Positions 1-64,000 of a stretch of 64,000 bases of DNA are shown in pieces (the stretch's first letter is position 1; each line of letters starts with the position of its first letter). The stretch covers positions 62,001-126,000 of the forward strand of contig NZ_NFJL01000001.1 of the NCBI RefSeq assembly GCF_002159835.1, given 5' to 3'. Position numbers and translations under genes: made by a program. Below the pieces are notes generated by a model. The model made no database searches. It saw only the letters and a program-made list of their open reading frames with translations, and was not told the origin of the DNA. Source of the DNA: Blautia sp. An249 (lineage in GTDB: Bacteria; Bacillota; Clostridia; Lachnospirales; Lachnospiraceae).

Positions 1-246
1 AAGAAAGCATATGGAGGGTCTATTCAGGCTGTCCGGGACTGTTTAAAGCGTTTCTGTCCGGATATGGAAGAGGCAGAGCGGGAAGAATTTGTCTATTCTT
101 TTTTTCCGCTGGTATATGGAATTTATCCTTATGCTGTCGTTTCGGATATGCAGCGTGAGGCAATGAAGCAGGCAGATATAAAGTATCAGTACATGACGAT
201 TTATGAGCTTGCTTATCTTGGAGCAAGAAGACTGTTAGGGGTGTAA
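1..246 (+). CDS. TetR/AcrR-family regulator, C-terminal fragment (cut by window edge)
   Basis: The reading frame is open from base 1 to a TAA at 244-246 and gives about 81 residues of helical sequence with no DNA-binding domain; the N-terminus lies outside the window. The FFPLVYGIYPYAVVSDMQ segment resembles the ligand-binding half of Firmicute TetR proteins. It lies directly upstream of a 22-bp perfect palindrome and a flavoprotein gene, which fits a local repressor. The family call is from resemblance of the C-terminal half only. Confidence 0.6.
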   Translation, partial: KKAYGGSIQAVRDCLKRFCPDMEEAEREEFVYSFFPLVYGIYPYAVVSDMQREAMKQADIKYQYMTIYELAYLGARRLLGV

Positions 247-268
247 ATTTGGAAGTGAACTTCCAAAT
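247..268. promoter_or_regulatory. 22-bp perfect palindrome, candidate TetR operator
   Basis: ATTTGGAAGT followed by GA and then ACTTCCAAAT forms a perfect inverted repeat starting one base after the TetR stop codon and ending 43 bases before the next start codon. No T-run follows, so a terminator is unlikely. Size and symmetry suit a TetR-family dimer site. The binding protein is inferred. Confidence 0.5.
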
Positions 269-311
269 CTACCATTATTGGCGCAGCCAGTGCGCCATGA
301 AAGGAGTAAAA

Positions 312-845
312 ATGAAGATTGTTGTAATAGAGGGAAGTCCTCACAAAAAAGGATCTTCCAATCTGCTGGCAGAACAGTTTATGGAGGGTGCGAAAGAAGC
401 CGGGCATACGGTCGGTGTCCTGGATGCAGCCCATATGAACATCCATCCGTGCATAGGATGTGAGCATTGCGGGATGGACGGAGACTGTGCATGGAATGAC
501 GATGTGGTGCAGATAAAAGAGGCATTATTGTCGTCAGATATGGCAGTTTTTGTGACACCGGTTTACTATTTTGGAATGTCGGCGCAGTTAAAAATGGTTA
601 TTGACCGTTTTTACAGCTATACAATGAAACTTTCCGGGAAAAGGCTGAAAACAGCCCTTATTGCGGCTGCCTGGGACAGCGATGAGGATGTTATGCCCTG
701 CCTGGAAGCTCATTACCAAAAACTGTGCAGATATATGAACTTCGAGGACTGCGGCAGGATCCTTGGAACAGGGTGCGGAACGCCGTCCATGACAAAGAGA
801 AGCATACATATGAAAGAAGCTTATCAGTTGGGAAAATCGTTATAA
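312..845 (+). CDS. NADPH-dependent FMN reductase / flavodoxin-fold protein
   Basis: A 177-residue protein with an N-terminal flavin phosphate-binding loop (EGSPHKKGSS, about residues 6-15) and a Cys cluster PCIGCEHCGMDGDC near residues 40-53, as in the iron-sulfur-flavoprotein/NADPH-dependent FMN reductase group. The ATG at 312 follows AAGGAG at 301-306. The frame stays open upstream to 249 but has no ribosome site there. The likely role is flavin-dependent electron transfer or reduction in the cytoplasm. It is followed within 25 bases by an aldo/keto reductase gene, so the two are probably co-transcribed. Confidence 0.8.
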   Translation: MKIVVIEGSPHKKGSSNLLAEQFMEGAKEAGHTVGVLDAAHMNIHPCIGCEHCGMDGDCAWNDDVVQIKEALLSSDMAVFVTPVYYFGMSAQLKMVIDRFYSYTMKLSGKRLKTALIAAAWDSDEDVMPCLEAHYQKLCRYMNFEDCGRILGTGCGTPSMTKRSIHMKEAYQLGKSL

Positions 846-867
846 ACGGGAAAGGATGGAAAAAGAG

Positions 868-1812
868 ATGGATAAGAACAGAAACTTACCCAAAATCGCA
901 ATGGGTGCATGGGCCTGGGGCGATGACGGAACATTTGGAGGAGTTCATACGGCAGAAGCGATGAAACCGGTCTTTGAGGCAGCGATGAAAAACGGCCTGA
1001 ATCTCTGGGATACGGCGTACGTATATGGTATGGGAACGTCAGAAAAGACGCTGGGCAGTTTTTTGAAAGAGCTTCCCAGAGATTCCTATTATTTATCCGA
1101 TAAGTTTACGCCTCAGTGTGCTGACAGGAAATCAAATACCCCTGTCGCGGATATGCTGGAGACACAATACCGTTTATTGGAAACAGATTCCATGGACATT
1201 TACTGGATTCATAACCCTGTGGATGCACCTCATTGGACGAAAGAGCTGGCAAAGTATTTTGAAGGCAGGGAAAACGTCCCCATGCTGGGAATATCCAACC
1301 ATAATCTGGCGGAAATCAAAGAAGCGGCCCGGATTTTAAAGGAACACGGATTAAGACTGTCTGCAGTACAAAATCATTACAGTCTTTTAAACCGTACTTC
1401 GGAAAGTTCCGGGATTTTGGAATACTGCAGAGAAAATGGGATGATATTCTTTGCCTATATGGTTCTGGAGCAGGGTGTTTTATCTGGTAAATACGATGTC
1501 GGACATCCGCTGCCTCAGGGAAGCGACAGGGGCGAGGTGTATAACGAAATTCTGCCTAAGGTAGAACCGCTGCTTGAAAAAATGAGAGAAATTGGAAATG
1601 AAAAAGGTGTTTCCCCGGCACAGATAGCTACAGCATGGGCGATTGGAAAGGGAACTCTCCCCATCGTCGGCGTAACGAAAATAAAGCATGTGGAGGATGC
1701 CGTAAAGGCACTGGAAATTTCTTTAAATGAGGAAGAAACTAATGCTCTTGAGCTTCTGGCTGACCAGGCAGGTGTAAATACGATTCGTTACTGGGAAAAA
1801 GCGATGGAATAA
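868..1812 (+). CDS. aldo/keto reductase
   Basis: About 314 residues with the aldo/keto reductase catalytic tetrad visible: Asp48 and Tyr53 in DTAYVYG, Lys78 in SDKF and His114 in WIHNP. A C-terminal GVTKIKHVEDAVKA segment matches the family's NADP-binding end. It should reduce aldehydes or ketones in the cytoplasm; the substrate cannot be read from sequence. An ATG at 856 also lies in frame but directly abuts AAAGG; the ATG at 868 is better spaced. It sits in a run with the upstream flavoprotein and the downstream lipoprotein. Confidence 0.85.
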   Translation: MDKNRNLPKIAMGAWAWGDDGTFGGVHTAEAMKPVFEAAMKNGLNLWDTAYVYGMGTSEKTLGSFLKELPRDSYYLSDKFTPQCADRKSNTPVADMLETQYRLLETDSMDIYWIHNPVDAPHWTKELAKYFEGRENVPMLGISNHNLAEIKEAARILKEHGLRLSAVQNHYSLLNRTSESSGILEYCRENGMIFFAYMVLEQGVLSGKYDVGHPLPQGSDRGEVYNEILPKVEPLLEKMREIGNEKGVSPAQIATAWAIGKGTLPIVGVTKIKHVEDAVKALEISLNEEETNALELLADQAGVNTIRYWEKAME

Positions 1813-1829
1813 TCCGGGGAGGTATGCCA

Positions 1830-2822
1830 ATGAAAAAATGGACTTCCGTTTTTCTGACTCTGTTTTTGCTGTTTGGCCTTTCTGCCTGCAGTCAGAGTAC
1901 AGAAAAAGCAGAGGATACAAAAGAGCAGGAAAGAAGAAAAGAAAATGGCACGGAACAGGTTTCAGCTGATGCTCCAAAGGTGTATATGACCACAGATATT
2001 AGCCCCCAGGGGCTGCAGGCGCTCTATGAGGCTTTAGGGGCTAAACCTGCGGGAAAAGTGGCGGTAAAGCTCTCCACCGGAGAAAACGGGAGCAATTACC
2101 TGCGGCCGGAACTGATTGGAGATTTGGTGCGGGGACTGGACGCAGCCATAGTAGAATGTAATACGGCCTACGGCGGACAGCGTGCCAGCACAGCCATGCA
2201 CTATCAGGTTGCGGAGGATCACGGATATACAGAAATTGCAGAAGTGGATATTATGGATGAAGAGGGTTCCATGGTGCTTCCGGTGACCGGGGGAAAGAAC
2301 CTGACAGAGAATTATGTGGGTTCCCACTTCGCCAATTATGATTATTATGTAGTGCTTTCTCATTTCAAGGGCCATGCTATGGCCGGATATGGAGGAGCAG
2401 TCAAAAATATTTCCATCGGTATTGCCTCCTCTGAAGGAAAAAGTCATATTCATACGGCCGGACAGGGAGGCAGCATGTGGACCGCGGATCAGGATTCTTT
2501 TCTGGAATCCATGGCTGAGGCAGGCAAATCGGTGGTCGATTATCTGGAGGGAAATATTCTGTATATCAATGTGATGAACCGGCTTTCTGTTGACTGTGAC
2601 TGCGATGGAAATCCGGCAGAACCGGACATGCATGATATAGGGATACTGGCTTCTTTTGATCCCGTTGCTGTGGATCAGGCCTGTATTGATCTGGTTTACG
2701 ATGCAGAGGACGGCCAGTCCCTTATTCAGCGCATTGAGTCCAGAAACGGCCTGCATACACTGGAATGGGCGGAGCAAATCGGACTGGGAAGCCGCGGCTA
2801 CCAGCTTATATCTGTTGACTGA
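1830..2822 (+). CDS. DUF362-domain lipoprotein
   Basis: About 330 residues beginning with a lipoprotein signal (KKWTSV, hydrophobic stretch, lipobox LSAC near residue 20), so it is probably anchored outside the membrane. The mature part has the DUF362 pattern (KLSTGENGSNYLRPELIGDLV, LSHFKGHAMAGYGGAVKN, FDPVAVDQACIDL). Many DUF362 proteins carry ferredoxin clusters; none is visible here. The ATG at 1830 is chosen over 1824 because GGGGAGG at 1816-1822 is 7 bases from 1830 and only 1 base from 1824. Function unknown; it neighbours redox enzymes. Confidence 0.75.
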   Translation: MKKWTSVFLTLFLLFGLSACSQSTEKAEDTKEQERRKENGTEQVSADAPKVYMTTDISPQGLQALYEALGAKPAGKVAVKLSTGENGSNYLRPELIGDLVRGLDAAIVECNTAYGGQRASTAMHYQVAEDHGYTEIAEVDIMDEEGSMVLPVTGGKNLTENYVGSHFANYDYYVVLSHFKGHAMAGYGGAVKNISIGIASSEGKSHIHTAGQGGSMWTADQDSFLESMAEAGKSVVDYLEGNILYINVMNRLSVDCDCDGNPAEPDMHDIGILASFDPVAVDQACIDLVYDAEDGQSLIQRIESRNGLHTLEWAEQIGLGSRGYQLISVD

Positions 2823-2845
2823 CACAGAGAGAGGGAGGTGCCTGT

Positions 2846-3748
2846 ATGGAAATCCTGCAGAGAGAACTGATTTATCTCTGGTACTACTTTTGCATACAGC
2901 TGGAACAGATTTTTCCTTACTGGGTATTGGGCATGGGGATTGGTTCCCTTATCTCTGTCTTTGCCAGAGATAAAATCCATCGGTTATTTGAAAAAATGGG
3001 GAACAGGAAACTGGGGATCTCCGGAATTGTTATCGCATGCATTCTCGGGATTCTTTCCCCTCTTTGTATGTACGGAACCATTCCCATTGCCGCTTCCTTT
3101 TCTCAGAAAGGGATGCGCAGTGACTGGCTGGCTGCTTTTATGACGGCTTCTTTGCTTTTAAATCCTCAGTTATTGATTTACAGTATGGCGCTTGGACAAA
3201 CAGCGTTTTGGGTGCGGCTGTTATCCTGTTTTTTCTGCGGTACAGCGGCCGGACTGCTGGTATTTCTCTTCTTCAGAGAAAAGGAATTATTCAATTTTAC
3301 CGACTTTGCCGCGCCGAAAACCCGGGACACAGATCCCCGTCCTTTCTTTCGGCTGGCAAAGAATTTCGGGCGCAATATAAAAGCCACAGGTCCTATGTTT
3401 CTACTGGGGATTGTCCTGTCAGCGCTGTTTCAGCGCTATGTTCCGGCTGAGACTTTTGCGGGGCTTTTCGGAAAAGAAAATGAAGGGTTTGGTATCTTAA
3501 TGGCCGCCACAATCGGCGTTCCTTTATATGCCTGCGGAGGAGGTACTATTCCTCTTCTCCAGCAGTGGCTCTGGGACGGAATGTCTATGGGAAGCGCCGC
3601 CGCCTTTATGATTACCGGTCCGGCAACGAAAATTACGAATCTTGGGGCAGTAAAAATCGTACTGGGCATCCGCCATTTCCTTCTTTATCTGGCATTTATC
3701 ATGATCTTTGCCCTAATGACCGGTTTCACTGTAAATCTGATTCTTTAA
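2846..3748 (+). CDS. permease, ArsP/YraQ (UPF0718)-like
   Basis: A 300-residue polytopic protein in two similar halves with the family repeats SPLCMYGTIP (about residue 72) and GVPLYACGGGTIP (about residue 225), and GPATKITNLGAV near the end. Relatives export organoarsenicals or other small solutes. In the first half the usual Cys-rich PLCSCG motif is PLCMYG, so substrate choice may differ. AGGGAGGTG precedes the start by 8 bases. It is convergent with the HxlR regulator downstream. Confidence 0.75.
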   Translation: MEILQRELIYLWYYFCIQLEQIFPYWVLGMGIGSLISVFARDKIHRLFEKMGNRKLGISGIVIACILGILSPLCMYGTIPIAASFSQKGMRSDWLAAFMTASLLLNPQLLIYSMALGQTAFWVRLLSCFFCGTAAGLLVFLFFREKELFNFTDFAAPKTRDTDPRPFFRLAKNFGRNIKATGPMFLLGIVLSALFQRYVPAETFAGLFGKENEGFGILMAATIGVPLYACGGGTIPLLQQWLWDGMSMGSAAAFMITGPATKITNLGAVKIVLGIRHFLLYLAFIMIFALMTGFTVNLIL

Positions 3749-3794
3749 ATCACAGGGGAATCCCTGGGAGAGTATGTAAAAACAGAGAAAAGCC

Positions 3795-4118
3795 TTAGTG
3801 TGTATTTTTATAATTACGTCCCCATTCTTCCATTGCGTCCAGAATCGGGCGCATGGACTCTCCCAGATCGCTTAAAGCATACTCCACCCGGGGAGGCACT
3901 TCCGGATAGACAGTACGGGTAATGATTCCGTCTTCTTCCATAGAACGAAGGCTGTCAGTTAATACTTTCTGGCTGATTCCTTCTAAATCTTTTTTCAATT
4001 CATTAAAGCGCCACGGCCGCTGCAGTAAATTTCTTATAATCAGTATTTTCCATTTGCTGCCAATCAACTGAACAGTAGTTGCCACAGGGCAGGCGGGCAG
4101 TTCTTCTTTCGTCAGCAT
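3795..4118 (-). CDS. HxlR-family winged-helix regulator
   Basis: A 107-residue HxlR/MarR-like protein: CPVATTVQLIGSKWKILIIRNL at the N-terminus, RFNELKKDLEGISQKVLTDSLRSME as the recognition helix region, and PPRVEYALSDLGESM as the wing. The ATG at 4118 lies 5 bases from AGGAGGG; a TTG at 4121 is too close. HxlR proteins often sense redox or aldehyde stress, which would fit the reductase genes upstream, but the target is inferred only. Confidence 0.85.
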   Translation of the reverse strand: MLTKEELPACPVATTVQLIGSKWKILIIRNLLQRPWRFNELKKDLEGISQKVLTDSLRSMEEDGIITRTVYPEVPPRVEYALSDLGESMRPILDAMEEWGRNYKNTH

Positions 4119-4234
4119 CAAATCCCTCCTTTATGGTAATTTCGTACTGTGAAAATCAAGGTCTCTGTCATACTGGTATATTATCATATCCCCCGATATT
4201 ATTCTAAGCGATTCCTTAAAGTTGTTCCATCTGT

Positions 4235-4414
4235 TCAGCGGGAAATACAATTCTCTGATATGACTTGAAGTTCCGTAGGACTACTTCCAAATTCATATTT
4301 CTCACAGAGCATGTTTGAGATAAGAAAGATGTTTTTATCTGTGTCAAACGTATTTTTAATTAGCTCAACGGTATTCTCTGGGCCGGCCCCATCAGCAATG
4401 CACTGGCTGCGATA
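4235..4414 (-). pseudogene. unidentified open frame fragment without start codon
   Basis: A 59-codon frame bounded by stops, ending with a peptide of ordinary composition (ENTVELIKNTFDTDKN followed by IFLISNMLCEKYEFG). It has no ATG/GTG/TTG with a ribosome site at its head. The first third is antisense to the MATE remnant and is probably chance. I do not recognise the family. Confidence 0.2.
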
Positions 4415-4480
4415 TTAAGTGCAGTTATGCTTATTTATCAGTGGAAACGTATCTTTAAGGAGAGATATAATGAGCAGTAA
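4364..4480 (+). pseudogene. MATE efflux transporter, C-terminal remnant
   Basis: Thirty-eight codons after an in-frame stop encode LNGILWAGPISNALAAILS and a following hydrophobic helix ending in a basic tail (QWKRIFKERYNEQ, then TAA). This is the usual final helix and cytosolic tail of MATE drug/sodium antiporters. No start codon, ribosome site or upstream MATE sequence remains, so this is a relic left by a deletion. Confidence 0.45.
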
Positions 4481-4575
4481 AATCATTTAAACGCAGAGCG
4501 TATAACACACTACACATTGTAAGCAAAGTTGTGTGTCAAGGGGCAAGCCCTTGTAAAGTGCTTGCCGCAACTCCT

Positions 4576-5463
4576 CTACAACATTGCCAAATAACTGTAC
4601 AGCCTTTCATTCACATACCCTGCAAATAATTTCTCCATTGCTCCTAAATTATGTTTAACATGATATTCATCAAAAGCGTTATAATAGGCAATCCGATCTG
4701 TAAATTTAATATCAATCGGCGGATAACCTGCTTTCATCAATTCCAGATTCACAAGTAACCGTCCCGTGCGGCCGTTTCCGTCGATAAAAGGGTGGATGCC
4801 CTCAAACTCAATATGAAACTGTGCAAGCCGGGGGATGATATGCTCTGTGCTGTTCCTATAGTCATCCAGCAACTGTTCCATCTTAGGCTGGATAAGATAA
4901 GGCTGCACCGGTTCATGCTGCGCTCCCATGATTCTTACCGGAACTCTTCTGTAAACTCCACGGTCATCTTTTTTATCAGCCAGAACCAGATAATGAATCT
5001 GTTTGATTACGCGCTCTGATAAAGGCACCTGCTCTTTTACTAAATCCTGTACAAAATAAAAGGCTTCTTTATGTCCCACCGCCTCCATATGATCTTTTAA
5101 CGGCTTTTTGTCAATCGTCAGCCCGCGCAGTACCATGTCCGTTTCCCGAAGGGTCAGCGTATTTCCCTCAATCGCATTGGAATTATAGGTGTATTCAACT
5201 ACAAATTCCTCCGTGAGACGTTCCACCTCTCCCTCTGTCAGCGGACGTCTGGAGTTCAATTCTGTTTTTTTTCTGTCAATCATTTCCAATAAATTTTCTG
5301 TAGTCTTATATCGTCTATCCTCTGGTTTCTTTGCATTTTCTGGTATTTTCCAGCTACGTCCCTCACGGGTAACGCCTGGTATCTTCCCTTCTGAACAAAG
5401 TATCCTTACTCTTCTATCTGAAATGCCCCATTTCTCTGCAGCCTGCTTCACTGTCATGTACAT
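4576..5463 (-). CDS. Fic/DOC-family protein with N-terminal helix-turn-helix
   Basis: A 295-residue protein. Residues 1-45 form a MerR/excisionase-like helix-turn-helix (TVKQAAEKWGISDRRVRILCSEGKIPGVTREGRSWKIP). The Fic core carries HPFIDGNGRTGR at 224-235, with the catalytic His and the nucleotide-binding residues intact. An inhibitory helix motif SNAIEGN at 95-101 precedes it, as in class II Fic proteins. Such enzymes AMPylate or otherwise modify proteins and are held inactive by that Glu. The ATG at 5463 follows GAGGTG; an in-frame extension upstream lacks a ribosome site. The DNA-binding domain and promoter repeats suggest autoregulation. Confidence 0.85.
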   Translation of the reverse strand: MYMTVKQAAEKWGISDRRVRILCSEGKIPGVTREGRSWKIPENAKKPEDRRYKTTENLLEMIDRKKTELNSRRPLTEGEVERLTEEFVVEYTYNSNAIEGNTLTLRETDMVLRGLTIDKKPLKDHMEAVGHKEAFYFVQDLVKEQVPLSERVIKQIHYLVLADKKDDRGVYRRVPVRIMGAQHEPVQPYLIQPKMEQLLDDYRNSTEHIIPRLAQFHIEFEGIHPFIDGNGRTGRLLVNLELMKAGYPPIDIKFTDRIAYYNAFDEYHVKHNLGAMEKLFAGYVNERLYSYLAML

Positions 5464-5488
5464 AAATCTACACCTCACTTCAAACAAT

Positions 5489-5517
5489 AGTATACCCTGT
5501 TATCGGAACAATATCAA
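5489..5517 (-). promoter_or_regulatory. promoter of the fic gene
   Basis: Reading the minus strand, TTGATA (5512-5517) and TATACT (5489-5494) are separated by exactly 17 bases, about 25 bases upstream of the ribosome site. One TATCGGAACAATAT repeat lies across the spacer and reaches into the -35 hexamer. Confidence 0.65.
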
Positions 5518-5554
5518 CGGTATCGGAACAATATTTTTTACTTATCGGAATAAT
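5501..5554. repeat. three iterated TATCGGAAYAAT boxes, candidate operator
   Basis: TATCGGAACAATAT occurs at 5501-5514 and 5521-5534, and TATCGGAATAAT at 5543-5554. Spacings are 20 and 22 bases, about two helical turns, so a protein could bind all three on one face. They cover the spacer and upstream region of the fic promoter. The HTH domain of the Fic protein is the obvious candidate ligand (inference). The rest of 5555-5790 shows no gene. Confidence 0.5.
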
Positions 5555-5790
5555 GCAAAAGTTTTCCATGGTGCGCGTCCATTTTAAAGCCAGCCGCCTT
5601 GTGATAAACGGATAACGGCACACACCAAATTTTTTAATCAAGGAGGACATAGGAAATCCAAACTTTTCAGGTTACAAAAAGGTAACTATGTAATAAAAAA
5701 GTGCGTACTGTTTTTCTTTTTTTCCATGTTCTACAATAAGACCATGGAACAGGAAATCGTTCCAAAAATGAAAAGCGGAGGTAATATATT

Positions 5791-5985
5791 ATGGCACTTT
5801 CTAATTTATTCGGATGGGCGAAGAAACAAGAGGAACCGGCAGCATCTGCCTGTGGAACCGCCTGCGGAGCCGGAGACAAACCGGAAGAGAAACCCGCTGC
5901 CTGCGGAACTGCCTGTGGTGCCGGAGACAAACCGGAGGAACAGCCCGCCGCCTGTGGAACTGCCTGCGGAGCCGGAGATAAATAA
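5791..5985 (+). CDS. Cys-rich three-repeat peptide, radical-SAM-modified RiPP precursor (ACGX-repeat type)
   Basis: A 64-residue peptide: a 19-residue leader-like head (MALSNLFGWAKKQEEPAAS), then the unit ACGTACGAGDKPEE(K/Q)PA twice and a final ACGTACGAGDK. Six Cys occur, two per unit, each preceded by Ala and followed by Gly. GCGGAGG at 5775-5781 lies 9 bases from the ATG. The next gene is a radical SAM enzyme with extra C-terminal Cys clusters, the usual RiPP pairing. I recall a clostridial class described as ACGX-repeat peptides with a dedicated maturase; this matches, but it could not be searched. Product and activity unknown. Confidence 0.75.
   Translation: MALSNLFGWAKKQEEPAASACGTACGAGDKPEEKPAACGTACGAGDKPEEQPAACGTACGAGDK
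5848..5982 (+). repeat. 51-bp tandem coding repeat (2.6 copies)
   Basis: Units at 5848-5898, 5899-5949 and a partial 5950-5982 encode the Cys-bearing repeat. They differ mostly at third codon positions, so the peptide repeat is conserved more than the DNA. This suggests selection on the encoded unit rather than very recent duplication. Confidence 0.7.
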
Positions 5986-5998
5986 ATCCGGACTCTTA

Positions 5999-6026
5999 TT
6001 TCCGGCAGGAGTAAACCTGCCGGAAA
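5999..6026 (+). terminator. intercistronic hairpin between precursor and maturase
   Basis: TTTCCGGCAGG and CCTGCCGGAAA form an 11-bp perfect stem with a 6-base loop, 14 bases after the peptide stop. No T-run follows, so it is more likely a 3'-end stabiliser or partial attenuator than a full terminator. Such an element would allow much more precursor than enzyme to be made. Confidence 0.55.
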
Positions 6027-6060
6027 CAGGATTCAGGTGATTTCAAAGGAGGAAAAGAAG

Positions 6061-7092
6061 ATGAAAGAGTATTTTGCTTTTCAATGGCATATAACAGATG
6101 AGTGTGATCAGCGTTGTAAGCACTGTTACATTTTTTCAGAAGATAATTGTAAGAAACCGGAGGCAATGACCTGGAACCAGATGCAGAAAACATTTGAGAA
6201 CTGTCTTGATTTCTGCCGGACATTCGGACGACTTCCGTATTTTTATATTACAGGGGGCGATCCTATTTTGCATCCGGATTTCTGGAAACTGCTGTCATTG
6301 TTTAAAGAGCATGAAATTCCATTTACGATTTTAGGAAATCCATTCCATCTGAACACGCAGGTCTGTCAGAAACTAAAATTCTATGGATGTCAAAAATATC
6401 AGCTTTCCCTTGACGGGATGCGAAAAACTCATGACTGGTTCAGAAAACCGGGGTCCTTTGACTGCACTCTGGAAAAAATCCAATGCATCAAAGAGGCAGG
6501 GATACGTTCGGTGATTATGACAACCGTATCCGGTAAAAATATCAGGGAAGTTCCGGATATTATTGATACGGTAGTGAAATACGGGGCGGATGTATTTGCC
6601 TTTGCCCGTTATTGTCCTACAAGTGAGGAGAAAGAAATAGGAATCACGCCCTTGGAATACCGGGAACTGTTAGACCTCTGTTATAAAAAATTCCGAAAAT
6701 ATGAAGATGAGGGATGTTCTACTTATTTTAACAGAAAAGATCACCTCTGGACCCTTTATGAATATGAAGAGGGAATCTTTAAAATTCCCGAAGACGCTCA
6801 GGAGGGAATGATTTACGGCGGGTGCAATTGCGGAAACTGCCATATGACCATTCTCCCCACCGGAGATATTTATGCCTGCAGACGAGTACAGAACAGTAAA
6901 GTCGGAAACGTATTGAAAGACCGTATATCCGATGTCTGGGTCTGCCGGATGGAAGAATACCGGGACTATGGAAAGTTTGAAAAATGCTCCAGATGTGAAT
7001 TACTGGCCTGGTGCCGGGGCTGTCCGGCAGTAGCGGCAGGAAAGGACGGCAACTTCTATGGTGTGGATCCCCAGTGCTGGAAAGAGGTGTAA
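6061..7092 (+). CDS. radical SAM/SPASM-like peptide maturase
   Basis: A 343-residue enzyme with the radical SAM motif CDQRCKHC (Cys15, Cys19, Cys22) binding the SAM-cleaving 4Fe-4S cluster. A C-terminal region holds CNCGNC, a Cys about 12 residues later, CSRCELLAWCRGC and a last Cys (SPASM-like auxiliary clusters). AAAGGAGG at 6045-6052 is 8 bases from this ATG; an in-frame GTG at 6037 lies upstream of it. Placed directly after the Cys-repeat peptide, it probably installs a thioether or other crosslink on the ACG units (inference). Its stop overlaps the leader of the next gene, implying one operon. Confidence 0.85.
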   Translation: MKEYFAFQWHITDECDQRCKHCYIFSEDNCKKPEAMTWNQMQKTFENCLDFCRTFGRLPYFYITGGDPILHPDFWKLLSLFKEHEIPFTILGNPFHLNTQVCQKLKFYGCQKYQLSLDGMRKTHDWFRKPGSFDCTLEKIQCIKEAGIRSVIMTTVSGKNIREVPDIIDTVVKYGADVFAFARYCPTSEEKEIGITPLEYRELLDLCYKKFRKYEDEGCSTYFNRKDHLWTLYEYEEGIFKIPEDAQEGMIYGGCNCGNCHMTILPTGDIYACRRVQNSKVGNVLKDRISDVWVCRMEEYRDYGKFEKCSRCELLAWCRGCPAVAAGKDGNFYGVDPQCWKEV

Positions 7093-7094
7093 AA

Positions 7095-7718
7095 ATGGAT
7101 GCACAGACTTGTCTGAAAAAACTGCAGTATGTGGGCGTATTAAATTTTGCCACGGTTGGGCTGGATAAATCTCCCCAGGTGCGGTGTATCAGCGCCGTTC
7201 ATTACGAACCGGATGCATTGTATTTTTTTACTGCCAGAGGAAAGGAGTTCTGCAGAGAACTGCTGCATGACGGTCAGGTGCAGATCCTGGCATATACCAG
7301 ATACAAAGAGATGATCCGCGTATCAGCAAAAGCGGTTGTAGTTCCCGAAGAAGAACAGAAAAAATACAGAGAACTGATTTTTCAGGAACAGCCCTATCTG
7401 GCTAATGTATATCCTGGTTCCACAAGGGAAATCGGAATCATATTCTGTGTCCGGGATATGCAGATAGAATATTTTCATCTGGGAGTTCATCCCATTTTCC
7501 GTATGCAGTATACTATAGGAAACGGTGAGAAAAAACCGAAAGGTTATACGATTACCGGGGACTGTATCGGATGTGGAACCTGTGCGGGGGTATGCCCTCA
7601 GGGATGCATTGAACCGGGAGAACCTTTCCGCATTATGCAGGAGCACTGTCTTCACTGCGGGAGTTGTTTAGAGCACTGCCCGGTACAGGCGGTAAGAAAT
7701 ATAAAGGAAGAAGTATGA
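7095..7718 (+). CDS. pyridoxamine 5'-phosphate oxidase-fold protein with 2x[4Fe-4S] ferredoxin domain
   Basis: A 207-residue fusion. Residues 1-130 form a PNPOx-like flavin-binding split barrel (LNFATVGLDKSPQVRCISAVH, YFFTARGKEF). Residues 155-200 carry two clusters: CIGCGTCAGVCPQGC and CLHCGSCLEHCP, each C-x2-C-x2-C-x3-C. It should move electrons between flavin and iron-sulfur centres in the cytoplasm. Two bases separate it from the radical SAM gene and it overlaps the sirtuin gene by four (ATGA). It could be the electron donor for the maturase or reduce the modified peptide; this is inferred from position only. Confidence 0.8.
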   Translation: MDAQTCLKKLQYVGVLNFATVGLDKSPQVRCISAVHYEPDALYFFTARGKEFCRELLHDGQVQILAYTRYKEMIRVSAKAVVVPEEEQKKYRELIFQEQPYLANVYPGSTREIGIIFCVRDMQIEYFHLGVHPIFRMQYTIGNGEKKPKGYTITGDCIGCGTCAGVCPQGCIEPGEPFRIMQEHCLHCGSCLEHCPVQAVRNIKEEV

Positions 7719-8656
7719 ATTTATTAAGAAGAAAGGCGGTGTATCCAATGCCAGGATGGTGTGTGTCGAAACCCCGGTTTACCATGGATGAAATACGGAG
7801 ACTGGGTGAAGTCATAGAGCGGGCCGATGCAATTCTTATGGGAGCAGGAGCCGGGCTGTCTGCATCGGCGGGCTTTGATTATACAGGAGTCCGCTTTCAG
7901 AAATATTTTTCTGATTTTGCAGAAAAATACGGTTTCAGAGATATGTATTCCGGAGGCTTTTATCCTTATGAAACGTTGGAAGAACACTGGGCCTACTGGA
8001 GCAGATATATTTATATTAACCGCTATAGGAACGCCCCAAAACCGGTATATGAAAAGTTGTATGAGCTGGTGAAAGAGAAAGATTACTTCGTTCTGACAAC
8101 CAATGTGGATCACTGTTTTCAGAAAGCCGGTTTTGATAAGAGCCGGTTGTTTTACACCCAGGGGGACTATGGATTGTTTCAGTGCAGTGTGCCCTGCCAT
8201 CAGGAGACGTATGATAATGAAACAGTTATCCGTAAGATGGTTGAGGCTCAGGGATACGAAATTGCTGAAAATGGGGAACTGTATCTGCCGGAAGGAAGAA
8301 GACCGGAAAGGAAGGTTCCTTCGGAATGGATTCCTTACTGTCCCAGATGCGGAAAACCTATGAGTATGAATCTACGTGCGGATGACACCTTTGTGGAAGA
8401 TACGGGATGGCGTAAAGCAGCCGGGCGTTATGCAGATTTTCGGCGCAGACATCAGGGAAGAATCCTGCTTTTGGAAATCGCTGTAGGATATAACACCCCG
8501 GGGGTCATCAAGTATCCCTTCTGGCAGATGACCTATGAGAATCCCATGGCGGTGTATGCCTGCGTGAATCTGGGGGAGGCCGCCGCTCCCGGGGAAATCG
8601 CAGACCGGTCAATTTGTATTGACGGGGATATTGGAGAGACGCTGAAATTTTTATAA
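7715..8656 (+). CDS. SirTM-class sirtuin (NAD-dependent protein ADP-ribosyltransferase/deacylase)
   Basis: A 313-residue Sir2-family protein. It shows an NAD-binding GAGAGLSASAGF loop, TTNVDHCFQKAGF, a zinc-ribbon-like CSVPCH...CPRCG pair and MSMNLRADDTFVED. This pattern matches the class M sirtuins of pathogenic and gut Firmicutes, which ADP-ribosylate a lipoylated GcvH-like carrier. The start overlaps the preceding stop as ATGA; a second ATG at 7748 is possible. No GcvH-L or lipoate ligase gene lies nearby, which is unusual for the class. It is instead translationally coupled to the ferredoxin fusion, and a zinc macrodomain gene lies 1.4 kb downstream. Confidence 0.85.
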   Translation: MNLLRRKAVYPMPGWCVSKPRFTMDEIRRLGEVIERADAILMGAGAGLSASAGFDYTGVRFQKYFSDFAEKYGFRDMYSGGFYPYETLEEHWAYWSRYIYINRYRNAPKPVYEKLYELVKEKDYFVLTTNVDHCFQKAGFDKSRLFYTQGDYGLFQCSVPCHQETYDNETVIRKMVEAQGYEIAENGELYLPEGRRPERKVPSEWIPYCPRCGKPMSMNLRADDTFVEDTGWRKAAGRYADFRRRHQGRILLLEIAVGYNTPGVIKYPFWQMTYENPMAVYACVNLGEAAAPGEIADRSICIDGDIGETLKFL

Positions 8657-8764
8657 AAGTATCTTTACCCGTGCTATTAGATGGGATGTGTGCTTTTCAT
8701 ATTCTTCAAAAATGATATAATTTAAATATTCATTGATATAAAAAATAGGGCGGAGGATAAATAC

Positions 8765-9097
8765 TTGGAAAAAGAAATTGTGTTATTTGAAGATAATGGA
8801 ATCAAACTGGAGGTTCCGGTAACTCCAGAAGAAGAAACAGTATGGCTCAACCGTGTTCAAATGGCAGAGTTGTTTGACCGAGATGTGAAAACAATAGGTA
8901 AGCATATTGCCAATGCCAGACGTGAGGAACTGGAAGGGCAAGTGGTGGTCGCAAAATTTGCGACTACCACTCCTCATGGGGCAGTAGAAGGAAAAACACA
9001 GACCCATATGACAGAATTTTATAATCTGGATGTTATCATTTCAGTTGGTTATCGTGTAAAATCAAAACGAGGCGTGGCTTTTCGCAAATGGGCAAAT
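8765..9097 (+). pseudogene. RhuM-family protein, truncated N-terminal fragment
   Basis: A TTG start 8 bases after GGAGG (8752-8756) opens an RhuM-like protein (KEIVLFEDNGIKLEVPV, then WLNRVQMAELFDRDVKTIGKH, then YNLDVIISVGYRVKSKRGVAFRKWAN). About 110 residues are recognisable. After FRKWAN the frame runs on to 9529 through sequence antisense to the esterase gene and no longer looks like RhuM, whose normal length is about 330 residues. The break coincides with the esterase stop codon at 9098. This looks like a deletion or insertion junction, so the gene is broken. Confidence 0.75.
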
Positions 9098-9928
9098 TTA
9101 CCTGAAACGCCGGGTAAATTCTTCATAAGTAATTTTTCCCAATGCAAGTTCCGACATGGTAAGATACAGTTGTTCTCCCTTCGTATAGGGGCGATTCAGA
9201 GCAGGTTCCAGCAGGTTCAGTTCGTTTTTCAGCGGATGCAGTACATGGGTTCTTTTGGAAAAGGCTTCATAATAACGGACTCCGAATTTTCGCTGGGAGA
9301 CGGCATTGATATGGATTCCGTCAGGATTAGAGGTCAATCCGCGGGCAGTGACGAAATACGTGTTTTTCTGCTCTCTGGCAAATCTCAGCAATTCGCAGTT
9401 TATCTGTTCGTATTCGGTACAGTTTCGTCCAAAGCCGTATTTCCCCAGAAAATCTGCCAGACCGCCGATCAGAAAGGGAACGTCTGGAGCATTCAGCTCT
9501 TTTCGCAGGGTATCGGAAAGAACTTTTAATTTATCATAATAGGTCTGATAGCGTCCTTCATAGCTGTCATTTTCCCCCTGATGCCATAAAATGCAGATAA
9601 GCTCACTGTTCTGGAGAGCAAATTTTGTCTGGAAGACGGCATTTCTGAACAGGATTTTATCTGCAGACCAGTCATCTAAAGAACTTCCGCCTTCGGCACA
9701 GGGAATGAGGCCTATTTTTTCTTTTTTATTTTCCAGGCACCACATGGCGGCGAATGAGACAGCAGGGCTGATTCCGGAAACAGGCCTATCATAATTAACA
9801 GGTTCTTCCATCATCTGCCATCTTCCGTTTCGGAGCATTTGAATCCGTTCATTACAGATGGCCGGTACTTCTTCTATAAATCCACGGCCGGCCATATTGG
9901 ACTGGCCAATCATTAATACTGATTTCAT
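9098..9928 (-). CDS. SGNH-type carbohydrate acetylesterase (sialate O-acetylesterase-like)
   Basis: A 276-residue protein with the catalytic-serine block MIGQSNMAGRG at residues 6-16, a GxxSLxDW oxyanion region (EGGSSLDDW), WHQGENDSYEG with the family's Gln-Gly-Glu motif, and SNPDGIHIN supplying the Asp and His. These are the SGNH/CE6-like esterase blocks that remove O-acetyl groups from sugars. No signal peptide is visible, so it is cytoplasmic. It stands alone on the minus strand between the RhuM fragment and the macrodomain gene. It may have arrived with the event that broke RhuM. Confidence 0.8.
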   Translation of the reverse strand: MKSVLMIGQSNMAGRGFIEEVPAICNERIQMLRNGRWQMMEEPVNYDRPVSGISPAVSFAAMWCLENKKEKIGLIPCAEGGSSLDDWSADKILFRNAVFQTKFALQNSELICILWHQGENDSYEGRYQTYYDKLKVLSDTLRKELNAPDVPFLIGGLADFLGKYGFGRNCTEYEQINCELLRFAREQKNTYFVTARGLTSNPDGIHINAVSQRKFGVRYYEAFSKRTHVLHPLKNELNLLEPALNRPYTKGEQLYLTMSELALGKITYEEFTRRFR

Positions 9929-10023
9929 AGAAAATTCCCCCTTACAGTAGTTTCAAAAGATTATATCACAGAGAAACTCCGGCAGCAATGGAATTTAGAT
10001 TTTATAGAAAAGGAGGGGCAAAG

Positions 10024-10803
10024 GTGACCCATACGGAAAAAAGAGAATATCTGATAAAAGAATTACTGGGGGAACTTCCCCAGTACAGAGACATGGAGAT
10101 ACCAGGGGAGGAAGAGGAGCAGAAACGGCTTCTCAGAAGTCTGATGAATATTCGTTCTCCCCGTCTCATAAGCGATGAGTTCCTTGAAATTCAGGATGAA
10201 TATTTAAGGGAAGAAGTCGAAAGAAAGGGAGTTACAGACAGTGCGTCTCTGCCGGTTTCCTCCCTTGACAGCCGTCTGGCATTATGGCGGGGAGATATTA
10301 CCACTTTAAAAATTGATGCCATTGTAAATGCAGCTAACAGCGCTTTAAGGGGATGTTTCATACCCTGCCATTCCTGTGTAGATAATATCATTCACAGTGT
10401 GAGCGGTATTCAGCTAAGACTGGCCTGCGATGAATTAATGAAAAAACAGGGATATGACGAACCGACGGGAAAAGCAAAAATCACGCCGGCGTATAATTTA
10501 CCTTCTGAATATGTAATCCATACGGTAGGCCCTATTGTATCCGGATGTCTGACGGATAAACACTGCAGACAACTGGCAGACTGCTATCAATCCTGCTTAA
10601 AGCTTGCCGCAGATAATGGACTGAAAAGTATTGCGTTCTGCTGTATTTCCACAGGAGAATTTCATTTTCCCCAGAAAAAAGCAGCGGAAATTGCAGTAAA
10701 AACAGTTACGGACTTTCTGGGTAAAGACACATCCGTGGAGAAAGTAGTATTTAATGTTTTCAGGCAGGAGGATTATGATATTTACCAGAAGCTTATGGGC
10801 TAA
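10024..10803 (+). CDS. zinc-type macrodomain protein-ADP-ribose hydrolase
   Basis: A 259-residue protein. After about 85 helical residues comes a macrodomain: WRGDITTLKIDAIVNAANS, GCFIPCHSC (Cys-x3-His-x-Cys zinc ligands), VIHTVGPI and FCCISTGEFHFP. This zinc-bearing subtype is the known partner of SirTM sirtuins and removes the ADP-ribose they add. The GTG at 10024 has AAAGGAGG at 10008-10015; the upstream in-frame ATG at 9988 has no ribosome site. It is 1.4 kb from the SirTM gene, separated by the RhuM fragment and the antisense esterase. Confidence 0.85.
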   Translation: MTHTEKREYLIKELLGELPQYRDMEIPGEEEEQKRLLRSLMNIRSPRLISDEFLEIQDEYLREEVERKGVTDSASLPVSSLDSRLALWRGDITTLKIDAIVNAANSALRGCFIPCHSCVDNIIHSVSGIQLRLACDELMKKQGYDEPTGKAKITPAYNLPSEYVIHTVGPIVSGCLTDKHCRQLADCYQSCLKLAADNGLKSIAFCCISTGEFHFPQKKAAEIAVKTVTDFLGKDTSVEKVVFNVFRQEDYDIYQKLMG

Positions 10804-10932
10804 AGCCAGAAATACCTGAAAGGAATAGTCAGTTACTTAAAATAGGCATTTTACTTTTTGGCTTTTTGGAATTACAATAGAAACATAGTTCACAGACGTT
10901 ATGTCTGTCTGACAGAAATGGAGGAATAGGGT

Positions 10933-11406
10933 ATGAGTAAAACATTAGTTGCTTATTTTTCAGCCAGCGGTGTGACCGCAAAATTAGCAAAAACACTGGC
11001 CGACGCCATCGGGGCAGATTTGCATGAGATAAAGCCGGAGACTCCTTATACGGATGCAGACTTAAACTGGAACAATCCCAAGAGCCGCAGCAGTGTGGAA
11101 ATGAATGATAAATCTTTCCGTCCCCCGGTTGCCGGAGGAGTAGATCATATGGAGGAGTATGACCGGATTTTCGTAGGTTTTCCTATTTGGTGGTATGTGG
11201 CCCCTACAATTATTAATACCTTCCTGGAACAGTACGATTTGGCAGGGAAAACGGTGGTTCCATTTGCAACTTCCGGTGGCAGCGGAATGGGAAATACTAA
11301 CCGGGAGCTGAAGGATTCCTGTAAAGGAGCCAACTTAAAGGAAGGAAAAAGATTCAGCGCAAATGCAGGAACTTCGGAACTGAAAACATGGGCAGAACAG
11401 TTCTGA
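10933..11406 (+). CDS. flavodoxin
   Basis: A 157-residue flavodoxin-fold protein: VAYFSASGVTAKLAK is the FMN phosphate loop, FVGFPIWWYVAPTIINTFLE supplies the flavin-stacking aromatic residues, and VVPFATSGGSGMGNT the third loop. It is a cytoplasmic one- or two-electron carrier of the long-loop FMN-reductase-like type. ATGGAGG precedes the ATG. It is monocistronic, followed by the toxin-antitoxin-like locus. Confidence 0.85.
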   Translation: MSKTLVAYFSASGVTAKLAKTLADAIGADLHEIKPETPYTDADLNWNNPKSRSSVEMNDKSFRPPVAGGVDHMEEYDRIFVGFPIWWYVAPTIINTFLEQYDLAGKTVVPFATSGGSGMGNTNRELKDSCKGANLKEGKRFSANAGTSELKTWAEQF

Positions 11407-11533
11407 AACGTATTCTTGGGTAGTATTGTGAATGGATTTTTTAGAAAAACTGGTAGTCTGTTGTGTTGGAGGTGAGAAAGCGAGAACTGTATTTAAGACA
11501 GTGACTCTAATCTAATAAAAGGCGAATAAGGAC
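11407..11533. other. spacer before the toxin locus
   Basis: No convincing gene, terminator or promoter was seen in this stretch apart from the flavodoxin 3' region. The functional elements of the 11407-12178 gap are listed separately. Confidence 0.4.
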
Positions 11534-11562
11534 TTGCGTCCTACCGTCAGCTGTGCTATATT
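11534..11562 (+). promoter_or_regulatory. promoter of the convergent antitoxin-like RNA
   Basis: TTGCGT (11534-11539) and TATATT (11557-11562) are 17 bases apart, with TG one base upstream of the -10 (extended -10). Transcription would start near 11569 and run toward the toxin gene. No coding start follows. Confidence 0.55.
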
Positions 11563-11568
11563 GATAAT

Positions 11569-11660
11569 AGAAAAAGGGAAACCAGAGAAGCGGCTACCCT
11601 TTATAATTACAACTGTTATTTACAAACAGCCGTCAACTATTGCAGTAGTTGGCGGCTACT
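11569..11660 (+). ncRNA. putative antitoxin RNA convergent with the toxin mRNA
   Basis: A roughly 90-nt transcript is predicted from the promoter at 11534-11562 to the hairpin at 11628-11657. It contains no open frame. Its 3' end overlaps the last bases and terminator of the toxin transcript on the other strand, as in type I systems with convergent toxin and RNA (txpA/RatA, par of pAD1). Both ends are predicted, not observed. Confidence 0.45.
11628..11657. terminator. shared hairpin at the 3' ends of the convergent transcripts
   Basis: AGCCGTCAACTA, a 6-base loop and TAGTTGGCGGCT form a 12-bp stem with one wobble pair on the plus-strand RNA. Its right edge overlaps the toxin stop codon (11656-11658). 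The following T content is modest on either strand, so efficiency is uncertain; a bidirectional role is inferred from position. Confidence 0.5.
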
Positions 11661-11751
11661 TTCGTCTATCCCTGAAAATCTCGTAAACAAGACCGACAAG
11701 GGCAACAATGAATATCAAAAGCTGAATCAAGTCAGCGTATGTAACATACAT
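11656..11751 (-). CDS. small holin-like (Hol_Tox-type) membrane toxin, 31 residues
   Basis: The peptide starts MYVTYADLIQLLIFIVALVG, continues LVYEIF and ends in the basic tail RDRRK: one hydrophobic helix and a charged C-terminus, as in Firmicute putative holin-like toxins of type I systems. AAAGGAGG (11761-11768) lies 9 bases upstream of the ATG. It has its own promoter, a long structured leader and a convergent RNA. It is too short for routine gene callers. Depolarisation or lysis on overexpression is the expected effect; not shown. Confidence 0.7.
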   Translation of the reverse strand: MYVTYADLIQLLIFIVALVGLVYEIFRDRRK

Positions 11752-11768
11752 TGGCAACGCCCTCCTTT

Positions 11769-11820
11769 CTTCTTCAGTCTGGAGGGTTAGCCCCTCCGAA
11801 AAGCAGGAGGGTTAGCCGCC
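11769..11820 (-). promoter_or_regulatory. structured toxin leader with repeats complementary to the ribosome site
   Basis: On the minus strand GGCTAACCCTCC occurs twice, with GGAGGGG between, forming CCCTCC-loop-GGAGGG. The same CCCTCC sequences are complementary to the toxin ribosome site AAAGGAGGG (11760-11768). Two mutually exclusive pairings are possible, one exposing and one masking the ribosome site. Confidence 0.5.
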
Positions 11821-11847
11821 TTAGGCTCTCTGGTTTCCCATGTGGGA

Positions 11848-11876
11848 AGTATAGCATATCTTCCCTTCTTCGGCAA
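11848..11876 (-). promoter_or_regulatory. promoter of the toxin gene
   Basis: On the minus strand TTGCCG (11871-11876) and TATACT (11848-11853) are 17 bases apart with TG upstream of the -10. The predicted leader is about 90 bases. Confidence 0.6.
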
Positions 11877-12012
11877 TAATCAATAGACACTTGTATATAA
11901 TCGGCGTATTACCGTAGTGGCAGAACGATAAATTCAGCTTTGCAGGAGTTATCCGGAGGCAAAAGCCAAAGAATAGTAAAAAATCAACTACATATCATTA
12001 TTATTTTTATCA

Positions 12013-12043
12013 GGCATCTGTTTATTGGGCAGGTGCCATTTTT
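12013..12043 (+). terminator. rho-independent terminator
   Basis: GGCATCTG, a 9-base loop and CAGGTGCC (one wobble) are followed by ATTTTT. It lies upstream of the acetyltransferase gene. No gene directly before it was identified, so it may end an unrecognised transcript from 11880-12010. Confidence 0.6.
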
Positions 12044-12178
12044 GTAAACAGATAGTATTCCTTTTATATACAGGAAACAGTTGGTAAATATCTGGTTTTT
12101 TATCTCCGGATGTTGTATGATTATGCTTACTATACCTATTTTCGTTTTCTATACGTTAAGATACAGGAGGCTGGAAAG

Positions 12179-12652
12179 ATGATTCGAGAATTTCATGCAC
12201 CAGAGGATACCAGACAGGTCATGGATTTGTGGCTTGAAGGAAATAAAGACGCACACTCTTTTATCCCTGAGGAATACTGGCGTTCTCATTTGGAAGAAGT
12301 GCAGGAACAGATATTACAGGCGGAAGTTTTTGTCTGTGATACAGGCGGAAAAATACAGGGGTTTATCGGTATTGTAAACGGATATATTGCCGGAATTTTC
12401 GTGGATAAAAACTACCGTTCCCGAGGGATTGGAAAACAGCTTTTAGATTACGCCAAGGAAAGACATGCGGCTTTTACCCTGAGCGTGTATCAAAAAAATA
12501 CAGGGGCAGTTGCATTTTATCTGAGAGAAGGATTTTCTGTACGGTCAGAAGCTGTTGATGAGACCACAGGAGAATATGAATATACCATGTTCTGGAAAAA
12601 GAAGCAGACAGCTATAGAACAGGCATTCTGCAGTAAGAAAGATTTGAGGTGA
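12179..12652 (+). CDS. GNAT-family N-acetyltransferase
   Basis: A 157-residue acetyltransferase: VFVCDTGGKIQGFIGIV forms the central strands, and GIFVDKNYRSRGIGKQLLDYAKE is the acetyl-CoA pyrophosphate loop (R/Q-x-x-G-x-G/A). AGGAGG lies 8 bases before this ATG; a longer frame from 12110 has no ribosome site. It heads a probable three-gene operon with the MBL-fold and CPBP genes. Acceptor substrate unknown. Confidence 0.8.
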   Translation: MIREFHAPEDTRQVMDLWLEGNKDAHSFIPEEYWRSHLEEVQEQILQAEVFVCDTGGKIQGFIGIVNGYIAGIFVDKNYRSRGIGKQLLDYAKERHAAFTLSVYQKNTGAVAFYLREGFSVRSEAVDETTGEYEYTMFWKKKQTAIEQAFCSKKDLR

Positions 12653-12659
12653 AAATGAT

Positions 12660-13469
12660 ATGAAACTGATTATGTTGGGGACAGGAAATGCTCTTGTGAC
12701 AGAATGTTATAATACCTGTTTTGTCCTGGAGGAGAACAGGGAATATTTTCTGGTAGACGGGGGAGGCGGAAACGGGATATTGAGACAGTTAAAGGATGCG
12801 GGAATTAACTGGAAAAAGATTCATGAGATTTTTGTCACTCATAAACATGTGGATCATTTGCTGGGGATTATCTGGATGGTTCGTATGATCTGCCAGTATA
12901 TGAATCAGAATCAGTATCAGGGTGAAACCAGGATCTATGCCCATGAGGAAGTGACCGCCCTTATCCGGGAGATGACTCCAAAACTGCTTACGGAAAAAGA
13001 AGCGCAGTTTCTCGGAAAAAGACTGCATTTAATTAGTGTGGAGGATAAAGAAGAACGTTTGATTCTGGAAAGAAAGGTGACTTTTTTTGATATTCATTCT
13101 AAGAAGGCGAAGCAGTTCGGATTCTGTATGGAACTGGGAAAAGGACAGAAATTAACCTGCTGCGGAGATGAACCTTATAATGATTGGGAAGAAGCGTATG
13201 CGAAAGAAAGCCGGTGGCTGCTCCATGAAGCTTTCTGCCTGCATTCTCAGGCAGAGGTGTTTAAGCCTTATGAGAAACACCATTCTACTGTAAAAGACGC
13301 CTGTGAATTGGCGGAAAGATTAAAGGTAAAAAATCTGCTTCTATATCATACAGAAGATAAAAATATACGAAACAGGAAGAGCTGTTATTTTTCAGAAGGA
13401 AAGAACTATTTTCATGGGAATCTTTATATACCCGATGACCTGGAGGTACTGGAATTAGAGGAAGAATAA
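12660..13469 (+). CDS. MBL-fold metallohydrolase (RNase Z-like)
   Basis: A 269-residue beta-lactamase-fold protein beginning KLIMLGTGNA, with the metal motif THKHVDH (about residues 59-65; H-x-H-x-D-H written H-K-H-V-D-H), a distal Asp in CCGDEPYNDW and a His in LLYHTEDKN. The layout is like RNase Z/arylsulfatase-type members. It is probably a cytoplasmic hydrolase; substrate not predictable. GAGGTG overlaps the end of the upstream gene, indicating coupling. Confidence 0.8.
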   Translation: MKLIMLGTGNALVTECYNTCFVLEENREYFLVDGGGGNGILRQLKDAGINWKKIHEIFVTHKHVDHLLGIIWMVRMICQYMNQNQYQGETRIYAHEEVTALIREMTPKLLTEKEAQFLGKRLHLISVEDKEERLILERKVTFFDIHSKKAKQFGFCMELGKGQKLTCCGDEPYNDWEEAYAKESRWLLHEAFCLHSQAEVFKPYEKHHSTVKDACELAERLKVKNLLLYHTEDKNIRNRKSCYFSEGKNYFHGNLYIPDDLEVLELEEE

Positions 13470-13501
13470 AAAAACAGGTAAAAGGACAGGAGTGTGACAG
13501 G

Positions 13502-14176
13502 ATGAAAGAAAAGTACTGGTCAGAAGAAAAAATCAGAAAGACAGGTCTGCTTCACCTGGCTGTTGTCTTAGCGGCAGCTCTTATATCCTTAAAAGCAGGG
13601 GAAATGCTGCAGGATACGCTGCCGTTATCGGTAAGAGAAGCAGGGAGCGCCCTTCCTCCGGCTTTATGCAGCGGGGCGTTGTATCTGTTTTATAAAAGCA
13701 GATGGGATCTTAGTGAATACAATTTAAAGAAAGGATTTTCCAGGGCGGCCGGAGCACTCTACATTTTCGAGGAAGTGATTTTCCGGGGACTTTTTCAGAA
13801 TATGATGTGTCATCTGTTAAAGAAAAAGAACAGAATATATCCAGTGGCTGCTTCTTCCCTTGTTTTTGCTCTCCTGCATCTGCTTAATCTGACAGAGAAT
13901 CCGCAGTTTCTGCTGGGAACGCTCACTCAGGTGGGCTATACCTTCTGTCTGGGGATGCTGCTGGGAACAGCCTATCTTATCTCCGATTCTCTCTGGGCGG
14001 TGATTTTGCTTCACGGAGGCTTTAACTTTCTGGGACAGTTTGTCTCTGTTTTTCAGACGGGGGGACAGCAGCCTGTACAGGGAGACATTCCGCTGTCTGC
14101 CATGGTGATTCAGATAGCGGTGATGCTTCCCTGTATCTGGATTGCTTTAAAAATCAGGAAACGAAATTTTACGTAA
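13502..14176 (+). CDS. CPBP-family intramembrane glutamic protease
   Basis: A 224-residue membrane protein with the CPBP/CAAX-protease motifs: EEVIFRGLFQNMM (catalytic Glu pair and Arg, about residues 84-96), FALLHLLNL and ILLHGGFNFLGQF (His-x3-Asn). Such proteins act in bacteriocin self-immunity or membrane proteolysis. It is the last gene of the GNAT-MBL operon and is convergent with the MFS gene 5 bases away. Confidence 0.85.
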   Translation: MKEKYWSEEKIRKTGLLHLAVVLAAALISLKAGEMLQDTLPLSVREAGSALPPALCSGALYLFYKSRWDLSEYNLKKGFSRAAGALYIFEEVIFRGLFQNMMCHLLKKKNRIYPVAASSLVFALLHLLNLTENPQFLLGTLTQVGYTFCLGMLLGTAYLISDSLWAVILLHGGFNFLGQFVSVFQTGGQQPVQGDIPLSAMVIQIAVMLPCIWIALKIRKRNFT

Positions 14177-14181
14177 AAGAT

Positions 14182-15591
14182 TCAGGATTCCAGGGCTGCT
14201 TTTGCATTTTTAACAAAAAATACAGCGATGAGAAACAGAACCAGGGCGCCGGCAGTCATCCCCCAGAATGCGGTATTTAATCCGTGCATATTTGCTTCTG
14301 CGCCGGAAAGAGCAGCCGAATGTCCGGCTGTAAAAGTCATAATACCAACAAAAACGGCTGACCCGATGGCTCCCGCTATGGTACGCAGGGAGGTCAGAAG
14401 GGCGGTGCCGTCCGCCACAAGGGAGGGACGCAGATGGGAGGTTCCCCAGGTGATCAGGGGCATCATCAGGCATCCGATGGCAATGCAGCGGATGACATTG
14501 TAAAATGCAGCCAGGAAAAGCGGGGTATTCATAGTAATAAAGCCCATTCCCAGGTTGCTGATAACCAGAAAGGCAGCTCCTGCCACAAACAGAGTTTTCA
14601 TCCCCAGCTTATCAAAGATTTTTCCGGCGAAGGGGCTGACAATTGCCATAGCCAGAGAGCCCGGGAGGGTAGTCAGACCGGAAACCGTAGCTGAATACCC
14701 CATAACAGACTGGACGTACAGGGGCATAATCACGGAAGACCCCATCATAATGAAGTAAAGAAGCATACTTCCGATTACACTGAGGGTAAAATACCGGTTA
14801 TTGAGAATTCTCAGATCCAGGAAAGGCTCTGTAATTTTAAACTGGCGAAGGGCGAACAGGATGGAAGTCAGGATTCCAATTCCCAGCGGGAGCAGCACAA
14901 AGGGATGGGAGCCTCCGTAAGTTCCCAGATTGCCAATGCCAAGGGTAACGCCGCCAAAGGCGAAGATACTTAACAGGAAAGAGAGACTGTCGAATTTCTT
15001 CTGCCAGGTCTCCAGCACGTTATCGAAGATGCCCCAGGCGATGCAGAAGGCAATGACCATTACGAGCAATGCCAGAGCAAAGATGGCTCTCCAGTTTATG
15101 ACATCTACCAGGATGCCGGCCAGAGTAGGGGCAATGACCGGGGCCGCGCCGCAGGCCAGTCCATACCAGCCCATAACCGTGCCCTTTTTCTCTTCCGGAT
15201 AAATAGTAAGGATCACCACCTGAGCAATGGACATAAGAACGCCGTTTCCGCAGGCCTGCAGGATTCTTCCTGCCATCATGGTCAGAAAACTGCCGGAAAA
15301 CAGGCTGATTACAAGTCCTGCCATAAAGACAAAGATGCCTCCCAGATACAGTTTCCGGGTGGGAAGCCTGTGAATCAGAAAAGCAGTAAAAGGCATAATA
15401 ATTCCCATTGCCAGAGAATATCCGCTGGTGAGCCACTGGCCGGTAGACACGCTGATGGACAGATCCGCCGAGATAGGCGGCAAAGCAGTGGTCATGGCTG
15501 TGGAAAGCATGGAAGAAGCAATGGTAGAAACCAGGATGTTGAGAAAGATGAGAAATCTTTTTTTATCTGTCATTGATTTTGAAGCATTCAT
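14182..15591 (-). CDS. MFS drug transporter, DHA2 (EmrB/QacA) type, 14 TM
   Basis: A 469-residue major facilitator with hydrophobic segments throughout, motif TTALPPISADLSISVSTGQWLTSGY at the N-terminus, GRILQACGNGVLMSI (motif C region) and AGILVDVINWRAIFAL, as in proton-driven multidrug exporters. The start overlaps the MarR stop (ATGA), so the two are translationally coupled and the MarR protein is its likely repressor. Confidence 0.85.
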   Translation of the reverse strand: MNASKSMTDKKRFLIFLNILVSTIASSMLSTAMTTALPPISADLSISVSTGQWLTSGYSLAMGIIMPFTAFLIHRLPTRKLYLGGIFVFMAGLVISLFSGSFLTMMAGRILQACGNGVLMSIAQVVILTIYPEEKKGTVMGWYGLACGAAPVIAPTLAGILVDVINWRAIFALALLVMVIAFCIAWGIFDNVLETWQKKFDSLSFLLSIFAFGGVTLGIGNLGTYGGSHPFVLLPLGIGILTSILFALRQFKITEPFLDLRILNNRYFTLSVIGSMLLYFIMMGSSVIMPLYVQSVMGYSATVSGLTTLPGSLAMAIVSPFAGKIFDKLGMKTLFVAGAAFLVISNLGMGFITMNTPLFLAAFYNVIRCIAIGCLMMPLITWGTSHLRPSLVADGTALLTSLRTIAGAIGSAVFVGIMTFTAGHSAALSGAEANMHGLNTAFWGMTAGALVLFLIAVFFVKNAKAALES

Positions 15592-16028
15592 TTCGTTATC
15601 CCCCTCTGTTCATAATAATCTTTTATTTTCGTAAGAATCTGATATAACTGCTGTTTGTCATCCCCGGAAAGGGGATCAGTCAGTTCGTGATGTTCTTTCA
15701 GACGCAGGCTTCGTACCCGACGAACCTCTTCTTTTCCCTCTGAAGTAATAGAAAGGATATAGGTGCGCTTATCTTTCTCGGAAAGTCTCCTGGTAATGTA
15801 TCCTTTTTTCTCTAATTTACTTACCAGTTCACTGAGAGAAGGAGAGCGTATTTCCAGAATGGCAGCCAAGGCTTTCTGAGAGATGAAATCCACTCCGTCT
15901 AAGAGAAACAGACATTTATATTGCCCGGAGAAAGGATTCACATTCTGAGGAAAAGACTTTGCCAGTTGATTTAACTGACGGACAACCTGATAAAACAGCT
16001 CCGTCAATTCCTGATCGGTTGGATTCAA
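15588..16028 (-). CDS. MarR-family regulator of the MFS exporter
   Basis: A 146-residue winged-helix protein: ALAAILEIRSPSLSELVSKLEKKGYITRRLSEKDKRTYILSIT covers the recognition helix and wing with the family's D-x-R motif. The TTG at 16028 is 8 bases from AAAGGAG; a GTG at 16037 overlaps that site and is unlikely. It is co-transcribed with the exporter and preceded by two palindromes. Confidence 0.8.
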   Translation of the reverse strand: MNPTDQELTELFYQVVRQLNQLAKSFPQNVNPFSGQYKCLFLLDGVDFISQKALAAILEIRSPSLSELVSKLEKKGYITRRLSEKDKRTYILSITSEGKEEVRRVRSLRLKEHHELTDPLSGDDKQQLYQILTKIKDYYEQRGITK

Positions 16029-16054
16029 TGATGTCACTCCTTTATTATAAAATT

Positions 16055-16085
16055 AAGAGGTACCTCTTGTTTTTAGAGGTACCTC
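16055..16085. promoter_or_regulatory. two GAGGTACCTC palindromes, MarR operator
   Basis: AAGAGGTACCTCTT (16055-16068, perfect 14-bp) and GAGGTACCTC (16076-16085, perfect 10-bp) are centred 19 bases apart, just upstream of a minus-strand TATAAT and the MarR start. This supports autorepression of the marR-MFS operon. Confidence 0.65.
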
Positions 16086-16114
16086 CGAATAATACAATAA
16101 CTATACGGGGATTG

Positions 16115-17908
16115 TCAATCATAAATTTGTGACAGGATTCGTTCGGTCAGTTCTTTTGCCCGGTTCCCGGAAGCGTCGGAATCCGCCTGAATATTGGTGG
16201 CGAAATAGGAGACATTCCCCTGATTTTCCAGACAACCGACGAACCAGCCGCTGACTTCCTTCTGATCGATTTGCCCGGTGCCGGTTTTGCCGAAAAGACG
16301 CCCGCGGGAAGAGGAAGACAGGAACAGGGACTGCTTCACTGCGTTCACATTTTCAGCAGAAAAATGGAAATCATTATGATATAGTTTCTGCAGCAATTCC
16401 ACCTGTTCTGCGGGTGAAATTTTCAGAGAAGAGTCGGTCCAGTACAGATCCAGACGGCGGCTCATTTTCTGATTTCCGTATCCTATTTCATCCAGATAAT
16501 CCTGCACCTGCGAAGCCCCCAGAGCTTCATCAATTCTCTGAAAATACCAGTTGACGGAGTTTTTTATGGCGGAATTCAGATCCTGATCGGCCTCCCAGGC
16601 ATCTATGGGAAAGCTTTGGCCATCCCATGCCATCCGGGAATCTTCCGGAGTGATAATGCCCGATTCCAGCCCCAGAAGGGCGTCATAAATTTTGTAAGTG
16701 GAATAGGGGGAAGTCCTGGTGAGGGCAGCCTCCTGATTATAAATCTGCCAGAGGTCTTTTCCTTCATCATAGAGAACAAAGCATCCTTCATATCCTTCAA
16801 ACTCCCGGCTGAGATCCAGATAAGTAACTGTTTCCGGCGCTTTTTCAAAGGAATACCTGTCCTCTGAGGCGTCGGATGCGAAAACGGGAGAAATTCCCAC
16901 GGTAAAAGTCAGAGCCAGCAGACAGATAAAAGCGCCCAGAGTTCGTTGGCGGCGGGTACTTTTTCGGTAAGAGGCAATCTGAAGAATTCGCTGTTTTAAC
17001 TGTTTTTTGGCTGCACCCATGGGGACAGCCAAAAAAAGAGAAGGCTTTTGCAGACTTTCTGTAACCTGAAGGAGTGTGAAGCCATAAGCGGAATAATCGC
17101 ATTCCGGAAGCAGTTCCAGGACAGAAGCGTCACAGGCCAGTTCCCGTTCTCTTCGGAGCGTTTTCTGCATATACCAGACCAGGGGATTGAACCAGTATAA
17201 AATACAGGCTGCATTGGCCAGGCAGCTCATAAGGATGTCGTTGCTGCGGTAATGCTGCAGTTCATGAAGAAACATAAAGCGCATATCTTCAGCAGAAAAG
17301 TCCGAGATCATCCGGATGGGAAGATAAATACGGGGCCGGAAAAATCCGGCCAGAACAGGAGACGGCAGAAATGCCGTGCTGTAAACAGGAATTCTTCGCC
17401 GGATGTTCAGTTCGCTGAGGCAGCTTTCGCAGATATGCCTTACGTTCTCGTTTTGCAGCAAAAGGGCCGATTTGCGAATCCGTTGCAGCAAAAGCCAGGA
17501 GCGGAAAAAGGATAGGGAAAAAAAGAGGATTCCCAGTATCCAGACAATCAGTAAAAGGCAGCATATGGCAGAAGGAACCGGACGGCTGATGGAAACCGAA
17601 AAATCAGGAAGCTCATTGACGAAGAAGGCTGACGGAGTCCGTCCGGATGTCTGTCCTGCCGGAAGAAAAGCGGCAGAAGAGACTGCAGCTTTTTGGGGCA
17701 GCCAGGACCAGAGCCATGCAAAGTCTTCCCGCTTTAGAGGGAGAAAGGGAAGAAGAAACAGGAAAAAAAGAGGAAACCATAAGCGATACTGGGTACGGCT
17801 GGATAAAAGGTTTCTTCCCAGGTATTTGATCCCTGACAGAAGGCTAATGCACAGGCAGAGAAACAGATTACAGATTAAAAAATGGATTACAAAGGGCAGC
17901 AGATTAAT
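16115..17908 (-). CDS. BlaR1/MecR1-type sensor-protease with non-canonical start codon
   Basis: The continuous frame gives about 595-597 residues, the normal BlaR1 length. Residues 1-45 and 120-140 are hydrophobic helices. HELQH near residue 215 is the M56 zinc-protease site, and a further membrane segment lies near 330 (FICLLALTFTVGIS). The C-terminal beta-lactam sensor shows SxxK (STYK), YGN and KTGTG. No ATG, GTG or TTG exists before residue 140, so callers would truncate it. The start is ATT (17906-17908) or CTG (17900-17902, 8 bases after GGAGG), overlapping the blaI stop. Ligand binding would trigger cleavage of BlaI. Confidence 0.8.
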   Translation of the reverse strand: MNLLPFVIHFLICNLFLCLCISLLSGIKYLGRNLLSSRTQYRLWFPLFFLFLLPFLPLKREDFAWLWSWLPQKAAVSSAAFLPAGQTSGRTPSAFFVNELPDFSVSISRPVPSAICCLLLIVWILGILFFSLSFFRSWLLLQRIRKSALLLQNENVRHICESCLSELNIRRRIPVYSTAFLPSPVLAGFFRPRIYLPIRMISDFSAEDMRFMFLHELQHYRSNDILMSCLANAACILYWFNPLVWYMQKTLRRERELACDASVLELLPECDYSAYGFTLLQVTESLQKPSLFLAVPMGAAKKQLKQRILQIASYRKSTRRQRTLGAFICLLALTFTVGISPVFASDASEDRYSFEKAPETVTYLDLSREFEGYEGCFVLYDEGKDLWQIYNQEAALTRTSPYSTYKIYDALLGLESGIITPEDSRMAWDGQSFPIDAWEADQDLNSAIKNSVNWYFQRIDEALGASQVQDYLDEIGYGNQKMSRRLDLYWTDSSLKISPAEQVELLQKLYHNDFHFSAENVNAVKQSLFLSSSSRGRLFGKTGTGQIDQKEVSGWFVGCLENQGNVSYFATNIQADSDASGNRAKELTERILSQIYD

Positions 17909-18296
17909 CCCCTCCTTTCTCCCGGTGGTGACAGAGAAGGCCGCGGAGGGTTTCCAGCTCCGACGGGGAGAATGTTTCCTCCTCCAGGTACGAACATACC
18001 ATGGCAGTCAGATCTCCGCCATAATAGCGGTTCAGAAAGGAACTGCTCTTTTGCCGGAGGTATTCCTGTTCCTGAACCAGAGGAGTATAAACAAAAACCC
18101 GGCCCTGCTTTTCATAGGTAAGGGCTTTTTTTGACACCAGGCGTTTTAACATGGTCTGGATGGTTTTCGGACTCCAGTCCGTGACGGATACCAGCATTTC
18201 TGTTACCTGATTGGTGTTGATGGGAGCGTATTTCCAGATGATTTTCATCACTTCAAATTCTGCTTCTGAAATCTGCGGAAGCTTTTCTGGTTTCAT
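17904..18296 (-). CDS. blaI: BlaI/MecI-family repressor
   Basis: A 130-residue winged-helix repressor: ISEAEFEVMKIIWKYAPINTNQVTEML, WSPKTIQTMLKRLVSKKALTYEKQGRVFVYTPL, then a dimerisation helix pair. This is the BlaI/MecI/CopY pattern, including the cleavage-region surface. The ATG at 18296 is 7 bases from GGAGG; 18302 abuts it. It overlaps the blaR1 start, so the pair is co-translated. No beta-lactamase or PBP2a gene is adjacent; targets must lie elsewhere or be the pair itself. Confidence 0.85.
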   Translation of the reverse strand: MKPEKLPQISEAEFEVMKIIWKYAPINTNQVTEMLVSVTDWSPKTIQTMLKRLVSKKALTYEKQGRVFVYTPLVQEQEYLRQKSSSFLNRYYGGDLTAMVCSYLEEETFSPSELETLRGLLCHHREKGGD

Positions 18297-18312
18297 TTTC
18301 ATTCCTCCAATC

Positions 18313-18324
18313 TTACGATTGTAA
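18313..18324. promoter_or_regulatory. candidate BlaI operator
   Basis: TTACGATTGTAA is an inverted repeat (TTAC/GTAA) between the blaI -10 and its ribosome site, resembling the TAC-n-GTA dyads bound by BlaI/MecI proteins. Autoregulation is inferred. Confidence 0.45.
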
Positions 18325-18331
18325 TAGTTAT

Positions 18332-18360
18332 ATTATAAAGGCAGAACCCAAGGAAGTCAA
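18332..18360 (-). promoter_or_regulatory. promoter of blaI-blaR1
   Basis: On the minus strand TTGACT (18355-18360) and TATAAT (18332-18337) are 17 bases apart, with the BlaI dyad just downstream at the start point. Confidence 0.7.
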
Positions 18361-18378
18361 AGGGAAGACGAAGAAATC

Positions 18379-18407
18379 TTGAAACAAAAGGGCTGGGATG
18401 ATATATT
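18379..18407 (+). promoter_or_regulatory. promoter of ogt
   Basis: TTGAAA (18379-18384) and TATATT (18402-18407) with a 17-base spacer, divergent from the blaI promoter. Confidence 0.55.
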
Positions 18408-18442
18408 AGGATAAAAGGCGAAGGGAATTGGAGGTTTAAAAT

Positions 18443-18976
18443 ATGACGGCTGTTTATAAATATGCTTCTCCCCTTGGAGAAATTACCATAGCAGGCTCGG
18501 AAAAAGGAGTGACGGGGCTCTGGCTGGAAGGGCAGAAATATTTTGCAGAGACGCTGCCCGGGGACTGTACAGAGGAAATGCTGCCTGTTTTTAAACAGAC
18601 AAAAGAATGGCTGGATGTCTATTTCAGCGGAAGAGAGCCGGATTTTCTGCCTCCTTTGCAGCCGGAAGGATCTCCGTTCAGAAAGGCGGTCTGGAAGATC
18701 CTGTTGGAGATTCCTTATGGACAGACTATGACCTACGGAGAAATTGCAGAGAGAATGGCCCGGCAAATGGGTAAGACTTCCATGTCGGCTCAGGCAGTGG
18801 GAGGAGCAGTGGGGCATAATCCGATTTCCATTCTGATTCCCTGCCACAGGGTGGTGGGAACCAATGGAAGCTTAACCGGATATGCAGGAGGTATCCGGAA
18901 GAAAATACAATTACTTACTCTGGAGAAAGTGGATATGGAGCGATTCTTTATTCCCAAAAAGGGAACCGCTCTTTAA
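18443..18976 (+). CDS. ogt: methylated-DNA--protein-cysteine methyltransferase
   Basis: A 177-residue suicide DNA-repair enzyme that takes O6-alkyl groups from guanine. The active site IPCHRVVG is present (Cys near residue 134), preceded by the helix-turn-helix arginine-finger region (FRKAVWKILLEIPYGQTMTYGEIA) and followed by the YAGG substrate loop. Length is as in Ogt. It is divergent from blaI and starts a run of plus-strand housekeeping genes. Confidence 0.9.
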   Translation: MTAVYKYASPLGEITIAGSEKGVTGLWLEGQKYFAETLPGDCTEEMLPVFKQTKEWLDVYFSGREPDFLPPLQPEGSPFRKAVWKILLEIPYGQTMTYGEIAERMARQMGKTSMSAQAVGGAVGHNPISILIPCHRVVGTNGSLTGYAGGIRKKIQLLTLEKVDMERFFIPKKGTAL

Positions 18977-18999
18977 ACGAAAAGACAGGAGGAACGAAA

Positions 19000-20202
19000 A
19001 TGGCAGACGCAGTGGTAGTGCTGAAAAAAGGAGGGGGACGTTCTCTGAAAATGGGAGGTCTCTGGATTTACGATAACGAAGTGGCGCAGGTTATGGGAAG
19101 TTTTGAGGATGGAGATCTGGTTTTTGTCCGGGACTTTGACGGCTATCCTCTGGGAAGAGGATTTATCAACCGCAATTCCAGACTGCTGGTTCGGATGATG
19201 ACCCGCAATTCTCATCAGGAGATTGACGATGCCTTCCTTCGGATGCGGGTAAAAAATGCCTGGGAATATAGGAAAAAGGTGGTAGATACCAAAAGCTGCC
19301 GGCTCATTTTCGGAGAAGCGGATTTCCTTCCGGGGCTTGTAATCGATAAGTTTTCTGATGTGCTGGTAGTGGAATCCCTGGCTCTTGGAATTGATCGGAT
19401 GAAGATGAAAATCGTGGAGCTTCTCAAAGAGGTGCTGGCTGAGGACGGAATTGAGATTCGGGGCGTTTATGAAAGAAGCGATGCAAAAGTCCGGGAGCTG
19501 GAGGGAATGGAACGGTATAAGGGCTTTCTGGGAGAGCCTTTCGATACGAAAGTGGAAATAGAGGAAAACGGAGTCCGCTATCTGGTAGATGTAAAAGAAG
19601 GACAGAAGACGGGATTTTTCCTGGATCAGAAATATAACCGGAAAGCCATCGGAAGGCTCTGCAGGGGAGCAGAGGTTCTGGACTGTTTTACCCATACGGG
19701 ATCCTTTGCCTTAAATGCGGGACTTGCCGGGGCTTCTCATGTAATTGGTGTGGATGCTTCCCAGCTTGGCGTGGAGCAGGCAAGAGAGAATGCAGCTTTG
19801 AATCATCTGGAAGATCGAGTGGAATTTCTGTGTGCAGATGTGTTTGATTTGCTGCCTGAACTGGAACGGCAGGGGAAGAAATTCGATGTAGTGATTCTGG
19901 ATCCGCCGGCTTTTACCAAATCCAGAAATTCCATAAAGAAAGCAGTAAAAGGGTACCGGGAGATCAATCTGCGCGCCATGAAACTGGTAAAAGACGGAGG
20001 GTACCTGGCCACCTGTTCCTGTTCTCATTTCATGGACTACCAGCTTTTTACTCAGACTATCGGACAGGCAGCCAGAAATGTACATAAACGTCTGCGGCAG
20101 GTGGAGTACCGTACCCAGTCGCCGGATCATCCGATTCTGTGGGCGGCAGAGGAATCTTATTATCTGAAATTCTATATTTTCCAGGTATGCGGCGAATTCT
20201 AA
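19000..20202 (+). CDS. class I SAM-dependent rRNA methyltransferase, RlmI-like
   Basis: A 400-residue protein. It has an N-terminal PUA domain (residues 1-80, KGGGRSLKMGGLWIYDNEV), an EEHEHE-like middle domain and a Rossmann SAM-binding core: VLDCFTHTGSFALNAGLAGA (motif I), DVVILDPPAFTKS (DPPxF catalytic loop) and LATCSCSHFMD. This layout is that of RlmI, which makes m5C in 23S rRNA. Exact target inferred. It follows ogt by 23 bases with AGGAGG in between. Confidence 0.85.
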   Translation: MADAVVVLKKGGGRSLKMGGLWIYDNEVAQVMGSFEDGDLVFVRDFDGYPLGRGFINRNSRLLVRMMTRNSHQEIDDAFLRMRVKNAWEYRKKVVDTKSCRLIFGEADFLPGLVIDKFSDVLVVESLALGIDRMKMKIVELLKEVLAEDGIEIRGVYERSDAKVRELEGMERYKGFLGEPFDTKVEIEENGVRYLVDVKEGQKTGFFLDQKYNRKAIGRLCRGAEVLDCFTHTGSFALNAGLAGASHVIGVDASQLGVEQARENAALNHLEDRVEFLCADVFDLLPELERQGKKFDVVILDPPAFTKSRNSIKKAVKGYREINLRAMKLVKDGGYLATCSCSHFMDYQLFTQTIGQAARNVHKRLRQVEYRTQSPDHPILWAAEESYYLKFYIFQVCGEF

Positions 20203-20241
20203 CTATTAAAAAAGTTTTTAGATCTAAGAAAGGAGAACGAT

Positions 20242-20775
20242 ATGGAACTGCAGGAAGCATTACAGAAACGAAGGAGCGTTCGTTCCTATCAGAAACAGAA
20301 GGTAGAAGAAGAAAAGATTAAAAAGATGCTGGAGGCGGCGATTCTGGCTCCTTCCTGGAAAAACTCCCAGGTGACCAGGTATTATGTGGTAACGGGAGAG
20401 GAAATGCTGGAGAAAGTAAAGGAAACCCTGCCGGAATTTAACAGAAAAAATGTACAGGACGCACCGGTTCTGATTGTTTCGGCAATCATCCGGGATCGTT
20501 CCGGATTTGAAAGAGACGGGACGCCTTCCAACGAACTGGGAAACGGCTGGGGATATTATGACTGTGGAATGCAGAGTATGAATCTGCTGCTGGCGGCAAA
20601 AGAACAGGGACTGGATACGCTGGTGATGGGGATCCGGGATGCCGGAAAAATCGCAGAGCTTCTGGAGATTCCTAAAGAGCAGTCCGTAGTCAGTGTAATA
20701 GGCGTGGGCTACAGTCAGGCAGAGCCTGCTATGCCAAAGCGAAAAACGGTAGCAGACATTGCCAGGTTTTATTAA
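20242..20775 (+). CDS. nitroreductase-family protein
   Basis: A 177-residue FMN-dependent oxidoreductase: RRSVRSYQKQKVEEEKIKKML (FMN phosphate Arg-Arg-Ser-x-Arg), APSWKNSQ, a central YYDCGMQSMNLLLAAKEQGLDTLVMGI helix and VIGVGYSQAEP at the C-terminus. It reduces nitro groups, quinones or flavins with NAD(P)H. Strong ribosome site AAAGGAG; probably co-transcribed with the NUDIX gene. Confidence 0.85.
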   Translation: MELQEALQKRRSVRSYQKQKVEEEKIKKMLEAAILAPSWKNSQVTRYYVVTGEEMLEKVKETLPEFNRKNVQDAPVLIVSAIIRDRSGFERDGTPSNELGNGWGYYDCGMQSMNLLLAAKEQGLDTLVMGIRDAGKIAELLEIPKEQSVVSVIGVGYSQAEPAMPKRKTVADIARFY

Positions 20776-20789
20776 CAGGGAGGGCAGCT

Positions 20790-21257
20790 TTGAGCCAGGA
20801 TGAGAAACGAAAGCCAGATGCGGTCTGCTTTACGAATATGTGTATGGTATATGACGGGAAAGGCAGAATCCTTGCACTGGATAAAGAAAATGATACTTAT
20901 ACAGGAACCACCTTTCCCGGCGGACATGTGGAAAAAGGAGAAACCTTTCAGGAAGCCGTAATCCGGGAAGTTCGGGAAGAGACGGGACTTGAGATTGAAA
21001 ATCCTCAGTTATGCGGAGTTTATCACTGGATAAAATCGGGAGTTCATCAGGTTTTGTTTCTGTATAAGACCCAGGAGTATAAAGGGACATTGAGACGATC
21101 AGAAGAAGGGCCTGTTTACTGGATTGAGCGGGAAGCCTTTAAGAAGAAGGAGCTGGCCGGAGGAATGGAATATGTCCTGAAAATCATGGAATCCCCGCAG
21201 ATAAACGAATGCTATATGCGTCTGGAAAACGGAAAATATGTGGAAACCCTCTATTAG
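20790..21257 (+). CDS. NUDIX hydrolase (8-oxo-dGTP diphosphatase-like)
   Basis: A 155-residue MutT-type protein with the full Nudix box G-x5-E-x7-REVREETGLEI (about residues 44-66). It probably cleaves oxidised nucleotides. It starts at TTG (20790) after GGGAGGGC. The stop is 8 bases before a strong terminator, which ends the ogt-to-NUDIX series. Confidence 0.85.
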   Translation: MSQDEKRKPDAVCFTNMCMVYDGKGRILALDKENDTYTGTTFPGGHVEKGETFQEAVIREVREETGLEIENPQLCGVYHWIKSGVHQVLFLYKTQEYKGTLRRSEEGPVYWIEREAFKKKELAGGMEYVLKIMESPQINECYMRLENGKYVETLY

Positions 21258-21265
21258 GAGGCGCA

Positions 21266-21295
21266 AGCCGGCAGGAACAATTCTGCCGGCTTTTT
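21266..21295 (+). terminator. rho-independent terminator
   Basis: AGCCGGCAG and CTGCCGGCT form a 9-bp perfect stem with an 8-base loop followed by TTTTT. It lies between the convergent NUDIX and LacI genes. Confidence 0.85.
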
Positions 21296-22307
21296 ATGGA
21301 ATTAAATGCTTTTTGTAGCCGCAGGATTTCCGGATGGTCAGTTCCGGAGTCAGAAGAATTTCCTTTTTGGGAAAAGAAGCGTCTGAAAGCCGCTCAAATA
21401 AAAGTTCTGCCGCTATAGTTCCCATTTCGTAAGCAGATACGTCGATACAGGTCAGCGGAGAAAAGCAGATGGAGGCCCAGTCCGGCTCATAAAAAGAGAC
21501 AATAGCAATATCTTCCGGAACCCGTATATTATGGGAATGTAAATAGTTAAGGCAGCCCAGGGTCATAAGATTATTGCCGATAAAAATCGCAGTGGGAGGC
21601 GTCTCCAGTTTCAGCAAGTCCCGGGTGGCTCTGTAGGCAGACTCGGCGGAGAAATCACAGGCACAGATATAAGAGTCTTCAATGGGAAGACGGCCGTCTT
21701 TCAGTGCGTTTAAATATCCCTGCAGACGCATCTGCCCGGGATAGGTGTCCTGCTTACCGCTGATGGTAGCGATTTTTTTGTGGCCGTTTCGAATCAGGTG
21801 AGTGACAGCCCGGTAAGCTCCGTAGTGATCATCAATCCCCACAAAGTCCGCTTCCACACAGGAGCATTTCCGGCTGATCATCACGAAGGGAATGTCCTGA
21901 TAATTGATTTTCTTTAAACTGGGATCGTCTTCAGAAACCACAGAGATGACAAAGCCGTCGCACAGTCTGCCCCGGATTCCCTCCAGGTAGCTGTTTTGTT
22001 TCTCCAGGTTTTCATCAGTATTGCACAGAAGGAGACGGTACTTATGCTGGAGGCACACATCCTCCACACCTCTTGCAATATTGGTATAAAAAGGATTGCA
22101 TACATCCGGAATCACCAGTGCGATTTGATTGGTTTTTCCCCGGATCATACTCTGAGCCACAGTATTTGGCGTATACCCCAGCTCTTCAATTGCCTTTAAG
22201 ACTTTTATTCTGGTATTTTCAGAACCAAAATCAGACTCATTTAAAACTCTTGAAATCGTAGAGACGGACATCCCCACTTTATTTGCCACATCTTTTAAAG
22301 TAACCAT
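21294..22307 (-). CDS. LacI-family regulator of the downstream catabolic operon
   Basis: A 337-residue repressor: N-terminal VTLKDVANKVGMSVSTISRVLN (helix-turn-helix), a hinge helix region (LGYTPNTVAQSM), then a periplasmic-binding-protein-type effector domain (IALVIPDVCNPFYTNIARGVED). Divergent from the URO-D/NCS2/ABC operon, whose leader carries copies of one operator sequence. The effector is probably the imported substrate. Confidence 0.9.
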   Translation of the reverse strand: MVTLKDVANKVGMSVSTISRVLNESDFGSENTRIKVLKAIEELGYTPNTVAQSMIRGKTNQIALVIPDVCNPFYTNIARGVEDVCLQHKYRLLLCNTDENLEKQNSYLEGIRGRLCDGFVISVVSEDDPSLKKINYQDIPFVMISRKCSCVEADFVGIDDHYGAYRAVTHLIRNGHKKIATISGKQDTYPGQMRLQGYLNALKDGRLPIEDSYICACDFSAESAYRATRDLLKLETPPTAIFIGNNLMTLGCLNYLHSHNIRVPEDIAIVSFYEPDWASICFSPLTCIDVSAYEMGTIAAELLFERLSDASFPKKEILLTPELTIRKSCGYKKHLIP

Positions 22308-22338
22308 ATCGAATTGCTGTCCTCCTGTAAAATAAAAG

Positions 22339-22350
22339 TAATACGTTTTA
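22339..22350. promoter_or_regulatory. LacI-type operator O1
   Basis: TAATACGTTTTA, the inverted form of the TAAAACGTTATA boxes downstream with one change, located 32 bases upstream of the lacI-type start. Suggests autoregulation. Confidence 0.5.
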
Positions 22351-22422
22351 TCTCAGATGTTCTTCATTAAGTATAGACGATTTAAGGAAAAAAGAAAAGA
22401 CAGAGAAAAATAAATAAAGGGA

Positions 22423-22451
22423 TTGACAGAGAAAAAATAAAACGTTATACT
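22423..22451 (+). promoter_or_regulatory. main operon promoter with overlapping operator O2
   Basis: TTGACA (22423-22428) and TATACT (22446-22451) with a 17-base spacer. TAAAACGTTATA at 22438-22449 overlaps the spacer and -10, so bound repressor would block polymerase. Confidence 0.8.
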
Positions 22452-22566
22452 TAAAAAAGAAAAGATAATACTATTAAATATGAAATATTATCAGAAAACA
22501 ACAGGAAAATATGTATAAAATATACGAAAATAACCCTATAATGCGCGCGGATATAGGTTAAATAAG

Positions 22567-22578
22567 TAAAACGTTATA
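22567..22578. promoter_or_regulatory. LacI-type operator O3 in the leader
   Basis: TAAAACGTTATA again, identical to O2 and 129 bases downstream, next to the ribosome site of the first gene. It could act as a roadblock or a looping partner for O2. Confidence 0.65.
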
Positions 22579-22600
22579 TAAAGGAGGAGAGAAAGAACAC

Positions 22601-23761
22601 ATGAAAGCTCAGTTAAGTTCCAGAGAGAGGGTAAATCGCAGTTTAAACCATGAGGAAACGGATCGGATTCCTCTGGATTTAGGCTCCACTCCGTTTACTA
22701 CACTTCACCTGGAAGTGGCAAAAGACCTGAACCGTTATTTCGGACTGACCCAGGAGAAGTATGAGTTTGTGTCCTTTAGCGCTCAGGCAGTGAAAATAAG
22801 TCCGGCGCTGAAAGAGAAACTGAACATTGATACCTGCGGTGTGACTACCCGTCTGCCGGATTCCTATAAGATGGTCATCGATGAAACAAACTCCTATGTG
22901 GATGAATGGGGGATTCAGTATCGGAGAGTTCCTCATTCCTTTCAGTACGATTTTGTAAAAAATCCTCTGGAAGAAGCCGATTTAGAGGAACTGGAAAACT
23001 TTGAATTCCCGGATCCGGTGGACGATACCCGGTTTGCCGGATTTCGGGAACAGGTAAAACAGCTCTATGATGAAACGGACAAAGCAATTGTATTAAATCC
23101 TCCCTATGGATGTCAGATCATGGCGGTGGAGGCGTGGCTGACGGGGTTTGAAAGGCACTACTGTGACATTGCAACGGATCATGAGTTTCTTCACGCCTTG
23201 TCGAAAAGGCTGCTGGACTGGTATGAGAAATGGCTGGACAGAGCTCTGGACGAAGTGGGAGAATACATTTCCGTGGTGGCCTGTGCAGATGATCTGGGAA
23301 TTCAGTCAGGGCCGATGATTCGGCCGGAGACGTATCGGGAGTTATTCCAACCCTACCATAAACAATTGTATAACTACATAAAGGAAAGAACAGACGCTAA
23401 GATCTTTCTGCATTCCTGTGGCTCTGTGGTGCAGTTTATGGATGATATGATTGAAAATGGAGTAGAAATTCTCAATCCGGTTCAGGTAACGGCTAAGGAC
23501 ATGGATACTCAGTATTTAAAGAAGAACTGGGGAGACAGACTGACCTTCTGGGGAGGCGGATGCAATGCGCAGAAGATTCTGCCTTTTGGAACAGTCGAAG
23601 AAGTGAAAGAAGAAGTACACCGCAGAGTCCGGGATTTAAAACCTCAGGGAGGATTTGTATTTGCACCCATTCATAACGTGCTTCCGGGAATCAGCGGAGA
23701 AAAAGTGGCTGCCATGTATCAGACGGCATGGGAATGCGGACAGTATAAGCCGTCCTATTAA
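22601..23761 (+). CDS. uroporphyrinogen decarboxylase-family (MtaA-like) protein
   Basis: A 386-residue URO-D-fold protein. The N-terminal heme-pathway arginine pattern is replaced by SSRERVNRSLNHEETDRIPLDLG, typical of the methylcobamide methyltransferase branch. LHSCGS (His-x-Cys) and a later GGGCNAQ Cys resemble the zinc site that activates thiols in MtaA-type enzymes. It is first in an uptake-and-breakdown operon, so methyl transfer from a methylated substrate is more plausible than heme synthesis; this is inference. Confidence 0.75.
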   Translation: MKAQLSSRERVNRSLNHEETDRIPLDLGSTPFTTLHLEVAKDLNRYFGLTQEKYEFVSFSAQAVKISPALKEKLNIDTCGVTTRLPDSYKMVIDETNSYVDEWGIQYRRVPHSFQYDFVKNPLEEADLEELENFEFPDPVDDTRFAGFREQVKQLYDETDKAIVLNPPYGCQIMAVEAWLTGFERHYCDIATDHEFLHALSKRLLDWYEKWLDRALDEVGEYISVVACADDLGIQSGPMIRPETYRELFQPYHKQLYNYIKERTDAKIFLHSCGSVVQFMDDMIENGVEILNPVQVTAKDMDTQYLKKNWGDRLTFWGGGCNAQKILPFGTVEEVKEEVHRRVRDLKPQGGFVFAPIHNVLPGISGEKVAAMYQTAWECGQYKPSY

Positions 23762-23781
23762 GTAAGAGAGGAGGGGACAGG

Positions 23782-25080
23782 ATGGATGAAATTAATCAAA
23801 AACTTTCAGTATCAAGATTAGGTGTGCTGGGTCTGCAGCATGTACTGATTTTGTATTTCAGCTCGGTATCAGTTCCTATTATTGTGGGAAATGCGCTGGG
23901 ATTTTCCACAGAGGAAACGGCGTTTCTGATTAACGCCAGTCTTTTATGCGCGGGAATTGCTACCCTGGTACAGAGTATTGGATTCGGGAAATATGTGGGC
24001 TTAAAGCTTCCTGTTATGCAGGGAATGACCCTGATGGCATCGGGAGGACTTACTGCCATTGCCACCGGCTATGATATTCAGACCGTGTTTGGATCCGTCA
24101 TTGCTTCCGGAATTGTCTGTCTGGCAGTGGGGCCGGTATTCGGAAAACTGATGCCTCTGTTTCCGGGAATCGTCAGAGGCTGTGTAATCAGTATTGTGGG
24201 ACTTACCCTGATTCCGGTGGCGGTAAACTGGATTGCAGGAACCAAGGACACCCCTATGTACGGACATCCCAGGAATTTCCTGCTGACATTAATTGTAGTG
24301 GCTGTTATTGTTGTATTAAATAAATTTGCCAGTGGCTTTGTGAAGAATATTGCGGTTCTGATTGCTCTGTGCGCCGGATTCCTGGCTGCTGTTGCCATGG
24401 GAATGGTGGATCTTTCCCAGGTGGCGGATGCATCCTGGTTTGGTGTGACCCTTCCGTTCCATTTCGGAATGCCGAAATTTGCAGTTACACCTATTTTATC
24501 TCTCAGCATTGTCATGCTGGTAATTATGGCGGAGTCGATTGTAATCTATCTGGCCATCGGGGAGATTGTAGAGAAAGAGATTACGGAACAGGACATGACC
24601 AGAGGCTTTCTGGCCAATGGAATCAATGCTATCTTTTCCGGAATTTTCAACTCTTTTGTCTTTACTTCGTTTACTCAGAATATCGGTTTGGTAGCTCTTA
24701 CCAGAGTAAAGAGCAGATATACCACAGCGGCGGGCGGAGTAATCTTAATTTTGCTGGGCTTCTTTCCCAAAATAGCCACCGTGGTGGCATCCATTCCCTC
24801 TCCGGTACTGGGAGGCGTAGGGATTGTGGTGTTTGCTACCATTACCACAAGCGGAATGAAAACCATGTTAAGCAGTGGACTGGAGAAGGGGGAAAATGCG
24901 CTGATTGCGGCCCTTTCTATCGGAGTGGGACTTGGCTCTACCCTGCTTAAGAATCTGTCTGCGTTTGCAGCCTTCCATTCCAATATCCGGATCTTTCTGG
25001 AAGACGGTGTGATTACCGGATGTATTACGGCTGTGGTTCTGAATCTGATTTTTAATGGTTTAAAAGAAAAAAAGAAATGA
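23782..25080 (+). CDS. NCS2-family nucleobase (xanthine/uracil-type) permease
   Basis: A 432-residue membrane protein with the NCS2 pattern: GLQHVLILYFSSVSVPIIVG at the N-terminus (the QH motif), KLPVMQGMTLMASGGLTAIATGY, a MAESIVIYLAIGEIV helix and TSFTQNIGLVALTRVKSRY. It should import a purine or similar heterocycle with protons. It follows the URO-D gene by 20 bases in the same operon. Confidence 0.85.
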   Translation: MDEINQKLSVSRLGVLGLQHVLILYFSSVSVPIIVGNALGFSTEETAFLINASLLCAGIATLVQSIGFGKYVGLKLPVMQGMTLMASGGLTAIATGYDIQTVFGSVIASGIVCLAVGPVFGKLMPLFPGIVRGCVISIVGLTLIPVAVNWIAGTKDTPMYGHPRNFLLTLIVVAVIVVLNKFASGFVKNIAVLIALCAGFLAAVAMGMVDLSQVADASWFGVTLPFHFGMPKFAVTPILSLSIVMLVIMAESIVIYLAIGEIVEKEITEQDMTRGFLANGINAIFSGIFNSFVFTSFTQNIGLVALTRVKSRYTTAAGGVILILLGFFPKIATVVASIPSPVLGGVGIVVFATITTSGMKTMLSSGLEKGENALIAALSIGVGLGSTLLKNLSAFAAFHSNIRIFLEDGVITGCITAVVLNLIFNGLKEKKK

Positions 25081-25084
25081 TAAC

Positions 25085-25117
25085 CAGCCGGATGTGAAGG
25101 CGTTTTCCATCCGGCTG
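25085..25117 (+). terminator. intercistronic hairpin after the permease
   Basis: CAGCCGGATG and CATCCGGCTG form a perfect 10-bp stem with a 13-base loop, followed by AATTTG. It sits between the permease and the ABC ATPase and probably attenuates or processes the long mRNA. Confidence 0.55.
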
Positions 25118-25143
25118 AATTTGTCAGAGAAAGGAGGGGTTAG

Positions 25144-26631
25144 ATGGAAAGCCCGCAAGCCGTATTGGAAATGAAAGGGATCCGGAAGCATTTCTCTGAA
25201 AATCTGGTATTAAAAGATGTGGATTTTACTTTAAGGGCAGGTGAGGTTCATGCCCTTTTAGGAGCTAACGGCGCGGGGAAATCCACGCTGATGAAGATTG
25301 CCTGCGGAGTTCTTCCCTACGACCGGGGTCAGGTTTATGTGAGAGGAAAACAGGTACAGTTCCGGTCAGTGACAGAAGCCCGAAACGCCGGTCTGGCTAT
25401 GATACATCAGGAACTGAGTCTGTTAAAAAACCGATGTGTATACGAGAATATTTTCATGGGAAGAGAGCTGACGAAACCAGGTTTTCCTGGTCTGTTAGAC
25501 GAGAAAAAGATGATAGAAATCAGCCGGAAGATCCTGGGAGAGATGGGATATGAATTAGACCCGCAGAGAAAGACAGCAGATCTCAGTGTAGCCTGGCAGC
25601 AGATTGTAGAGATTGCCAAGGCTGTCTGGAAAAAAGCGGATATTATAATTATGGACGAGCCTACTTCCAGTCTCACGAAACAGGAGACCAGTCAACTGTT
25701 TCAGTTAATCGGCAGGCTGAAGGGGGAAGGCTGCGGTATCGTCTATATTTCTCATAAAATAGAAGAATTGTTTCAGATTGCAGACAGAATTACTGTACTA
25801 AACCAGGGAAAGGTCTGCCTGGAAAAGGAGATGTCACAGGTTTCAAAAGAAGAGCTTCTGTATGCTATGACAGGGAAACATATTTATGAAACCAGAAGGG
25901 AAAAAGCACGGACAGGAGAGGGGATTCTGCGGGTGGAAGGACTGGGCGGAAAAGGATTTCACAACTGCAGTCTCTCCGTCAGAAAAGGGGAGATTGTATC
26001 CATAACCGGAATTGTGGGAGCCGGAAGGAGCGAACTGGTCAGCAGTATTTTCGGGATAAATAAAGCGTCAGAAGGAAAAATTTTCCTGTTGGGGGAAGAA
26101 GTTCCTCTGCGTCATTCTCCCTCTTATAGTATAAAAAAGAAACTGGGGCTTTTGCCCGAAGATCGGAAAAAACAAGGGCTGATTATGGGAATGTCTGTGG
26201 AGAGAAACATTGTCCAGGCGGCATTGAACCTGCTGTTTCCCAGAGGGTTTATTTCAGCCTCTGCTGTTTCTGAACAGGCCGGAAAGTATGGCCGCCAGGC
26301 ATTGTACCAACAGGAAATGGAGAAACTTCCGGAAAAGTTAAGCGGAGGAAATCAGCAGAAGGTTGTGCTGGCAAAATGGCTCTGTACAAACTGTCAGATA
26401 CTCATTTTTGATGAACCCACAAAAGGGATCGATGCGGCGGCCAGAGAAGAAATTTACCGGCTAATGGAGGAACTGGCACGGCAGGGAAAAGGAATTCTGA
26501 TGGTATCTTCTGACCAGAGAGAGGTACTGCAGATGAGCGATCGGGTTTATGTGATGAAACAGGGAACGATAAGCAGAGAATTAAAAAGAGAGGAAATAAC
26601 AGAAGAAAAAATCATTTCAGCGGAATTTTAA
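25144..26631 (+). CDS. ribose-type ABC importer, ATP-binding protein (two NBDs)
   Basis: A 495-residue RbsA/MglA-like ATPase with two nucleotide-binding domains. The first has Walker A GANGAGKST and Walker B IIIMDEPTSSLT. The second has degenerate Walker A (GIVGAGRSE), signature LSGGNQQKVVLAKWL and ILIFDEPTKGID. This is the usual layout of carbohydrate-uptake-2 importers, which also handle nucleosides. It drives the two permeases that follow. Confidence 0.9.
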   Translation: MESPQAVLEMKGIRKHFSENLVLKDVDFTLRAGEVHALLGANGAGKSTLMKIACGVLPYDRGQVYVRGKQVQFRSVTEARNAGLAMIHQELSLLKNRCVYENIFMGRELTKPGFPGLLDEKKMIEISRKILGEMGYELDPQRKTADLSVAWQQIVEIAKAVWKKADIIIMDEPTSSLTKQETSQLFQLIGRLKGEGCGIVYISHKIEELFQIADRITVLNQGKVCLEKEMSQVSKEELLYAMTGKHIYETRREKARTGEGILRVEGLGGKGFHNCSLSVRKGEIVSITGIVGAGRSELVSSIFGINKASEGKIFLLGEEVPLRHSPSYSIKKKLGLLPEDRKKQGLIMGMSVERNIVQAALNLLFPRGFISASAVSEQAGKYGRQALYQQEMEKLPEKLSGGNQQKVVLAKWLCTNCQILIFDEPTKGIDAAAREEIYRLMEELARQGKGILMVSSDQREVLQMSDRVYVMKQGTISRELKREEITEEKIISAEF

Positions 26632-26643
26632 GGGGATGGGAAA

Positions 26644-27618
26644 ATGAGAAGAGGTGAAAAAAACAGGACTTCTCAGAGGGAAGGAATCGCTGCGCTGCAG
26701 GGTACAATTATGGTGTTTTTACTTTTTTCCATAGTTTCTGACAATTTTTTTACTGTGTACAATATATCGAATGTATTAAAAAACAGCGCTGTTTTATTTC
26801 TTGTATCCATTGGAATTACAATGGCAATTGTAATAGGCTGCAACGATATTTCAGCAGGTTCCGTGATGTCGGTAAGCGGTATAATAACAGCTCTGCTGTT
26901 AAAGAACGGGTTCGGACTTTGGACTGCCATTGCTGCCGGACTGGGGACGGGAATCCTGGCCGGCGTTTTAAACGGTATTCTGATTGTGTGGTTTCAGGCC
27001 AATTTCTGGGTTGCTACTTTTGCAACCTATAGCATTGCACAGGGCGCTGCCCTGGTTATGAGTAACGGAAACGGGATTGCAGGTTTTCCGGGCGCTTTTC
27101 GTTTCCTGGGAACAGGGAGGCTGGCCGGGATTTATGTGATTGTATATCTTGCTTTTTTTATGGGAGCCGGAGCCTGGTTTCTTATGAAAAAGACACGTTT
27201 TGGAGAACATATTTATGCAGTGGGCGGAAGTGAAGAGATTGCCCGCCTTTGCGGACTGTCTGTGGAAAAAATAAAGTTCGGAGTCTTTGTACTAAGCGGA
27301 ACACTTGCGGGGGCCGCCGGGATTTTATTGGCGGCGAAAACGAACGTGGCTATGCCTTCGGGAGGCGCCGGATATGAATTCGACGCCATTGCGGCCGCCA
27401 TGATTGGAGGCACTTCTCTGGAAGGGGGAAAAGGAACCATTCAGGGAACGGCGGTAGGCGTTTTTCTGATAACCATATTAAGAAATGGGCTGACTGTTCT
27501 GGGAATTTCTTCTGTTTTTCATTATCTTCTGATTGGTCTGATAATTATGGGGGTGATTATTCTGGATGTGACCCGTACAAGAGTGCAGGAGAGGAAAAAA
27601 GGAGGGAGGAGAGGTTGA
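26644..27618 (+). CDS. ribose-type ABC importer permease 1
   Basis: A 324-residue RbsC-like permease with about 8-10 hydrophobic segments and the family motif GGTSLEGGKGTIQGTAVGVFL near residue 255. It is paired with a second, different permease, so the channel is a heterodimer. The stop overlaps the next start. Confidence 0.85.
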   Translation: MRRGEKNRTSQREGIAALQGTIMVFLLFSIVSDNFFTVYNISNVLKNSAVLFLVSIGITMAIVIGCNDISAGSVMSVSGIITALLLKNGFGLWTAIAAGLGTGILAGVLNGILIVWFQANFWVATFATYSIAQGAALVMSNGNGIAGFPGAFRFLGTGRLAGIYVIVYLAFFMGAGAWFLMKKTRFGEHIYAVGGSEEIARLCGLSVEKIKFGVFVLSGTLAGAAGILLAAKTNVAMPSGGAGYEFDAIAAAMIGGTSLEGGKGTIQGTAVGVFLITILRNGLTVLGISSVFHYLLIGLIIMGVIILDVTRTRVQERKKGGRRG

Positions 27619-28601
27619 AAAGCACAAGAAGACAGAAAATTTTTTCCTATGTTCCCCAGGTCGTCATGCTGTGGACGTTAGTACTGTTTCTTTCGGTAAC
27701 AGAGCCGGCCTTTTTAACAAAAGAAAATCTGAGCAATATTTTTATCGGTCAGGTGCCTTTTTTACTGTTGCTTAGCCTGGGGATGACAATCTCTGTCATT
27801 GTCAGGGGACTGGATTTATCAATCGGCTCCAACATGGCGCTGTCCAGTTGTATTGCCGGACTGGTAATGAAACAGGCAGGGATGCTGCCGGGAATTCTGT
27901 CCGGACTTCTGACAGGCTGTCTGCTTGGAATGGCTAATGGGATACTGATTGCTAAAGTCCGCCTTCCCGCCTTTATTGCAACATACGGAATGGACTGGAT
28001 TGGAAAAGGGCTTGCCTATGTGCTGATGATGGGAACCACTGCCTATGGATTTTCCCCCGCCTTCCGTAGTCTCAGCCTGGGAAGTACCGCTGGAATTCCT
28101 CACCTGCTGCTGATATGCCTCACAGGGTTTGCTGTGGTCTGCTTCCTCTTTTCCAGGACGGTATTCGGATGGAAAGTGTATGCAGTGGGCTTAAATACCC
28201 AGGGAGCAGTCTGCAGCGGAGTGGAAGTTGACAGGATTCTGACAGGCGCTTACATGCTGAACGGTCTGTTGGCTGGTTTGACAGGGCTTCTGTATATCAG
28301 TCAGCTGGATGCAGTAGATCCTACCATTGGAGAAGGATGGAGTATGAAACTGATTGCGGCTGTGTTAATCGGAGGCGCATCTATGAAGGGCGGTAGAGCC
28401 ACTATGGGGCATACTCTGTTTGGGGTGCTGATTCTGGCAATTCTGACGAATGGGATTAATCTCTGGGGTGTTTCCTCTCTGTGGCAGCAGGTTGTTACAG
28501 GATGCGTGATCCTTTTTTCCATTCTGTTGGAACAGAGCAGCCGCCTGTTTAGAGCATATATGGAAAAGCGTCAGTGGGAGCAAAAGGAGAAAAAGATATG
28601 A
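27615..28601 (+). CDS. ribose-type ABC importer permease 2
   Basis: A 328-residue RbsC-like permease: VRGLDLSIGSNMALSS, and IGGASMKGGRATMGHTLFGVLIL near residue 254. It starts at TTG overlapping the upstream stop (TTGA), and its stop overlaps the binding-protein start (ATGA); the three are translationally coupled. Confidence 0.85.
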   Translation: MKSTRRQKIFSYVPQVVMLWTLVLFLSVTEPAFLTKENLSNIFIGQVPFLLLLSLGMTISVIVRGLDLSIGSNMALSSCIAGLVMKQAGMLPGILSGLLTGCLLGMANGILIAKVRLPAFIATYGMDWIGKGLAYVLMMGTTAYGFSPAFRSLSLGSTAGIPHLLLICLTGFAVVCFLFSRTVFGWKVYAVGLNTQGAVCSGVEVDRILTGAYMLNGLLAGLTGLLYISQLDAVDPTIGEGWSMKLIAAVLIGGASMKGGRATMGHTLFGVLILAILTNGINLWGVSSLWQQVVTGCVILFSILLEQSSRLFRAYMEKRQWEQKEKKI

Positions 28602-29551
28602 AGAGATCGGTTTCCTGGGGGATTTGTATTATTCTGGCCGGGATTCTGGCCGTAAAAGTAATCACCGGCCAGAACGGTCAGGAAGAACCGAAAAAAGTGG
28701 CGGTTATCTTAAAAGGACTTACTACTTCCTACTGGTATTCGGTAAAAGACGGGGCGGAGGCAGCAGCAGAAGATTTGGGAGTAGAGATTGATATTTTAGC
28801 CCCGGTAAAAGCAGACAGCAATGAACTTCAGCTTCAGCTTCTGGAAGAAGCGGTGGGAGGTCAGTACGAAGTAATCTGCATCAGCCCGGCAGATTCCCGG
28901 GGGATTCTTCCGGGAATTGAACTGGCAAACGACGCAGGGATTCCTGTTGTGAATTACGCCACCGGTATAGACGGAGATGTGGAGATTGCAAGTTTCATCC
29001 GAATTGAAGATTTTGATGCAGAATATCAGGTGGCATCCCGTCTCTGCGATATAATTGGAGAAGGGGAAGTTGTTATTCTGGAGGGGCCGGCAGGACAGCA
29101 AAATGCCATAGATAAAACGGAAGGTGCGAAAAAAGCCATCGAAGAACATCCTCAAATCCAGCTTGTGGCCTCCCAGACAGCCAACTGGATCCGTAACGAG
29201 GCCTTTGTGGTGACCCAGAACCTCCTGCAGGCCCACCCTGATATCCGGGGAATCATTGCATGCAACGACGATATGGCAGTGGGTGCGGCAGAAGCGGTGG
29301 AGCAGGCAGGAAAAAAGGGAGAGATTTCTATCAGCGGGATGAATTGCGCGGATTTTGCCCTGGAAGCCATAAAAGAGGGAAGAATTCACGTTACCATTGA
29401 CGTTATGGCTTACGAACTGGGGTATCAGGCTGTAGAAGTGGCAGATAAAATCAGGAACGGGGAAGAATATGAAGAAAATATTATCATGGAAACGGAGATA
29501 TGTGATATAGAAAACGTAGAAAAGATGGAGAAGAAGCATCAGAGAGAATAG
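28598..29551 (+). CDS. ribose-type ABC importer substrate-binding protein
   Basis: A 317-residue type-1 periplasmic binding protein: N-terminal membrane anchor (VSWGICIILAGILAVKVI, no lipobox Cys), KVAVILKGLTTSYWYSVKDGAEAAAEDLG, then an effector-type core (EGPAGQQNAIDKTEGAKKAI, ACNDDMAVGAAEAVEQAG). Signal-anchor attachment instead of lipidation is slightly unusual. It delivers the substrate to the permease pair. Confidence 0.85.
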   Translation: MKRSVSWGICIILAGILAVKVITGQNGQEEPKKVAVILKGLTTSYWYSVKDGAEAAAEDLGVEIDILAPVKADSNELQLQLLEEAVGGQYEVICISPADSRGILPGIELANDAGIPVVNYATGIDGDVEIASFIRIEDFDAEYQVASRLCDIIGEGEVVILEGPAGQQNAIDKTEGAKKAIEEHPQIQLVASQTANWIRNEAFVVTQNLLQAHPDIRGIIACNDDMAVGAAEAVEQAGKKGEISISGMNCADFALEAIKEGRIHVTIDVMAYELGYQAVEVADKIRNGEEYEENIIMETEICDIENVEKMEKKHQRE

Positions 29552-29577
29552 GCAGGACTTTATTCTCTTTTCTGTTC

Positions 29578-29606
29578 TTGAGACTTTCCGGGAAAAGGGA
29601 TATACT
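29578..29606 (+). promoter_or_regulatory. internal promoter before the amidohydrolase gene
   Basis: TTGAGA (29578-29583) and TATACT (29601-29606) with a 17-base spacer in the 110-base gap of the operon. It would allow the two enzymes to be expressed apart from the transporter. Confidence 0.5.
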
Positions 29607-29661
29607 GGGAAGAAAGAGAGCCTTCCTATGTGGTTTGGCAAAAGAGAAAGGAAATAAAGTC

Positions 29662-31278
29662 ATGGAAAACAGAAAAGGATGTATATTTGAAAACGGAAAA
29701 ATTTTTACATCCGATAAGAACAACTTATATGCAGATTCTATGATTGTAGAAGAAGGCCGGATTCGCTGGATTGGGAAGAGAGACAGCCGTCCGGACTGCG
29801 ACTATGAAAAGGTGGATCTCGGGGGTGCGTGTGTCATTCCTGGATTTGTAGACGCTCATATGCACCCGGTGATGCTGGCGGATTTCAGCAGGAAAATTTC
29901 TGCACTGCCTCCGAAAGTCCATTCTATCGAAGAACTGGCAGAAGAAATCAGGAAAAAGCGAAAAGAGCAGGGGCCGGGTCAGTGGATTCAGGGTTGGGGT
30001 TATGATGAAGGAAAATTTTCGGAAAGACGTTCTCCTAACCGTTATGATTTGGATCGGGGGTGTGACGACGCACCTGTATCTATCCTCCGGACCTGCAGTC
30101 ATATCCGCTGTGTGAACAGCTATGCCCTGAAAATGGCAGGAATCGACAGAAATACGCCGGATCCTCCGGGAGGAGAAATCGAAAGGGATGAAAAGGGGGA
30201 ACCCACCGGTGTTTTGAAAGAGAATGCAAGAAACCTGATTATTCCCTTTATCCCCGAAGAAAAGAGGGAAGACACGGTACAGAGTCTGGTGGATTTAGGA
30301 GAGCTTCTGTTATCTCAGGGAATTGTGGCCGTCACCGATATGGGAAACCTGGACGGAGGGGACAATTATCTGCTGTATGAGGAAGCGGCAGAAAAAGGAT
30401 TTAAACAGGAAGTGGCCGTTTATTATATATGGGATTTCTTTATGGATAAAGAAGACTTTACTCTTCCGGAAGAGGGAAGGCAAAAAGACAGGCAGATCTT
30501 TGCCGCAGGGCTGAAACTGATTGGGGACGGAAGTGTTTCCGGAAGAACTGCCTGGATGGAGAAACCATATCTGGGAAGTGAGAAAGAATATGGGATTTCT
30601 GTCTGCACAGACCGGCAGATGGAGACGGCCATTGAATTCTGTAAAAAAAATCACTGTCAGCTTTCTATGCATGCAATGGGAACAAAAGCCATCGCCCGTG
30701 TGGTAGACAGAGCGGCCAGGGAAGAAAAATGGACTTTGGATGATACTCCCTATGTCCGTGTAGAGCATATTACCGATCCTCGGGAGGAGAGTATTAAACT
30801 GGCAGCGGAAAAAGGAATCGGCTTTGCCACCCAGCCTATTTTTATGTATGCGGAGATTGAAAGTTATTTAAAAAATCTGGGCGAAGCATGGATGAAAACC
30901 TGTTATCCTGTCCGCCATATGCTGGAGAAAGGGGTAAAAGTCTGCTTTTCAACCGATGCTCCGGCTACCTCCTGGGCGGAGCCGTCCGATCCCTTCCCCT
31001 GCCTGAAAGGAGCTGTTACGCGAAGGGCTTACGATGGCACAGATTGCGGACAAGAGCAGGCAGTAGATGTGGAAACAGCCATTCAGTTATATACCAGAGA
31101 GGCGGCTGAAATGGCCGGATTTCAGAAACTGGGGCAGTTGAAATCGGGATACAAAGCGGATTTCGTAATTCTGGACAGAGATATTTTCCGGATTTCCAGG
31201 GAAGATATTGATAAAGTGAAGGTACAGGAAGTCTATATAAAAGGGAAAAGAGAGTTTCTCAGACAGACAAAAAAATGA
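29662..31278 (+). CDS. YtcJ-like metal-dependent amidohydrolase
   Basis: A 538-residue amidohydrolase: VIPGFVDAHMHPVM (metal His-x-His), LIGDGSVSGRTAWMEKPY (carboxylated-Lys region of YtcJ members), SMHAMGTKAIARVVD, RVEHITDP and FSTDAPATSWAEP (final Asp). YtcJ/NfdA proteins hydrolyse amide or N-formyl bonds. In this operon it should open or deaminate the imported compound. The ATG at 29662 is chosen over the in-frame upstream extension because of the AAAGAGAAAGGA site. Confidence 0.85.
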   Translation: MENRKGCIFENGKIFTSDKNNLYADSMIVEEGRIRWIGKRDSRPDCDYEKVDLGGACVIPGFVDAHMHPVMLADFSRKISALPPKVHSIEELAEEIRKKRKEQGPGQWIQGWGYDEGKFSERRSPNRYDLDRGCDDAPVSILRTCSHIRCVNSYALKMAGIDRNTPDPPGGEIERDEKGEPTGVLKENARNLIIPFIPEEKREDTVQSLVDLGELLLSQGIVAVTDMGNLDGGDNYLLYEEAAEKGFKQEVAVYYIWDFFMDKEDFTLPEEGRQKDRQIFAAGLKLIGDGSVSGRTAWMEKPYLGSEKEYGISVCTDRQMETAIEFCKKNHCQLSMHAMGTKAIARVVDRAAREEKWTLDDTPYVRVEHITDPREESIKLAAEKGIGFATQPIFMYAEIESYLKNLGEAWMKTCYPVRHMLEKGVKVCFSTDAPATSWAEPSDPFPCLKGAVTRRAYDGTDCGQEQAVDVETAIQLYTREAAEMAGFQKLGQLKSGYKADFVILDRDIFRISREDIDKVKVQEVYIKGKREFLRQTKK

Positions 31279-31293
31279 GAAGGGAGAACCAAA

Positions 31294-32388
31294 ATGTTTA
31301 CATTTCCAAAATACAGGGAGCCGGATTTTCATCAGGAAAAATTTGAGAAATCTCCGGATGTGAAATGGGAGAAAGTCGCTCAAAAAGGAGTGGCGCCGGA
31401 AAATTTCCACAGTACATCCATGTATCCGGAATACTTTAAGATAGACGGAAAATGGATTCTGGCGGCTCAGAGCCGAATGGATTCCAGCGTGGTTTTAGGA
31501 GATGACGGCAGTCTGAAAGTGGTGGAAAACCGAAACCTGGAAGTGGGAGATAAGGTGATTGTGGGAAGGACAGAAAATGCAGAAGAAGGGATTTACCTTC
31601 ACAGCAGAGGATTTGAAGATCCGGAAGATAATCCTGATGATCAGTTTGTTTTCCGCCAGGGGCGAAGCAGGGAAACCTCTTATGCCAGAGACTATGACCG
31701 TCTGTTTGAACTGCTGAATTATGAAAGAGAACACGGCAATATTTTATGGGTTATGGGGCCGGCCTTTGCCTTTGACGCAGACGCCAGAGCCGCCATGCAG
31801 GCGATGATTGAACATGGCTATGTGGATGGACTGATGGCAGGGAATGCCCTGGCTACCCATGACCTGGAAGGAGCCCAGTTTCATACGGCTCTGGGCCAGG
31901 ACATCTATACTCAGAGATCTCAGCCAAACGGCCATTACCACCATCTGGATGTGATTAACCGGGTAAGAAGAAGCGGCTCTATTCCCCGGTTTATTGAAGA
32001 TTACCAGATCGACAACGGTATTATCTATAGTTGTGTAAAAAATGAAATTCCCATTGTTCTAACGGGTTCCATCCGGGACGACGGTCCCCTGCCGGAGGTA
32101 ATCGGGGACGCTTACGAGGGACAGACACAGATGCGGAAAATGGTATCTAAAGCCACTACAGTAATCTGTCTGGCTACTATGCTTCACACCATTGCAACCG
32201 GAAATATGACGCCTTCTTATAAAGTGCTGGAGGATGGAACCGTTCGTCCTGTGTTCCTGTATACCGTAGATGCCGACGAATTTGTGGTCAATAAACTTCT
32301 GGACAGAGGAAGTCTGTCGGCCACAACAATTGTTACCAACGTACAGGATTTCATAATGCTGGTAGTAAAAGGACTGGGCGTTTTATGA
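31294..32388 (+). CDS. LOR/SDH-domain (TIGR00300-type) protein, ArgZ/ornithine cyclodeaminase-like
   Basis: A 364-residue protein. The C-terminal 230 residues match the LOR/SDH fold found in archaeal ornithine cyclodeaminase and at the end of cyanobacterial ArgZ/AgrE: GYVDGLMAGNALATHDLE, NEIPIVLTGSIRDDGPLPEVIG, LATMLHTIATGNM and DADEFVVNKLLDRGS. These are the NAD-binding parts. The N-terminal 130 residues do not carry the arginine-dihydrolase domain. A deaminating oxidoreductase is likely; the substrate is unknown. It is the last gene of the operon. Confidence 0.6.
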   Translation: MFTFPKYREPDFHQEKFEKSPDVKWEKVAQKGVAPENFHSTSMYPEYFKIDGKWILAAQSRMDSSVVLGDDGSLKVVENRNLEVGDKVIVGRTENAEEGIYLHSRGFEDPEDNPDDQFVFRQGRSRETSYARDYDRLFELLNYEREHGNILWVMGPAFAFDADARAAMQAMIEHGYVDGLMAGNALATHDLEGAQFHTALGQDIYTQRSQPNGHYHHLDVINRVRRSGSIPRFIEDYQIDNGIIYSCVKNEIPIVLTGSIRDDGPLPEVIGDAYEGQTQMRKMVSKATTVICLATMLHTIATGNMTPSYKVLEDGTVRPVFLYTVDADEFVVNKLLDRGSLSATTIVTNVQDFIMLVVKGLGVL

Positions 32389-32465
32389 GGGCGATTTCAG
32401 AAAACATTCCTCTTTCTGTACAAAATATACAAAAAACAGAAGATGAAAATAGTAAGAATTTCGTA

Positions 32466-32494
32466 TAGACAAAAATGAAAATTATTGCTATAGT
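32466..32494 (+). promoter_or_regulatory. promoter of the licT-PTS operon
   Basis: TAGACA (32466-32471) and TATAGT (32489-32494) with a 17-base spacer, directly upstream of the first RAT site. Confidence 0.6.
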
Positions 32495-32507
32495 ATGCCT
32501 AGAAAGC

Positions 32508-32539
32508 AAGTTTGTTATTACGTAAGGGTAAGCAAGACT
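32508..32539 (+). promoter_or_regulatory. RAT antiterminator site 1
   Basis: TTTGTTATTACGTAAGGGTA with the flanking AAGCAAGAC follows the ribonucleic antiterminator pattern bound by BglG/LicT proteins. Its 3' end overlaps the first bases of the terminator stem, so the two folds exclude each other. Confidence 0.65.
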
Positions 32540-32578
32540 GCTTATAATGCTGAAGGAGTATTATAAGCAGTTTTTTTT
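32538..32578 (+). terminator. leader terminator controlled by RAT 1
   Basis: CTGCTTATAATGCT, loop GAAGG, AGTATTATAAGCAG (14 bp with one wobble) followed by eight T. It stops transcription ahead of licT unless LicT binds the RAT. Confidence 0.85.
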
Positions 32579-32583
32579 ATGAA

Positions 32584-32684
32584 AGCCCCGGACTGCGGTT
32601 GTGTGCCCGGGCAGGCTTGCCTGGGCGGACACACAGCCATAGGACGGGCAAGACAGAATGAGCACGGGGGCTGCCGTCAGGCAG
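32584..32684 (+). other. GC-rich, strongly structured leader segment of unknown class
   Basis: Between the leader terminator and licT the RNA can form an outer pairing AGCCCC/GGGGCT (32584-32589 with 32667-32672). It also has a 9-bp arm GGTTGTGTG/CACACAGCC (32597-32605 with 32630-32638) extended by an inner CC-GGC-rich stem, and a hairpin CTGCC-GTCA-GGCAG (32671-32684). The base composition is unlike its surroundings. It does not match any riboswitch I can name, and the segment is open in frame with licT by chance. Confidence 0.5.
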
Positions 32685-32716
32685 ACCGAAAAGAGCTAGA
32701 GAGGGGATTATCTGTC

Positions 32717-33562
32717 ATGAAAATCATCAGAGTTCTGAATACAAACGCAGTTGTCTCTGTGGATGGAGAGAACAGAGAAGTCATCATTACCGGTCCCGGA
32801 ATCGGCTTTAAGAAAAAGAAAGGGGAACACCTGGACGAATCCCTGATTGATAAGACCTACTGCCTGCAGAGCAAGGAGAGCAGTCACCGCCTTCAGGAAG
32901 TGGTAAAGGCCATATCGGAGCAGTATCTGGAGATTGCAGCCAGGGTAGTCCGGGCGGCCAGAACTGAACAGGGACTGAAAGTAAACGATATTTTATACGT
33001 AACCTTAACGGATCACATTCATTCGGCAGTAGAACGGTATCGGGCCGGGATACAGCTGAAGAATATCATAAAGATGGATATCCGCAAGTTCTATTCCAAA
33101 GAATATGCGGTAGGGAAACAGGCAATCCAATGGATTTATGAAGAATCCGGCATTGATTTGGGAGAAGATGAGGCGGCATTTATAGCCATGCATATTGTAG
33201 CTTCTGAGCTGGAGAACAATGAAGTATCCGATGTGAAGAAGATTACGGAATTGATTACCTCGATTGTACAGATTGTCAGAATACATTTTAAGGTCAGCTT
33301 CCATGAGGATTCTGTTTCTTATCAGCGTTTTATTACCCACCTGAAATTCTTTTCCGCCAGAGTGTTTGACCATACTGCTTATCAGGACAGCATGGAAGAA
33401 ATTTATGAGGTTATGGTAAAGCAGAATGAATACGCCTATACGGGTGTGGAAAAGGTGGCGCAGTTTATTGAGAAGCAGTACCAATACAGCCTTAGCATTG
33501 ATGAAAGACTGTATTTACTGATACACATTAAGAGAATTTTAGATGAACAGAAAAACGATTAA
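32717..33562 (+). CDS. licT: BglG/LicT-family transcription antiterminator
   Basis: A 281-residue protein: RNA-binding CAT domain (residues 1-55, KIIRVLNTNAVVSVDGENREVIITGPGIGF) followed by two PTS regulation domains with conserved His (LTDHIHSAVERYRAG, EDEAAFIAMHIVASE, HLKFFSARVF, LLIHIKRIL). It binds RAT RNA and is controlled by PTS phosphorylation. The ATG at 32717 restores the usual length; the frame upstream is structured leader. Confidence 0.9.
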   Translation: MKIIRVLNTNAVVSVDGENREVIITGPGIGFKKKKGEHLDESLIDKTYCLQSKESSHRLQEVVKAISEQYLEIAARVVRAARTEQGLKVNDILYVTLTDHIHSAVERYRAGIQLKNIIKMDIRKFYSKEYAVGKQAIQWIYEESGIDLGEDEAAFIAMHIVASELENNEVSDVKKITELITSIVQIVRIHFKVSFHEDSVSYQRFITHLKFFSARVFDHTAYQDSMEEIYEVMVKQNEYAYTGVEKVAQFIEKQYQYSLSIDERLYLLIHIKRILDEQKND

Positions 33563-33571
33563 ACGTTGTCT

Positions 33572-33602
33572 GGGCTTGTAATTATTCAGTTAAGCAAGGC
33601 CC
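33572..33602 (+). promoter_or_regulatory. RAT antiterminator site 2
   Basis: GGGCTTGTAATTATTCAGTT continuing AAGCAAGGCCC: a classical RAT, closed by GGGC/GCCC pairing and overlapping the start of the next terminator. It couples PTS expression to LicT a second time. Confidence 0.75.
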
Positions 33603-33658
33603 GGTTATAAAGGGTGTATATCCCGGGAAGATATACCCTTTATAATCGGGTCTTTTTA
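33600..33658 (+). terminator. terminator controlled by RAT 2
   Basis: A stem of about 21 pairs (CCCGGTTATAAAGGG... with ...CCCTTTATAATCGGG) capped by an extra GTATATC/GATATAC helix, then TCTTTTT. It lies 29 bases before the PTS start. Confidence 0.85.
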
Positions 33659-33686
33659 TATGAAAAAATTCAGAGAGGTGAAAATT

Positions 33687-35591
33687 ATGGATTACGCAAG
33701 TGTAGCAAAAAAGATTTTACAGCGTGTAGGAGGTCAGGAAAATGTAATCAGCCTGATCCACTGCATGACAAGACTCCGTTTTACTTTAAAGGATGAGTCC
33801 ATCGTAGACGATGAGGCAGTAAAGAAAACAAAAGGTGTTATGGGTGTTATGAAAAAGGCCGGACAGTACCAGATTATCATTGGAAATGATGTGGGAAATG
33901 TCTATGCTGAGCTGAACAAACTGGGAAATTTCTCCCATGATGCGCCTAAGAAGACAGAAGAGAAGAAAGAGAAAAGAAATCTGTTATCCATGCTGATGGA
34001 TACCGTTTCCGGAGTTATGACTCCGATTATTCCGGCAATTATCGGAGCAGCCATGATCAAAGTGCTTCTGACACTGCTCCCGATGATTGGAATTCTGGAT
34101 ACCGAGGGAAATACCTATAATCTGCTGAGTGTTATCGGAGACGGAGCCTTCTTCTTCATGCCGGTACTCATTGGTATTTCCGCGGCTAAGAAGTTTGGAA
34201 CTAATGTATATTATGCGGCCAGCATTGCCCTGATTATGCTTCATCCCAACTTCATCAGCATGATGGAGGGGGCTCATGAAGCAGAAGAAACCATTAAGTT
34301 TTTAGGCTTTCTGCCGGTAACCTATGCCACCTATTCCTATTCTGTCATTCCTATTATCCTGGCAGTCTGGTCACTGAAATATGTGGAAAAACTGGTGGAC
34401 AGAATTACGCCTGTGGTAACGAAAAACTTCCTGAAACCGATGCTGGTGGTGCTGATTGAAGCCCCCATTGCGCTGATTGTTTTAGGACCGCTGGGAGCTA
34501 TCTGCGGAAACGTATTATCTGACGCTGTATACTTTGTTCATGATAAACTGGGCTTTATCGCCATCGGACTTGTAGCCGGAATTTATCCTTTCGTGGTTAT
34601 GGCAGGAATGCACCATGCCTTCACTCCTATTAAGCTGGGCGTGATTGCCACATCCGGATTTGAAAACTTTATCTGTATCGGAGAGCTTTGTTCAAACATG
34701 GCACAGGGAGCAGCGGCTCTGGCGGTATCTGTAAGAAGCAAGAATAAAGACTTTAAACAGATTGCGGGATCCTCTGCATTTTCAGCCCTTCTTGCAGGAA
34801 TCACAGAACCGGCTCTTTATGGTGTTACTCTTCGTCTGAAGAGACCTATGCTGGGAGCCTGTATCGGCGCCACAGTGGGCGGACTTTTCGGAGGATTCTT
34901 CCAGATGAAATGTTTCGGAATCGCTACGCCGGCCATTGTAACCATTGTACAGTATGTGGAAGAAAGCCGTCCCGCCAGTCTTCTGATTGCGGCCCTGACG
35001 ATTCTGCTTACGGTTGTGGTAACTTTTATTGCAACAGTTCTTATTGGATTTGAAGATGTGGTTGATGAAGAGGATGAAGAAGAAACAGCAGGAGGAATGG
35101 AGTTGGCAGCAACTGTGGCAGAACCCCTGCCGGAAGGAAAAGAGATTTTTGTTTTAAGCCCGGTGCAGGGAGAACAGATTCCTCTGGAAAAAGTAAATGA
35201 CGCCACATTCTCTCAGGAAATTCTGGGGAAAGGAACCGCTGTGATACCGGAAAAAGGCGTGATTTGCGCCCCCTTTGACGGAAAGGTAGATGTGATGTTT
35301 GAGACAGGACACGCGGCAGGGCTGGTCAGCGAAGAAGGCGTTGAGCTTCTGGTACACGTGGGTGTGGATACCGTTAATCTGGAAGGGAAATACTTCTATC
35401 CCAAAAAGAAATCCGGAGATACCATTAAAAAAGGCGAAGTGATTCTGGAATTTGACAAAGAGAAAATCGCGGAGGCAGGATACGATATTACTACCCCGGT
35501 GATTGTATCAAACTCAGAACGGTATGCCCGGATAACCCCGGTACAAAATGGAAAGGTACAGGAACTGACGCCTATTTTAGAAATCGTATAA
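33687..35591 (+). CDS. bglP: beta-glucoside PTS transporter, EIIBCA
   Basis: A 634-residue fused permease. IIB at residues 1-85 has its phosphorylated Cys in SLIHCMTRLRF; IIC spans about 100-460 with many membrane helices and the MHHAFTPIKLGV motif; IIA at about 495-634 has its active-site His in ELLVHVGVDTVNLEGK. It imports and phosphorylates beta-glucosides. The ATG at 33687 follows GAGGTG; the in-frame 33660 ATG is inside the terminator tail. Paired with LicT and a GH1 phospho-glucosidase. Confidence 0.9.
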   Translation: MDYASVAKKILQRVGGQENVISLIHCMTRLRFTLKDESIVDDEAVKKTKGVMGVMKKAGQYQIIIGNDVGNVYAELNKLGNFSHDAPKKTEEKKEKRNLLSMLMDTVSGVMTPIIPAIIGAAMIKVLLTLLPMIGILDTEGNTYNLLSVIGDGAFFFMPVLIGISAAKKFGTNVYYAASIALIMLHPNFISMMEGAHEAEETIKFLGFLPVTYATYSYSVIPIILAVWSLKYVEKLVDRITPVVTKNFLKPMLVVLIEAPIALIVLGPLGAICGNVLSDAVYFVHDKLGFIAIGLVAGIYPFVVMAGMHHAFTPIKLGVIATSGFENFICIGELCSNMAQGAAALAVSVRSKNKDFKQIAGSSAFSALLAGITEPALYGVTLRLKRPMLGACIGATVGGLFGGFFQMKCFGIATPAIVTIVQYVEESRPASLLIAALTILLTVVVTFIATVLIGFEDVVDEEDEEETAGGMELAATVAEPLPEGKEIFVLSPVQGEQIPLEKVNDATFSQEILGKGTAVIPEKGVICAPFDGKVDVMFETGHAAGLVSEEGVELLVHVGVDTVNLEGKYFYPKKKSGDTIKKGEVILEFDKEKIAEAGYDITTPVIVSNSERYARITPVQNGKVQELTPILEIV

Positions 35592-35614
35592 GTGAAAAAC
35601 AGGAGGATTATAAC

Positions 35615-37072
35615 ATGGAAGAAAGAGAAAGAACCGGTTTTCCGGAAGGCTTTTTATGGGGAAGCGCATCTGCTTCCTACCAGGTAGAAGGCGGTTATCA
35701 GGAAGATGGAAAGGGGATGACCAACTGGGATACTTTTGTGAGGATTCCCGGGAAAACCTATAAGGCAACAACGGGAGATACAGCGGTGGATCATTACCAC
35801 CGCTACAAAGAGGACATCGCTCTTATGGCAGAAATGGGACTGAAAACCTATCGTTTTTCCATTGCCTGGGCCAGGATCTACCCGCAGGGAAACGGACAGA
35901 TCAATGAAAAAGGAATTGCTTTTTACCGGGATATTATTGAGGAGTGCAGAAAACATCAGATCGAACCGATGGTAACCATCTTTCACTGGGATTTGCCCCA
36001 GGCGCTGGTGGACGCCTACGGAGGCTGGGAAAGCCGGGAAATCGTGGATGATTATGTGAACTATGCTAAGACACTGTTTCAGTATTTTGGAGATAAGGTG
36101 AAGTATTGGATCACTCTTAATGAGCAGAATATTTTCACCTCTCTGGGCTGGCTGACTGCGCAGCATCCGCCGGGAAAATTCGATGACCAGAAGACATTTT
36201 ACCAGGTAAACCACCATGCTTTTATGGCACATGCCAAGGCAGTGCTGGCTTACCGGGAGATGGGAGGCACAGGGGAAATCGGCGCCAGCTTTGCCTATAC
36301 GCCTTCTTACGCTCTGGACTGCAATCCCATCAATGTTATGGCAAAACGGGACTATGACGAATTAAAGAATTTCTGGTGGATGGACGTATACGGCTATGGC
36401 CGTTACCCTAAAGCAGCCATGGCATATCTGAAGAAAAAGGGATTCGCCCCGCATCTGGAAGAGGGAGACGAAGAGATTCTGAAGAAAGCGGCGAAAGAGA
36501 TTACCTTTATGGGTGTGAACTATTACCAGAGCTGTGTATGCGAATACAATCCCCTGGACGGAGTGACGCCCTACGGTACCATGAATACCACTGGAGTGAA
36601 AGGTTCCGCCCAGGAAGTGGGAATACCGGGCATTTATAAAAATCCGGCCAATCCGTATCTGATGACTACAGACTGGGACTGGACCATTGATCCTGTGGGA
36701 CTGCGTTTCTGCTGCCGGGAGATTACCAGCCGCTATGGACTTCCCATCGTAATTTCCGAAAACGGTCTGGGAGCCTTTGACAAAAAAGAAGAAGATGATA
36801 AAATCCATGACGATTACCGGATCTGTTATTTAAAGGAACATTTGAAAGAACTGGAAAAAGCCATCGAGGAGGGCTGTGATGTGCTGGCCTACTGTACCTG
36901 GTCCTTCACAGATTTATTAAGCTGGCTGAACGGGTATCAGAAACGGTACGGCCTGATTTATGTGGACAGAGAGGAAGAAGAGGGAGCTTCCATGAACCGG
37001 TATAAAAAAGACAGCTATTACTGGTACCAGGAAGTGATCCGCACCAACGGGGCAAGTCTATTTGACAAATAA
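35615..37072 (+). CDS. 6-phospho-beta-glucosidase, GH1
   Basis: A 485-residue GH1 (beta/alpha)8 enzyme: N-terminal FPEGFLWGSASASYQVEGGYQEDGKG, acid/base Glu in ITLNEQN (about residue 170) and nucleophile Glu in VISENGLG (about residue 375). The C-terminal phosphate-binding pattern is that of PTS-linked members. It hydrolyses the phospho-beta-glucoside delivered by the upstream PTS. Confidence 0.9.
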   Translation: MEERERTGFPEGFLWGSASASYQVEGGYQEDGKGMTNWDTFVRIPGKTYKATTGDTAVDHYHRYKEDIALMAEMGLKTYRFSIAWARIYPQGNGQINEKGIAFYRDIIEECRKHQIEPMVTIFHWDLPQALVDAYGGWESREIVDDYVNYAKTLFQYFGDKVKYWITLNEQNIFTSLGWLTAQHPPGKFDDQKTFYQVNHHAFMAHAKAVLAYREMGGTGEIGASFAYTPSYALDCNPINVMAKRDYDELKNFWWMDVYGYGRYPKAAMAYLKKKGFAPHLEEGDEEILKKAAKEITFMGVNYYQSCVCEYNPLDGVTPYGTMNTTGVKGSAQEVGIPGIYKNPANPYLMTTDWDWTIDPVGLRFCCREITSRYGLPIVISENGLGAFDKKEEDDKIHDDYRICYLKEHLKELEKAIEEGCDVLAYCTWSFTDLLSWLNGYQKRYGLIYVDREEEEGASMNRYKKDSYYWYQEVIRTNGASLFDK

Positions 37073-37090
37073 AAACAGAAAATGAGACAG

Positions 37091-37139
37091 GAGCTTATTC
37101 CGACGTTGCAGAAAAATGTGGGAATAAGCTCTTTTCTTT
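37091..37139 (+). terminator. terminator of the beta-glucoside operon
   Basis: GAGCTTATTCC and GGAATAAGCTC (11 bp, 19-base loop) followed by TTTTCTTT. Confidence 0.8.
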
Positions 37140-37234
37140 GAAAATTTTTGGCGGTATATAGGAGCATATTTTAACGGAAAAAGGCAAATCCTAAGAAAAG
37201 AATAGAAGGAAAAGAACAAGGAGGAAATACAGAG

Positions 37235-37366
37235 ATGGAAGCCTTTGGTGTGATTGCGTTGGGAGTATCTGCAGCTTTGGCGGCTTTTTATGGTGTGAGA
37301 GCATGGAATCGTGCGGCAGACAGAGAAAGGAAACGGGAAGAAGTAAGAAAAGATATGAATAAATAA
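37235..37366 (+). CDS. small single-pass membrane protein, 43 residues
   Basis: AAGGAGG lies 9 bases before an ATG opening MEAFGVIALGVSAALAAFYG, a single hydrophobic helix, followed by a strongly charged tail (RAADRERKREEVRKDMNK). It is followed by its own terminator and is too short for standard callers. No family recognised. Confidence 0.55.
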   Translation: MEAFGVIALGVSAALAAFYGVRAWNRAADRERKREEVRKDMNK

Positions 37367-37385
37367 AGAAGAACTTTCAGGATAA

Positions 37386-37428
37386 GGGCTCCGGAGACAT
37401 CTAAAAAAATGTCTTCGGAGCCCTTTTT
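37386..37428 (+). terminator. terminator of the small membrane protein gene
   Basis: GGGCTCCGGAGACAT and ATGTCTTCGGAGCCC (15 bp with one wobble or mismatch) then TTTTT. Confidence 0.8.
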
Positions 37429-37441
37429 GAAAGAATGAGAG

Positions 37442-37597
37442 CTACTGGCGGATAAATACGCCGCTTTCTTCAATGAAATCATCCAGGTCGGCCAATGCGT
37501 CCTGGGCCCATGTTTCTGATAATTCTTTTGGCTGTTCCTGTACGCCGTCCTTCTTTTCCATTTCCTCCTGAGGAAAATCTCCGTTCTCTTTTCTCAT
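37442..37597 (-). CDS. small acidic protein, 51 residues
   Basis: On the minus strand GGAGGTG precedes an ATG opening MRKENGDFPQEEMEKKDGVQ and ending with WAQDALADLDDFIEESGVFI then RQ. It is rich in Glu and Asp and has no signal or hydrophobic helix. It has a strong promoter and a leader hairpin. No family recognised; the acidic C-terminus could be a protein-interaction tail. Confidence 0.55.
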   Translation of the reverse strand: MRKENGDFPQEEMEKKDGVQEQPKELSETWAQDALADLDDFIEESGVFIRQ

Positions 37598-37622
37598 TTG
37601 AATCACCTCCGAATAAGAATAA

Positions 37623-37659
37623 AAGCCGATACCAGGAGAATTTCTGCAGGTATCGACTT
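37623..37659 (-). terminator. leader hairpin (attenuator-like) of the small acidic protein gene
   Basis: On the minus strand AAGTCGATACC and GGTATCGGCTT pair (11 bp, one U-G) and TTTATTC follows, about 35 bases after the predicted start point and before the ribosome site. The wobble is allowed only on this strand, which fixes the orientation. Confidence 0.55.
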
Positions 37660-37676
37660 CCTTGTCCGCTGTTATT

Positions 37677-37706
37677 ATTATACAGGGAAACCGGAAATTT
37701 TGTCAA
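37677..37706 (-). promoter_or_regulatory. promoter of the small acidic protein gene
   Basis: On the minus strand a consensus TTGACA (37701-37706) and TATAAT (37677-37682) with an 18-base spacer. Confidence 0.7.
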
Positions 37707-37726
37707 TGATCTTTCAAAAGAGAGAA

Positions 37727-37755
37727 TTGACAAACAGAAACAAAAAATATATATT
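37727..37755 (+). promoter_or_regulatory. promoter of the acetyltransferase gene
   Basis: TTGACA (37727-37732) and TATATT (37750-37755) with a 17-base spacer, divergent from the small acidic protein promoter. Confidence 0.7.
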
Positions 37756-37794
37756 GCAGTTAGAAAAGCGATAAGTAAATGAGAAAGGAAACGG

Positions 37795-38400
37795 ATGCCC
37801 ATGACTTTAGAAGAACAGAAACAGAGAATTCTGAATGGAGAAATGTATGATGATACCACAGAGGAACTGGTAAATGCCAGAGAACGAACAGTATTTCTAA
37901 CTAATGAATATAATAAGACGTTCGGACAGCCCAAAGAAGTAAGAGAGGCTGCTTTAAGAAAGATTTTAGGAGAAATGGGAGAAAATGTGTTCTTTGAGCC
38001 CACCTTTCGCTGTGAGTTCGGCTTCCATATTAAAATAGGAAATGATTTTTATGCTAATTTTGACTGTGTGATGCTGGACGGCGGCGGAATTGAAATCGGT
38101 AATAACGTTTTATTCGGTCCCAGAGTCGGAATCTATACCACCAATCACGCAAATGATGCAGAAGAAAGGGCGAAAGGAGCCTGTTATGCGAAACCGGTGA
38201 AAATCGGAGATCGTGTATGGGTCGGCGCAGGCGTCCATATTACCCAGGGAGTTACCATTGGAGAAAATACCATAATCGGTGCGGGAAGCGTTGTAACGAA
38301 AGATATTCCGGCCAATGTAATTGCAGCAGGAGTTCCCTGCAGAGTTATCCGGGAAATCACAGAAAAAGATAAAACAGATTATCTGGAAAAACAGGGTTGA
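37795..38400 (+). CDS. sugar O-acetyltransferase (maltose/galactoside acetyltransferase type)
   Basis: A 201-residue left-handed beta-helix acetyltransferase: N-terminal EEQKQRILNGEMYDDTTEELV, catalytic His in YTTNHANDAEERAKG (about residue 118), hexapeptide repeats VWVGAGVHITQGVTIGENTIIGAGSVVTKDIPANVIAAGVPCRVI. It transfers acetyl from acetyl-CoA to non-metabolisable sugars. An ATG at 37801 is an alternative start. Confidence 0.9.
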   Translation: MPMTLEEQKQRILNGEMYDDTTEELVNARERTVFLTNEYNKTFGQPKEVREAALRKILGEMGENVFFEPTFRCEFGFHIKIGNDFYANFDCVMLDGGGIEIGNNVLFGPRVGIYTTNHANDAEERAKGACYAKPVKIGDRVWVGAGVHITQGVTIGENTIIGAGSVVTKDIPANVIAAGVPCRVIREITEKDKTDYLEKQG

Positions 38401-38425
38401 CATTCCCCGTTTTTTTGCATAGAAT
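38397..38425 (+). promoter_or_regulatory. promoter of the marR-ABC operon
   Basis: TTGACA (38397-38402) overlaps the acetyltransferase stop codon; TAGAAT (38420-38425) follows after 17 bases. Confidence 0.65.
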
Positions 38426-38472
38426 ATGTAGGATGCGACATATATAGCAGGGAAAATGAAGGAGCAAAAGAA

Positions 38473-38904
38473 GTGGAAGATGTAAGCATTGCCTCAATGA
38501 TTAAGATTTTAAGCGAGACCATTGGGCGCAGAGCCAATAAGGATTTCAGGGAATTTAACCTGACATTACAGCAGATGAAAATTCTGTGGTTTTTAAAAAG
38601 CCGTGAGGGAGAACTGGAAACCAGCCAGAAGGATATTCAGAAACATTTGAGAGTGGCACATCCAACGATTGTGAGTATTCTGAAAGGCATGGAAACGAAG
38701 GGATTCATCACAGCTTTTCCCAGTGAAAAGGACAGGAGGATGAAAATTGTCCAGTTGACGGGAAAAGAGGAGTGTATTTTCCGGGAACTGGAAAAAGGCA
38801 GAGAGAAGATGGAGGCGCAGCTGCTGAAAGGATTTTCTTCGGAAGATCAGGAGCGTCTGTTATGTTATCTGAAGTTACTATATGAGAATATTAGGGAGGA
38901 ATGA
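38473..38904 (+). CDS. MarR-family regulator of the ABC exporter
   Basis: A 143-residue winged-helix protein (LTLQQMKILWFLKSREGELETSQKDIQKHLRVAHPTIVSILKGMETKGFITAFPSEKDRRMKIVQLT). It starts at GTG after AAGGAG. The two ABC half-transporters follow immediately, an arrangement in which the MarR protein usually represses the exporter and responds to its drugs. Confidence 0.85.
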   Translation: MEDVSIASMIKILSETIGRRANKDFREFNLTLQQMKILWFLKSREGELETSQKDIQKHLRVAHPTIVSILKGMETKGFITAFPSEKDRRMKIVQLTGKEECIFRELEKGREKMEAQLLKGFSSEDQERLLCYLKLLYENIREE

Positions 38905-38911
38905 TAGAAAC

Positions 38912-40645
38912 ATGAATAGAAAACTTTTACAGTCTGTTCGGGAATATAAAAAGGAATCTATTCTGGCACCTATTTTCGTAATCTTAGAGGTCTTCATGGA
39001 AGTGCTGATACCTTATCAGATGGCTAAGATTATTGATGATGGAATTCAGCTGGGAAATCTTTCCTATATTGTTAAGGTAGGAATCAGCCTGGTGATTATG
39101 GCCATGCTTGCCTTGCTTTTCGGTGTGATTGCAGGAAGGCTGGCGGCAGTTGCAGGTGCAGGATATGCTAAGAATTTAAGACATGACATTTTTTACAAAA
39201 TACAGGAATTCTCATTTAAGAATATCGACCATTTTTCCACCTCCGGTCTGGTAACCCGATTAACCACAGATATTACAAACGTGCAGATGGCTTACATGTT
39301 CAGTATAAGACTGCTGGCAAGAGCGCCGATCATGATTATTTTATCCCTGATTATGACGGTGGCCATCAACAGAAAGATTGCACTTTTATTCTTGATTGTA
39401 ATCCCATTTCTTGGATTTGCTCTGATTTTTATTGCAAAGAAAGCGCATCCTCATTTTATCAGAGTATTTGACGAATACGATGTACTGAATAATTCCGTTC
39501 AGGAGAATGTAAATGCTGCCCGTGTGGTTAAAGCATATGTAAGAGAGGATCATGAGATTGAGAAGTTCCACGGAATTTCAAAAGTGGTTTATGATCTGTT
39601 TTCCAAAGCGGAGAAAATTGTGGCATGGAACTCACCGGTGATGCAGTTTACCATGTATGTGGTTGTTCTTTGCATGGTTTTAATCGGCGGAAAGGACATT
39701 ATCTTCGGCGCTATGGCGGCAGGGGAACTGACCAGTGTGATTGTCTATGCCCTTCAGATCCTGATGTCTCTGATGATGGTTTCTTTCGTGTTTGTTATGA
39801 TTATGATTGCGGAGGCATCCTCTGATCGAATCCGGGAAGTACTGGAAGAAGTACCGGAAATGCAGAATCAGCCGGAAGCAGTAACCGATGTGCCAAACGG
39901 AGACATTAAATTTGAAAATGTAGATTTCAGTTATGCAGGAGAAGGCGGAAATCTTTCGCTGAAGAAGGCCAACCTGCATATCAAATCCGGCCAGACCGTG
40001 GGAATTATCGGCGGAACAGGAAGTTCCAAATCCACACTGGTGCAGTTAATCCCCAGACTTTACGACGTCACAGGCGGAAGCGTAAAAGTCGGAGATATTG
40101 ATGTGAGAAATTATGATCTGGAAGCCCTTCGGGATCAGGTATCCATGGTACTGCAGAAAAACGTCCTTTTCTCCGGAACCATTTATGAGAATATCCGGTG
40201 GGGGGATGAAAACGCCAGCAACGAAGAAGTTAAAAGAGTCTGTAAACTGGCGCAGGCAGACGGCTTTGTACAGGAATTTCCGGCCGGTTACAATACAATG
40301 ATTGTGCAGGGCGGAAATAACGTTTCCGGAGGCCAGAAACAGAGGCTCTGTATTGCAAGAGCGCTGCTGAAGAAACCGAAGATCCTGATTCTGGATGATT
40401 CCACCAGCGCGGTGGACACCAAGACAGACGCCATGATTCGTAAGGCATTTCGTGAGGAAATACCGGATACCACCAAGATTATCATTGCCCAGAGAATTTC
40501 CTCAGTGGAAGACGCAGATATGATTATTGTAATGGATAACGGTAAGATTAACGGAATCGGAACCTCAGAGGAGTTACTGAAGAATAATGCCATTTACAGA
40601 GAAGTTTATGAGTCTCAGATGAAAGGAGGAGAGGAAAATGAATAA
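38912..40645 (+). CDS. heterodimeric ABC exporter half A (degenerate ATP site)
   Basis: A 577-residue half-transporter: six membrane helices (residues 15-310), then an NBD with Walker A IGGTGSSKSTL (Gly to Ser), signature NVSGGQKQR, and Walker B ILILDDSTSAVD in which the catalytic Glu is Asp. This makes it the non-catalytic partner. The ATG at 38912 is used; an in-frame ATG at 38882 lies inside the marR gene. It overlaps the second half by 8 bases. Confidence 0.85.
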   Translation: MNRKLLQSVREYKKESILAPIFVILEVFMEVLIPYQMAKIIDDGIQLGNLSYIVKVGISLVIMAMLALLFGVIAGRLAAVAGAGYAKNLRHDIFYKIQEFSFKNIDHFSTSGLVTRLTTDITNVQMAYMFSIRLLARAPIMIILSLIMTVAINRKIALLFLIVIPFLGFALIFIAKKAHPHFIRVFDEYDVLNNSVQENVNAARVVKAYVREDHEIEKFHGISKVVYDLFSKAEKIVAWNSPVMQFTMYVVVLCMVLIGGKDIIFGAMAAGELTSVIVYALQILMSLMMVSFVFVMIMIAEASSDRIREVLEEVPEMQNQPEAVTDVPNGDIKFENVDFSYAGEGGNLSLKKANLHIKSGQTVGIIGGTGSSKSTLVQLIPRLYDVTGGSVKVGDIDVRNYDLEALRDQVSMVLQKNVLFSGTIYENIRWGDENASNEEVKRVCKLAQADGFVQEFPAGYNTMIVQGGNNVSGGQKQRLCIARALLKKPKILILDDSTSAVDTKTDAMIRKAFREEIPDTTKIIIAQRISSVEDADMIIVMDNGKINGIGTSEELLKNNAIYREVYESQMKGGEENE

Positions 40646-42521
40646 GAAGCCAGGTTTATCCAGAAATACGTTGAAAACAGCGAAACGTCTTTTGGGATAT
40701 GTAACGAATACGTATAAAGTTCAGTTTATTATTGTCTGCATCTGTATTTTAGTCAGTTCTGTGGCGACAATTTCTGTATCCTTTTCTCTCAAGTTTCTGC
40801 TGGATGACTTTATTATGCCGCTGATAGGCCAGACAGATCCGAATTTTAAAGAACTGTATCAGGCGCTGACGGTTCTGGCAGGAATCTTTGCCTTTGGTGT
40901 AATTGCATCCTTTGTTTATACCAGGCTGATGGTTGTTATCGGGCAGGGAGTTCTGAAAAAAGTCAGAGACGAAATGTTTGAACATATGCAGACCCTTCCT
41001 ATCCGCTACTTTGATCAGAACACCAACGGTTCCATCATGAGTCTTTATACCAATGATACGGATACCCTCCGTCAGATGATTAACCAGTCCATTCCCCAGG
41101 TACTGATGTCCGCCTTTACCATCGTGGTGACCTTTTTTTTCATGCTGGTGCTGAGTCCGCTGCTTACGATTTTAGCGGTGCTTATGATTATGCTGATGTT
41201 TTTCGTCTCCCGAAAAATCGGCGGACAAAGCGGAAAATACTTTGTAAAACAGCAGTTGGATTTGGCCGCGGTTACCGGTTTTGTGGAAGAACGTATGAAT
41301 GGTCAGAGAGTGATTAAAATCTTTAACCATGAAAGAATCTCCGAGGAAGAGTTTGACAAATTCAATGATCAGTTATATGAGAGCGCTTCCAACGCCCATA
41401 CCTTTGCAAGTGTTATGGGACCGATAATCGGAAACCTGGGAAATGTGCAGTTCGTATTAACGGCGATTCTGGGAGGTATTTTATCTGTTTCCGGTATTGG
41501 CGGAATCACCATTGGTGTTATTGCCTCTTATCTGCAGTTTACAAAGAGCTTTACCCAGCCTTTCATGCAGATTGCCCAGCAGTTTAACTCGATTATCATG
41601 GCCCTTGCAGGCGCTGAGCGTATTTTTAACATGATTGATGAAGAACCGGAAGTGGATAACGGTTATGTTACTTTAGTAAATGCGAGAAAAGATGCCGACG
41701 GAAACCTGACCGAATGTAAAGAGAGAACCGGAGTATGGGCGTGGAAACATCCCCACCAGGCCGAGGGTACCGTTACCTATACAGAGTTAAAAGGAGACGT
41801 CCGGTTCTTTGATATGACTTTCGGATATACAGAGGAAAAGATGGTACTTCACGATCTGACCCTGTATGCGAAGCCGGGACAGAAGCTGGCGTTCGTTGGT
41901 TCCACCGGAGCAGGAAAAACCACCATTACCAATCTGATTAACCGTTTCTATGACGTACAGGATGGAAAGATCCGTTACGATGGAATTAACATCAATAAGA
42001 TTAAAAAAGCAGATTTAAGACGTTCTCTGGGAATCGTTCTTCAGGATACCCACTTATTTACGGGAACCATTATGGAGAATATCCGTTATGGTAAATTAGA
42101 CGCCACAGATGAGGAAGTATATGAGGCAGCTCGTCTGGCTTATGCCGATCAGTTCATCCGGATGCTTCCCAATGGATATGATACCATGCTGACCAGTGAC
42201 GGAGAGGAATTATCCCAGGGACAGAGACAGCTTCTGGCCATTGCCAGAGCAGCCGTTGCCAATCCTCCGGTGCTGATTCTGGATGAAGCAACTTCCAGCA
42301 TTGATACCAGAACAGAAGGCATTGTACAGAGAGGAATGGATAACCTGATGAAAGGCAGAACGGTATTTGTAATTGCCCACCGTCTCTCTACCATCCGAAA
42401 CAGCGATGCGATTATGGTTCTGGAGCACGGACGCATTATCGAGAGAGGTACCCATGAAGATTTGATTAAAGAACATGGAACCTATTATCAGTTATATACA
42501 GGAAAGCTGGAACTGTCTTAA
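40638..42521 (+). CDS. heterodimeric ABC exporter half B (catalytic)
   Basis: A 627-residue half-transporter: six helices, an extra loop between membrane and NBD (about residues 345-385), then canonical Walker A VGSTGAGKTTI, signature ELSQGQRQL, Walker B LILDEATSSIDTRTE and switch His (FVIAHRLSTI). Together with half A it forms an LmrCD/BmrCD-like multidrug exporter. Confidence 0.9.
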   Translation: MNKKPGLSRNTLKTAKRLLGYVTNTYKVQFIIVCICILVSSVATISVSFSLKFLLDDFIMPLIGQTDPNFKELYQALTVLAGIFAFGVIASFVYTRLMVVIGQGVLKKVRDEMFEHMQTLPIRYFDQNTNGSIMSLYTNDTDTLRQMINQSIPQVLMSAFTIVVTFFFMLVLSPLLTILAVLMIMLMFFVSRKIGGQSGKYFVKQQLDLAAVTGFVEERMNGQRVIKIFNHERISEEEFDKFNDQLYESASNAHTFASVMGPIIGNLGNVQFVLTAILGGILSVSGIGGITIGVIASYLQFTKSFTQPFMQIAQQFNSIIMALAGAERIFNMIDEEPEVDNGYVTLVNARKDADGNLTECKERTGVWAWKHPHQAEGTVTYTELKGDVRFFDMTFGYTEEKMVLHDLTLYAKPGQKLAFVGSTGAGKTTITNLINRFYDVQDGKIRYDGININKIKKADLRRSLGIVLQDTHLFTGTIMENIRYGKLDATDEEVYEAARLAYADQFIRMLPNGYDTMLTSDGEELSQGQRQLLAIARAAVANPPVLILDEATSSIDTRTEGIVQRGMDNLMKGRTVFVIAHRLSTIRNSDAIMVLEHGRIIERGTHEDLIKEHGTYYQLYTGKLELS

Positions 42522-42539
42522 GAAAAAAAGAAAGAGAAA

Positions 42540-42585
42540 AACACCCTGTAATGCAGAAAGCAGATGCATTATGGGGTGTTCTTTT
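42540..42585 (+). terminator. terminator of the ABC exporter operon
   Basis: AACACCC and TAATGCA pair with TGCATTA and GGGTGTT around a 2-base internal loop, followed by CTTTT that runs into the palindrome at 42582. Confidence 0.75.
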
Positions 42586-42625
42586 ATGTAATAGGAAATT
42601 CCGTCGGATTTCCTATTACATAAAA
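42582..42625. repeat. 18-bp-stem palindrome containing ATGTAATAGGAAAT
   Basis: TTTTATGTAATAGGAAAT and its exact reverse complement flank an 8-base loop TCCGTCGG. One arm recurs at 53487-53504 and a shorter form (TAATAGGAAA) at 42765-42774. It looks like a dispersed REP-type element placed after terminators. Confidence 0.65.
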
Positions 42626-42886
42626 ATCGCTCCGCTGTGGATGCGACCAGATGCATGTGGAATTATGACTGCCTGCGGCAGTCTGCATCTGGCGCGCAAA
42701 GAGTACAAGTCCCTCATGAGTGAGGGATATAGGGAGTTGAAGAGGACTTGTCCTCTTTGTTCTTTAATAGGAAACTGCGTTCCCTATTAAACAAAACGCT
42801 CCGCGTGGAGCGCACTGCGTCGGAGTGGAAGAAGGCGCTTTGCGCCCCGCCGCAGGCGGAGAATCCTGCGAGCAGGATTCTTTTTT
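42626..42886. repeat. array of consecutive hairpins
   Basis: In order: CCAGATGCA/TGCATCTGG (42647-42655, 42684-42692) enclosing GACTGCC/GGCAGTC; ACAAGTCC/GGACTTGT (42705-42712, 42744-42751) enclosing CCCTCA/TGAGGG; TAATAGG/CCTATTA (42765-42771, 42783-42789); CGCTCC/GGAGCG; GGCGC/GCGCC; CCGCC/GGCGG; and finally GAATCCTG/CAGGATTC (42861-42880) with TTTTTT. No open frame is plausible. It is a composite of intergenic repeats or one structured RNA ending in a terminator. Confidence 0.55.
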
Positions 42887-42889
42887 ATC

Positions 42890-43609
42890 TTAACTTCGGG
42901 TGGCAGTATCCTGGAAGCAGAAGTAGTCCGGCCGGTGGCGGGACTGAGTATATTCAAACATAATTCCCTCGGAATTAAAAATCTGTCCGGATACTACAGC
43001 AAGAAAATCATAATCTTTTAATTCCAGGTATTTATGATCGATCTGCGTAGCCCGTTCCACAGTCATTTTCCGTTTGCTGACATCAATCTGCATTCCCAGG
43101 GTTCCTTCCAGATATTCGTAGACAGACTGGGCGGCAATCCTGGGGGTTAAACCAGGAACCTGGGATTTCAGAAACATATTAATATCAAAAATCAGGGCTA
43201 TTTCATCCAGATACCGGACACGCTGTATATAGTAGAGCTCGCTTCCTACAGGAAAGCCGGTTTTTCTGGAAACCCGCTCATCTGCCGTAAGCTCTGCGAA
43301 CTGGATGACTTTCGTAGCGGCTTTCTTATGATTTCTGGCAGCGGATTCCTTAAAAGATTCAATTCCTCCGATGGTAAAATACGCAGGATCCACAGGCTGA
43401 TAGATTACGCGAACCCCTTTGCCGTGAAGAGACTGTACATACCCGTCCTTTACCAGCAGAGAAACCGCTCTGCGTATGGTATTGCGGGAACATTTGTAAA
43501 TGGTAACCATGGTATTTTCCGAAGGAAGGAACTGCTGAAATTCATATTCCTGGGTTTCAATTTTCTGCTTTAAGTCTTTATAAATTCCTTCAAATTTCAT
43601 TTTTGGCAT
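42890..43609 (-). CDS. treR: GntR/HutC-type trehalose operon repressor
   Basis: A 239-residue regulator: N-terminal winged helix (YEFQQFLPSENTMVTIYKCSRNTIRRAVSLLVKDGYVQSLHGKGVRV) and a C-terminal UTRA domain (about 90-235) that binds trehalose 6-phosphate in TreR proteins. The ATG at 43609 follows AAGGTGAT. Divergent from treP, with TTGTTTAAACAA operators between. Confidence 0.85.
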   Translation of the reverse strand: MPKMKFEGIYKDLKQKIETQEYEFQQFLPSENTMVTIYKCSRNTIRRAVSLLVKDGYVQSLHGKGVRVIYQPVDPAYFTIGGIESFKESAARNHKKAATKVIQFAELTADERVSRKTGFPVGSELYYIQRVRYLDEIALIFDINMFLKSQVPGLTPRIAAQSVYEYLEGTLGMQIDVSKRKMTVERATQIDHKYLELKDYDFLAVVSGQIFNSEGIMFEYTQSRHRPDYFCFQDTATRS

Positions 43610-43630
43610 AAATATCACCTTCGTATAACT

Positions 43631-43640
43631 TGTTTAAACA
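43631..43640. promoter_or_regulatory. TreR half-operator near treR
   Basis: TGTTTAAACA, the core of the TreR boxes, 21 bases upstream of the treR start; probably for autoregulation. Confidence 0.5.
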
Positions 43641-43711
43641 TCTTAGTATTTATTATAAACAAACCTGATTAGAAGTCAACGTTACAATTCTTAAAATTCT
43701 TTAAAATATCC

Positions 43712-43740
43712 TTGACTTGTTTAAACAAGTATGTTATAAA
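43712..43740 (+). promoter_or_regulatory. treP promoter with embedded TreR operator
   Basis: TTGACT (43712-43717) and TATAAA (43735-43740) with a 17-base spacer. ACTTGTTTAAACAAGT (43715-43730), a perfect 16-bp palindrome, fills the spacer. Confidence 0.8.
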
Positions 43741-43754
43741 AGAAGTATCAAAAG

Positions 43755-43772
43755 TACTTGTTCAAACAAGTA
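43755..43772. promoter_or_regulatory. second TreR operator downstream of the promoter
   Basis: TACTTGTTCAAACAAGTA, an inverted repeat with two central mismatches, 40 bases from the first operator and directly before the ribosome site. Confidence 0.75.
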
Positions 43773-43792
43773 AAAGGTTGGGAGGTAAAAAA

Positions 43793-45739
43793 ATGGGAAA
43801 ATATTCTCAGGACGCACAGCAGTTATTAGAGCTGGTCGGAGGAAAAGAGAACATAGCTGCTGTCACACATTGTATCACACGTATGCGGTTCGTTTTAAAC
43901 GATCCGTCCATTGCAGACGTGAAGAAAATTGAAGCAATGAAAGTCGTAAAAGGAAGCTTTACCCAGGCAGGACAGTTCCAGGTAATCATTGGAAACACAG
44001 TAGCTGACTTTTACAATGATTTCATCGCCGTATCAGGCATCGAAGGTGTTTCCAAAGATGCGGCTAAAAGCGCTGCAAAGAAAAATCAGAATCCTGCCCA
44101 GAGGGCAGTGGCGGCTATTGCAGAAATTTTCGCGCCGCTGATTCCTGCCATTATCGTAGGCGGTTTGATTCTTGGTTTCAGAAACTGTATTGACAGTCTG
44201 TATTTATTTGAAAACGGAACAAAGACCCTGTGTGACCTCAGTCAGTTCTGGAGCGGACTTGACAGCTTCTTATGGTTGATTGGTGAAGCTGTTTTCCACG
44301 TGGGCATCCCGGTGGGTATCTGCTGGTCTGTAACCAGAAAGATGGGAACCACGCAGATGCTTGGAATTATCTTAGGTTTAACCCTGGTTTCCAGCCAGCT
44401 TCTGAACGCATATTCCATGGCGTCCACACCGGCTTCAGAGATTCCGTTCTGGGATTTCGGATTCTTTAAAGTCAACATGGTTGGTTATCAGGCGCAGGTA
44501 ATACCGGCGATTCTGGCGGCATTTACCCTGGTTTATCTGGAGAAATTCTTCAAAAAGATTACTCCGCAGGTCGTTTCCATGATTATAGTACCTTTCTGCA
44601 GTCTGGTACTTGCAGTTATCATCGCCCATTTCGTTTTAGGACCCATTGGATGGAAGATTGGCTCTGCAATTTCCAGCGTTGTTTATGCGGGAATCACCGG
44701 TCCGGTGAGAGTCCTGTTTGGAGCAATCTTCGGATTTGCCTATGCACCATTGGTTATTACCGGTCTGCATCATATGACAAACGCGGTGGATTTACAGTTA
44801 ATTGCAGATTATCAGGGAACTATGTTATGGCCAATGATTGCCCTGTCTAATATCGCTCAGGGGTCTGCAGTATTAGGTATGATTTATCTTCAGAAGAAAG
44901 ACGTTGACGCTCAGGAAGTAAACGTTCCGGCATGTATCTCCTGTTATCTGGGAGTTACCGAGCCTGCTATCTTCGGTGTAAACTTAAAACATGTATTTCC
45001 GTTTATCTGCGGTATGATTGGTTCCACCTGTGCGGCAATCGTATGTACAGCTACCGGCACCACAGCAAACGCCATCGGTGTAGGCGGTATTCCCGGAATC
45101 CTTTCCATTCAGCCGCAGTATATGCTGACATTTGCTGTCAGTATGGTACTTGCAGTAGTAATTTCTTTCGGACTGACGGTTGTTGTAGGAAAGAAAAAAG
45201 GCCTTGGAAAAGGCACTGCACAGGCAGAAGCAGAGCAGATTACAGAAGCTAAAGCAGAGGAGAACGTTCCTGCAGCAGAAGAATGCCACAGTTTAAAAGC
45301 GGTTTTAGATGGTGAAGTAATTGCATTAAAAGAAGTAAACGACGGTGTATTTTCAGAAGGCGTTATGGGAGATGGTCTGGCCATCAAACCATCCAATAAT
45401 ACGGTTTACGCTCCGGCAGACGGAAAAATTACTGTTGTTATGGAAGAATCCAAACATGCCTGCGGACTGACCCTGGCAAACGGTATGGAATTGTTAATCC
45501 ATGTGGGGATTGATACCGTTGACATGAACGGAGACGGATTCCAGTATCTGATTCGGGAAGGACAGCAGGTAAAAGCAGGGGATCCGCTGATTATCTTTGA
45601 CAGGAAAAAGATTGAGGCAGCAGGACATCCGGATACCACGGTATTTATCATCACAGAAGAAGGAAATGCCAAAAACATTCAGATTAAAACAGGTATGACA
45701 GCAAAAGCAAAAGAAACAGAAGTAGTTGCATTTGATTAA
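43793..45739 (+). CDS. treP: trehalose-specific PTS transporter, EIIBCA
   Basis: A 648-residue PTS permease: IIB with Cys in AVTHCITRMRF (about residue 27), a long IIC with ALSNIAQGSAVLGMIYLQKKD and CISCYLGVTEPAIFGVNLKH, and a C-terminal IIA with His in ELLIHVGIDTVDMNG. It makes trehalose 6-phosphate on entry. Many trehalose permeases lack a fused IIA; this one has it. The ATG at 43793 follows GGGAGG. Confidence 0.9.
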   Translation: MGKYSQDAQQLLELVGGKENIAAVTHCITRMRFVLNDPSIADVKKIEAMKVVKGSFTQAGQFQVIIGNTVADFYNDFIAVSGIEGVSKDAAKSAAKKNQNPAQRAVAAIAEIFAPLIPAIIVGGLILGFRNCIDSLYLFENGTKTLCDLSQFWSGLDSFLWLIGEAVFHVGIPVGICWSVTRKMGTTQMLGIILGLTLVSSQLLNAYSMASTPASEIPFWDFGFFKVNMVGYQAQVIPAILAAFTLVYLEKFFKKITPQVVSMIIVPFCSLVLAVIIAHFVLGPIGWKIGSAISSVVYAGITGPVRVLFGAIFGFAYAPLVITGLHHMTNAVDLQLIADYQGTMLWPMIALSNIAQGSAVLGMIYLQKKDVDAQEVNVPACISCYLGVTEPAIFGVNLKHVFPFICGMIGSTCAAIVCTATGTTANAIGVGGIPGILSIQPQYMLTFAVSMVLAVVISFGLTVVVGKKKGLGKGTAQAEAEQITEAKAEENVPAAEECHSLKAVLDGEVIALKEVNDGVFSEGVMGDGLAIKPSNNTVYAPADGKITVVMEESKHACGLTLANGMELLIHVGIDTVDMNGDGFQYLIREGQQVKAGDPLIIFDRKKIEAAGHPDTTVFIITEEGNAKNIQIKTGMTAKAKETEVVAFD

Positions 45740-45760
45740 AAAAGAAAGGCGGGTACGAAA

Positions 45761-47407
45761 ATGAGAAGTTTTAGTGATAAGGTAATTTATCAGATTTATC
45801 CGAAGTCTTTTAAAGATTCCAACGGAGACGGAATCGGTGATTTAAGAGGTGTGATTGAAAAATTAGACTATCTGAAGGAACTGGGAGTGGATTATCTCTG
45901 GCTGACGCCATTTTTCGTATCGCCTTTAAATGATAATGGATATGACGTTGCGGATTATTTAAATATTGATCCTCTGTTTGGAACTATGGGCGATCTGGAG
46001 GAACTAATTCAGAAAGCCGACCAACGGGGAATCGGACTGATGCTGGATATGGTATTCAACCATACATCAACAGAACATGAATGGTTCCAGCGCGCCTTAA
46101 AAGGCGAGAAAGAATATATGGACTACTATATTTTCAAAGACGGAGAACCGGATCAGTATCCTACAAACTGGCAGTCCAAGTTCGGCGGCCCGTCCTGGGA
46201 ATATGTTCCCCATCTGAAAAAATGGTACCTGCATTTATTCGATGTGACCCAGGCAGATTTGAACTGGGAGAATCCCAAAGTAAGAGAAGAACTGAAAAAC
46301 GTGATTCGTTTCTGGAAAGAAAAAGGAATTAAGGGATTCCGTTTCGATGTGGTAAATCTGATTTCCAAACCGGAAGTATTTGAAGATGACTTTGAAGGAG
46401 ATGGAAGAAGATTCTATACAGACGGCCGCCACGTTCATGAATTCTTAAAGGAACTTGTGGCTGACACAGGAATTGAGGATATGGTAACGGTTGGAGAAAT
46501 GTCTTCCACCACCATTGAAAACTGTATCCGTTATTCCAATCCTCAGGAGAAGGAACTGTCCATGTGCTTTAACTTCCATCATTTAAAGGTGGATTATAAA
46601 GACGGACAGAAATGGGAGCTTATGCCCGCGGACATAGACGCTCTTAAGAATCTGTTCAGAACGTGGCAGGAAGAGATGCAGAAACAGGGAGGCTGGAACG
46701 CCGTATTCTGGTGCAACCATGATCAGCCCAGAGTGGTTTCCCGTCTGGGAGACGATAAGAAGTACTGGAAAGAATCAGCGAAAATGCTGGCAGCCAGTAT
46801 CCATATGATGAGAGGAACCCCTTACATTTATCAGGGAGAAGAGCTGGGAATGACAAATGCCGGATACACGGAAATCGGTCAGTACCGCGACGTGGAAAGT
46901 TTAAACTATTATGAGATTATGAGAAAGGATGGAAAAACCCAGGAGGAAGCTCTGGAAATTCTGGCAGCCAGATCCAGAGACAACAGCCGGACCCCCATGC
47001 AGTGGACAGGGGAAAAAGGAGCCGGATTCTCAGAAGCCGAGCCGTGGATTTCCATTCCGGAAAATCATACATTTATCAATGCCGAGGCAGAGAGAAAAGA
47101 TGCAGATTCTATCTTTTCCTTCTACCAGAAACTGATTCAGCTTCGGAAGGAGAAAAAGGCCATTGCTGAAGGAACCATAGAATTCCTTTTCCTGGATCAG
47201 AAAAACGTATTTGCCTATAAACGTTATCTGGAAGGACAGGAAATTCTGGTACTGAATAATTTTTCCGAAGAAGAACAGACAGTAAAATTAGAGGAAGATT
47301 TCCGGGGATTTGAACGTTTAATCGGAAACTATGGGGAAGACAATACGAAAGGAGCAGAAAAGGTTCTGCGTCCGTATGAGACAGCCGTTTACGAGAAATT
47401 GAACTGA
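45761..47407 (+). CDS. treC: alpha,alpha-phosphotrehalase, GH13
   Basis: A 548-residue GH13 enzyme: YQIYPKSFKDSNGDGIGDLRG, DMVFNHTSTEH, GFRFDVVNLISKP (nucleophile Asp), a catalytic Glu in VTVGEMSST and NHDQPR. It splits trehalose 6-phosphate into glucose and glucose 6-phosphate. Placed 21 bases after treP and under TreR. Confidence 0.9.
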   Translation: MRSFSDKVIYQIYPKSFKDSNGDGIGDLRGVIEKLDYLKELGVDYLWLTPFFVSPLNDNGYDVADYLNIDPLFGTMGDLEELIQKADQRGIGLMLDMVFNHTSTEHEWFQRALKGEKEYMDYYIFKDGEPDQYPTNWQSKFGGPSWEYVPHLKKWYLHLFDVTQADLNWENPKVREELKNVIRFWKEKGIKGFRFDVVNLISKPEVFEDDFEGDGRRFYTDGRHVHEFLKELVADTGIEDMVTVGEMSSTTIENCIRYSNPQEKELSMCFNFHHLKVDYKDGQKWELMPADIDALKNLFRTWQEEMQKQGGWNAVFWCNHDQPRVVSRLGDDKKYWKESAKMLAASIHMMRGTPYIYQGEELGMTNAGYTEIGQYRDVESLNYYEIMRKDGKTQEEALEILAARSRDNSRTPMQWTGEKGAGFSEAEPWISIPENHTFINAEAERKDADSIFSFYQKLIQLRKEKKAIAEGTIEFLFLDQKNVFAYKRYLEGQEILVLNNFSEEEQTVKLEEDFRGFERLIGNYGEDNTKGAEKVLRPYETAVYEKLN

Positions 47408-47423
47408 TAAAACCCAACCAGAC

Positions 47424-47453
47424 AAAGGGAGAGCGCGTTTGCGCTCTCCCTTT
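47424..47453. terminator. bidirectional terminator between treC and the PepSY gene
   Basis: AAAGGGAGAGCGC and GCGCTCTCCCTTT form a 13-bp perfect stem with a 4-base loop; T-rich on both strands. It serves the convergent genes on both sides. Confidence 0.85.
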
Positions 47454-47457
47454 GAGG

Positions 47458-48066
47458 TTAATGATCCTCACTCCACTTTAAGAAATTTCCGGTATTTGCA
47501 TCAATTTCAAATTCATATTCCGTCCGGTTATAATGGATTTCCCCTTCATAAATAAGCTGTCCGTCATCATGCTCCAGCTCAATCTCCAGATTCGCCTCCG
47601 ATGCTCCCGGGACTCTTTCCAGGACAGCCTGTTTTGCCTGCTCCATAGAAATGCTGCCCGAAGGTGCGGCGTTGTCAGCCGGTTCCCTGGCAGGCGAGGC
47701 AGTGGCGGAAACCGAAGGAGAAGCAGCAGGAGTCGGAGAAGGAGAAACTCCTGAAGTCTGTTCCTGTGAAGCAGAGGGATTTTTGATTTCATAATCAAAG
47801 GAAAGAATTTCTCCGTCCGAAGCGGCAATCTCATATTCATATTCCGTATTATCTGCCAGAAATTCTACTTCATAATAAGTTTTGCCGTCGTCCCGGTCTT
47901 TGGAAATACGCAGATGGGAGAGACGGGATTCGTCTGCCCCCGCATCATCCAGGGCAATCTGCCGGGCTTTATCCTGGCCGATGTCTTTGGTATTTCCCAG
48001 GCCGCAGCCGCTTAACAGACCCGTAAGAGAGCAGGCAAGAGCAAAGGTAAACATATATTTTTTCAT
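47458..48066 (-). CDS. PepSY-domain lipoprotein
   Basis: A 202-residue lipoprotein: signal peptide with lipobox LLSGC (Cys about 21), then two PepSY domains (residues 30-95 and 145-202; ISKDRDDGKTYYEVEFLADNTEYEYEI and LEHDDGQLIYEGEIHYNRTEYEFEI). A Pro/Ser/Ala-rich linker (about 100-140) joins them. PepSY proteins inhibit or modulate extracytoplasmic proteases or bind envelope ligands. Monocistronic. Confidence 0.85.
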   Translation of the reverse strand: MKKYMFTFALACSLTGLLSGCGLGNTKDIGQDKARQIALDDAGADESRLSHLRISKDRDDGKTYYEVEFLADNTEYEYEIAASDGEILSFDYEIKNPSASQEQTSGVSPSPTPAASPSVSATASPAREPADNAAPSGSISMEQAKQAVLERVPGASEANLEIELEHDDGQLIYEGEIHYNRTEYEFEIDANTGNFLKWSEDH

Positions 48067-48196
48067 ATGGAAATCCTCCTGTCTTTTTGTTTTTCAGTAA
48101 ATACAGTATATCATAAAAAGATTAGAATAAAATTAAAAAGTATCCGAAATCTTCAGAGGATGTGCTATAATTGCTAAAACAGCAGGAGGAGATATA

Positions 48197-49048
48197 ATGA
48201 AGACCATTCGATTACTGTATCCGGACTATTTAAGCGGCGGTCTGGATACCTATTATTTCGGAGCAAATTTACTTGTTCACATTCTGCCCGAAAATGAAAA
48301 TCAGCCGTTGGTAAAAGTAACCATAGATCCGCCTGACGGGAAAGAATATCAGACAGTGGATGGAATGTATGCACGGGAAGAGGTTGTGACAGGAATTCAG
48401 CGGGCCATGGAGGCAATTGAAGAGGAGAAACCGGATAAGATTATCACCATCGGAGGAAACTGTATGGTTTCCCAGGCTCCCTTCGATTATCTTCACGGGC
48501 TTTATGAGAATCTGGGGATCATCTGGATTGACGCCCACCCGGATGTTTCTACGGTGGAAAGCAATTATCCCAACGCCCATGCGATGGTACTTGGATCCCT
48601 TCTGGGAGACGGAGATAAAGAACTTACCGGACTGATGAAGAATCCCAAATTTAAGGCAGATGAGATTCTGTACGTGGGGCTTCAGGAGCTTCATGACTAT
48701 CAGGAACAGTTCTTAAGAGACAAAAACGTAAACTTTAAGGTGCAGACAGAGGAATTTGTATCAGAGACGGAAATCCGGGAGTTTGCAAAAAGGTTTGATC
48801 ATCTGTTGGTTCATCTGGATATTGATGTACTGGATGCAAAGCTGTTTCATTCCACGTATTTTGCAGACAGCCAGCTGGTAGGCGACGGCAGCGGAAGCGG
48901 GAAAATGACCATGGAGAAATTATCTGAAATACTGAAAGATATTTCCGGTTGGGGAGATATTGTGGGCTTTACCATTGCAGAATATCTTCCCTTTGACGAA
49001 CAGAGGCTGCACCATATGCTGAAAGGTATCTCCATATTCAGTCAGTGA
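48197..49048 (+). CDS. arginase/agmatinase-fold (ureohydrolase family) protein
   Basis: A 283-residue protein with the arginase fold: ITIGGNCMVSQAP, IIWIDAHPDVST (metal Asp-x-His-x-Asp), HLDIDVLDAK (second Asp-x-Asp). In true arginases the first motif is GGDH; here the metal His is Cys, a variant seen in a less studied subgroup. Hydrolysis of a guanidino or formimino compound is possible but not assured. A separate gene with its own leader. Confidence 0.75.
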   Translation: MKTIRLLYPDYLSGGLDTYYFGANLLVHILPENENQPLVKVTIDPPDGKEYQTVDGMYAREEVVTGIQRAMEAIEEEKPDKIITIGGNCMVSQAPFDYLHGLYENLGIIWIDAHPDVSTVESNYPNAHAMVLGSLLGDGDKELTGLMKNPKFKADEILYVGLQELHDYQEQFLRDKNVNFKVQTEEFVSETEIREFAKRFDHLLVHLDIDVLDAKLFHSTYFADSQLVGDGSGSGKMTMEKLSEILKDISGWGDIVGFTIAEYLPFDEQRLHHMLKGISIFSQ

Positions 49049-49149
49049 GAAAAATGGAAGGGTAACGGGCATATCTGATGATTCTAATCGGCAGACAGCA
49101 TCTTTATAAGAGCGTATAATAAGAGAATCAACAGATAAGGAGGAAAAAA

Positions 49150-49608
49150 ATGAGTTTAGGAAACAGCTTATTTCACGCCAGGAAAAAATGCGGATTTTCC
49201 CAGGAGGATGTGGCGGAAAAACTGGGTGTGAGCAGACAGACCGTTTCCAAGTGGGAGACAGATGAAACCATTCCGGATATTCGGCAGTCCAAGAAAATGG
49301 CGGTGCTTTATAAAATGTCACTGGATGATCTGATTGACTTCGATCTTGAAAGAGAAGAAATTCAGGAGGCCATTGACAAAACCAGGGAAGAAACAGAAGA
49401 AAAAATAGACTGGACACGCGCCTGGGGGAAAAAGTATCCGATTCTTCTGAAATATCAGACGGAAGTGAATATTCCCAACTATGCCCGAAGGATAACAATT
49501 ATGTTGGATGAATTAAAAAGAGACTATCAGTTTTCTGAACAGGATGCCATGCTGGTTCTGAAAGATATTTTATATCAGGTCTGGAAAAAACGGAAAAGCA
49601 GTGATTGA
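49150..49608 (+). CDS. XRE-family transcriptional regulator
   Basis: A 152-residue protein: Cro/CI-type helix-turn-helix at residues 4-60 (LFHARKKCGFSQEDVAEKLGVSRQTVSKWETDETIPDI), a charged linker, and a C-terminal helical domain of unknown role. AAGGAGG precedes the start. The next gene (GNAT) begins about 12 bases after its stop, so it may control that gene. Confidence 0.85.
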   Translation: MSLGNSLFHARKKCGFSQEDVAEKLGVSRQTVSKWETDETIPDIRQSKKMAVLYKMSLDDLIDFDLEREEIQEAIDKTREETEEKIDWTRAWGKKYPILLKYQTEVNIPNYARRITIMLDELKRDYQFSEQDAMLVLKDILYQVWKKRKSSD

Positions 49609-49619
49609 TGAGGAGAAAG

Positions 49620-50087
49620 ATGGCTGTGGAAATTTTAAAACTGAGAGAACACAAAGAAAGAACAGAGGAAGCTGCAGACTGGTTTCATTCCAAGTGGGGA
49701 ATTCCTGCTGAGGCATATAAGGAAAGTATAACCGAAGGATTTGGAAACAGGATTCCCCAGTGGTATATTGCAGTAGAGAAGAACCGCATTGTGGGCGGTA
49801 TCGGTGTGATAGAGAATGATTTTCACAACCGGAAGGATTTAAGGCCAAATGTGTGTTCCCTCTATGTGGAAGAGGCATACCGCTGCCGGAAAATCGCCGG
49901 AAATCTACTGCGGTATGTCTGTGAGGATATGAAAGAATCCGGGATAGAAACCCTTTACCTGATCACAGACCATACCTCCTTTTATGAAAGATACGGATGG
50001 GAATATCTGTGTATGGTTCAGGGCGACGGAGAACCGGAAATGACACGGATGTATGTTCATAAGGAGACGGACTTCAGAGGAATCTGA
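49620..50087 (+). CDS. GNAT-family N-acetyltransferase
   Basis: A 155-residue acetyltransferase: IAVEKNRIVGGIGVIENDFHNR, VCSLYVEEAYRCRKIAGNLLRYVCEDMKE (acetyl-CoA loop R-C-R-K-I-A-G variant) and FYERYGWEYLCMV at the end, as in RimI-like members. GAGGAG is 5 bases before this ATG. The 3' end overlaps the convergent histidine-kinase gene by 31 bases. Confidence 0.75.
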   Translation: MAVEILKLREHKERTEEAADWFHSKWGIPAEAYKESITEGFGNRIPQWYIAVEKNRIVGGIGVIENDFHNRKDLRPNVCSLYVEEAYRCRKIAGNLLRYVCEDMKESGIETLYLITDHTSFYERYGWEYLCMVQGDGEPEMTRMYVHKETDFRGI

Positions 50088-51430
50088 AAAGTAAAACGGC
50101 TCCCCTCTCCCGGAGTGCTTTCGGCGCTTATTGTGCCGTGGTGGGCTTTGACAATCCACTGGACCATGGAAAGGCCCAGACCGGAATGTTTTTCATCAGA
50201 TCGGACAGTTCTGGAAGAGTCTTCACGGAAGAAGCGTTCCCAGATATGGGGAAGGGCCTCCGGGGAGATTCCGATTCCGTTATCTTCCACGATTCCTGTG
50301 GCTTCTCTTCCGTCAGAGGTCAGGGTCAGTTTTACGTAACCACCGTTTTTCCCATAAGAGACGGCATTTGACAGAAGATTTACCAGAAGACGGATGAAAA
50401 AGGTTTCATCTGCCCGGGCGATAATGTCCGGCTGTATTTGGGTTTCTACGGTGATGTTGTGCCGGGCGGCCAGAAGGCTCTGCTCTTCGGCTGCCATTTC
50501 CGCCAGTTCACTGATATTAATGTCCTCCAATTGGAGCTTCTGTCGTCCCTGATCCGCCCGGGTCAGCAAAAGGAGATGAGAAATCATCTGGGACATTTCT
50601 CTGGCCTTGCGGGAAATAGTCTGAATCTGCTCTTTCTGTTCCTGCGTATAAGTCGGATCGGAAAGAAGTACATCACACTGGGAGAGAATCACAGCCACCG
50701 GGGTGCGCAGTTCATGGGAAACGTCGGAGGTAAACTGTTTCTCCCGGACAAAGGCCTCTTCCAGCTTCTGCAGCATTTGATCAAAAGTATCCGCCAGTTC
50801 ATAAATTTCATCCCGTCCCTGAGATAAACCGATTCTCTGGGAGAGATCTTCATTTTCCTGAATTCTCTTTACGGTATCGGTGATTCTTTTTACCGGTTTC
50901 AGTGCCCGGGAAGTCATCCGGTATCCGATAAACGCAGTCAGAATGGTTAAAAGAGGAAGAACAATCAGGGCCAGCCGGAGAGTGATGGAAAGGGAGGCCT
51001 CCGCATCGGTCAGAGAGGTGATGCCCCGCACATAGACGGTGGTCTGATCTTCTAACTGATACTGCAGATCAAAGACATACCATTTTCCCGAGTCGCTGGA
51101 AAGAGTCCTTAGACGCTGATCCTCTATGGGAGGCGCAGATGGAAATCCGTAGGGGATCCGCCCGTACAGAAAATCGGAGTCCTTACTGTAGAGAGACAGA
51201 TAGACGCCTCCGTCCAGATCATAGAAATCCGAATTTAAGTCAATTCTGCCATTTTCCATTTGAATATCATGAAAGCTGTCCGCCACCTGTTCTTTTAATG
51301 CGGACTGTACAGAGGTCAGAATTTCCTGACTGCTTAAAGAAAACAGGATCGCCAGAGAAAGACAGGTGACCAGAGTCATAAAAAAGGTATATAGGATAGT
51401 CAGTTTTACTTTCAAAGATAATTTTTTCAT
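50057..51430 (-). CDS. two-component sensor histidine kinase
   Basis: A 457-residue kinase: membrane helix (about 12-30), extracytoplasmic sensor (30-160), second helix (about 168-190), HAMP (190-245), HisKA with VSHELRTPVAVILSQ (phospho-His about 255), and HATPase_c with N box LLVNLLSNAVSYGKN, G1 DNGIGIS and G2 HSGLGLSMVQWIV. Partner of the response regulator just upstream; their signal is unknown. Confidence 0.9.
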   Translation of the reverse strand: MKKLSLKVKLTILYTFFMTLVTCLSLAILFSLSSQEILTSVQSALKEQVADSFHDIQMENGRIDLNSDFYDLDGGVYLSLYSKDSDFLYGRIPYGFPSAPPIEDQRLRTLSSDSGKWYVFDLQYQLEDQTTVYVRGITSLTDAEASLSITLRLALIVLPLLTILTAFIGYRMTSRALKPVKRITDTVKRIQENEDLSQRIGLSQGRDEIYELADTFDQMLQKLEEAFVREKQFTSDVSHELRTPVAVILSQCDVLLSDPTYTQEQKEQIQTISRKAREMSQMISHLLLLTRADQGRQKLQLEDINISELAEMAAEEQSLLAARHNITVETQIQPDIIARADETFFIRLLVNLLSNAVSYGKNGGYVKLTLTSDGREATGIVEDNGIGISPEALPHIWERFFREDSSRTVRSDEKHSGLGLSMVQWIVKAHHGTISAESTPGEGSRFTFQIPLKSVSL

Positions 51431-51451
51431 AAATTCCCTCAGAATAAATGC

Positions 51452-52123
51452 TTATTTTTCTTTTAACACATATCCGGTGCCCCGGACGGTATGAATCAGT
51501 TTCCGGGTATGCCCTTCGTCAATTTTTTTACGCAGATAACGAATGTAAACATCAATCACATTAGACCCTCCGGTAAAATCATAATTCCAGATATGCTGCT
51601 CCAGCTTGTCCCGGGAGAGAACAATCCCTTCATTTTGCATCAGGTAGCGGAGAAGAGAGAATTCTTTTCCTGAGAGGGTGATCTCTTTTTCTCCCCGGAA
51701 TACCTGGTGCGTATCCAGATAAAGGGTCAGATCCCCGGTCTGAAGAAAAGATTTGGGAGTCTGGCTGGGTTTGCGAAGCAGAACCCGGATTCTGGCAAGG
51801 AGCTCTTCCAGGGCGAATGGCTTTATCAGATAGTCATTGGCCCCCGCATCCAGGCCGGTAACCCGATCTTCCACACTGTCTCTGGCCGTGAGAAGTAAAA
51901 CAGGAATCGAAGATCCCCGGCGGCGGATGGTCTTTAACAGGGTCAGGCCGTCCATTACAGGCATCATAATATCCAAAATGAGAGCGTCATATTCGGCACA
52001 TTCCAGATAATCCAGAGCGTCTCTTCCGTTTTCGCAGGAATCCACACTGTAATGCTCAGATTTCAGACTGGACGTTATAATCTGATTTAAATCTCTATCA
52101 TCTTCTGCAACAAGAATACGCAT
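51452..52123 (-). CDS. OmpR-family response regulator
   Basis: A 223-residue regulator: receiver domain with acidic pair VAEDDRDL, phospho-Asp in DALILDIMMPVMDGL (about residue 51), Lys in LIKPFALEELLARI, and a C-terminal winged helix (SGKEFSLLRYLMQNEGIVLSRDKLEQHIWNYDFTGGSNVIDVYIRYLRKKID). The ATG at 52123 follows AGGAGG; the longer frame lacks a site. Co-transcribed with the kinase 21 bases downstream. Confidence 0.9.
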   Translation of the reverse strand: MRILVAEDDRDLNQIITSSLKSEHYSVDSCENGRDALDYLECAEYDALILDIMMPVMDGLTLLKTIRRRGSSIPVLLLTARDSVEDRVTGLDAGANDYLIKPFALEELLARIRVLLRKPSQTPKSFLQTGDLTLYLDTHQVFRGEKEITLSGKEFSLLRYLMQNEGIVLSRDKLEQHIWNYDFTGGSNVIDVYIRYLRKKIDEGHTRKLIHTVRGTGYVLKEK

Positions 52124-52202
52124 ACTGATTCCTCCTTTTGGGATAGTATAAAACAGATTGAAAAGAAAGGGAATATCCAAAAAAATAAAAAAGAGGAAAT
52201 TG

Positions 52203-52231
52203 TTGGAAGATAATTTGAAAAGTGTTATAAT
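52203..52231 (+). promoter_or_regulatory. promoter of the uridine phosphorylase-cytidine deaminase operon
   Basis: TTGGAA (52203-52208) and TATAAT (52226-52231) with a 17-base spacer, divergent from the two-component genes. Confidence 0.6.
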
Positions 52232-52269
52232 TTCTGTAAATAATGAAGTCCAGGAAAGGATGGTGGAAG

Positions 52270-53046
52270 ATGAAATACGCAGAAGAAGGATACCAGTATC
52301 ATATTCAGATAAAGAAAGGGGACGTGGGAAGATACGTGATCCTGCCCGGAGATCCCAAACGCTGCAAAAAGATTGCAGCCTATCTCACCGACGCCAGGGA
52401 GATTGCCGACAGCAGGGAGTTTATTACGTATACCGGCTATCTGGGGGAAACGAAGGTAAGCGTTACCTCTACAGGAATCGGAGGGCCTTCCGCAGCGATT
52501 GCAATGGAAGAGCTGGTTCAGTCGGGTGCAGATACCTTTATCCGTGTGGGAACCTGCGGAGGAATTCAGCTGGATGTGCAGAGCGGGGATTCGGTGATTG
52601 CCACCGGGGCCATCCGGATGGAGGGAACCAGCCGGGAGTATGCGCCCATCGAATTTCCCGCTGTGGCCAATTATGAGATTGTACAGGCCCTGGCAGAAAG
52701 CGCCGGGAGACAGAATCAGAGATACCACGTGGGAGTGGTACAGAGCAAAGATTCCTTCTACGGGCAGCACAGCCCGGAGAAAAGTCCGGTAAGCTACGAA
52801 CTGATCAATAAGTGGGAAGCCTGGAAACGTCTGGGCTGCCTGGCTTCGGAGATGGAATCGGCGGCGCTGTTCACCGTGGCGGCTTCTCTGGGAGTGCGCT
52901 GCGGCGCCATCTTTCTGACGGTGGCCAATCAGGAACGGGAAAAAGAAGGGCTGAACAATCCGGTGGTACACGATACGGATATGGCAATCAAAATCGCGGT
53001 GGGAGCCATTGAAGGTCTGATCGAAAAGGAGGAACGCCATGGATGA
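52270..53046 (+). CDS. udp: uridine phosphorylase
   Basis: A 258-residue nucleoside phosphorylase of the NP-I family: [17 protein letters not shown] (phosphate binding), [29 protein letters not shown], and [12 protein letters not shown] (ribose-binding Glu-Met-Glu). The sequence fits uridine rather than purine enzymes. It overlaps the cytidine deaminase gene by 8 bases, a natural pyrimidine-salvage pair. Confidence 0.85.
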
Positions 53047-53446
53047 GAAAAAAGTTCTGTTAGAAAAGGCCAAAGAAGCCATGGGAAACGCCTATGCTCC
53101 CTATTCCAATTATCATGTGGGAGCCTGTGTGGCCCTGACAGACGGGACCTATATACCCGGTGCAAATATTGAGAATGCAGCCTACGGTTCCTGCATGTGC
53201 GGAGAGAGAAACGCTGTATATGGAGCTTATTCCCGGGGATACCGGAAGGAACAGATTCAGGCGCTGGCCATTGTCAGCGACGGGAAAAAGCTGGTAACCC
53301 CCTGCGGAGCCTGCAGGCAGGTGCTGGCGGAACTGTTAAATCCGGATACGCCTATTTATCTGGAGAGCCTGGAAGAGGGAATGGATACAACCATTCGGGA
53401 ACTTCTTCCCTTTGCATTCGATACAGAAAGTCTGGAAAAAGAATAG
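53039..53446 (+). CDS. cdd: cytidine deaminase
   Basis: A 135-residue homotetrameric-type enzyme: [26 protein letters not shown] (zinc Cys and catalytic Glu) and [13 protein letters not shown] (two zinc Cys). It converts cytidine to uridine, the substrate of the upstream phosphorylase. Confidence 0.9.
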
Positions 53447-53458
53447 AGAATTTTATAC

Positions 53459-53490
53459 ACCGGCTGAAGGGAAGACCTCCAGCCGGTTTT
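53459..53490 (+). terminator. terminator of the udp-cdd operon
   Basis: ACCGGCTG and CAGCCGGT (8 bp, 13-base loop) then TTTTA. The T-run is shared with the repeat arm at 53487. Confidence 0.75.
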
Positions 53491-53504
53491 ATGTAATAGG
53501 AAAT
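53487..53504. repeat. single arm of the dispersed ATGTAATAGGAAAT repeat
   Basis: TTTTATGTAATAGGAAAT is identical to the left arm of the palindrome at 42582-42625, again directly after a terminator stem. No inverted partner follows here. Confidence 0.6.
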
Positions 53505-53560
53505 CCAGGTTTTTGGGAAGATGTGAAAATTGTGTTAAAGGTCTGACAGCCCGAAAGTTT

Positions 53561-53593
53561 TTTAAAGTTCATTTAAGGTTAAAACTCTATAAT
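53561..53593 (+). promoter_or_regulatory. response-regulator-type promoter of the envelope operon
   Basis: TTTAAAGTT (53561-53569) and TTTAAGGTT (53572-53580) are direct repeats 11 bases apart. TATAAT (53588-53593) follows at the right distance, while the -35 position (AAGTTC) is poor. Tandem repeats in place of a -35 are typical of OmpR-family activation; the regulator encoded at 59266 is the likely binder. Confidence 0.6.
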
Positions 53594-53623
53594 AAATGGA
53601 AAAAACAGAAAGGACTTTGAAAA

Positions 53624-55576
53624 ATGAAACAAAAATGGGCAGGAATCTTACTGGGAATGGCTATGAGCGCTTCTGTACTGGCCGGATGTTCCCAGAGCGA
53701 CACTTCAGATAAAAATACAGAAACCAGTGAAGACACCATTTATGGAGAGATTACAGATATCAGCGAAGGCAGGATAACCATTGACGTGGGAACACGAAAA
53801 GAAATGGAGCAAAAAGAGGAAACAGAAGAAGGAGAAAGCAAAAATCCTCCGTCTATGCTGGAACTGACCGGAGAAACCATGGAAATTACAGTGACTGAAG
53901 AAACAGAATATAAAAAGCAGTCCATGGGCGGCGGTCCTCAGGGAATGGGCGGGACCCAGAAACCAGAAGGGGAAAAAGTGTCCGAAATGCCGGAGGGTGA
54001 GGAAGCCCCTGAAATGCCGGAGGGTGAGGAAGCCCCTGAAATGCCGGAAGATGGAGAAGCCCCTGAAATGCCGGAGGGTGAGGAAGCTCCTGAAATGCCA
54101 AAAAACGGAGAAATGCCGGAGGAGGAAGAAATCGCCCTGGAAGATCTGCAGGAGGGGGATACCATTGCAGTTACTTTAAATGAAGACAAAGAAGCAGAAG
54201 AGATTCAGATAATTTCCATGGGAATGGGCGGAGGCGGTCAGATGCCGGGAGGCGGCCAGGCCCAGGAGCCGGAGGAGTATGAAGCAGTTGACGAATATAC
54301 AGAAGATACGGAAATAACAGGAGAAACGGCTGCGTCCACAGGAACTGATGAAAACGCCATTCACGTTTTGAATGGTGCAAAAACAACTTTTACCAATATG
54401 AAAATCACCAGAAATTCCCAGGACAGCCAGGGAGGGGATTCTTCCAGTTTCTATGGAGTAGGAGCAGCTTTACTGGTATCGGACGGAACTGCCTGTGTAA
54501 AAGACAGTACGGTGGATACAGACGCAGCCGGAGGCGCCGGGCTTTTCGCCTATAACAGCGGCTCTTTATATGTTTCAGATACCCAGATTACCACCTCCCA
54601 GGATACTTCCGGAGGCATTCATGCAGCCGGAGGCGGAAAGGTTTACGCCTGGGATCTGGACGTAGAAACAAACGGGGAATCCTCTGCCGCCATTCGCAGC
54701 GACCGGGGAGGAGGAACCATGGTAGTTGACGGCGGTTCCTATACCACCAATGGAACCGGTTCTCCTGCAGTTTACTGCACCGCAGATATTTCTGTCCATA
54801 ATGGAGAGCTGACGGCAAACGGATCCGAAGCAGTTTGCCTGGAAGGACTGAATTCCCTGCGTCTGTTTGACTGCGATGTGACAGGAAATATGGCGGATTA
54901 CGAAGGAAACGGCTGTACCTGGAATGTGATCTTATATCAGAGCATGTCCGGAGATTCCCAGGAGGGGAACGGCACCTTCCAGATGACAGGCGGCACCCTG
55001 ACAGGAGAAAACGGAGGAATGTTCTATACCACCAATACAGAAAGCACCTTTGTTCTGAATGGAGTTTCTATCACCTATCCGGAAGAAAATGAGTTCTTCC
55101 TGCGCTGTACGGGAAACAGCAATGAACGGGGCTGGGGAGAGGCCGGAAATAATGGGGCGGACTGTCATTTTACCGGTATCGCCCAGGAAATGGAAGGAGA
55201 TGTTATCTGGGATCAGATCAGTAAACTGGATTTTTATCTCACAGAAGGCAGCAGCTTAAAAGGGGCTGTGATTCAGGATAATACGGACGCCCCTGAAGCA
55301 GGAGAAGGGTATGCGAATCTGTATGTGGACAGCAGTTCCCAATGGGTGGTTACCGGTGACAGTACGGTCAGCAGTCTGCAAAATGCAGGAGAAATTGTGG
55401 ATGAAAGCGGCAAACCAGTAACCATTATGGGGACAGATGGAACGGTCTACGTGGAAGGAACCAGCCAGTATACGGTTACAACAGACAGCTATGAAGGAAG
55501 CGTAGATTTGACGGAAGTTCAAAGTGCGGCCCAATGGGAGGAGTATCAGGCAGAGGAACCTTCTGAATTGGCATAG
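53624..55576 (+). CDS. beta-helix lipoprotein with Glu/Pro-rich repeat
   Basis: A 650-residue lipoprotein: lipobox LAGC (Cys about 22), a small beta domain (IYGEITDISEGRITIDVG, continuing to 100), then a Glu-Met-Pro-Glu repeat tract (about 121-170) and a Gly/Met/Pro linker. From about 235 to 640 comes a right-handed parallel beta-helix (HVLNGAKTTFTNMKITRNS, GSLYVSDTQITTSQD, TADISVHNGELTANGSEA). It may be a surface or envelope sensor or adhesin. First gene of an operon with a MacAB-like adaptor and permease and a two-component system. Confidence 0.75.
   Translation: MKQKWAGILLGMAMSASVLAGCSQSDTSDKNTETSEDTIYGEITDISEGRITIDVGTRKEMEQKEETEEGESKNPPSMLELTGETMEITVTEETEYKKQSMGGGPQGMGGTQKPEGEKVSEMPEGEEAPEMPEGEEAPEMPEDGEAPEMPEGEEAPEMPKNGEMPEEEEIALEDLQEGDTIAVTLNEDKEAEEIQIISMGMGGGGQMPGGGQAQEPEEYEAVDEYTEDTEITGETAASTGTDENAIHVLNGAKTTFTNMKITRNSQDSQGGDSSSFYGVGAALLVSDGTACVKDSTVDTDAAGGAGLFAYNSGSLYVSDTQITTSQDTSGGIHAAGGGKVYAWDLDVETNGESSAAIRSDRGGGTMVVDGGSYTTNGTGSPAVYCTADISVHNGELTANGSEAVCLEGLNSLRLFDCDVTGNMADYEGNGCTWNVILYQSMSGDSQEGNGTFQMTGGTLTGENGGMFYTTNTESTFVLNGVSITYPEENEFFLRCTGNSNERGWGEAGNNGADCHFTGIAQEMEGDVIWDQISKLDFYLTEGSSLKGAVIQDNTDAPEAGEGYANLYVDSSSQWVVTGDSTVSSLQNAGEIVDESGKPVTIMGTDGTVYVEGTSQYTVTTDSYEGSVDLTEVQSAAQWEEYQAEEPSELA
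53984..54091 (+). repeat. 27-bp coding minisatellite, four copies
   Basis: Four units of GAAATGCCGGAGGGTGAGGA(AGCCCCT) at 53984, 54011, 54038 and 54065 encode EMPEGEEAP with small changes, followed by two degenerate half units. The near-identity of units 1, 2 and 4 at DNA level implies recent slippage. Confidence 0.75.
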
Positions 55577-55593
55577 AGAGGAAGAGACAGGGT

Positions 55594-57984
55594 ATGAAGA
55601 AGGGAAAAAGAGGATTCCGTTTAAGATGGAAGGGACTTACAGGGAAGAAGAAAGCGTTTCTTATTCTGCTGTTAGCGGCAGTGGCAGGAGCAGCAGGATT
55701 CGGAGGATGGATGCTGAAAAAAGGCAGACAGACGCTGCCCCGGATGGAAATGTCCGCCACTCAGGTGCAGGCAAAGAGAGAAACACTTTCCAACAGCATT
55801 GTGGGAACCGGAAATCTGGAGACAGATACGGGAGAATCAGTAAAGATTCCATCGGGAATTGTGATTGATGAAATTCAGGTGGAGGCAGGAGACTCTGTGA
55901 AAAAAGGCACCGTACTTGCAACGGTGGATCAGGCTTCTCTTTTGGGGACCATAGAAGAAATACAGACAGAGATCCAGTCTCTGGACAGCCAGATTCAGGA
56001 AAGTAAAGAAGAAACAGAAACAGAATCCGTTTCTGCCGAAGTAGGGGGAAGAATCAAGCGGATTTACATGGAAGAGGGAAGCGATTTAAAAGAGGTTATG
56101 ATTGCCAATGGCGCAGTCATGCTCCTTTCCTGTGACGGGAAAATGGGGGTTACTCTGGAAACAGACGTCGCTATAGAAAAAGGAGATACAGTAACCGTAA
56201 CCCTTTCCGGAGGAAATTCTGTAACCGGAACCATTGAGAGTGTAACCGGCACAAAGGTAACAGTCACCTGTACAGACAGCGGAGTAGGGATGGATGATAC
56301 TGCCGCCGTGACGGCATCTGACGGAACCGTCCTTGGAACAGGCGCCACCTATATTCATCAGTCTCTTGCCCTTACAGCCACAGGAGGGACGGTGGAAGAG
56401 ATCGCAGTATCGGAAGATCAGGCGGTGGAGGCGGGGGATACCCTGTATACACTGACCAGTGATTCGTTATCGGCTCAATACCAGGAGCAGATAGAACAGA
56501 GGGAAGCCCTGGCCCAGACCCTTCAGAAGCTGTTGGAAATCTCCGAAACAGGGACTATTACGTCTGAACAGGAAGGTACCATAGAAGAAATTTATATCTC
56601 TGATTCCCAGGAGGAAAGCACAGGGGGAAGCAGCAGTTCCGCCGCAGGAGGGACTGCCCAGGCCGCCGCCATGTCATATAAGCAAAACAATGTCTCCGGC
56701 AGTGGAAGTTCTTTGATGTTGTGCAGCGTTTCGAATATTACCGAAGACGGGGAGACAGAGGATTCAGAAGAAGAGATTACGGATACAAAGGAAGAAGAGA
56801 CGAAACTGCAGTTCTCCCTTGTAAGCAGCGGTTTCAGCCAGGCGAATCAGGCTGTGCTGGAGACGCCGGCAACGGGAGGAACGCCCCAGACAACCGTAAA
56901 TGCACAGGACGGAAGTTATACGGGAAAGGCAGAATGGGATCCCAAAGACAGCGTCTTTCAGGAAGATACTATCTATCAGGCTTCGGTAACTTTGTATGCA
57001 GGAGAGGGATTCTGCTTTGGAAGCGACAGCATTCAGGGAATTTCAACAGGGATTCTCTCAGGAATCTCTGTATCTGAAGATCGTCATACCCTGTATTTCC
57101 AGGTGACATATCCGGCAACAGATAAGGAAGAACAGAAAGAAACTCAAATGGAAAGCCAGGAAAAAGAGCAGGAAGAGGAAGAACAGGGTAACAGCAATCA
57201 GCCGGAAGAACAGAGTACGGATAATTTACAGAATACAGATACCGGACAGGAACAGCAGGCGGCGGAGACAGGGACACAAAATCAGGAAAGCCAGACGGTG
57301 CAGGATACCCAGGAGACAGAAAACAAAGCAGAGAGTACTTCCGGAGAGTATGATAATACAGAGATTACAGCGTTTACGATTGCTTCAGAAGAAACCATGA
57401 TTTTATCTGTCAACGTAGATGAACTGGACATTAATTCCGTGGAGACAGGACAGAAGGCAGAGGTTACCATGGACGCCATTGAGGACGAAACCTTTGAGGG
57501 AACTGTGACTAAAGTGGGAAACACAGCCAGCGCCAGTTCCGGAGTGGCCAAATATACGGTGGAAATCCGCATCTCGAAGGAAGAGCAGATGAAGGCGGGG
57601 ATGAATGCCTCTGCCACCATCGTGGTAGAGGAAAAAGAAAATGTGGTGACGATTCCTGTGGACGCCCTGCAGGAAAGAGGCAATGAAACCTTTGTCTATA
57701 CCAAACAGGATGAAGAGGGAAATCTCACAGGAGAGCAAATGGTGACCACAGGTCTTTCAGACGGAGAAACTGTGGAGATTACGGAGGGACTGTCAGAAGG
57801 AGATACCGTTTATTATCAGAAACAGGGTCAGGATTTGGGAACCGACGGAGAAGAGATGCAGTTCCCACAGGATATGGGAGGAGAATTTCCTTCTATGGAT
57901 GATATGCCCCAGGGAGGACCTCAGGGAGGCGGCGCCATGGGAGGCGGAAGCAGCCAGATGCCGGGCGGCTCAGGCCAGAGATAA
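55594..57984 (+). CDS. MacA/YknX-like efflux adaptor (membrane fusion protein)
   Basis: A 796-residue adaptor, about twice the YknX length. N-terminal membrane anchor (AFLILLLAAVAGAAGFGGW), first barrel-sandwich half (VIDEIQVEAGDSVKKGTVLATVD), a short coiled hairpin and a second lipoyl-like half (GGTVEEIAVSEDQAVEAGDTLYTLTSD). A Glu/Gln/Thr-rich insert follows at about 505-595, then the beta-barrel and membrane-proximal domains (LSVNVDELDINSVETGQKAEVTMD, VVTIPVDALQERGNETFVYT) and a Gly/Met/Pro-rich tail like the linker of the upstream lipoprotein. It connects the permease to an extracellular partner. Confidence 0.8.
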   Translation: MKKGKRGFRLRWKGLTGKKKAFLILLLAAVAGAAGFGGWMLKKGRQTLPRMEMSATQVQAKRETLSNSIVGTGNLETDTGESVKIPSGIVIDEIQVEAGDSVKKGTVLATVDQASLLGTIEEIQTEIQSLDSQIQESKEETETESVSAEVGGRIKRIYMEEGSDLKEVMIANGAVMLLSCDGKMGVTLETDVAIEKGDTVTVTLSGGNSVTGTIESVTGTKVTVTCTDSGVGMDDTAAVTASDGTVLGTGATYIHQSLALTATGGTVEEIAVSEDQAVEAGDTLYTLTSDSLSAQYQEQIEQREALAQTLQKLLEISETGTITSEQEGTIEEIYISDSQEESTGGSSSSAAGGTAQAAAMSYKQNNVSGSGSSLMLCSVSNITEDGETEDSEEEITDTKEEETKLQFSLVSSGFSQANQAVLETPATGGTPQTTVNAQDGSYTGKAEWDPKDSVFQEDTIYQASVTLYAGEGFCFGSDSIQGISTGILSGISVSEDRHTLYFQVTYPATDKEEQKETQMESQEKEQEEEEQGNSNQPEEQSTDNLQNTDTGQEQQAAETGTQNQESQTVQDTQETENKAESTSGEYDNTEITAFTIASEETMILSVNVDELDINSVETGQKAEVTMDAIEDETFEGTVTKVGNTASASSGVAKYTVEIRISKEEQMKAGMNASATIVVEEKENVVTIPVDALQERGNETFVYTKQDEEGNLTGEQMVTTGLSDGETVEITEGLSEGDTVYYQKQGQDLGTDGEEMQFPQDMGGEFPSMDDMPQGGPQGGGAMGGGSSQMPGGSGQR

Positions 57985-58002
57985 AAGGCGGGAGGATACA
58001 GA

Positions 58003-59220
58003 ATGTTTTTTCAATCATGCAAAATGGCCTGGTCGGCAATCGGGGCCAATAAAATGCGTACCTTTCTTACCATGCTGGGAATTATCATCGGTGTAGCCTC
58101 CTTGATTGTGCTGGTTTCCATCACGGAAGGAGCTACGACTTCTGTTTCAGAACAGATTTCAGACATTGGATCCAATTATTTAACGGTATCCGTCAGTGAT
58201 GATAAAGAGAATCCCCTGCGGCTCAGTGAATTTACAAGTATGCTTCAGGATGATGCCTTTTCGGCATCCTCTCCTGCCGCCATGACAAGCGTAACGGCAA
58301 AAAGCGGCTATACAGACGAAACCATGAGGCTGACCGGGGTAACCGGAGGGTACTTTCAGATTATGGATTCTCAATTGGCGTACGGACGTTTTCTGAAACA
58401 GACAGATGTGGAGAATCATTCGTATGTGGTTGTGATAACTGCAGATACTGCCACGGAATTCTTCGGACATGAAAATGCGGCAGGAGAGACACTGACTCTG
58501 GACGGAAGAAAATTTCTGGTGGCAGGGGTGCTTTCCGGGGAAGATTCGGATACCCTTTCCTCCATGGGAGGAAGTCAGGGAGACAGCACAGAAAATACAT
58601 CCGTTACCTTAGAAGGGTACATTCCCTATTCTACCATGACCAGAATTGCAGATAATGTGCTGGATATAACCCAGTTCTATGTTTCTTCCGCCGATGAGAA
58701 TTCCATGGAAAAGGCAGAGCAGACTCTGGAAACCATACTTTTAGAGCGGTTTGAAAACGAGGAAGATGCGTTTTCCATTGTGGATCAGTCTCAGGTGATG
58801 GAGGCCATGGAGAATGTGGATCATACCATGTCCCTGATGCTGGGCGGAATTGCGGCTATCTCTCTGCTGGTGGGCGGAATCGGCATTATGAATATTATGA
58901 TGGTATCCGTTACCGAGAGAACCCGGGAGATAGGAATACGAAAAGCCATTGGGGCAAAGCGGGGAAGTATTTTATCCCAGTTTCTCATTGAAGCGTTTCT
59001 GGTAAGTATCCTGGGATGCGCGGCAGGAATCGGAATCTCCTGGGTCATATTAAAGGCGGCGGAATTTTTTATGGACGGTTCCATGGAATTTCAGATGTCC
59101 ATGGAGGTGGTGGGGATTGCCGTGGCTTTCTCCAGTGTAACCGGGATTTTATTTGGTTTATACCCTGCCAGCCTGGCAGCCGGAAAACGGCCCATAGATG
59201 CCCTGCGCCATACTACCTGA
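58003..59220 (+). CDS. MacB/YknZ-like ABC permease (FtsX fold)
   Basis: A 405-residue permease: first helix (FLTMLGIIIGVASLIVLVSITEG), a large MacB-type extracytoplasmic domain (about 45-275), and three C-terminal helices with GGIGIMNIMMVSVTERTREIGIRKAIGAKRGSIL and FGLYPASLAAGKRPIDALRH. It has no nucleotide-binding domain and no YknY-type ATPase gene is adjacent (19 bases separate it from the adaptor). It probably borrows an ATPase encoded elsewhere. Confidence 0.85.
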   Translation: MFFQSCKMAWSAIGANKMRTFLTMLGIIIGVASLIVLVSITEGATTSVSEQISDIGSNYLTVSVSDDKENPLRLSEFTSMLQDDAFSASSPAAMTSVTAKSGYTDETMRLTGVTGGYFQIMDSQLAYGRFLKQTDVENHSYVVVITADTATEFFGHENAAGETLTLDGRKFLVAGVLSGEDSDTLSSMGGSQGDSTENTSVTLEGYIPYSTMTRIADNVLDITQFYVSSADENSMEKAEQTLETILLERFENEEDAFSIVDQSQVMEAMENVDHTMSLMLGGIAAISLLVGGIGIMNIMMVSVTERTREIGIRKAIGAKRGSILSQFLIEAFLVSILGCAAGIGISWVILKAAEFFMDGSMEFQMSMEVVGIAVAFSSVTGILFGLYPASLAAGKRPIDALRHTT

Positions 59221-59265
59221 TTTTATGTTATAATTAAGAAACAGTAAAAGAAGGAGGGAAGAGAA

Positions 59266-59949
59266 ATGCGGCTTCTGCTGGCAGAAGATGAAAAGGAAAT
59301 GGCCGATGCCCTGGAGGCAGTTTTAAAACATAACCGCTATTTAGTGGATACGGTTTCTAATGGAACCGACGCCTATGACTGGATAAGAAATACGGATTAT
59401 GACGGAGTGATTCTGGATATTATGATGCCGCAGATGAGCGGACTGGAAGTACTGGAGCGCATCCGCAGGGAAGGGAATCCCGTTCCGGTGCTGCTTCTTA
59501 CGGCGAAATCGGAGGTAGACGATAAGGTACAGGGACTGGATCTGGGAGCCGATGATTATCTGACAAAACCCTTTGCTATGAAGGAACTTCTGGCCAGAAT
59601 CCGTGCCATGACCAGAAGAAAACCACAGATAACGGCTAATTTGCTGCAGATTGGAGAGCTTGTTTTAAACAGGGAGACCTTTCAGTTAGAGTATAAAAAC
59701 AAATCCCTCTATCTGGGAAAGAAAGAATATCAGATGATGGAACTGTTTATGGAAAATCCGGGAATGTTCATTTCTCAGGAACAGATTTTCTCCAGGATCT
59801 GGGGATATAATTCGGAGACCAACAGTCAGGTGGTCTGGGTCAATATTTCTTATCTGCGAAAAAAGATTGCGGATCTGCAGGCGCCCTTTGTTATCAAAGC
59901 GCTGAGAGGAACCGGATACCGTCTGGAGGAACAGGAATATGGGACATAA
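59266..59949 (+). CDS. OmpR-family response regulator
   Basis: A 227-residue regulator: receiver with LLAEDEKEMADAL, phospho-Asp in DGVILDIMMPQMSGLEVL (about residue 51), Lys in LTKPFAMKELLARI, and a winged helix (LGKKEYQMMELFMENPGMFISQEQIFSRIWGYNSETNSQVVWVNISYLRKKI). It overlaps the kinase gene by 11 bases. It probably activates the operon through the TTTAAnGTT repeats at 53561. Confidence 0.9.
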   Translation: MRLLLAEDEKEMADALEAVLKHNRYLVDTVSNGTDAYDWIRNTDYDGVILDIMMPQMSGLEVLERIRREGNPVPVLLLTAKSEVDDKVQGLDLGADDYLTKPFAMKELLARIRAMTRRKPQITANLLQIGELVLNRETFQLEYKNKSLYLGKKEYQMMELFMENPGMFISQEQIFSRIWGYNSETNSQVVWVNISYLRKKIADLQAPFVIKALRGTGYRLEEQEYGT

Positions 59950-61204
59950 ACTGCAGAAACGGTTTATTTTTATAACTATGCTCTCTCTTCTGGCGGTACT
60001 GATACTGGTAGAGGGAACCATTAACGGAATGAATATCTATCAGAATATCCAGAAATCTGAGACATTGCTGAAGATGCTCTCAGATAACGAAGGAAAATTC
60101 CCGGAAGAAACGGGAAGGCCAAAGCAGGATGAGGAAAAGATGCAAAGAGAGGCAAGGGAGGAAGGGATGCCTCTGTTTCGTTTTTCTCCCTCCAGGGAGA
60201 CTCCTTTTGAAACCAGATATTTTTCTGTGAAAGTGTCCCAGGAGGAATATCAGGCAGACGTAAGTCATATTGCTTCCGTTTCAGAAGAGGAAGCTGTAAC
60301 CTACGTAAAAGAGTTGTTGGAGAAGGGAAAGACCACAGGGTATTATAAGACATACCGTTACCGGATAACAGAGACAGAAGAGGGATGTCTGGCCGTCTTT
60401 GTGGACTGTCGCAATGATTTGAATATGATTCGGAATTTTGCCTTTACATCAATTTTAGTGGGGATTCTGTGTATCCTTCTGGTGCTGGTTCTGGTTACAG
60501 CTCTTTCCGGAAAAGCGATTTATCCGGTGCTGGAAAGTATAGAGAAACAAAAGCAGTTTATAACAGATGCGGGACATGAGCTGAAGACTCCCCTGGCTAT
60601 TATTTCGGCAGATGTGGAAGTGATAGAGATGAACGGAGGAGAGAATCAGTGGACGAAAAGTATTCATAATCAGACTGACAGGATGGGAAATCTGATAAAA
60701 AATCTGCTGACTCTCTCCAAATTGGAAGAAATGCAGGATGCAGCCGTGACGGAAGAATTTAACTATGGGCAGAAAGTTCTTCAGCTTATTCAGAACTTTG
60801 AGATTCTGATGGAAGGGAAAGAAATCCGGCTTCATACGATGATTGAAGATGAGCTGAAAGTAAAAGGAAACCCGGAAGAACTATGTCAGGCAGTATCCAT
60901 TTTACTGGATAATGCAGTTAAGTATACGCCCCATTCAGGGGAAATTTATATTTCCCTGGGAAGAACAGGAAAGTATGCTTCTTTTCAGATTTATAATACC
61001 TGCGACAGGATTCCGGAAGGAGATCTGGACTGCCTGTTTGACCGTTTCTACCGGGGAGATTCTTCCCGTTCCAGGAAGACAGGGGGGTACGGAATCGGCT
61101 TATCTGTAGCCAGGGCGATTGTAAAAAAACATCATGGAACGATTGGCGCCAGTCGGGAAGAAGGCGGAATTCAGTTTCAGATGCAGATTCCGGCAAAACG
61201 GTAA
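59939..61204 (+). CDS. two-component sensor histidine kinase
   Basis: A 421-residue kinase: two membrane helices (about 8-28 and 163-185) flanking a 130-residue outside domain, HisKA with AGHELKTPLAIISADVE (about residue 214), and HATPase_c with ILLDNAVKYTPH and GGYGIGLSVARAIVKKHHG. No HAMP domain is evident. Last gene of the envelope operon, followed by a terminator. Confidence 0.9.
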   Translation: MGHKLQKRFIFITMLSLLAVLILVEGTINGMNIYQNIQKSETLLKMLSDNEGKFPEETGRPKQDEEKMQREAREEGMPLFRFSPSRETPFETRYFSVKVSQEEYQADVSHIASVSEEEAVTYVKELLEKGKTTGYYKTYRYRITETEEGCLAVFVDCRNDLNMIRNFAFTSILVGILCILLVLVLVTALSGKAIYPVLESIEKQKQFITDAGHELKTPLAIISADVEVIEMNGGENQWTKSIHNQTDRMGNLIKNLLTLSKLEEMQDAAVTEEFNYGQKVLQLIQNFEILMEGKEIRLHTMIEDELKVKGNPEELCQAVSILLDNAVKYTPHSGEIYISLGRTGKYASFQIYNTCDRIPEGDLDCLFDRFYRGDSSRSRKTGGYGIGLSVARAIVKKHHGTIGASREEGGIQFQMQIPAKR

Positions 61205-61214
61205 AAGGAAGGGA

Positions 61215-61253
61215 AAATACGACCAATGAATAACACATTGGCCGTATTTTTTT
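61215..61253 (+). terminator. terminator of the envelope operon
   Basis: AATACG and CCAATG pair with CATTGG and CGTATT around a mismatch, 7-base loop, then TTTTTTT. Confidence 0.8.
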
Positions 61254-61501
61254 GCGCAATTGGAAAAAAATGAAAGTATATGAAATTGTTATATAGTTAT
61301 CAATTCTTACGAAGTGGTTTCGGAGAACGGGAATCTCGAAAGAATCTGGAACTATTTGAAACTGAAATTTTGGTGAATTGTATAAAATACACATTATAAT
61401 CCTAGATATAACCATGAAAAATAGTCAATATGCACAACAAATATTGAAAACAGAGATTTTCAAAGATTATAATGGTAGTAGAAAGACGAAGGGGATCAAA
61501 G

Positions 61502-62302
61502 ATGTTACTGGAAGATAGGAAAGAATACACACTTAAGTTACTGCAGAAAAAGTCTTCAGTTACAGTGTCTGAATTAAGTAAAATTTTTCAGGTGTCTGAG
61601 GTAAGTGTCCGTAAGATGCTGATGAAGATGGAGGAAGACGGCCAGGTGAAACGAACCTGGGGCGGAGCCGTAAGCGTAGACAGTTCTCTTCGGGAGTATT
61701 CTCATTCAGAGAAAATTCCCAAATATCTGAAAGAAAAAATATCCATTGCAAAAGCGGCCTACGAATGTATTAATGACGGAGACGCCATCATTTTAGACTC
61801 CGGAACTACCACATTACAGTTGGCAAGATTAATAAAAAAAGGACATAAAAGGAAAATTATGGTGACCACAAACGCTGTCAATATTGCCATGGAACTGGCA
61901 GATGCGCCGGACATATCCGTGGTTCTGATTGGAGGAGAATTCCGTCATAAAATCCTTTCCTGCGTAGGGAATTTTGCAGAAGATATGGTGAATCAAATGT
62001 TCTATGACAAAGGCTTTGTAAGCGGAAATCATCTGTCCATTGAGCATGGATTCACCACTCCCAATATGGGAGAAGCCAATTTAAAACGAAGGATTATGCA
62101 ATCCTCCAAAGAGTCTTTTATTGTTATGGATCATTCCAAATTCGGCGATGATTCTCTGTGCCTGATTAGTCCCATTAAGGAAATTCAGGCCGTGATTACT
62201 GACTGGAGAGCGCCCCAGGGATTTCTGGAACAGCTCCGTATGCGGGATATAAGAGTTATCAGCGGGAATGAACCGTTAAATTACTGGAAGGAGACAATTT
62301 AA
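61502..62302 (+). CDS. DeoR-family regulator
   Basis: A 266-residue regulator: N-terminal helix-turn-helix (VTVSELSKIFQVSEVSVRKMLMKMEEDGQVKRTWGGAV) and a C-terminal phosphosugar sensor domain (DGDAIILDSGTTTLQLARLI, VTTNAVNIAMELAD, and MDHSKFG). It starts at ATG 61502 after AAGGGG; a longer in-frame start at 61472 is less likely. It precedes a sugar ABC importer and presumably regulates it. Confidence 0.85.
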   Translation: MLLEDRKEYTLKLLQKKSSVTVSELSKIFQVSEVSVRKMLMKMEEDGQVKRTWGGAVSVDSSLREYSHSEKIPKYLKEKISIAKAAYECINDGDAIILDSGTTTLQLARLIKKGHKRKIMVTTNAVNIAMELADAPDISVVLIGGEFRHKILSCVGNFAEDMVNQMFYDKGFVSGNHLSIEHGFTTPNMGEANLKRRIMQSSKESFIVMDHSKFGDDSLCLISPIKEIQAVITDWRAPQGFLEQLRMRDIRVISGNEPLNYWKETI

Positions 62303-62410
62303 ACAGGAATAGGATGAAAGTACCGGACATCTGAGAAGTTTTTACGCGCGCGGTTTTCAGACAGACGGTACTGCAGATAAAGCTAACAAAAAGTGAAGGA
62401 GGTATTCCAT

Positions 62411-63835
62411 ATGTTAAAGAAAAGAACGAAAAAGGCGATTGCCTGTATTATGGCGGTTTTGACAGTTGGTTCACTGGCAGGCTGCGGGCAGGGGGAGGAA
62501 AGTACGCAGAGTACATCAGATGCATCTGCAGATACAGGAGAATTCGACTGGAAGATGTGCGACGGACAGACCATTAATATTCTGTTTAACGAGCATCAGT
62601 ATGTGACTCCCATTATTGAGAAACTGGGCGAATTTGAAGATCTGACAGGAATTAAAGTCAATCATACCACCATTCCGGAGTCTAATTATTTTGATAAGGT
62701 TTCCACCCTTCTGAATGCCAAATCCGATGAACTGGATATTTTTATGACCGGGCCGTATCAGATCTGGGAATACGCCAAGGCAGGATATATGGAGGACTTA
62801 CAGCCTTATATTGATAATGCATCCAAGACATCGGAAGACTTTGATGTGGAAGATTTTTACCCTTCGATTTTAAACTCCGCCCGGTGGGACGGCGTAGAGG
62901 GACATGAGATGGGAGAAGGTTCCCTCTGGGGACTGCCCATGGGATTTGAATCTACCATTCTGGTGTACAATAAGCGGATTTTTGAAGAACATGGAATTGA
63001 AGAGCCTAAAACCCTGGAAGACGTATACGAAGCAGCAAAAGCGCTGCAGGGTCACAGCGGCGAGAACACCTATGGAATGGCTCTTCGGGGAGAACTGGGA
63101 TGGGGAACCATCATTACTTCCTATGAGACTATCTATTCCATGTGGGGAGCAAAGGATTTTGAGATTCAGGACGGAAAGCTGGTTTCCTGCGTGAACAGTC
63201 CGGAAGCAGTGGAAATGACAGACTGGTATGTGAAACTGATTCAGGATGGAGGAAGTCCCACCTGGGCCAGCGCCACCTGGTCCTCCTGCGGAGGAGAGCT
63301 GGGAGCGGGAACAGCGGCAATGATGATTGACGCCACCAATAATGTATTCTCTCAGACCATTCCGGAAAATGCAGCCGAGGCGGAGAATCTGGTGACCATT
63401 CCCATTCCTCTTCCGGAAGGAAAAACAGAAGACGACAGGGTAGCGCAGCTTTACACCTGGTCCCTGGCTATGAACAGTGCATCTTCCCATAAGGATGCCG
63501 CCTGGCTGTTCCTTCAGTACTTCTCCGGAAAAGAGTACCAGAACGAGGCTTCCGTCAGCGCCAAGATTGTAAACACACCGAGACAGTCCAGCTTCGAACA
63601 GGATTCCTATCAGGAACTTCTGAAGAATTCTGTGGGATTTGTGGATACCTTTGAAGCGACTGTAGATACCACGAAAATGTTATACATACCGGAGAGCTAT
63701 TTCTTTGAAGTATCCCAGACCTGGTGCCAGACGCTGCAGGATCTGGTAGAAGGTAAGTACAGTTCCACCCAGGAAGGCATGGATGATTTAAAAGAAAAGC
63801 TGGACGAAATTGTATCTCATGTAGACGTGTCATAA
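62411..63835 (+). CDS. carbohydrate ABC importer substrate-binding lipoprotein
   Basis: A 474-residue extracellular binding protein (cluster CUT1 type): lipobox LAGC (Cys about 25), INILFNEHQYVTPIIEKLGEFEDLTGIKVN, LWGLPMGFESTILVYNKRIFEEHGIEEPKTLEDVYEAAKAL and YTWSLAMNSASSHKDAAWLFLQYFSG. The ATG at 62411 is preceded by AAGGAGG. It is followed by a permease gene cut by the window edge. Ligand not predictable. Confidence 0.9.
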   Translation: MLKKRTKKAIACIMAVLTVGSLAGCGQGEESTQSTSDASADTGEFDWKMCDGQTINILFNEHQYVTPIIEKLGEFEDLTGIKVNHTTIPESNYFDKVSTLLNAKSDELDIFMTGPYQIWEYAKAGYMEDLQPYIDNASKTSEDFDVEDFYPSILNSARWDGVEGHEMGEGSLWGLPMGFESTILVYNKRIFEEHGIEEPKTLEDVYEAAKALQGHSGENTYGMALRGELGWGTIITSYETIYSMWGAKDFEIQDGKLVSCVNSPEAVEMTDWYVKLIQDGGSPTWASATWSSCGGELGAGTAAMMIDATNNVFSQTIPENAAEAENLVTIPIPLPEGKTEDDRVAQLYTWSLAMNSASSHKDAAWLFLQYFSGKEYQNEASVSAKIVNTPRQSSFEQDSYQELLKNSVGFVDTFEATVDTTKMLYIPESYFFEVSQTWCQTLQDLVEGKYSSTQEGMDDLKEKLDEIVSHVDVS

Positions 63836-63865
63836 AGAAAGGACAAAAAGAATGGAGAGGGTAGT

Positions 63866-64000
63866 ATGGAGAAACAGCAGAAAAAACCTTTATACCTGAA
63901 GCTTCGGCCCTGGCTGATTTTAGCTCCTACACTGATTGTGACATTAGGGATTTTATATCCCTTTTGTCAGGCAATCTTCTATTCCTTTACGAATTTTTCC
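63866..64000 (+). CDS. carbohydrate ABC importer permease, N-terminal part (cut by window edge)
   Basis: Forty-five codons opening MEKQQKKPLYLKLRPWLILA and running into the first hydrophobic helix (PTLIVTLGILYPFCQAIFYSF), the usual start of MalF/UgpA-type permeases. It continues past the window. 30 bases after the binding-protein gene. Confidence 0.75.
   Translation, partial: MEKQQKKPLYLKLRPWLILAPTLIVTLGILYPFCQAIFYSFTNFS

Follow-up and report, generated by a model that had tools for sequence, protein, structure and literature searches.

A Blautia sp. An249 cassette that places an ACGX-repeat peptide and its radical SAM enzyme beside a predicted SirTM/Zn-macrodomain pair

Gene content of the locus

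We analyzed a 64-kb window of the Blautia sp. An249 genome (contig NZ_NFJL01000001.1, positions 62,001 to 126,000, forward strand), and all coordinates below refer to this stretch. The original prediction, made from the letters alone, had described a Cys-repeat peptide, a radical SAM enzyme, a PNPOx-fold protein, and a SirTM-type sirtuin between positions 5791 and 8656, and all four genes are there. The first encodes an ACGX-repeat peptide of 64 amino acids with six cysteines (5791 to 5985, plus strand; TIGR04341, 79.3 bits, cut-off 28) and is followed after 75 nt by a radical SAM/SPASM maturase of the ACGX system (6061 to 7092, plus strand; TIGR04340, 605.5 bits, cut-off 400; PF04055 and PF13186). 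As originally described, a 2-base gap separates this gene from that of a PNPOx-fold (FMN split-barrel type) protein with a C-terminal 2[4Fe-4S] ferredoxin domain (7095 to 7718, plus strand; PF01243 and Fer4), which shares an ATGA overlap with the gene of a class M sirtuin (SirTM), a predicted protein ADP-ribosyltransferase (7715 to 8656, plus strand). The matches to TIGR04341, TIGR04340, PNPOx_N, and Fer4 all exceed their cut-offs, which excludes a chance resemblance for the window's genes.

The window also holds a Zn-type macrodomain gene encoding a predicted ADP-ribosyl hydrolase (9988 to 10803, plus strand; NF003163, 350 bits, cut-off 272), an HxlR/DUF24-type regulator gene whose product has one N-terminal cysteine (ACPVATT; 3795 to 4121, minus strand; PF01638 HxlR, 112 bits), and an operator-like inverted repeat, GTTAC-AAAAAG-GTAAC (5671 to 5686), located by a dyad search 120 nt ahead of the peptide start; none of these was part of the original prediction. 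A Fic/DOC family gene (4576 to 5487, minus strand; PF02661, 75 bits) lies between the regulator and the operator and is probably an insertion outside the conserved cassette. Between the SirTM and the macrodomain stand a RhuM-like fragment (8765 to about 9094, plus strand; PF13310) and a sialate-O-acetylesterase-type gene (9098 to 9928, minus strand; PF03629), which are not members of the cassette. Locus L183 holds an intact, co-oriented cassette without the Fic gene, with HxlR directly upstream of the peptide and the macrodomain directly after SirTM. In the window itself, no nitroreductase or quinone oxidoreductase gene stands beside the peptide. As one element of the tentative overall explanation presented below, the window may carry a conserved clostridial cassette in rearranged form.

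Sequence features of the cassette proteins

The peptide consists of a leader, MALSNLFGW, and three ACGTACGAGDK units with the linkers PEEKPA and PEEQPA. The peptide and the radical SAM enzyme are adjacent, both score above curated cut-offs, and together they match the ACGX system of NCBIfam (TIGR04340 rSAM_ACGX plus TIGR04341 ACGX-repeat peptide). The earlier claim that the joining of the four parts was undescribed therefore had to be given up for this pair; for the whole set it stands, in that the open-licence PMC literature yielded no paper joining the peptide, the radical SAM enzyme, PNPOx, and SirTM. The same literature yielded no paper on the ACGX system and none on a radical SAM enzyme with a sirtuin or macrodomain. 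New in this analysis is the context of the ACGX pair, namely, HxlR and its operator, the reductase, the PNPOx-ferredoxin protein, and the SirTM/Zn-macrodomain pair.

Related loci were ranked by similarity to the window's radical SAM enzyme, and the best 80 of 91 served as the named loci. Across 71 peptides from these loci, the window's own counted in, 213 of the 239 CG sites without Cys at +4 carry Asp or Glu at that position; the rule by which peptides were called missed the peptide at 6 (L011, L028, L031, L067, L068, and L073) of the 71 named loci that had 700 nt or more of upstream sequence. Cys-X3-Asp/Glu is the pattern of PapB (PMC9413430). The ACGX system thus resembles the PapB/PapA ranthipeptides in its repeated Cys-X3-Asp/Glu units and SPASM radical SAM enzyme (PMC9413430); unlike them, it has paired cysteines (ACGxACG) in the peptide and an enzyme without the N-terminal leader-binding domain, for which the window's enzyme has no space. 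PapB membership was rejected, as the enzyme scored 64 bits against profile NF047865, whose cut-off is 340. Its nearest among four solved relatives are SkfB and 5wgg. We also rejected a role in phage defence, since PADLOC gave nothing for the cassette genes beyond pVip-type radical SAM similarity. Repeat and Cys numbers of the peptide did not differ with SirTM presence (P = 0.16 to 0.64).

The PNPOx-ferredoxin protein has 207 residues, and its PNPOx_N and Fer4 domains both pass the Pfam cut-offs. Its eight cluster cysteines are invariant among 31 aligned sequences, its AlphaFold2 model has a pLDDT of 94.5, and its top Foldseek match is the NimA/NimC-type protein 2ig6 (E = 4.8e-9). It is likely an electron-transfer flavoprotein and may supply the radical SAM enzyme with electrons.

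The closest solved relative of the SirTM by phmmer is the SIR2-family protein 5a3a (E = 6e-64), which we take to be the S. pyogenes SirTM. The window's protein falls below the Pfam SIR2 cut-off (19.5 versus 24) and below the NCBIfam deacylase cut-offs. In the alignment with 5a3a, its residues N130, Q149, and R221 fall opposite chain residues 128, 147, and 202; assuming a 10-residue tag offset, we took the latter as N118, Q137, and R192, the catalytic residues of SpySirTM (PMC4518038). With QG in place of HG and, under that offset, the aligned Asn, Gln, and Arg, the protein has the features of the SirTM class, and it is predicted to be a protein ADP-ribosyltransferase. The Zn-macrodomain linkage of SirTMs is present as well, the macrodomain lying about 1.3 kb downstream with foreign genes between, and we predict from its sequence that it is the displaced ADP-ribosyl hydrolase partner of the SirTM. 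It carries the Zn-loop GCFIPCHSC (GCFIPCHSCVDNIIH) and the Dx3H motif of Zn-macrodomains, and its best PDB match is 8rsi (E = 1.8e-86). Among 23 Zn-macrodomain sequences, this one counted in, 21 have the loop pattern and all 23 have the DNx(I/V)H motif.

No SirTM target is known besides GcvH-L, and what other SirTM/Zn-macrodomain systems act on is unknown (PMC11490716). An ordinary GcvH-L elsewhere in the genome would have spoken against the original prediction. In this 99.91% complete genome, searches for GcvH (PF01597) and for an LplA/LipB-type ligase (PF21948) each gave 0 matches; as a control, each of the two profiles found matches in 13 of 14 well-known genomes. Thus, the known substrate of SirTM is missing, and an ordinary GcvH-L was rejected as the substrate in this genome; nor does the genome hold the GcvH-L and LplA2 combination by which an Extended SirTM operon is recognized. 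Weak GCV_H matches of at most 24.8 bits occurred in 11 of 27 genomes with both ACGX and SirTM, five of them above the cut-off of 22.2. The 6 of 12 such places that were read, those five genomes included, were all carboxyl-carrier-like, with an EAMK(M/L) motif.

Recurrence of the cassette and its operator

To describe the gene neighborhoods, we omitted 22 of the 80 named loci as too short downstream, which left 58 with at least 5 kb, and named each neighbor cluster after scanning a single representative. A nitroreductase or quinone oxidoreductase was found at 53 of the 58 loci, PNPOx-ferredoxin at 32, SirTM at 26, and the macrodomain at 15. Neither SirTM nor the macrodomain was present at 31 of them, so the peptide pathway can operate where neither is linked. 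Among the best 80 of 91 loci, the families found at 11 or more comprised redox enzymes and the regulator, together with an ABC ATPase without permease, LysR, and DUF1848 at 11 loci each; outside the cassette, no neighbor family exceeded 11 of the 80.

A second set, from one bacterial family, gave a similar picture: 27 of 53 ACGX loci had a SirTM among the listed matches 0.6 to 4.3 kb away, always on the same strand. The two sets overlap, since 7 of 30 fetched family loci have radical SAM DNA identical to that of a named locus. In the one-family survey, a listed SirTM occurred in 40 of 51 genomes with ACGX and in 103 of 346 others (P = 6e-11). Given both locus sets and this genome-level comparison, chance adjacency of SirTM and ACGX was rejected, and the recurrence of SirTM beside the peptide/radical SAM pair, on which the original prediction depended, is borne out. 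On the SirTM tree, we counted 16 label changes, at least 7 of them forced by starred branches, compared to a shuffled mean of 27.6; both trees in this analysis are quick trees without bootstrap. SirTMs and ACGX have been joined or parted several times.

Among the 61 named relatives (from the best 80 of 91) whose upstream sequence reaches 2.5 kb or more, 46 have a divergent HxlR gene. In 47 clustered HxlR relatives, the N-terminal CPxA was kept in 43, and 40 had exactly one Cys. The regulators YodB and QsrR control nitro- and quinone reductases via such a Cys (PMC6798810), and the present regulator has the corresponding traits: an HxlR domain, a conserved N-terminal Cys, and nitroreductase or quinone reductase genes in the cassettes of its relatives. 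It differs from the YodB/QsrR quinone-stress regulons in adjoining a RiPP-like peptide and an enzyme pair for ADP-ribosylation, which it would control. From these sequence traits, it is expected to read thiol or electrophile stress.

The operator was the top result of an unbiased dyad search. Across 69 upstream regions, it was found in 20 as an exact match, in 42 with at most one mismatch, and in 55 with at most two, compared to 0.04, 0.56, and 7.7, respectively, in simple letter or two-base-block shuffles. The site at 5671 to 5686 is the only match with at most one mismatch in the 64-kb window. A wider operator regulon was not apparent in this genome, where GTTACN6GTRAC was as frequent as a control pattern (4 versus 4 per strand). 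The redox link suggested earlier gains support from the HxlR regulator and its operator and from the reductases (nitroreductase or quinone oxidoreductase) of related cassettes; overall, the original interpretation is partly supported.

Proposed role and competing explanations

In gut clostridia, a Cys-rich peptide and its modifying enzyme thus repeatedly share an apparently redox-controlled cassette with enzymes predicted to attach and remove ADP-ribose. The parts recognized by sequence are a one-cysteine HxlR, an operator, the peptide, and the radical SAM enzyme. Most relatives add a nitroreductase or quinone oxidoreductase; PNPOx-ferredoxin is present in about half, and so is SirTM, often plus a Zn-macrodomain. 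Our favored explanation, held tentatively, is that this is a cassette for electrophile or thiol stress of a quinone-like kind, with the modified peptide standing in for lipoyl-GcvH-L. The radical SAM enzyme would form a thioether between the Cys and the Asp/Glu of each C-X3-D/E unit, as PapB does in ranthipeptides, and the first Cys of every ACGxACG pair would remain a reactive thiol. The modified peptide would remain intracellular, since no exporter permease or peptidase is found among the recurrent neighbors, and would act as a thiol carrier or buffer served by flavin enzymes. Its role would be that of lipoyl-GcvH-L in the staphylococcal and streptococcal SirTM operon, with SirTM turning the carrier off by ADP-ribosylating either Cys or the Asp/Glu of the repeats, and the Zn-macrodomain turning it back on under stress.

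The Extended SirTM operon of Staphylococcus and Streptococcus comprises GcvH-L, LplA2, SirTM, Zn-Macro, OYE, and LLM (PMC4518038, PMC11490716). Both it and the present cassette combine SirTM with a Zn-macrodomain and oxidoreductases and are linked to redox stress; the present cassette differs in that the ACGX peptide and radical SAM enzyme occupy the place of the lipoyl carrier and ligase. The peptide may be ADP-ribosylated, and Zn-macrodomains are reported to cleave Cys-ADP-ribose (PMC11490716). The full proposition, that SirTM and the Zn-macrodomain reversibly ADP-ribosylate the radical SAM-modified ACGX peptide as an intracellular ADP-ribosyl-gated thiol carrier, is doubtful. If true, the peptide would be the first SirTM substrate besides lipoyl-GcvH-L, and the carrier would be a genetically separate solution to the redox task of the latter. 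For an ADP-ribosylation system with mostly unknown targets, the cassette points to a new target that can be tested, and it offers the 64-residue peptide and the 207-residue flavoprotein as candidates. For the ACGX family, it allows predictions of the chemistry (Cys-X3-Asp/Glu thioethers), of the regulator and operator, and of a role in the electrophile or thiol stress of gut anaerobes.

SirTMs away from ACGX point in other directions. Of the 150 best listed SirTMs, 123 are not near an rSAM_ACGX above the cut-off, and we examined 60 of these 123 neighborhoods. Within the fetched stretches, a macrodomain accompanied 43 of the 60 and HxlR, by profile, 15; a PNPOx-ferredoxin-like ORF was present in 14, another PNPOx in 9, both in 6, and either in 17. 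Operator-like sites with at most one mismatch occurred near 15 of the 60, compared to 2.4 in shuffles of the same simple kinds as above. Many of these neighborhoods end at contig ends, and some of the "non-ACGX" SirTMs adjoin radical SAM fragments or a broken ACGX peptide (e.g., L118 and L120), so the share of SirTMs linked to ACGX is a lower bound. Lone SirTM/Zn-Macro pairs, in the same family and in others, have the same two enzymes, some with PNPOx proteins or HxlR/Rrf2; they differ in having no rSAM_ACGX above the cut-off nearby, and their targets are unknown (PMC11490716). Because SirTMs without ACGX have PNPOx and HxlR neighbors, SirTM may serve a flavoprotein or a general stress response.

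In the latter case, the cassette would reflect co-regulation only: SirTM and the Zn-macrodomain would form a mobile toggle for stress in general, acting on targets elsewhere in the cell and repeatedly drawn to HxlR-controlled operons by the promoter and not by the peptide. This explanation, which we regard as rather doubtful, is consistent with the HxlR genes and operator-like sites near SirTM operons without ACGX and with the many gains or losses on the quick trees; it fits poorly with the strong same-strand concentration of SirTM beside ACGX and with a Zn-macrodomain chemistry suited to a Cys/Asp-rich peptide (PMC11490716).

In the former case, SirTM and the Zn-macrodomain would reversibly ADP-ribosylate PNPOx-ferredoxin or another cassette flavoenzyme, and the peptide would contribute to that stress response separately; we consider this unlikely. 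The ATGA overlap of the two genes in the window and the PNPOx-type ORFs near SirTMs without ACGX argue for a flavoenzyme target, as does co-occurrence at the 58 loci, where 20 have both genes, 12 PNPOx-ferredoxin only, 6 SirTM only, and 20 neither (odds ratio, 5.6; P = 0.004, with loci counted singly, kinship ignored, and too few tree-independent pairs). Against it, 6 of the 26 SirTM-bearing cassettes (from the best 80 of 91) have no PNPOx-ferredoxin, and that protein may simply deliver electrons to the radical SAM enzyme.

An ordinary secreted ranthipeptide or sactipeptide with SirTM as an accidental neighbor is very improbable and already disfavored, as is a secreted antibiotic, which we rejected: the precursor/maturase architecture is RiPP-like, yet the neighbor families with at least 11 loci (best 80 of 91, one representative scanned each) include no exporter permease or peptidase, and the SirTM linkage is far above chance.

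Gene content of the ACGX cassette

The four genes of the original prediction lie in the window as it described them, including the 2-base gap and the ATGA overlap: an ACGX peptide (5791-5985, + strand; over the TIGR04341 curated cut-off), a radical SAM/SPASM enzyme (rSAM; 6061-7092, +; over the TIGR04340 curated cut-off), a PNPOx-type protein with two [4Fe-4S] motifs (PNPOx-ferredoxin; 7095-7718, +), and a SirTM (7715-8656, +). It had not mentioned a macrodomain (9988-10803, +; over the NF003163 cut-off; closest solved protein, 8rsi), an HxlR regulator (3795-4121, − strand; PF01638, 112 bits), or a perfect inverted repeat, GTTACAAAAAGGTAAC (5671-5686), 120 nt before the peptide start. The macrodomain carries the zinc loop GCFIPCHSC and is thus the usual SirTM partner.

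We kept 80 of 91 relatives, the best by rSAM similarity, as named loci and clustered their neighboring ORFs. The recurrent families were a divergent HxlR (47 loci), nitroreductase (44), PNPOx-ferredoxin (42), SirTM (33), a quinone-oxidoreductase-type dehydrogenase (26), and a Zn-macrodomain (22). Another cluster, from 35 loci, sits at the place of the peptide; 14 of its 36 ORFs share the strand of the rSAM, and it represents readings of the peptide gene in either direction. Next came LysR, DUF1848, and an ABC ATPase lacking a permease domain (11 loci each), found on either strand and at varying distances. DUF1848 proteins (PF08902) were found near 11 of the 80 loci (L025, 4757-5683; L026, 8455-9381; L033, 13498-14436; L039, 14123-15061; and seven more), in L033 between SirTM and the macrodomain.

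Profile matches on the same strand between −0.4 and +5 kb were then counted, by a fixed rule, in the 58 named loci whose sequence runs at least 5 kb downstream. Nitroreductase occurred in 38 and quinone oxidoreductase in 19, either in 53 and both in 4, indicating that they substitute for each other among loci (P = 1e-6). PNPOx-ferredoxin was present in 32, SirTM in 26, a macrodomain in 15, SirTM or macrodomain in 27, and neither SirTM nor PNPOx-ferredoxin in 20. Where the sequence extended 2.5 kb or more upstream, HxlR was found in 46 of 61 loci; where it extended 700 nt or more, the peptide was found in 65 of 71.

The relative L183 holds the whole cassette: HxlR in reverse, followed by six co-oriented genes for the peptide, rSAM, nitroreductase, PNPOx-ferredoxin, SirTM, and macrodomain. 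In the window, neither a nitroreductase nor a quinone oxidoreductase stands beside the peptide, a Fic gene separates the regulator from the cassette, and a RhuM-like fragment and an esterase gene separate SirTM from the macrodomain. The missing reductase and the displaced regulator and macrodomain, compared to L183, indicate that the window copy is rearranged. The Fic/DOC-family gene (4576-5487, −), between regulator and operator, encodes an N-terminal helix-turn-helix and matches the PADLOC candidate PDC-S04 and SoFic models. Directly 3′ of the macrodomain lies a flavodoxin (10933-11406, +; NF005501 over cut-off), relatives of which turned up in just 5 of the 80 named loci, without a constant position.

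Linkage between SirTM and ACGX loci

A survey of the window's bacterial family covered 397 genomes, 51 of which held 53 loci over the rSAM_ACGX cut-off; 265 had some SirTM-like match. One of the 150 best listed SirTMs lay within 10 kb of 27 of the 53 loci, always on the ACGX strand (27 of 27) and 0.6 to 4.3 kb away, compared to fewer than one such locus expected by chance in our own arithmetic. Together with the 26 of 58 named loci, these data place SirTM repeatedly beside the peptide/rSAM pair, contrary to the refuting case named in the original prediction; the two surveys overlap, as 7 of 30 fetched family loci match a named locus exactly in their rSAM DNA. A listed SirTM was present in 40 of 51 ACGX genomes versus 103 of 346 others (P = 6e-11) and, with linked cases set aside, in 13 of 24 ACGX genomes (P = 0.02).

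A quick tree of 92 SirTMs needed 16 changes of the ACGX label, at least 7 of them forced by starred branches; label shuffles averaged 27.6, and none of 500 was as low as 16. On an rSAM tree of 57 rows, SirTM presence required 12 changes. These results indicate that the association was made or broken several times. The labeled SirTMs include a divergent clade. This type, 36 to 43% identical to the window SirTM, occurs in the cassettes of L033, L034, L036, L037, L039, L041, L047, and L069; the six of these eight placed in the tree form one starred clade, so that two distant SirTM lineages were recruited to ACGX.

Operator, peptide, and enzymes

An unbiased inverted-repeat search upstream of the peptide ranked GTTAC-N6-GTAAC first (19 of 68 regions; shuffles, ≤3). 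With up to two mismatches, it occurred in 55 of 69 regions versus 7.7 in shuffles, mostly 110 to 141 nt before the peptide start; the window match is exact. Within the window's own genome, operator-type sites formed no wider set than a control pattern. Of 47 HxlR proteins, 43 carry an N-terminal CPxA and 40 contain a single Cys. YodB and QsrR, as described in PMC6798810, sense quinones by an N-terminal cysteine and control nitro- and quinone reductases. The likeness of the one-cysteine HxlR to these regulators, together with the reductase genes, points to a probable role in electrophile/thiol stress.

Among 71 peptides, including that of the window, 173 of 412 CG sites have Cys at +4 (ACGxACG), and 213 of the remaining 239 have Asp/Glu there (Asp, 199; Glu, 14). 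Cys-X3-Asp/Glu is the motif that PapB converts to thioethers (PMC9413430). The rSAM itself scored 64 versus 340 bits for PapB and was rejected as a member, so the likeness lies in the substrate. Among solved proteins, the enzyme is closest to SkfB and 5wgg; we take the latter to be the ranthipeptide maturase CteB. With a SAM-cluster motif starting at residue 15, the rSAM is too short at its N terminus to accommodate a leader-binding domain. Neighbor families with at least 11 loci included neither an exporter permease nor a peptidase, which favors an intracellular product.

PNPOx-ferredoxin retains eight invariant cluster cysteines in 31 sequences; its confidently predicted structure (pLDDT, 94.5) has a barrel closest to NimA/NimC-type and other PNPOx proteins. 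In the window SirTM, N130, Q149, and R221 fall opposite residues 128, 147, and 202 of the 5a3a chain, presumably SpySirTM; if a 10-residue tag offset is assumed, they correspond to its N118, Q137, and R192. All three are essential in SpySirTM, according to PMC4518038.

The SirTM target

Lipoyl-GcvH-L is the ADP-ribosylation target of S. aureus and S. pyogenes SirTM reported in PMC4518038. We looked for this alternative substrate by profile search, and neither GCV_H nor LplA/LipB-type profiles had a match in the window's own genome (GCF_002159835.1; 99.91% complete), while each was detected in 13 of 14 control genomes. Thus, judged by profiles, the known substrate is missing from this genome, which holds two biotin/lipoyl domains. 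GCV_H matches of ≤24.8 bits occurred in 11 of 27 genomes with linked ACGX and SirTM, five exceeding the family cut-off of 22.2. Six of 12 weak places were read, including those of all five genomes; all six resemble carboxyl carriers, with an EAMK(M/L) motif, and the one that was scanned gave Biotin_lipoyl 74 bits versus GCV_H 25.

The extended SirTM operon in PMC11490716 encodes a thiol carrier and oxidoreductases along with enzymes that add and remove ADP-ribose, and ADP-ribosylation is proposed there to bar the carrier from redox activity. The ACGX cassette may follow the same logic with other parts: the Cys-rich modified peptide would stand in for lipoyl-GcvH-L, and nitroreductase, quinone oxidoreductase, and PNPOx-ferredoxin for OYE and LLM. 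Zn-macrodomains are, per PMC11490716, the only known hydrolases cleaving Cys-ADP-ribose, evidence for zinc's part having been lacking; such cleavage would fit a Cys-rich target. We tentatively entertain, at somewhat less than even confidence, a stress cassette in which SirTM and the Zn-macrodomain gate the modified peptide as carrier.

Two facts weigh most against this carrier reading: about half of ACGX loci lack a linked SirTM, and SirTM is also found beside PNPOx proteins at sites without ACGX. Of the 150 best listed SirTMs, 123 are not near an rSAM_ACGX over cut-off. Among 60 of these neighborhoods, 43 had a macrodomain, 15 HxlR by profile, 14 an Rrf2-type regulator, 14 a PNPOx-ferredoxin-like ORF, and 9 another PNPOx (either, 17); a few adjoin remnants of the ACGX peptide or rSAM. 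Operator-type sites precede 15 of the 60 (within 2.6 kb, ≤1 mismatch) versus 2.4 in shuffles, supporting the rather unlikely alternative that SirTM and ACGX are merely co-regulated. That the flavoprotein PNPOx-ferredoxin is itself the SirTM target seems more doubtful still.

Regarding novelty, each half of the cassette is already known. The original prediction knew of no described system joining the four parts; the peptide and rSAM are the named NCBIfam ACGX pair, RiPP-like, and a search of open-licence PMC papers yielded none on that pair. The other half is a known ADP-ribosylation pair. No description of a repeated union of both pairs with an HxlR operator and reductases was found in those papers.

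Lone SirTM/Zn-macrodomain pairs recur in the 60 neighborhoods (L117-L176) with PNPOx-ferredoxin-like proteins, small PNPOx, Rrf2 regulators, and NAD(P)-binding NmrA-like proteins, possibly a second SirTM module. The window's own genome also encodes two tandem divergent SirTM-like proteins (G000:C6:98266-99923; L114, 8231-10044, −), 32 to 36% identical to the window SirTM, with no match to the window macrodomain in the surrounding 15 kb; in one of them, Glu takes the place of the catalytic Gln.
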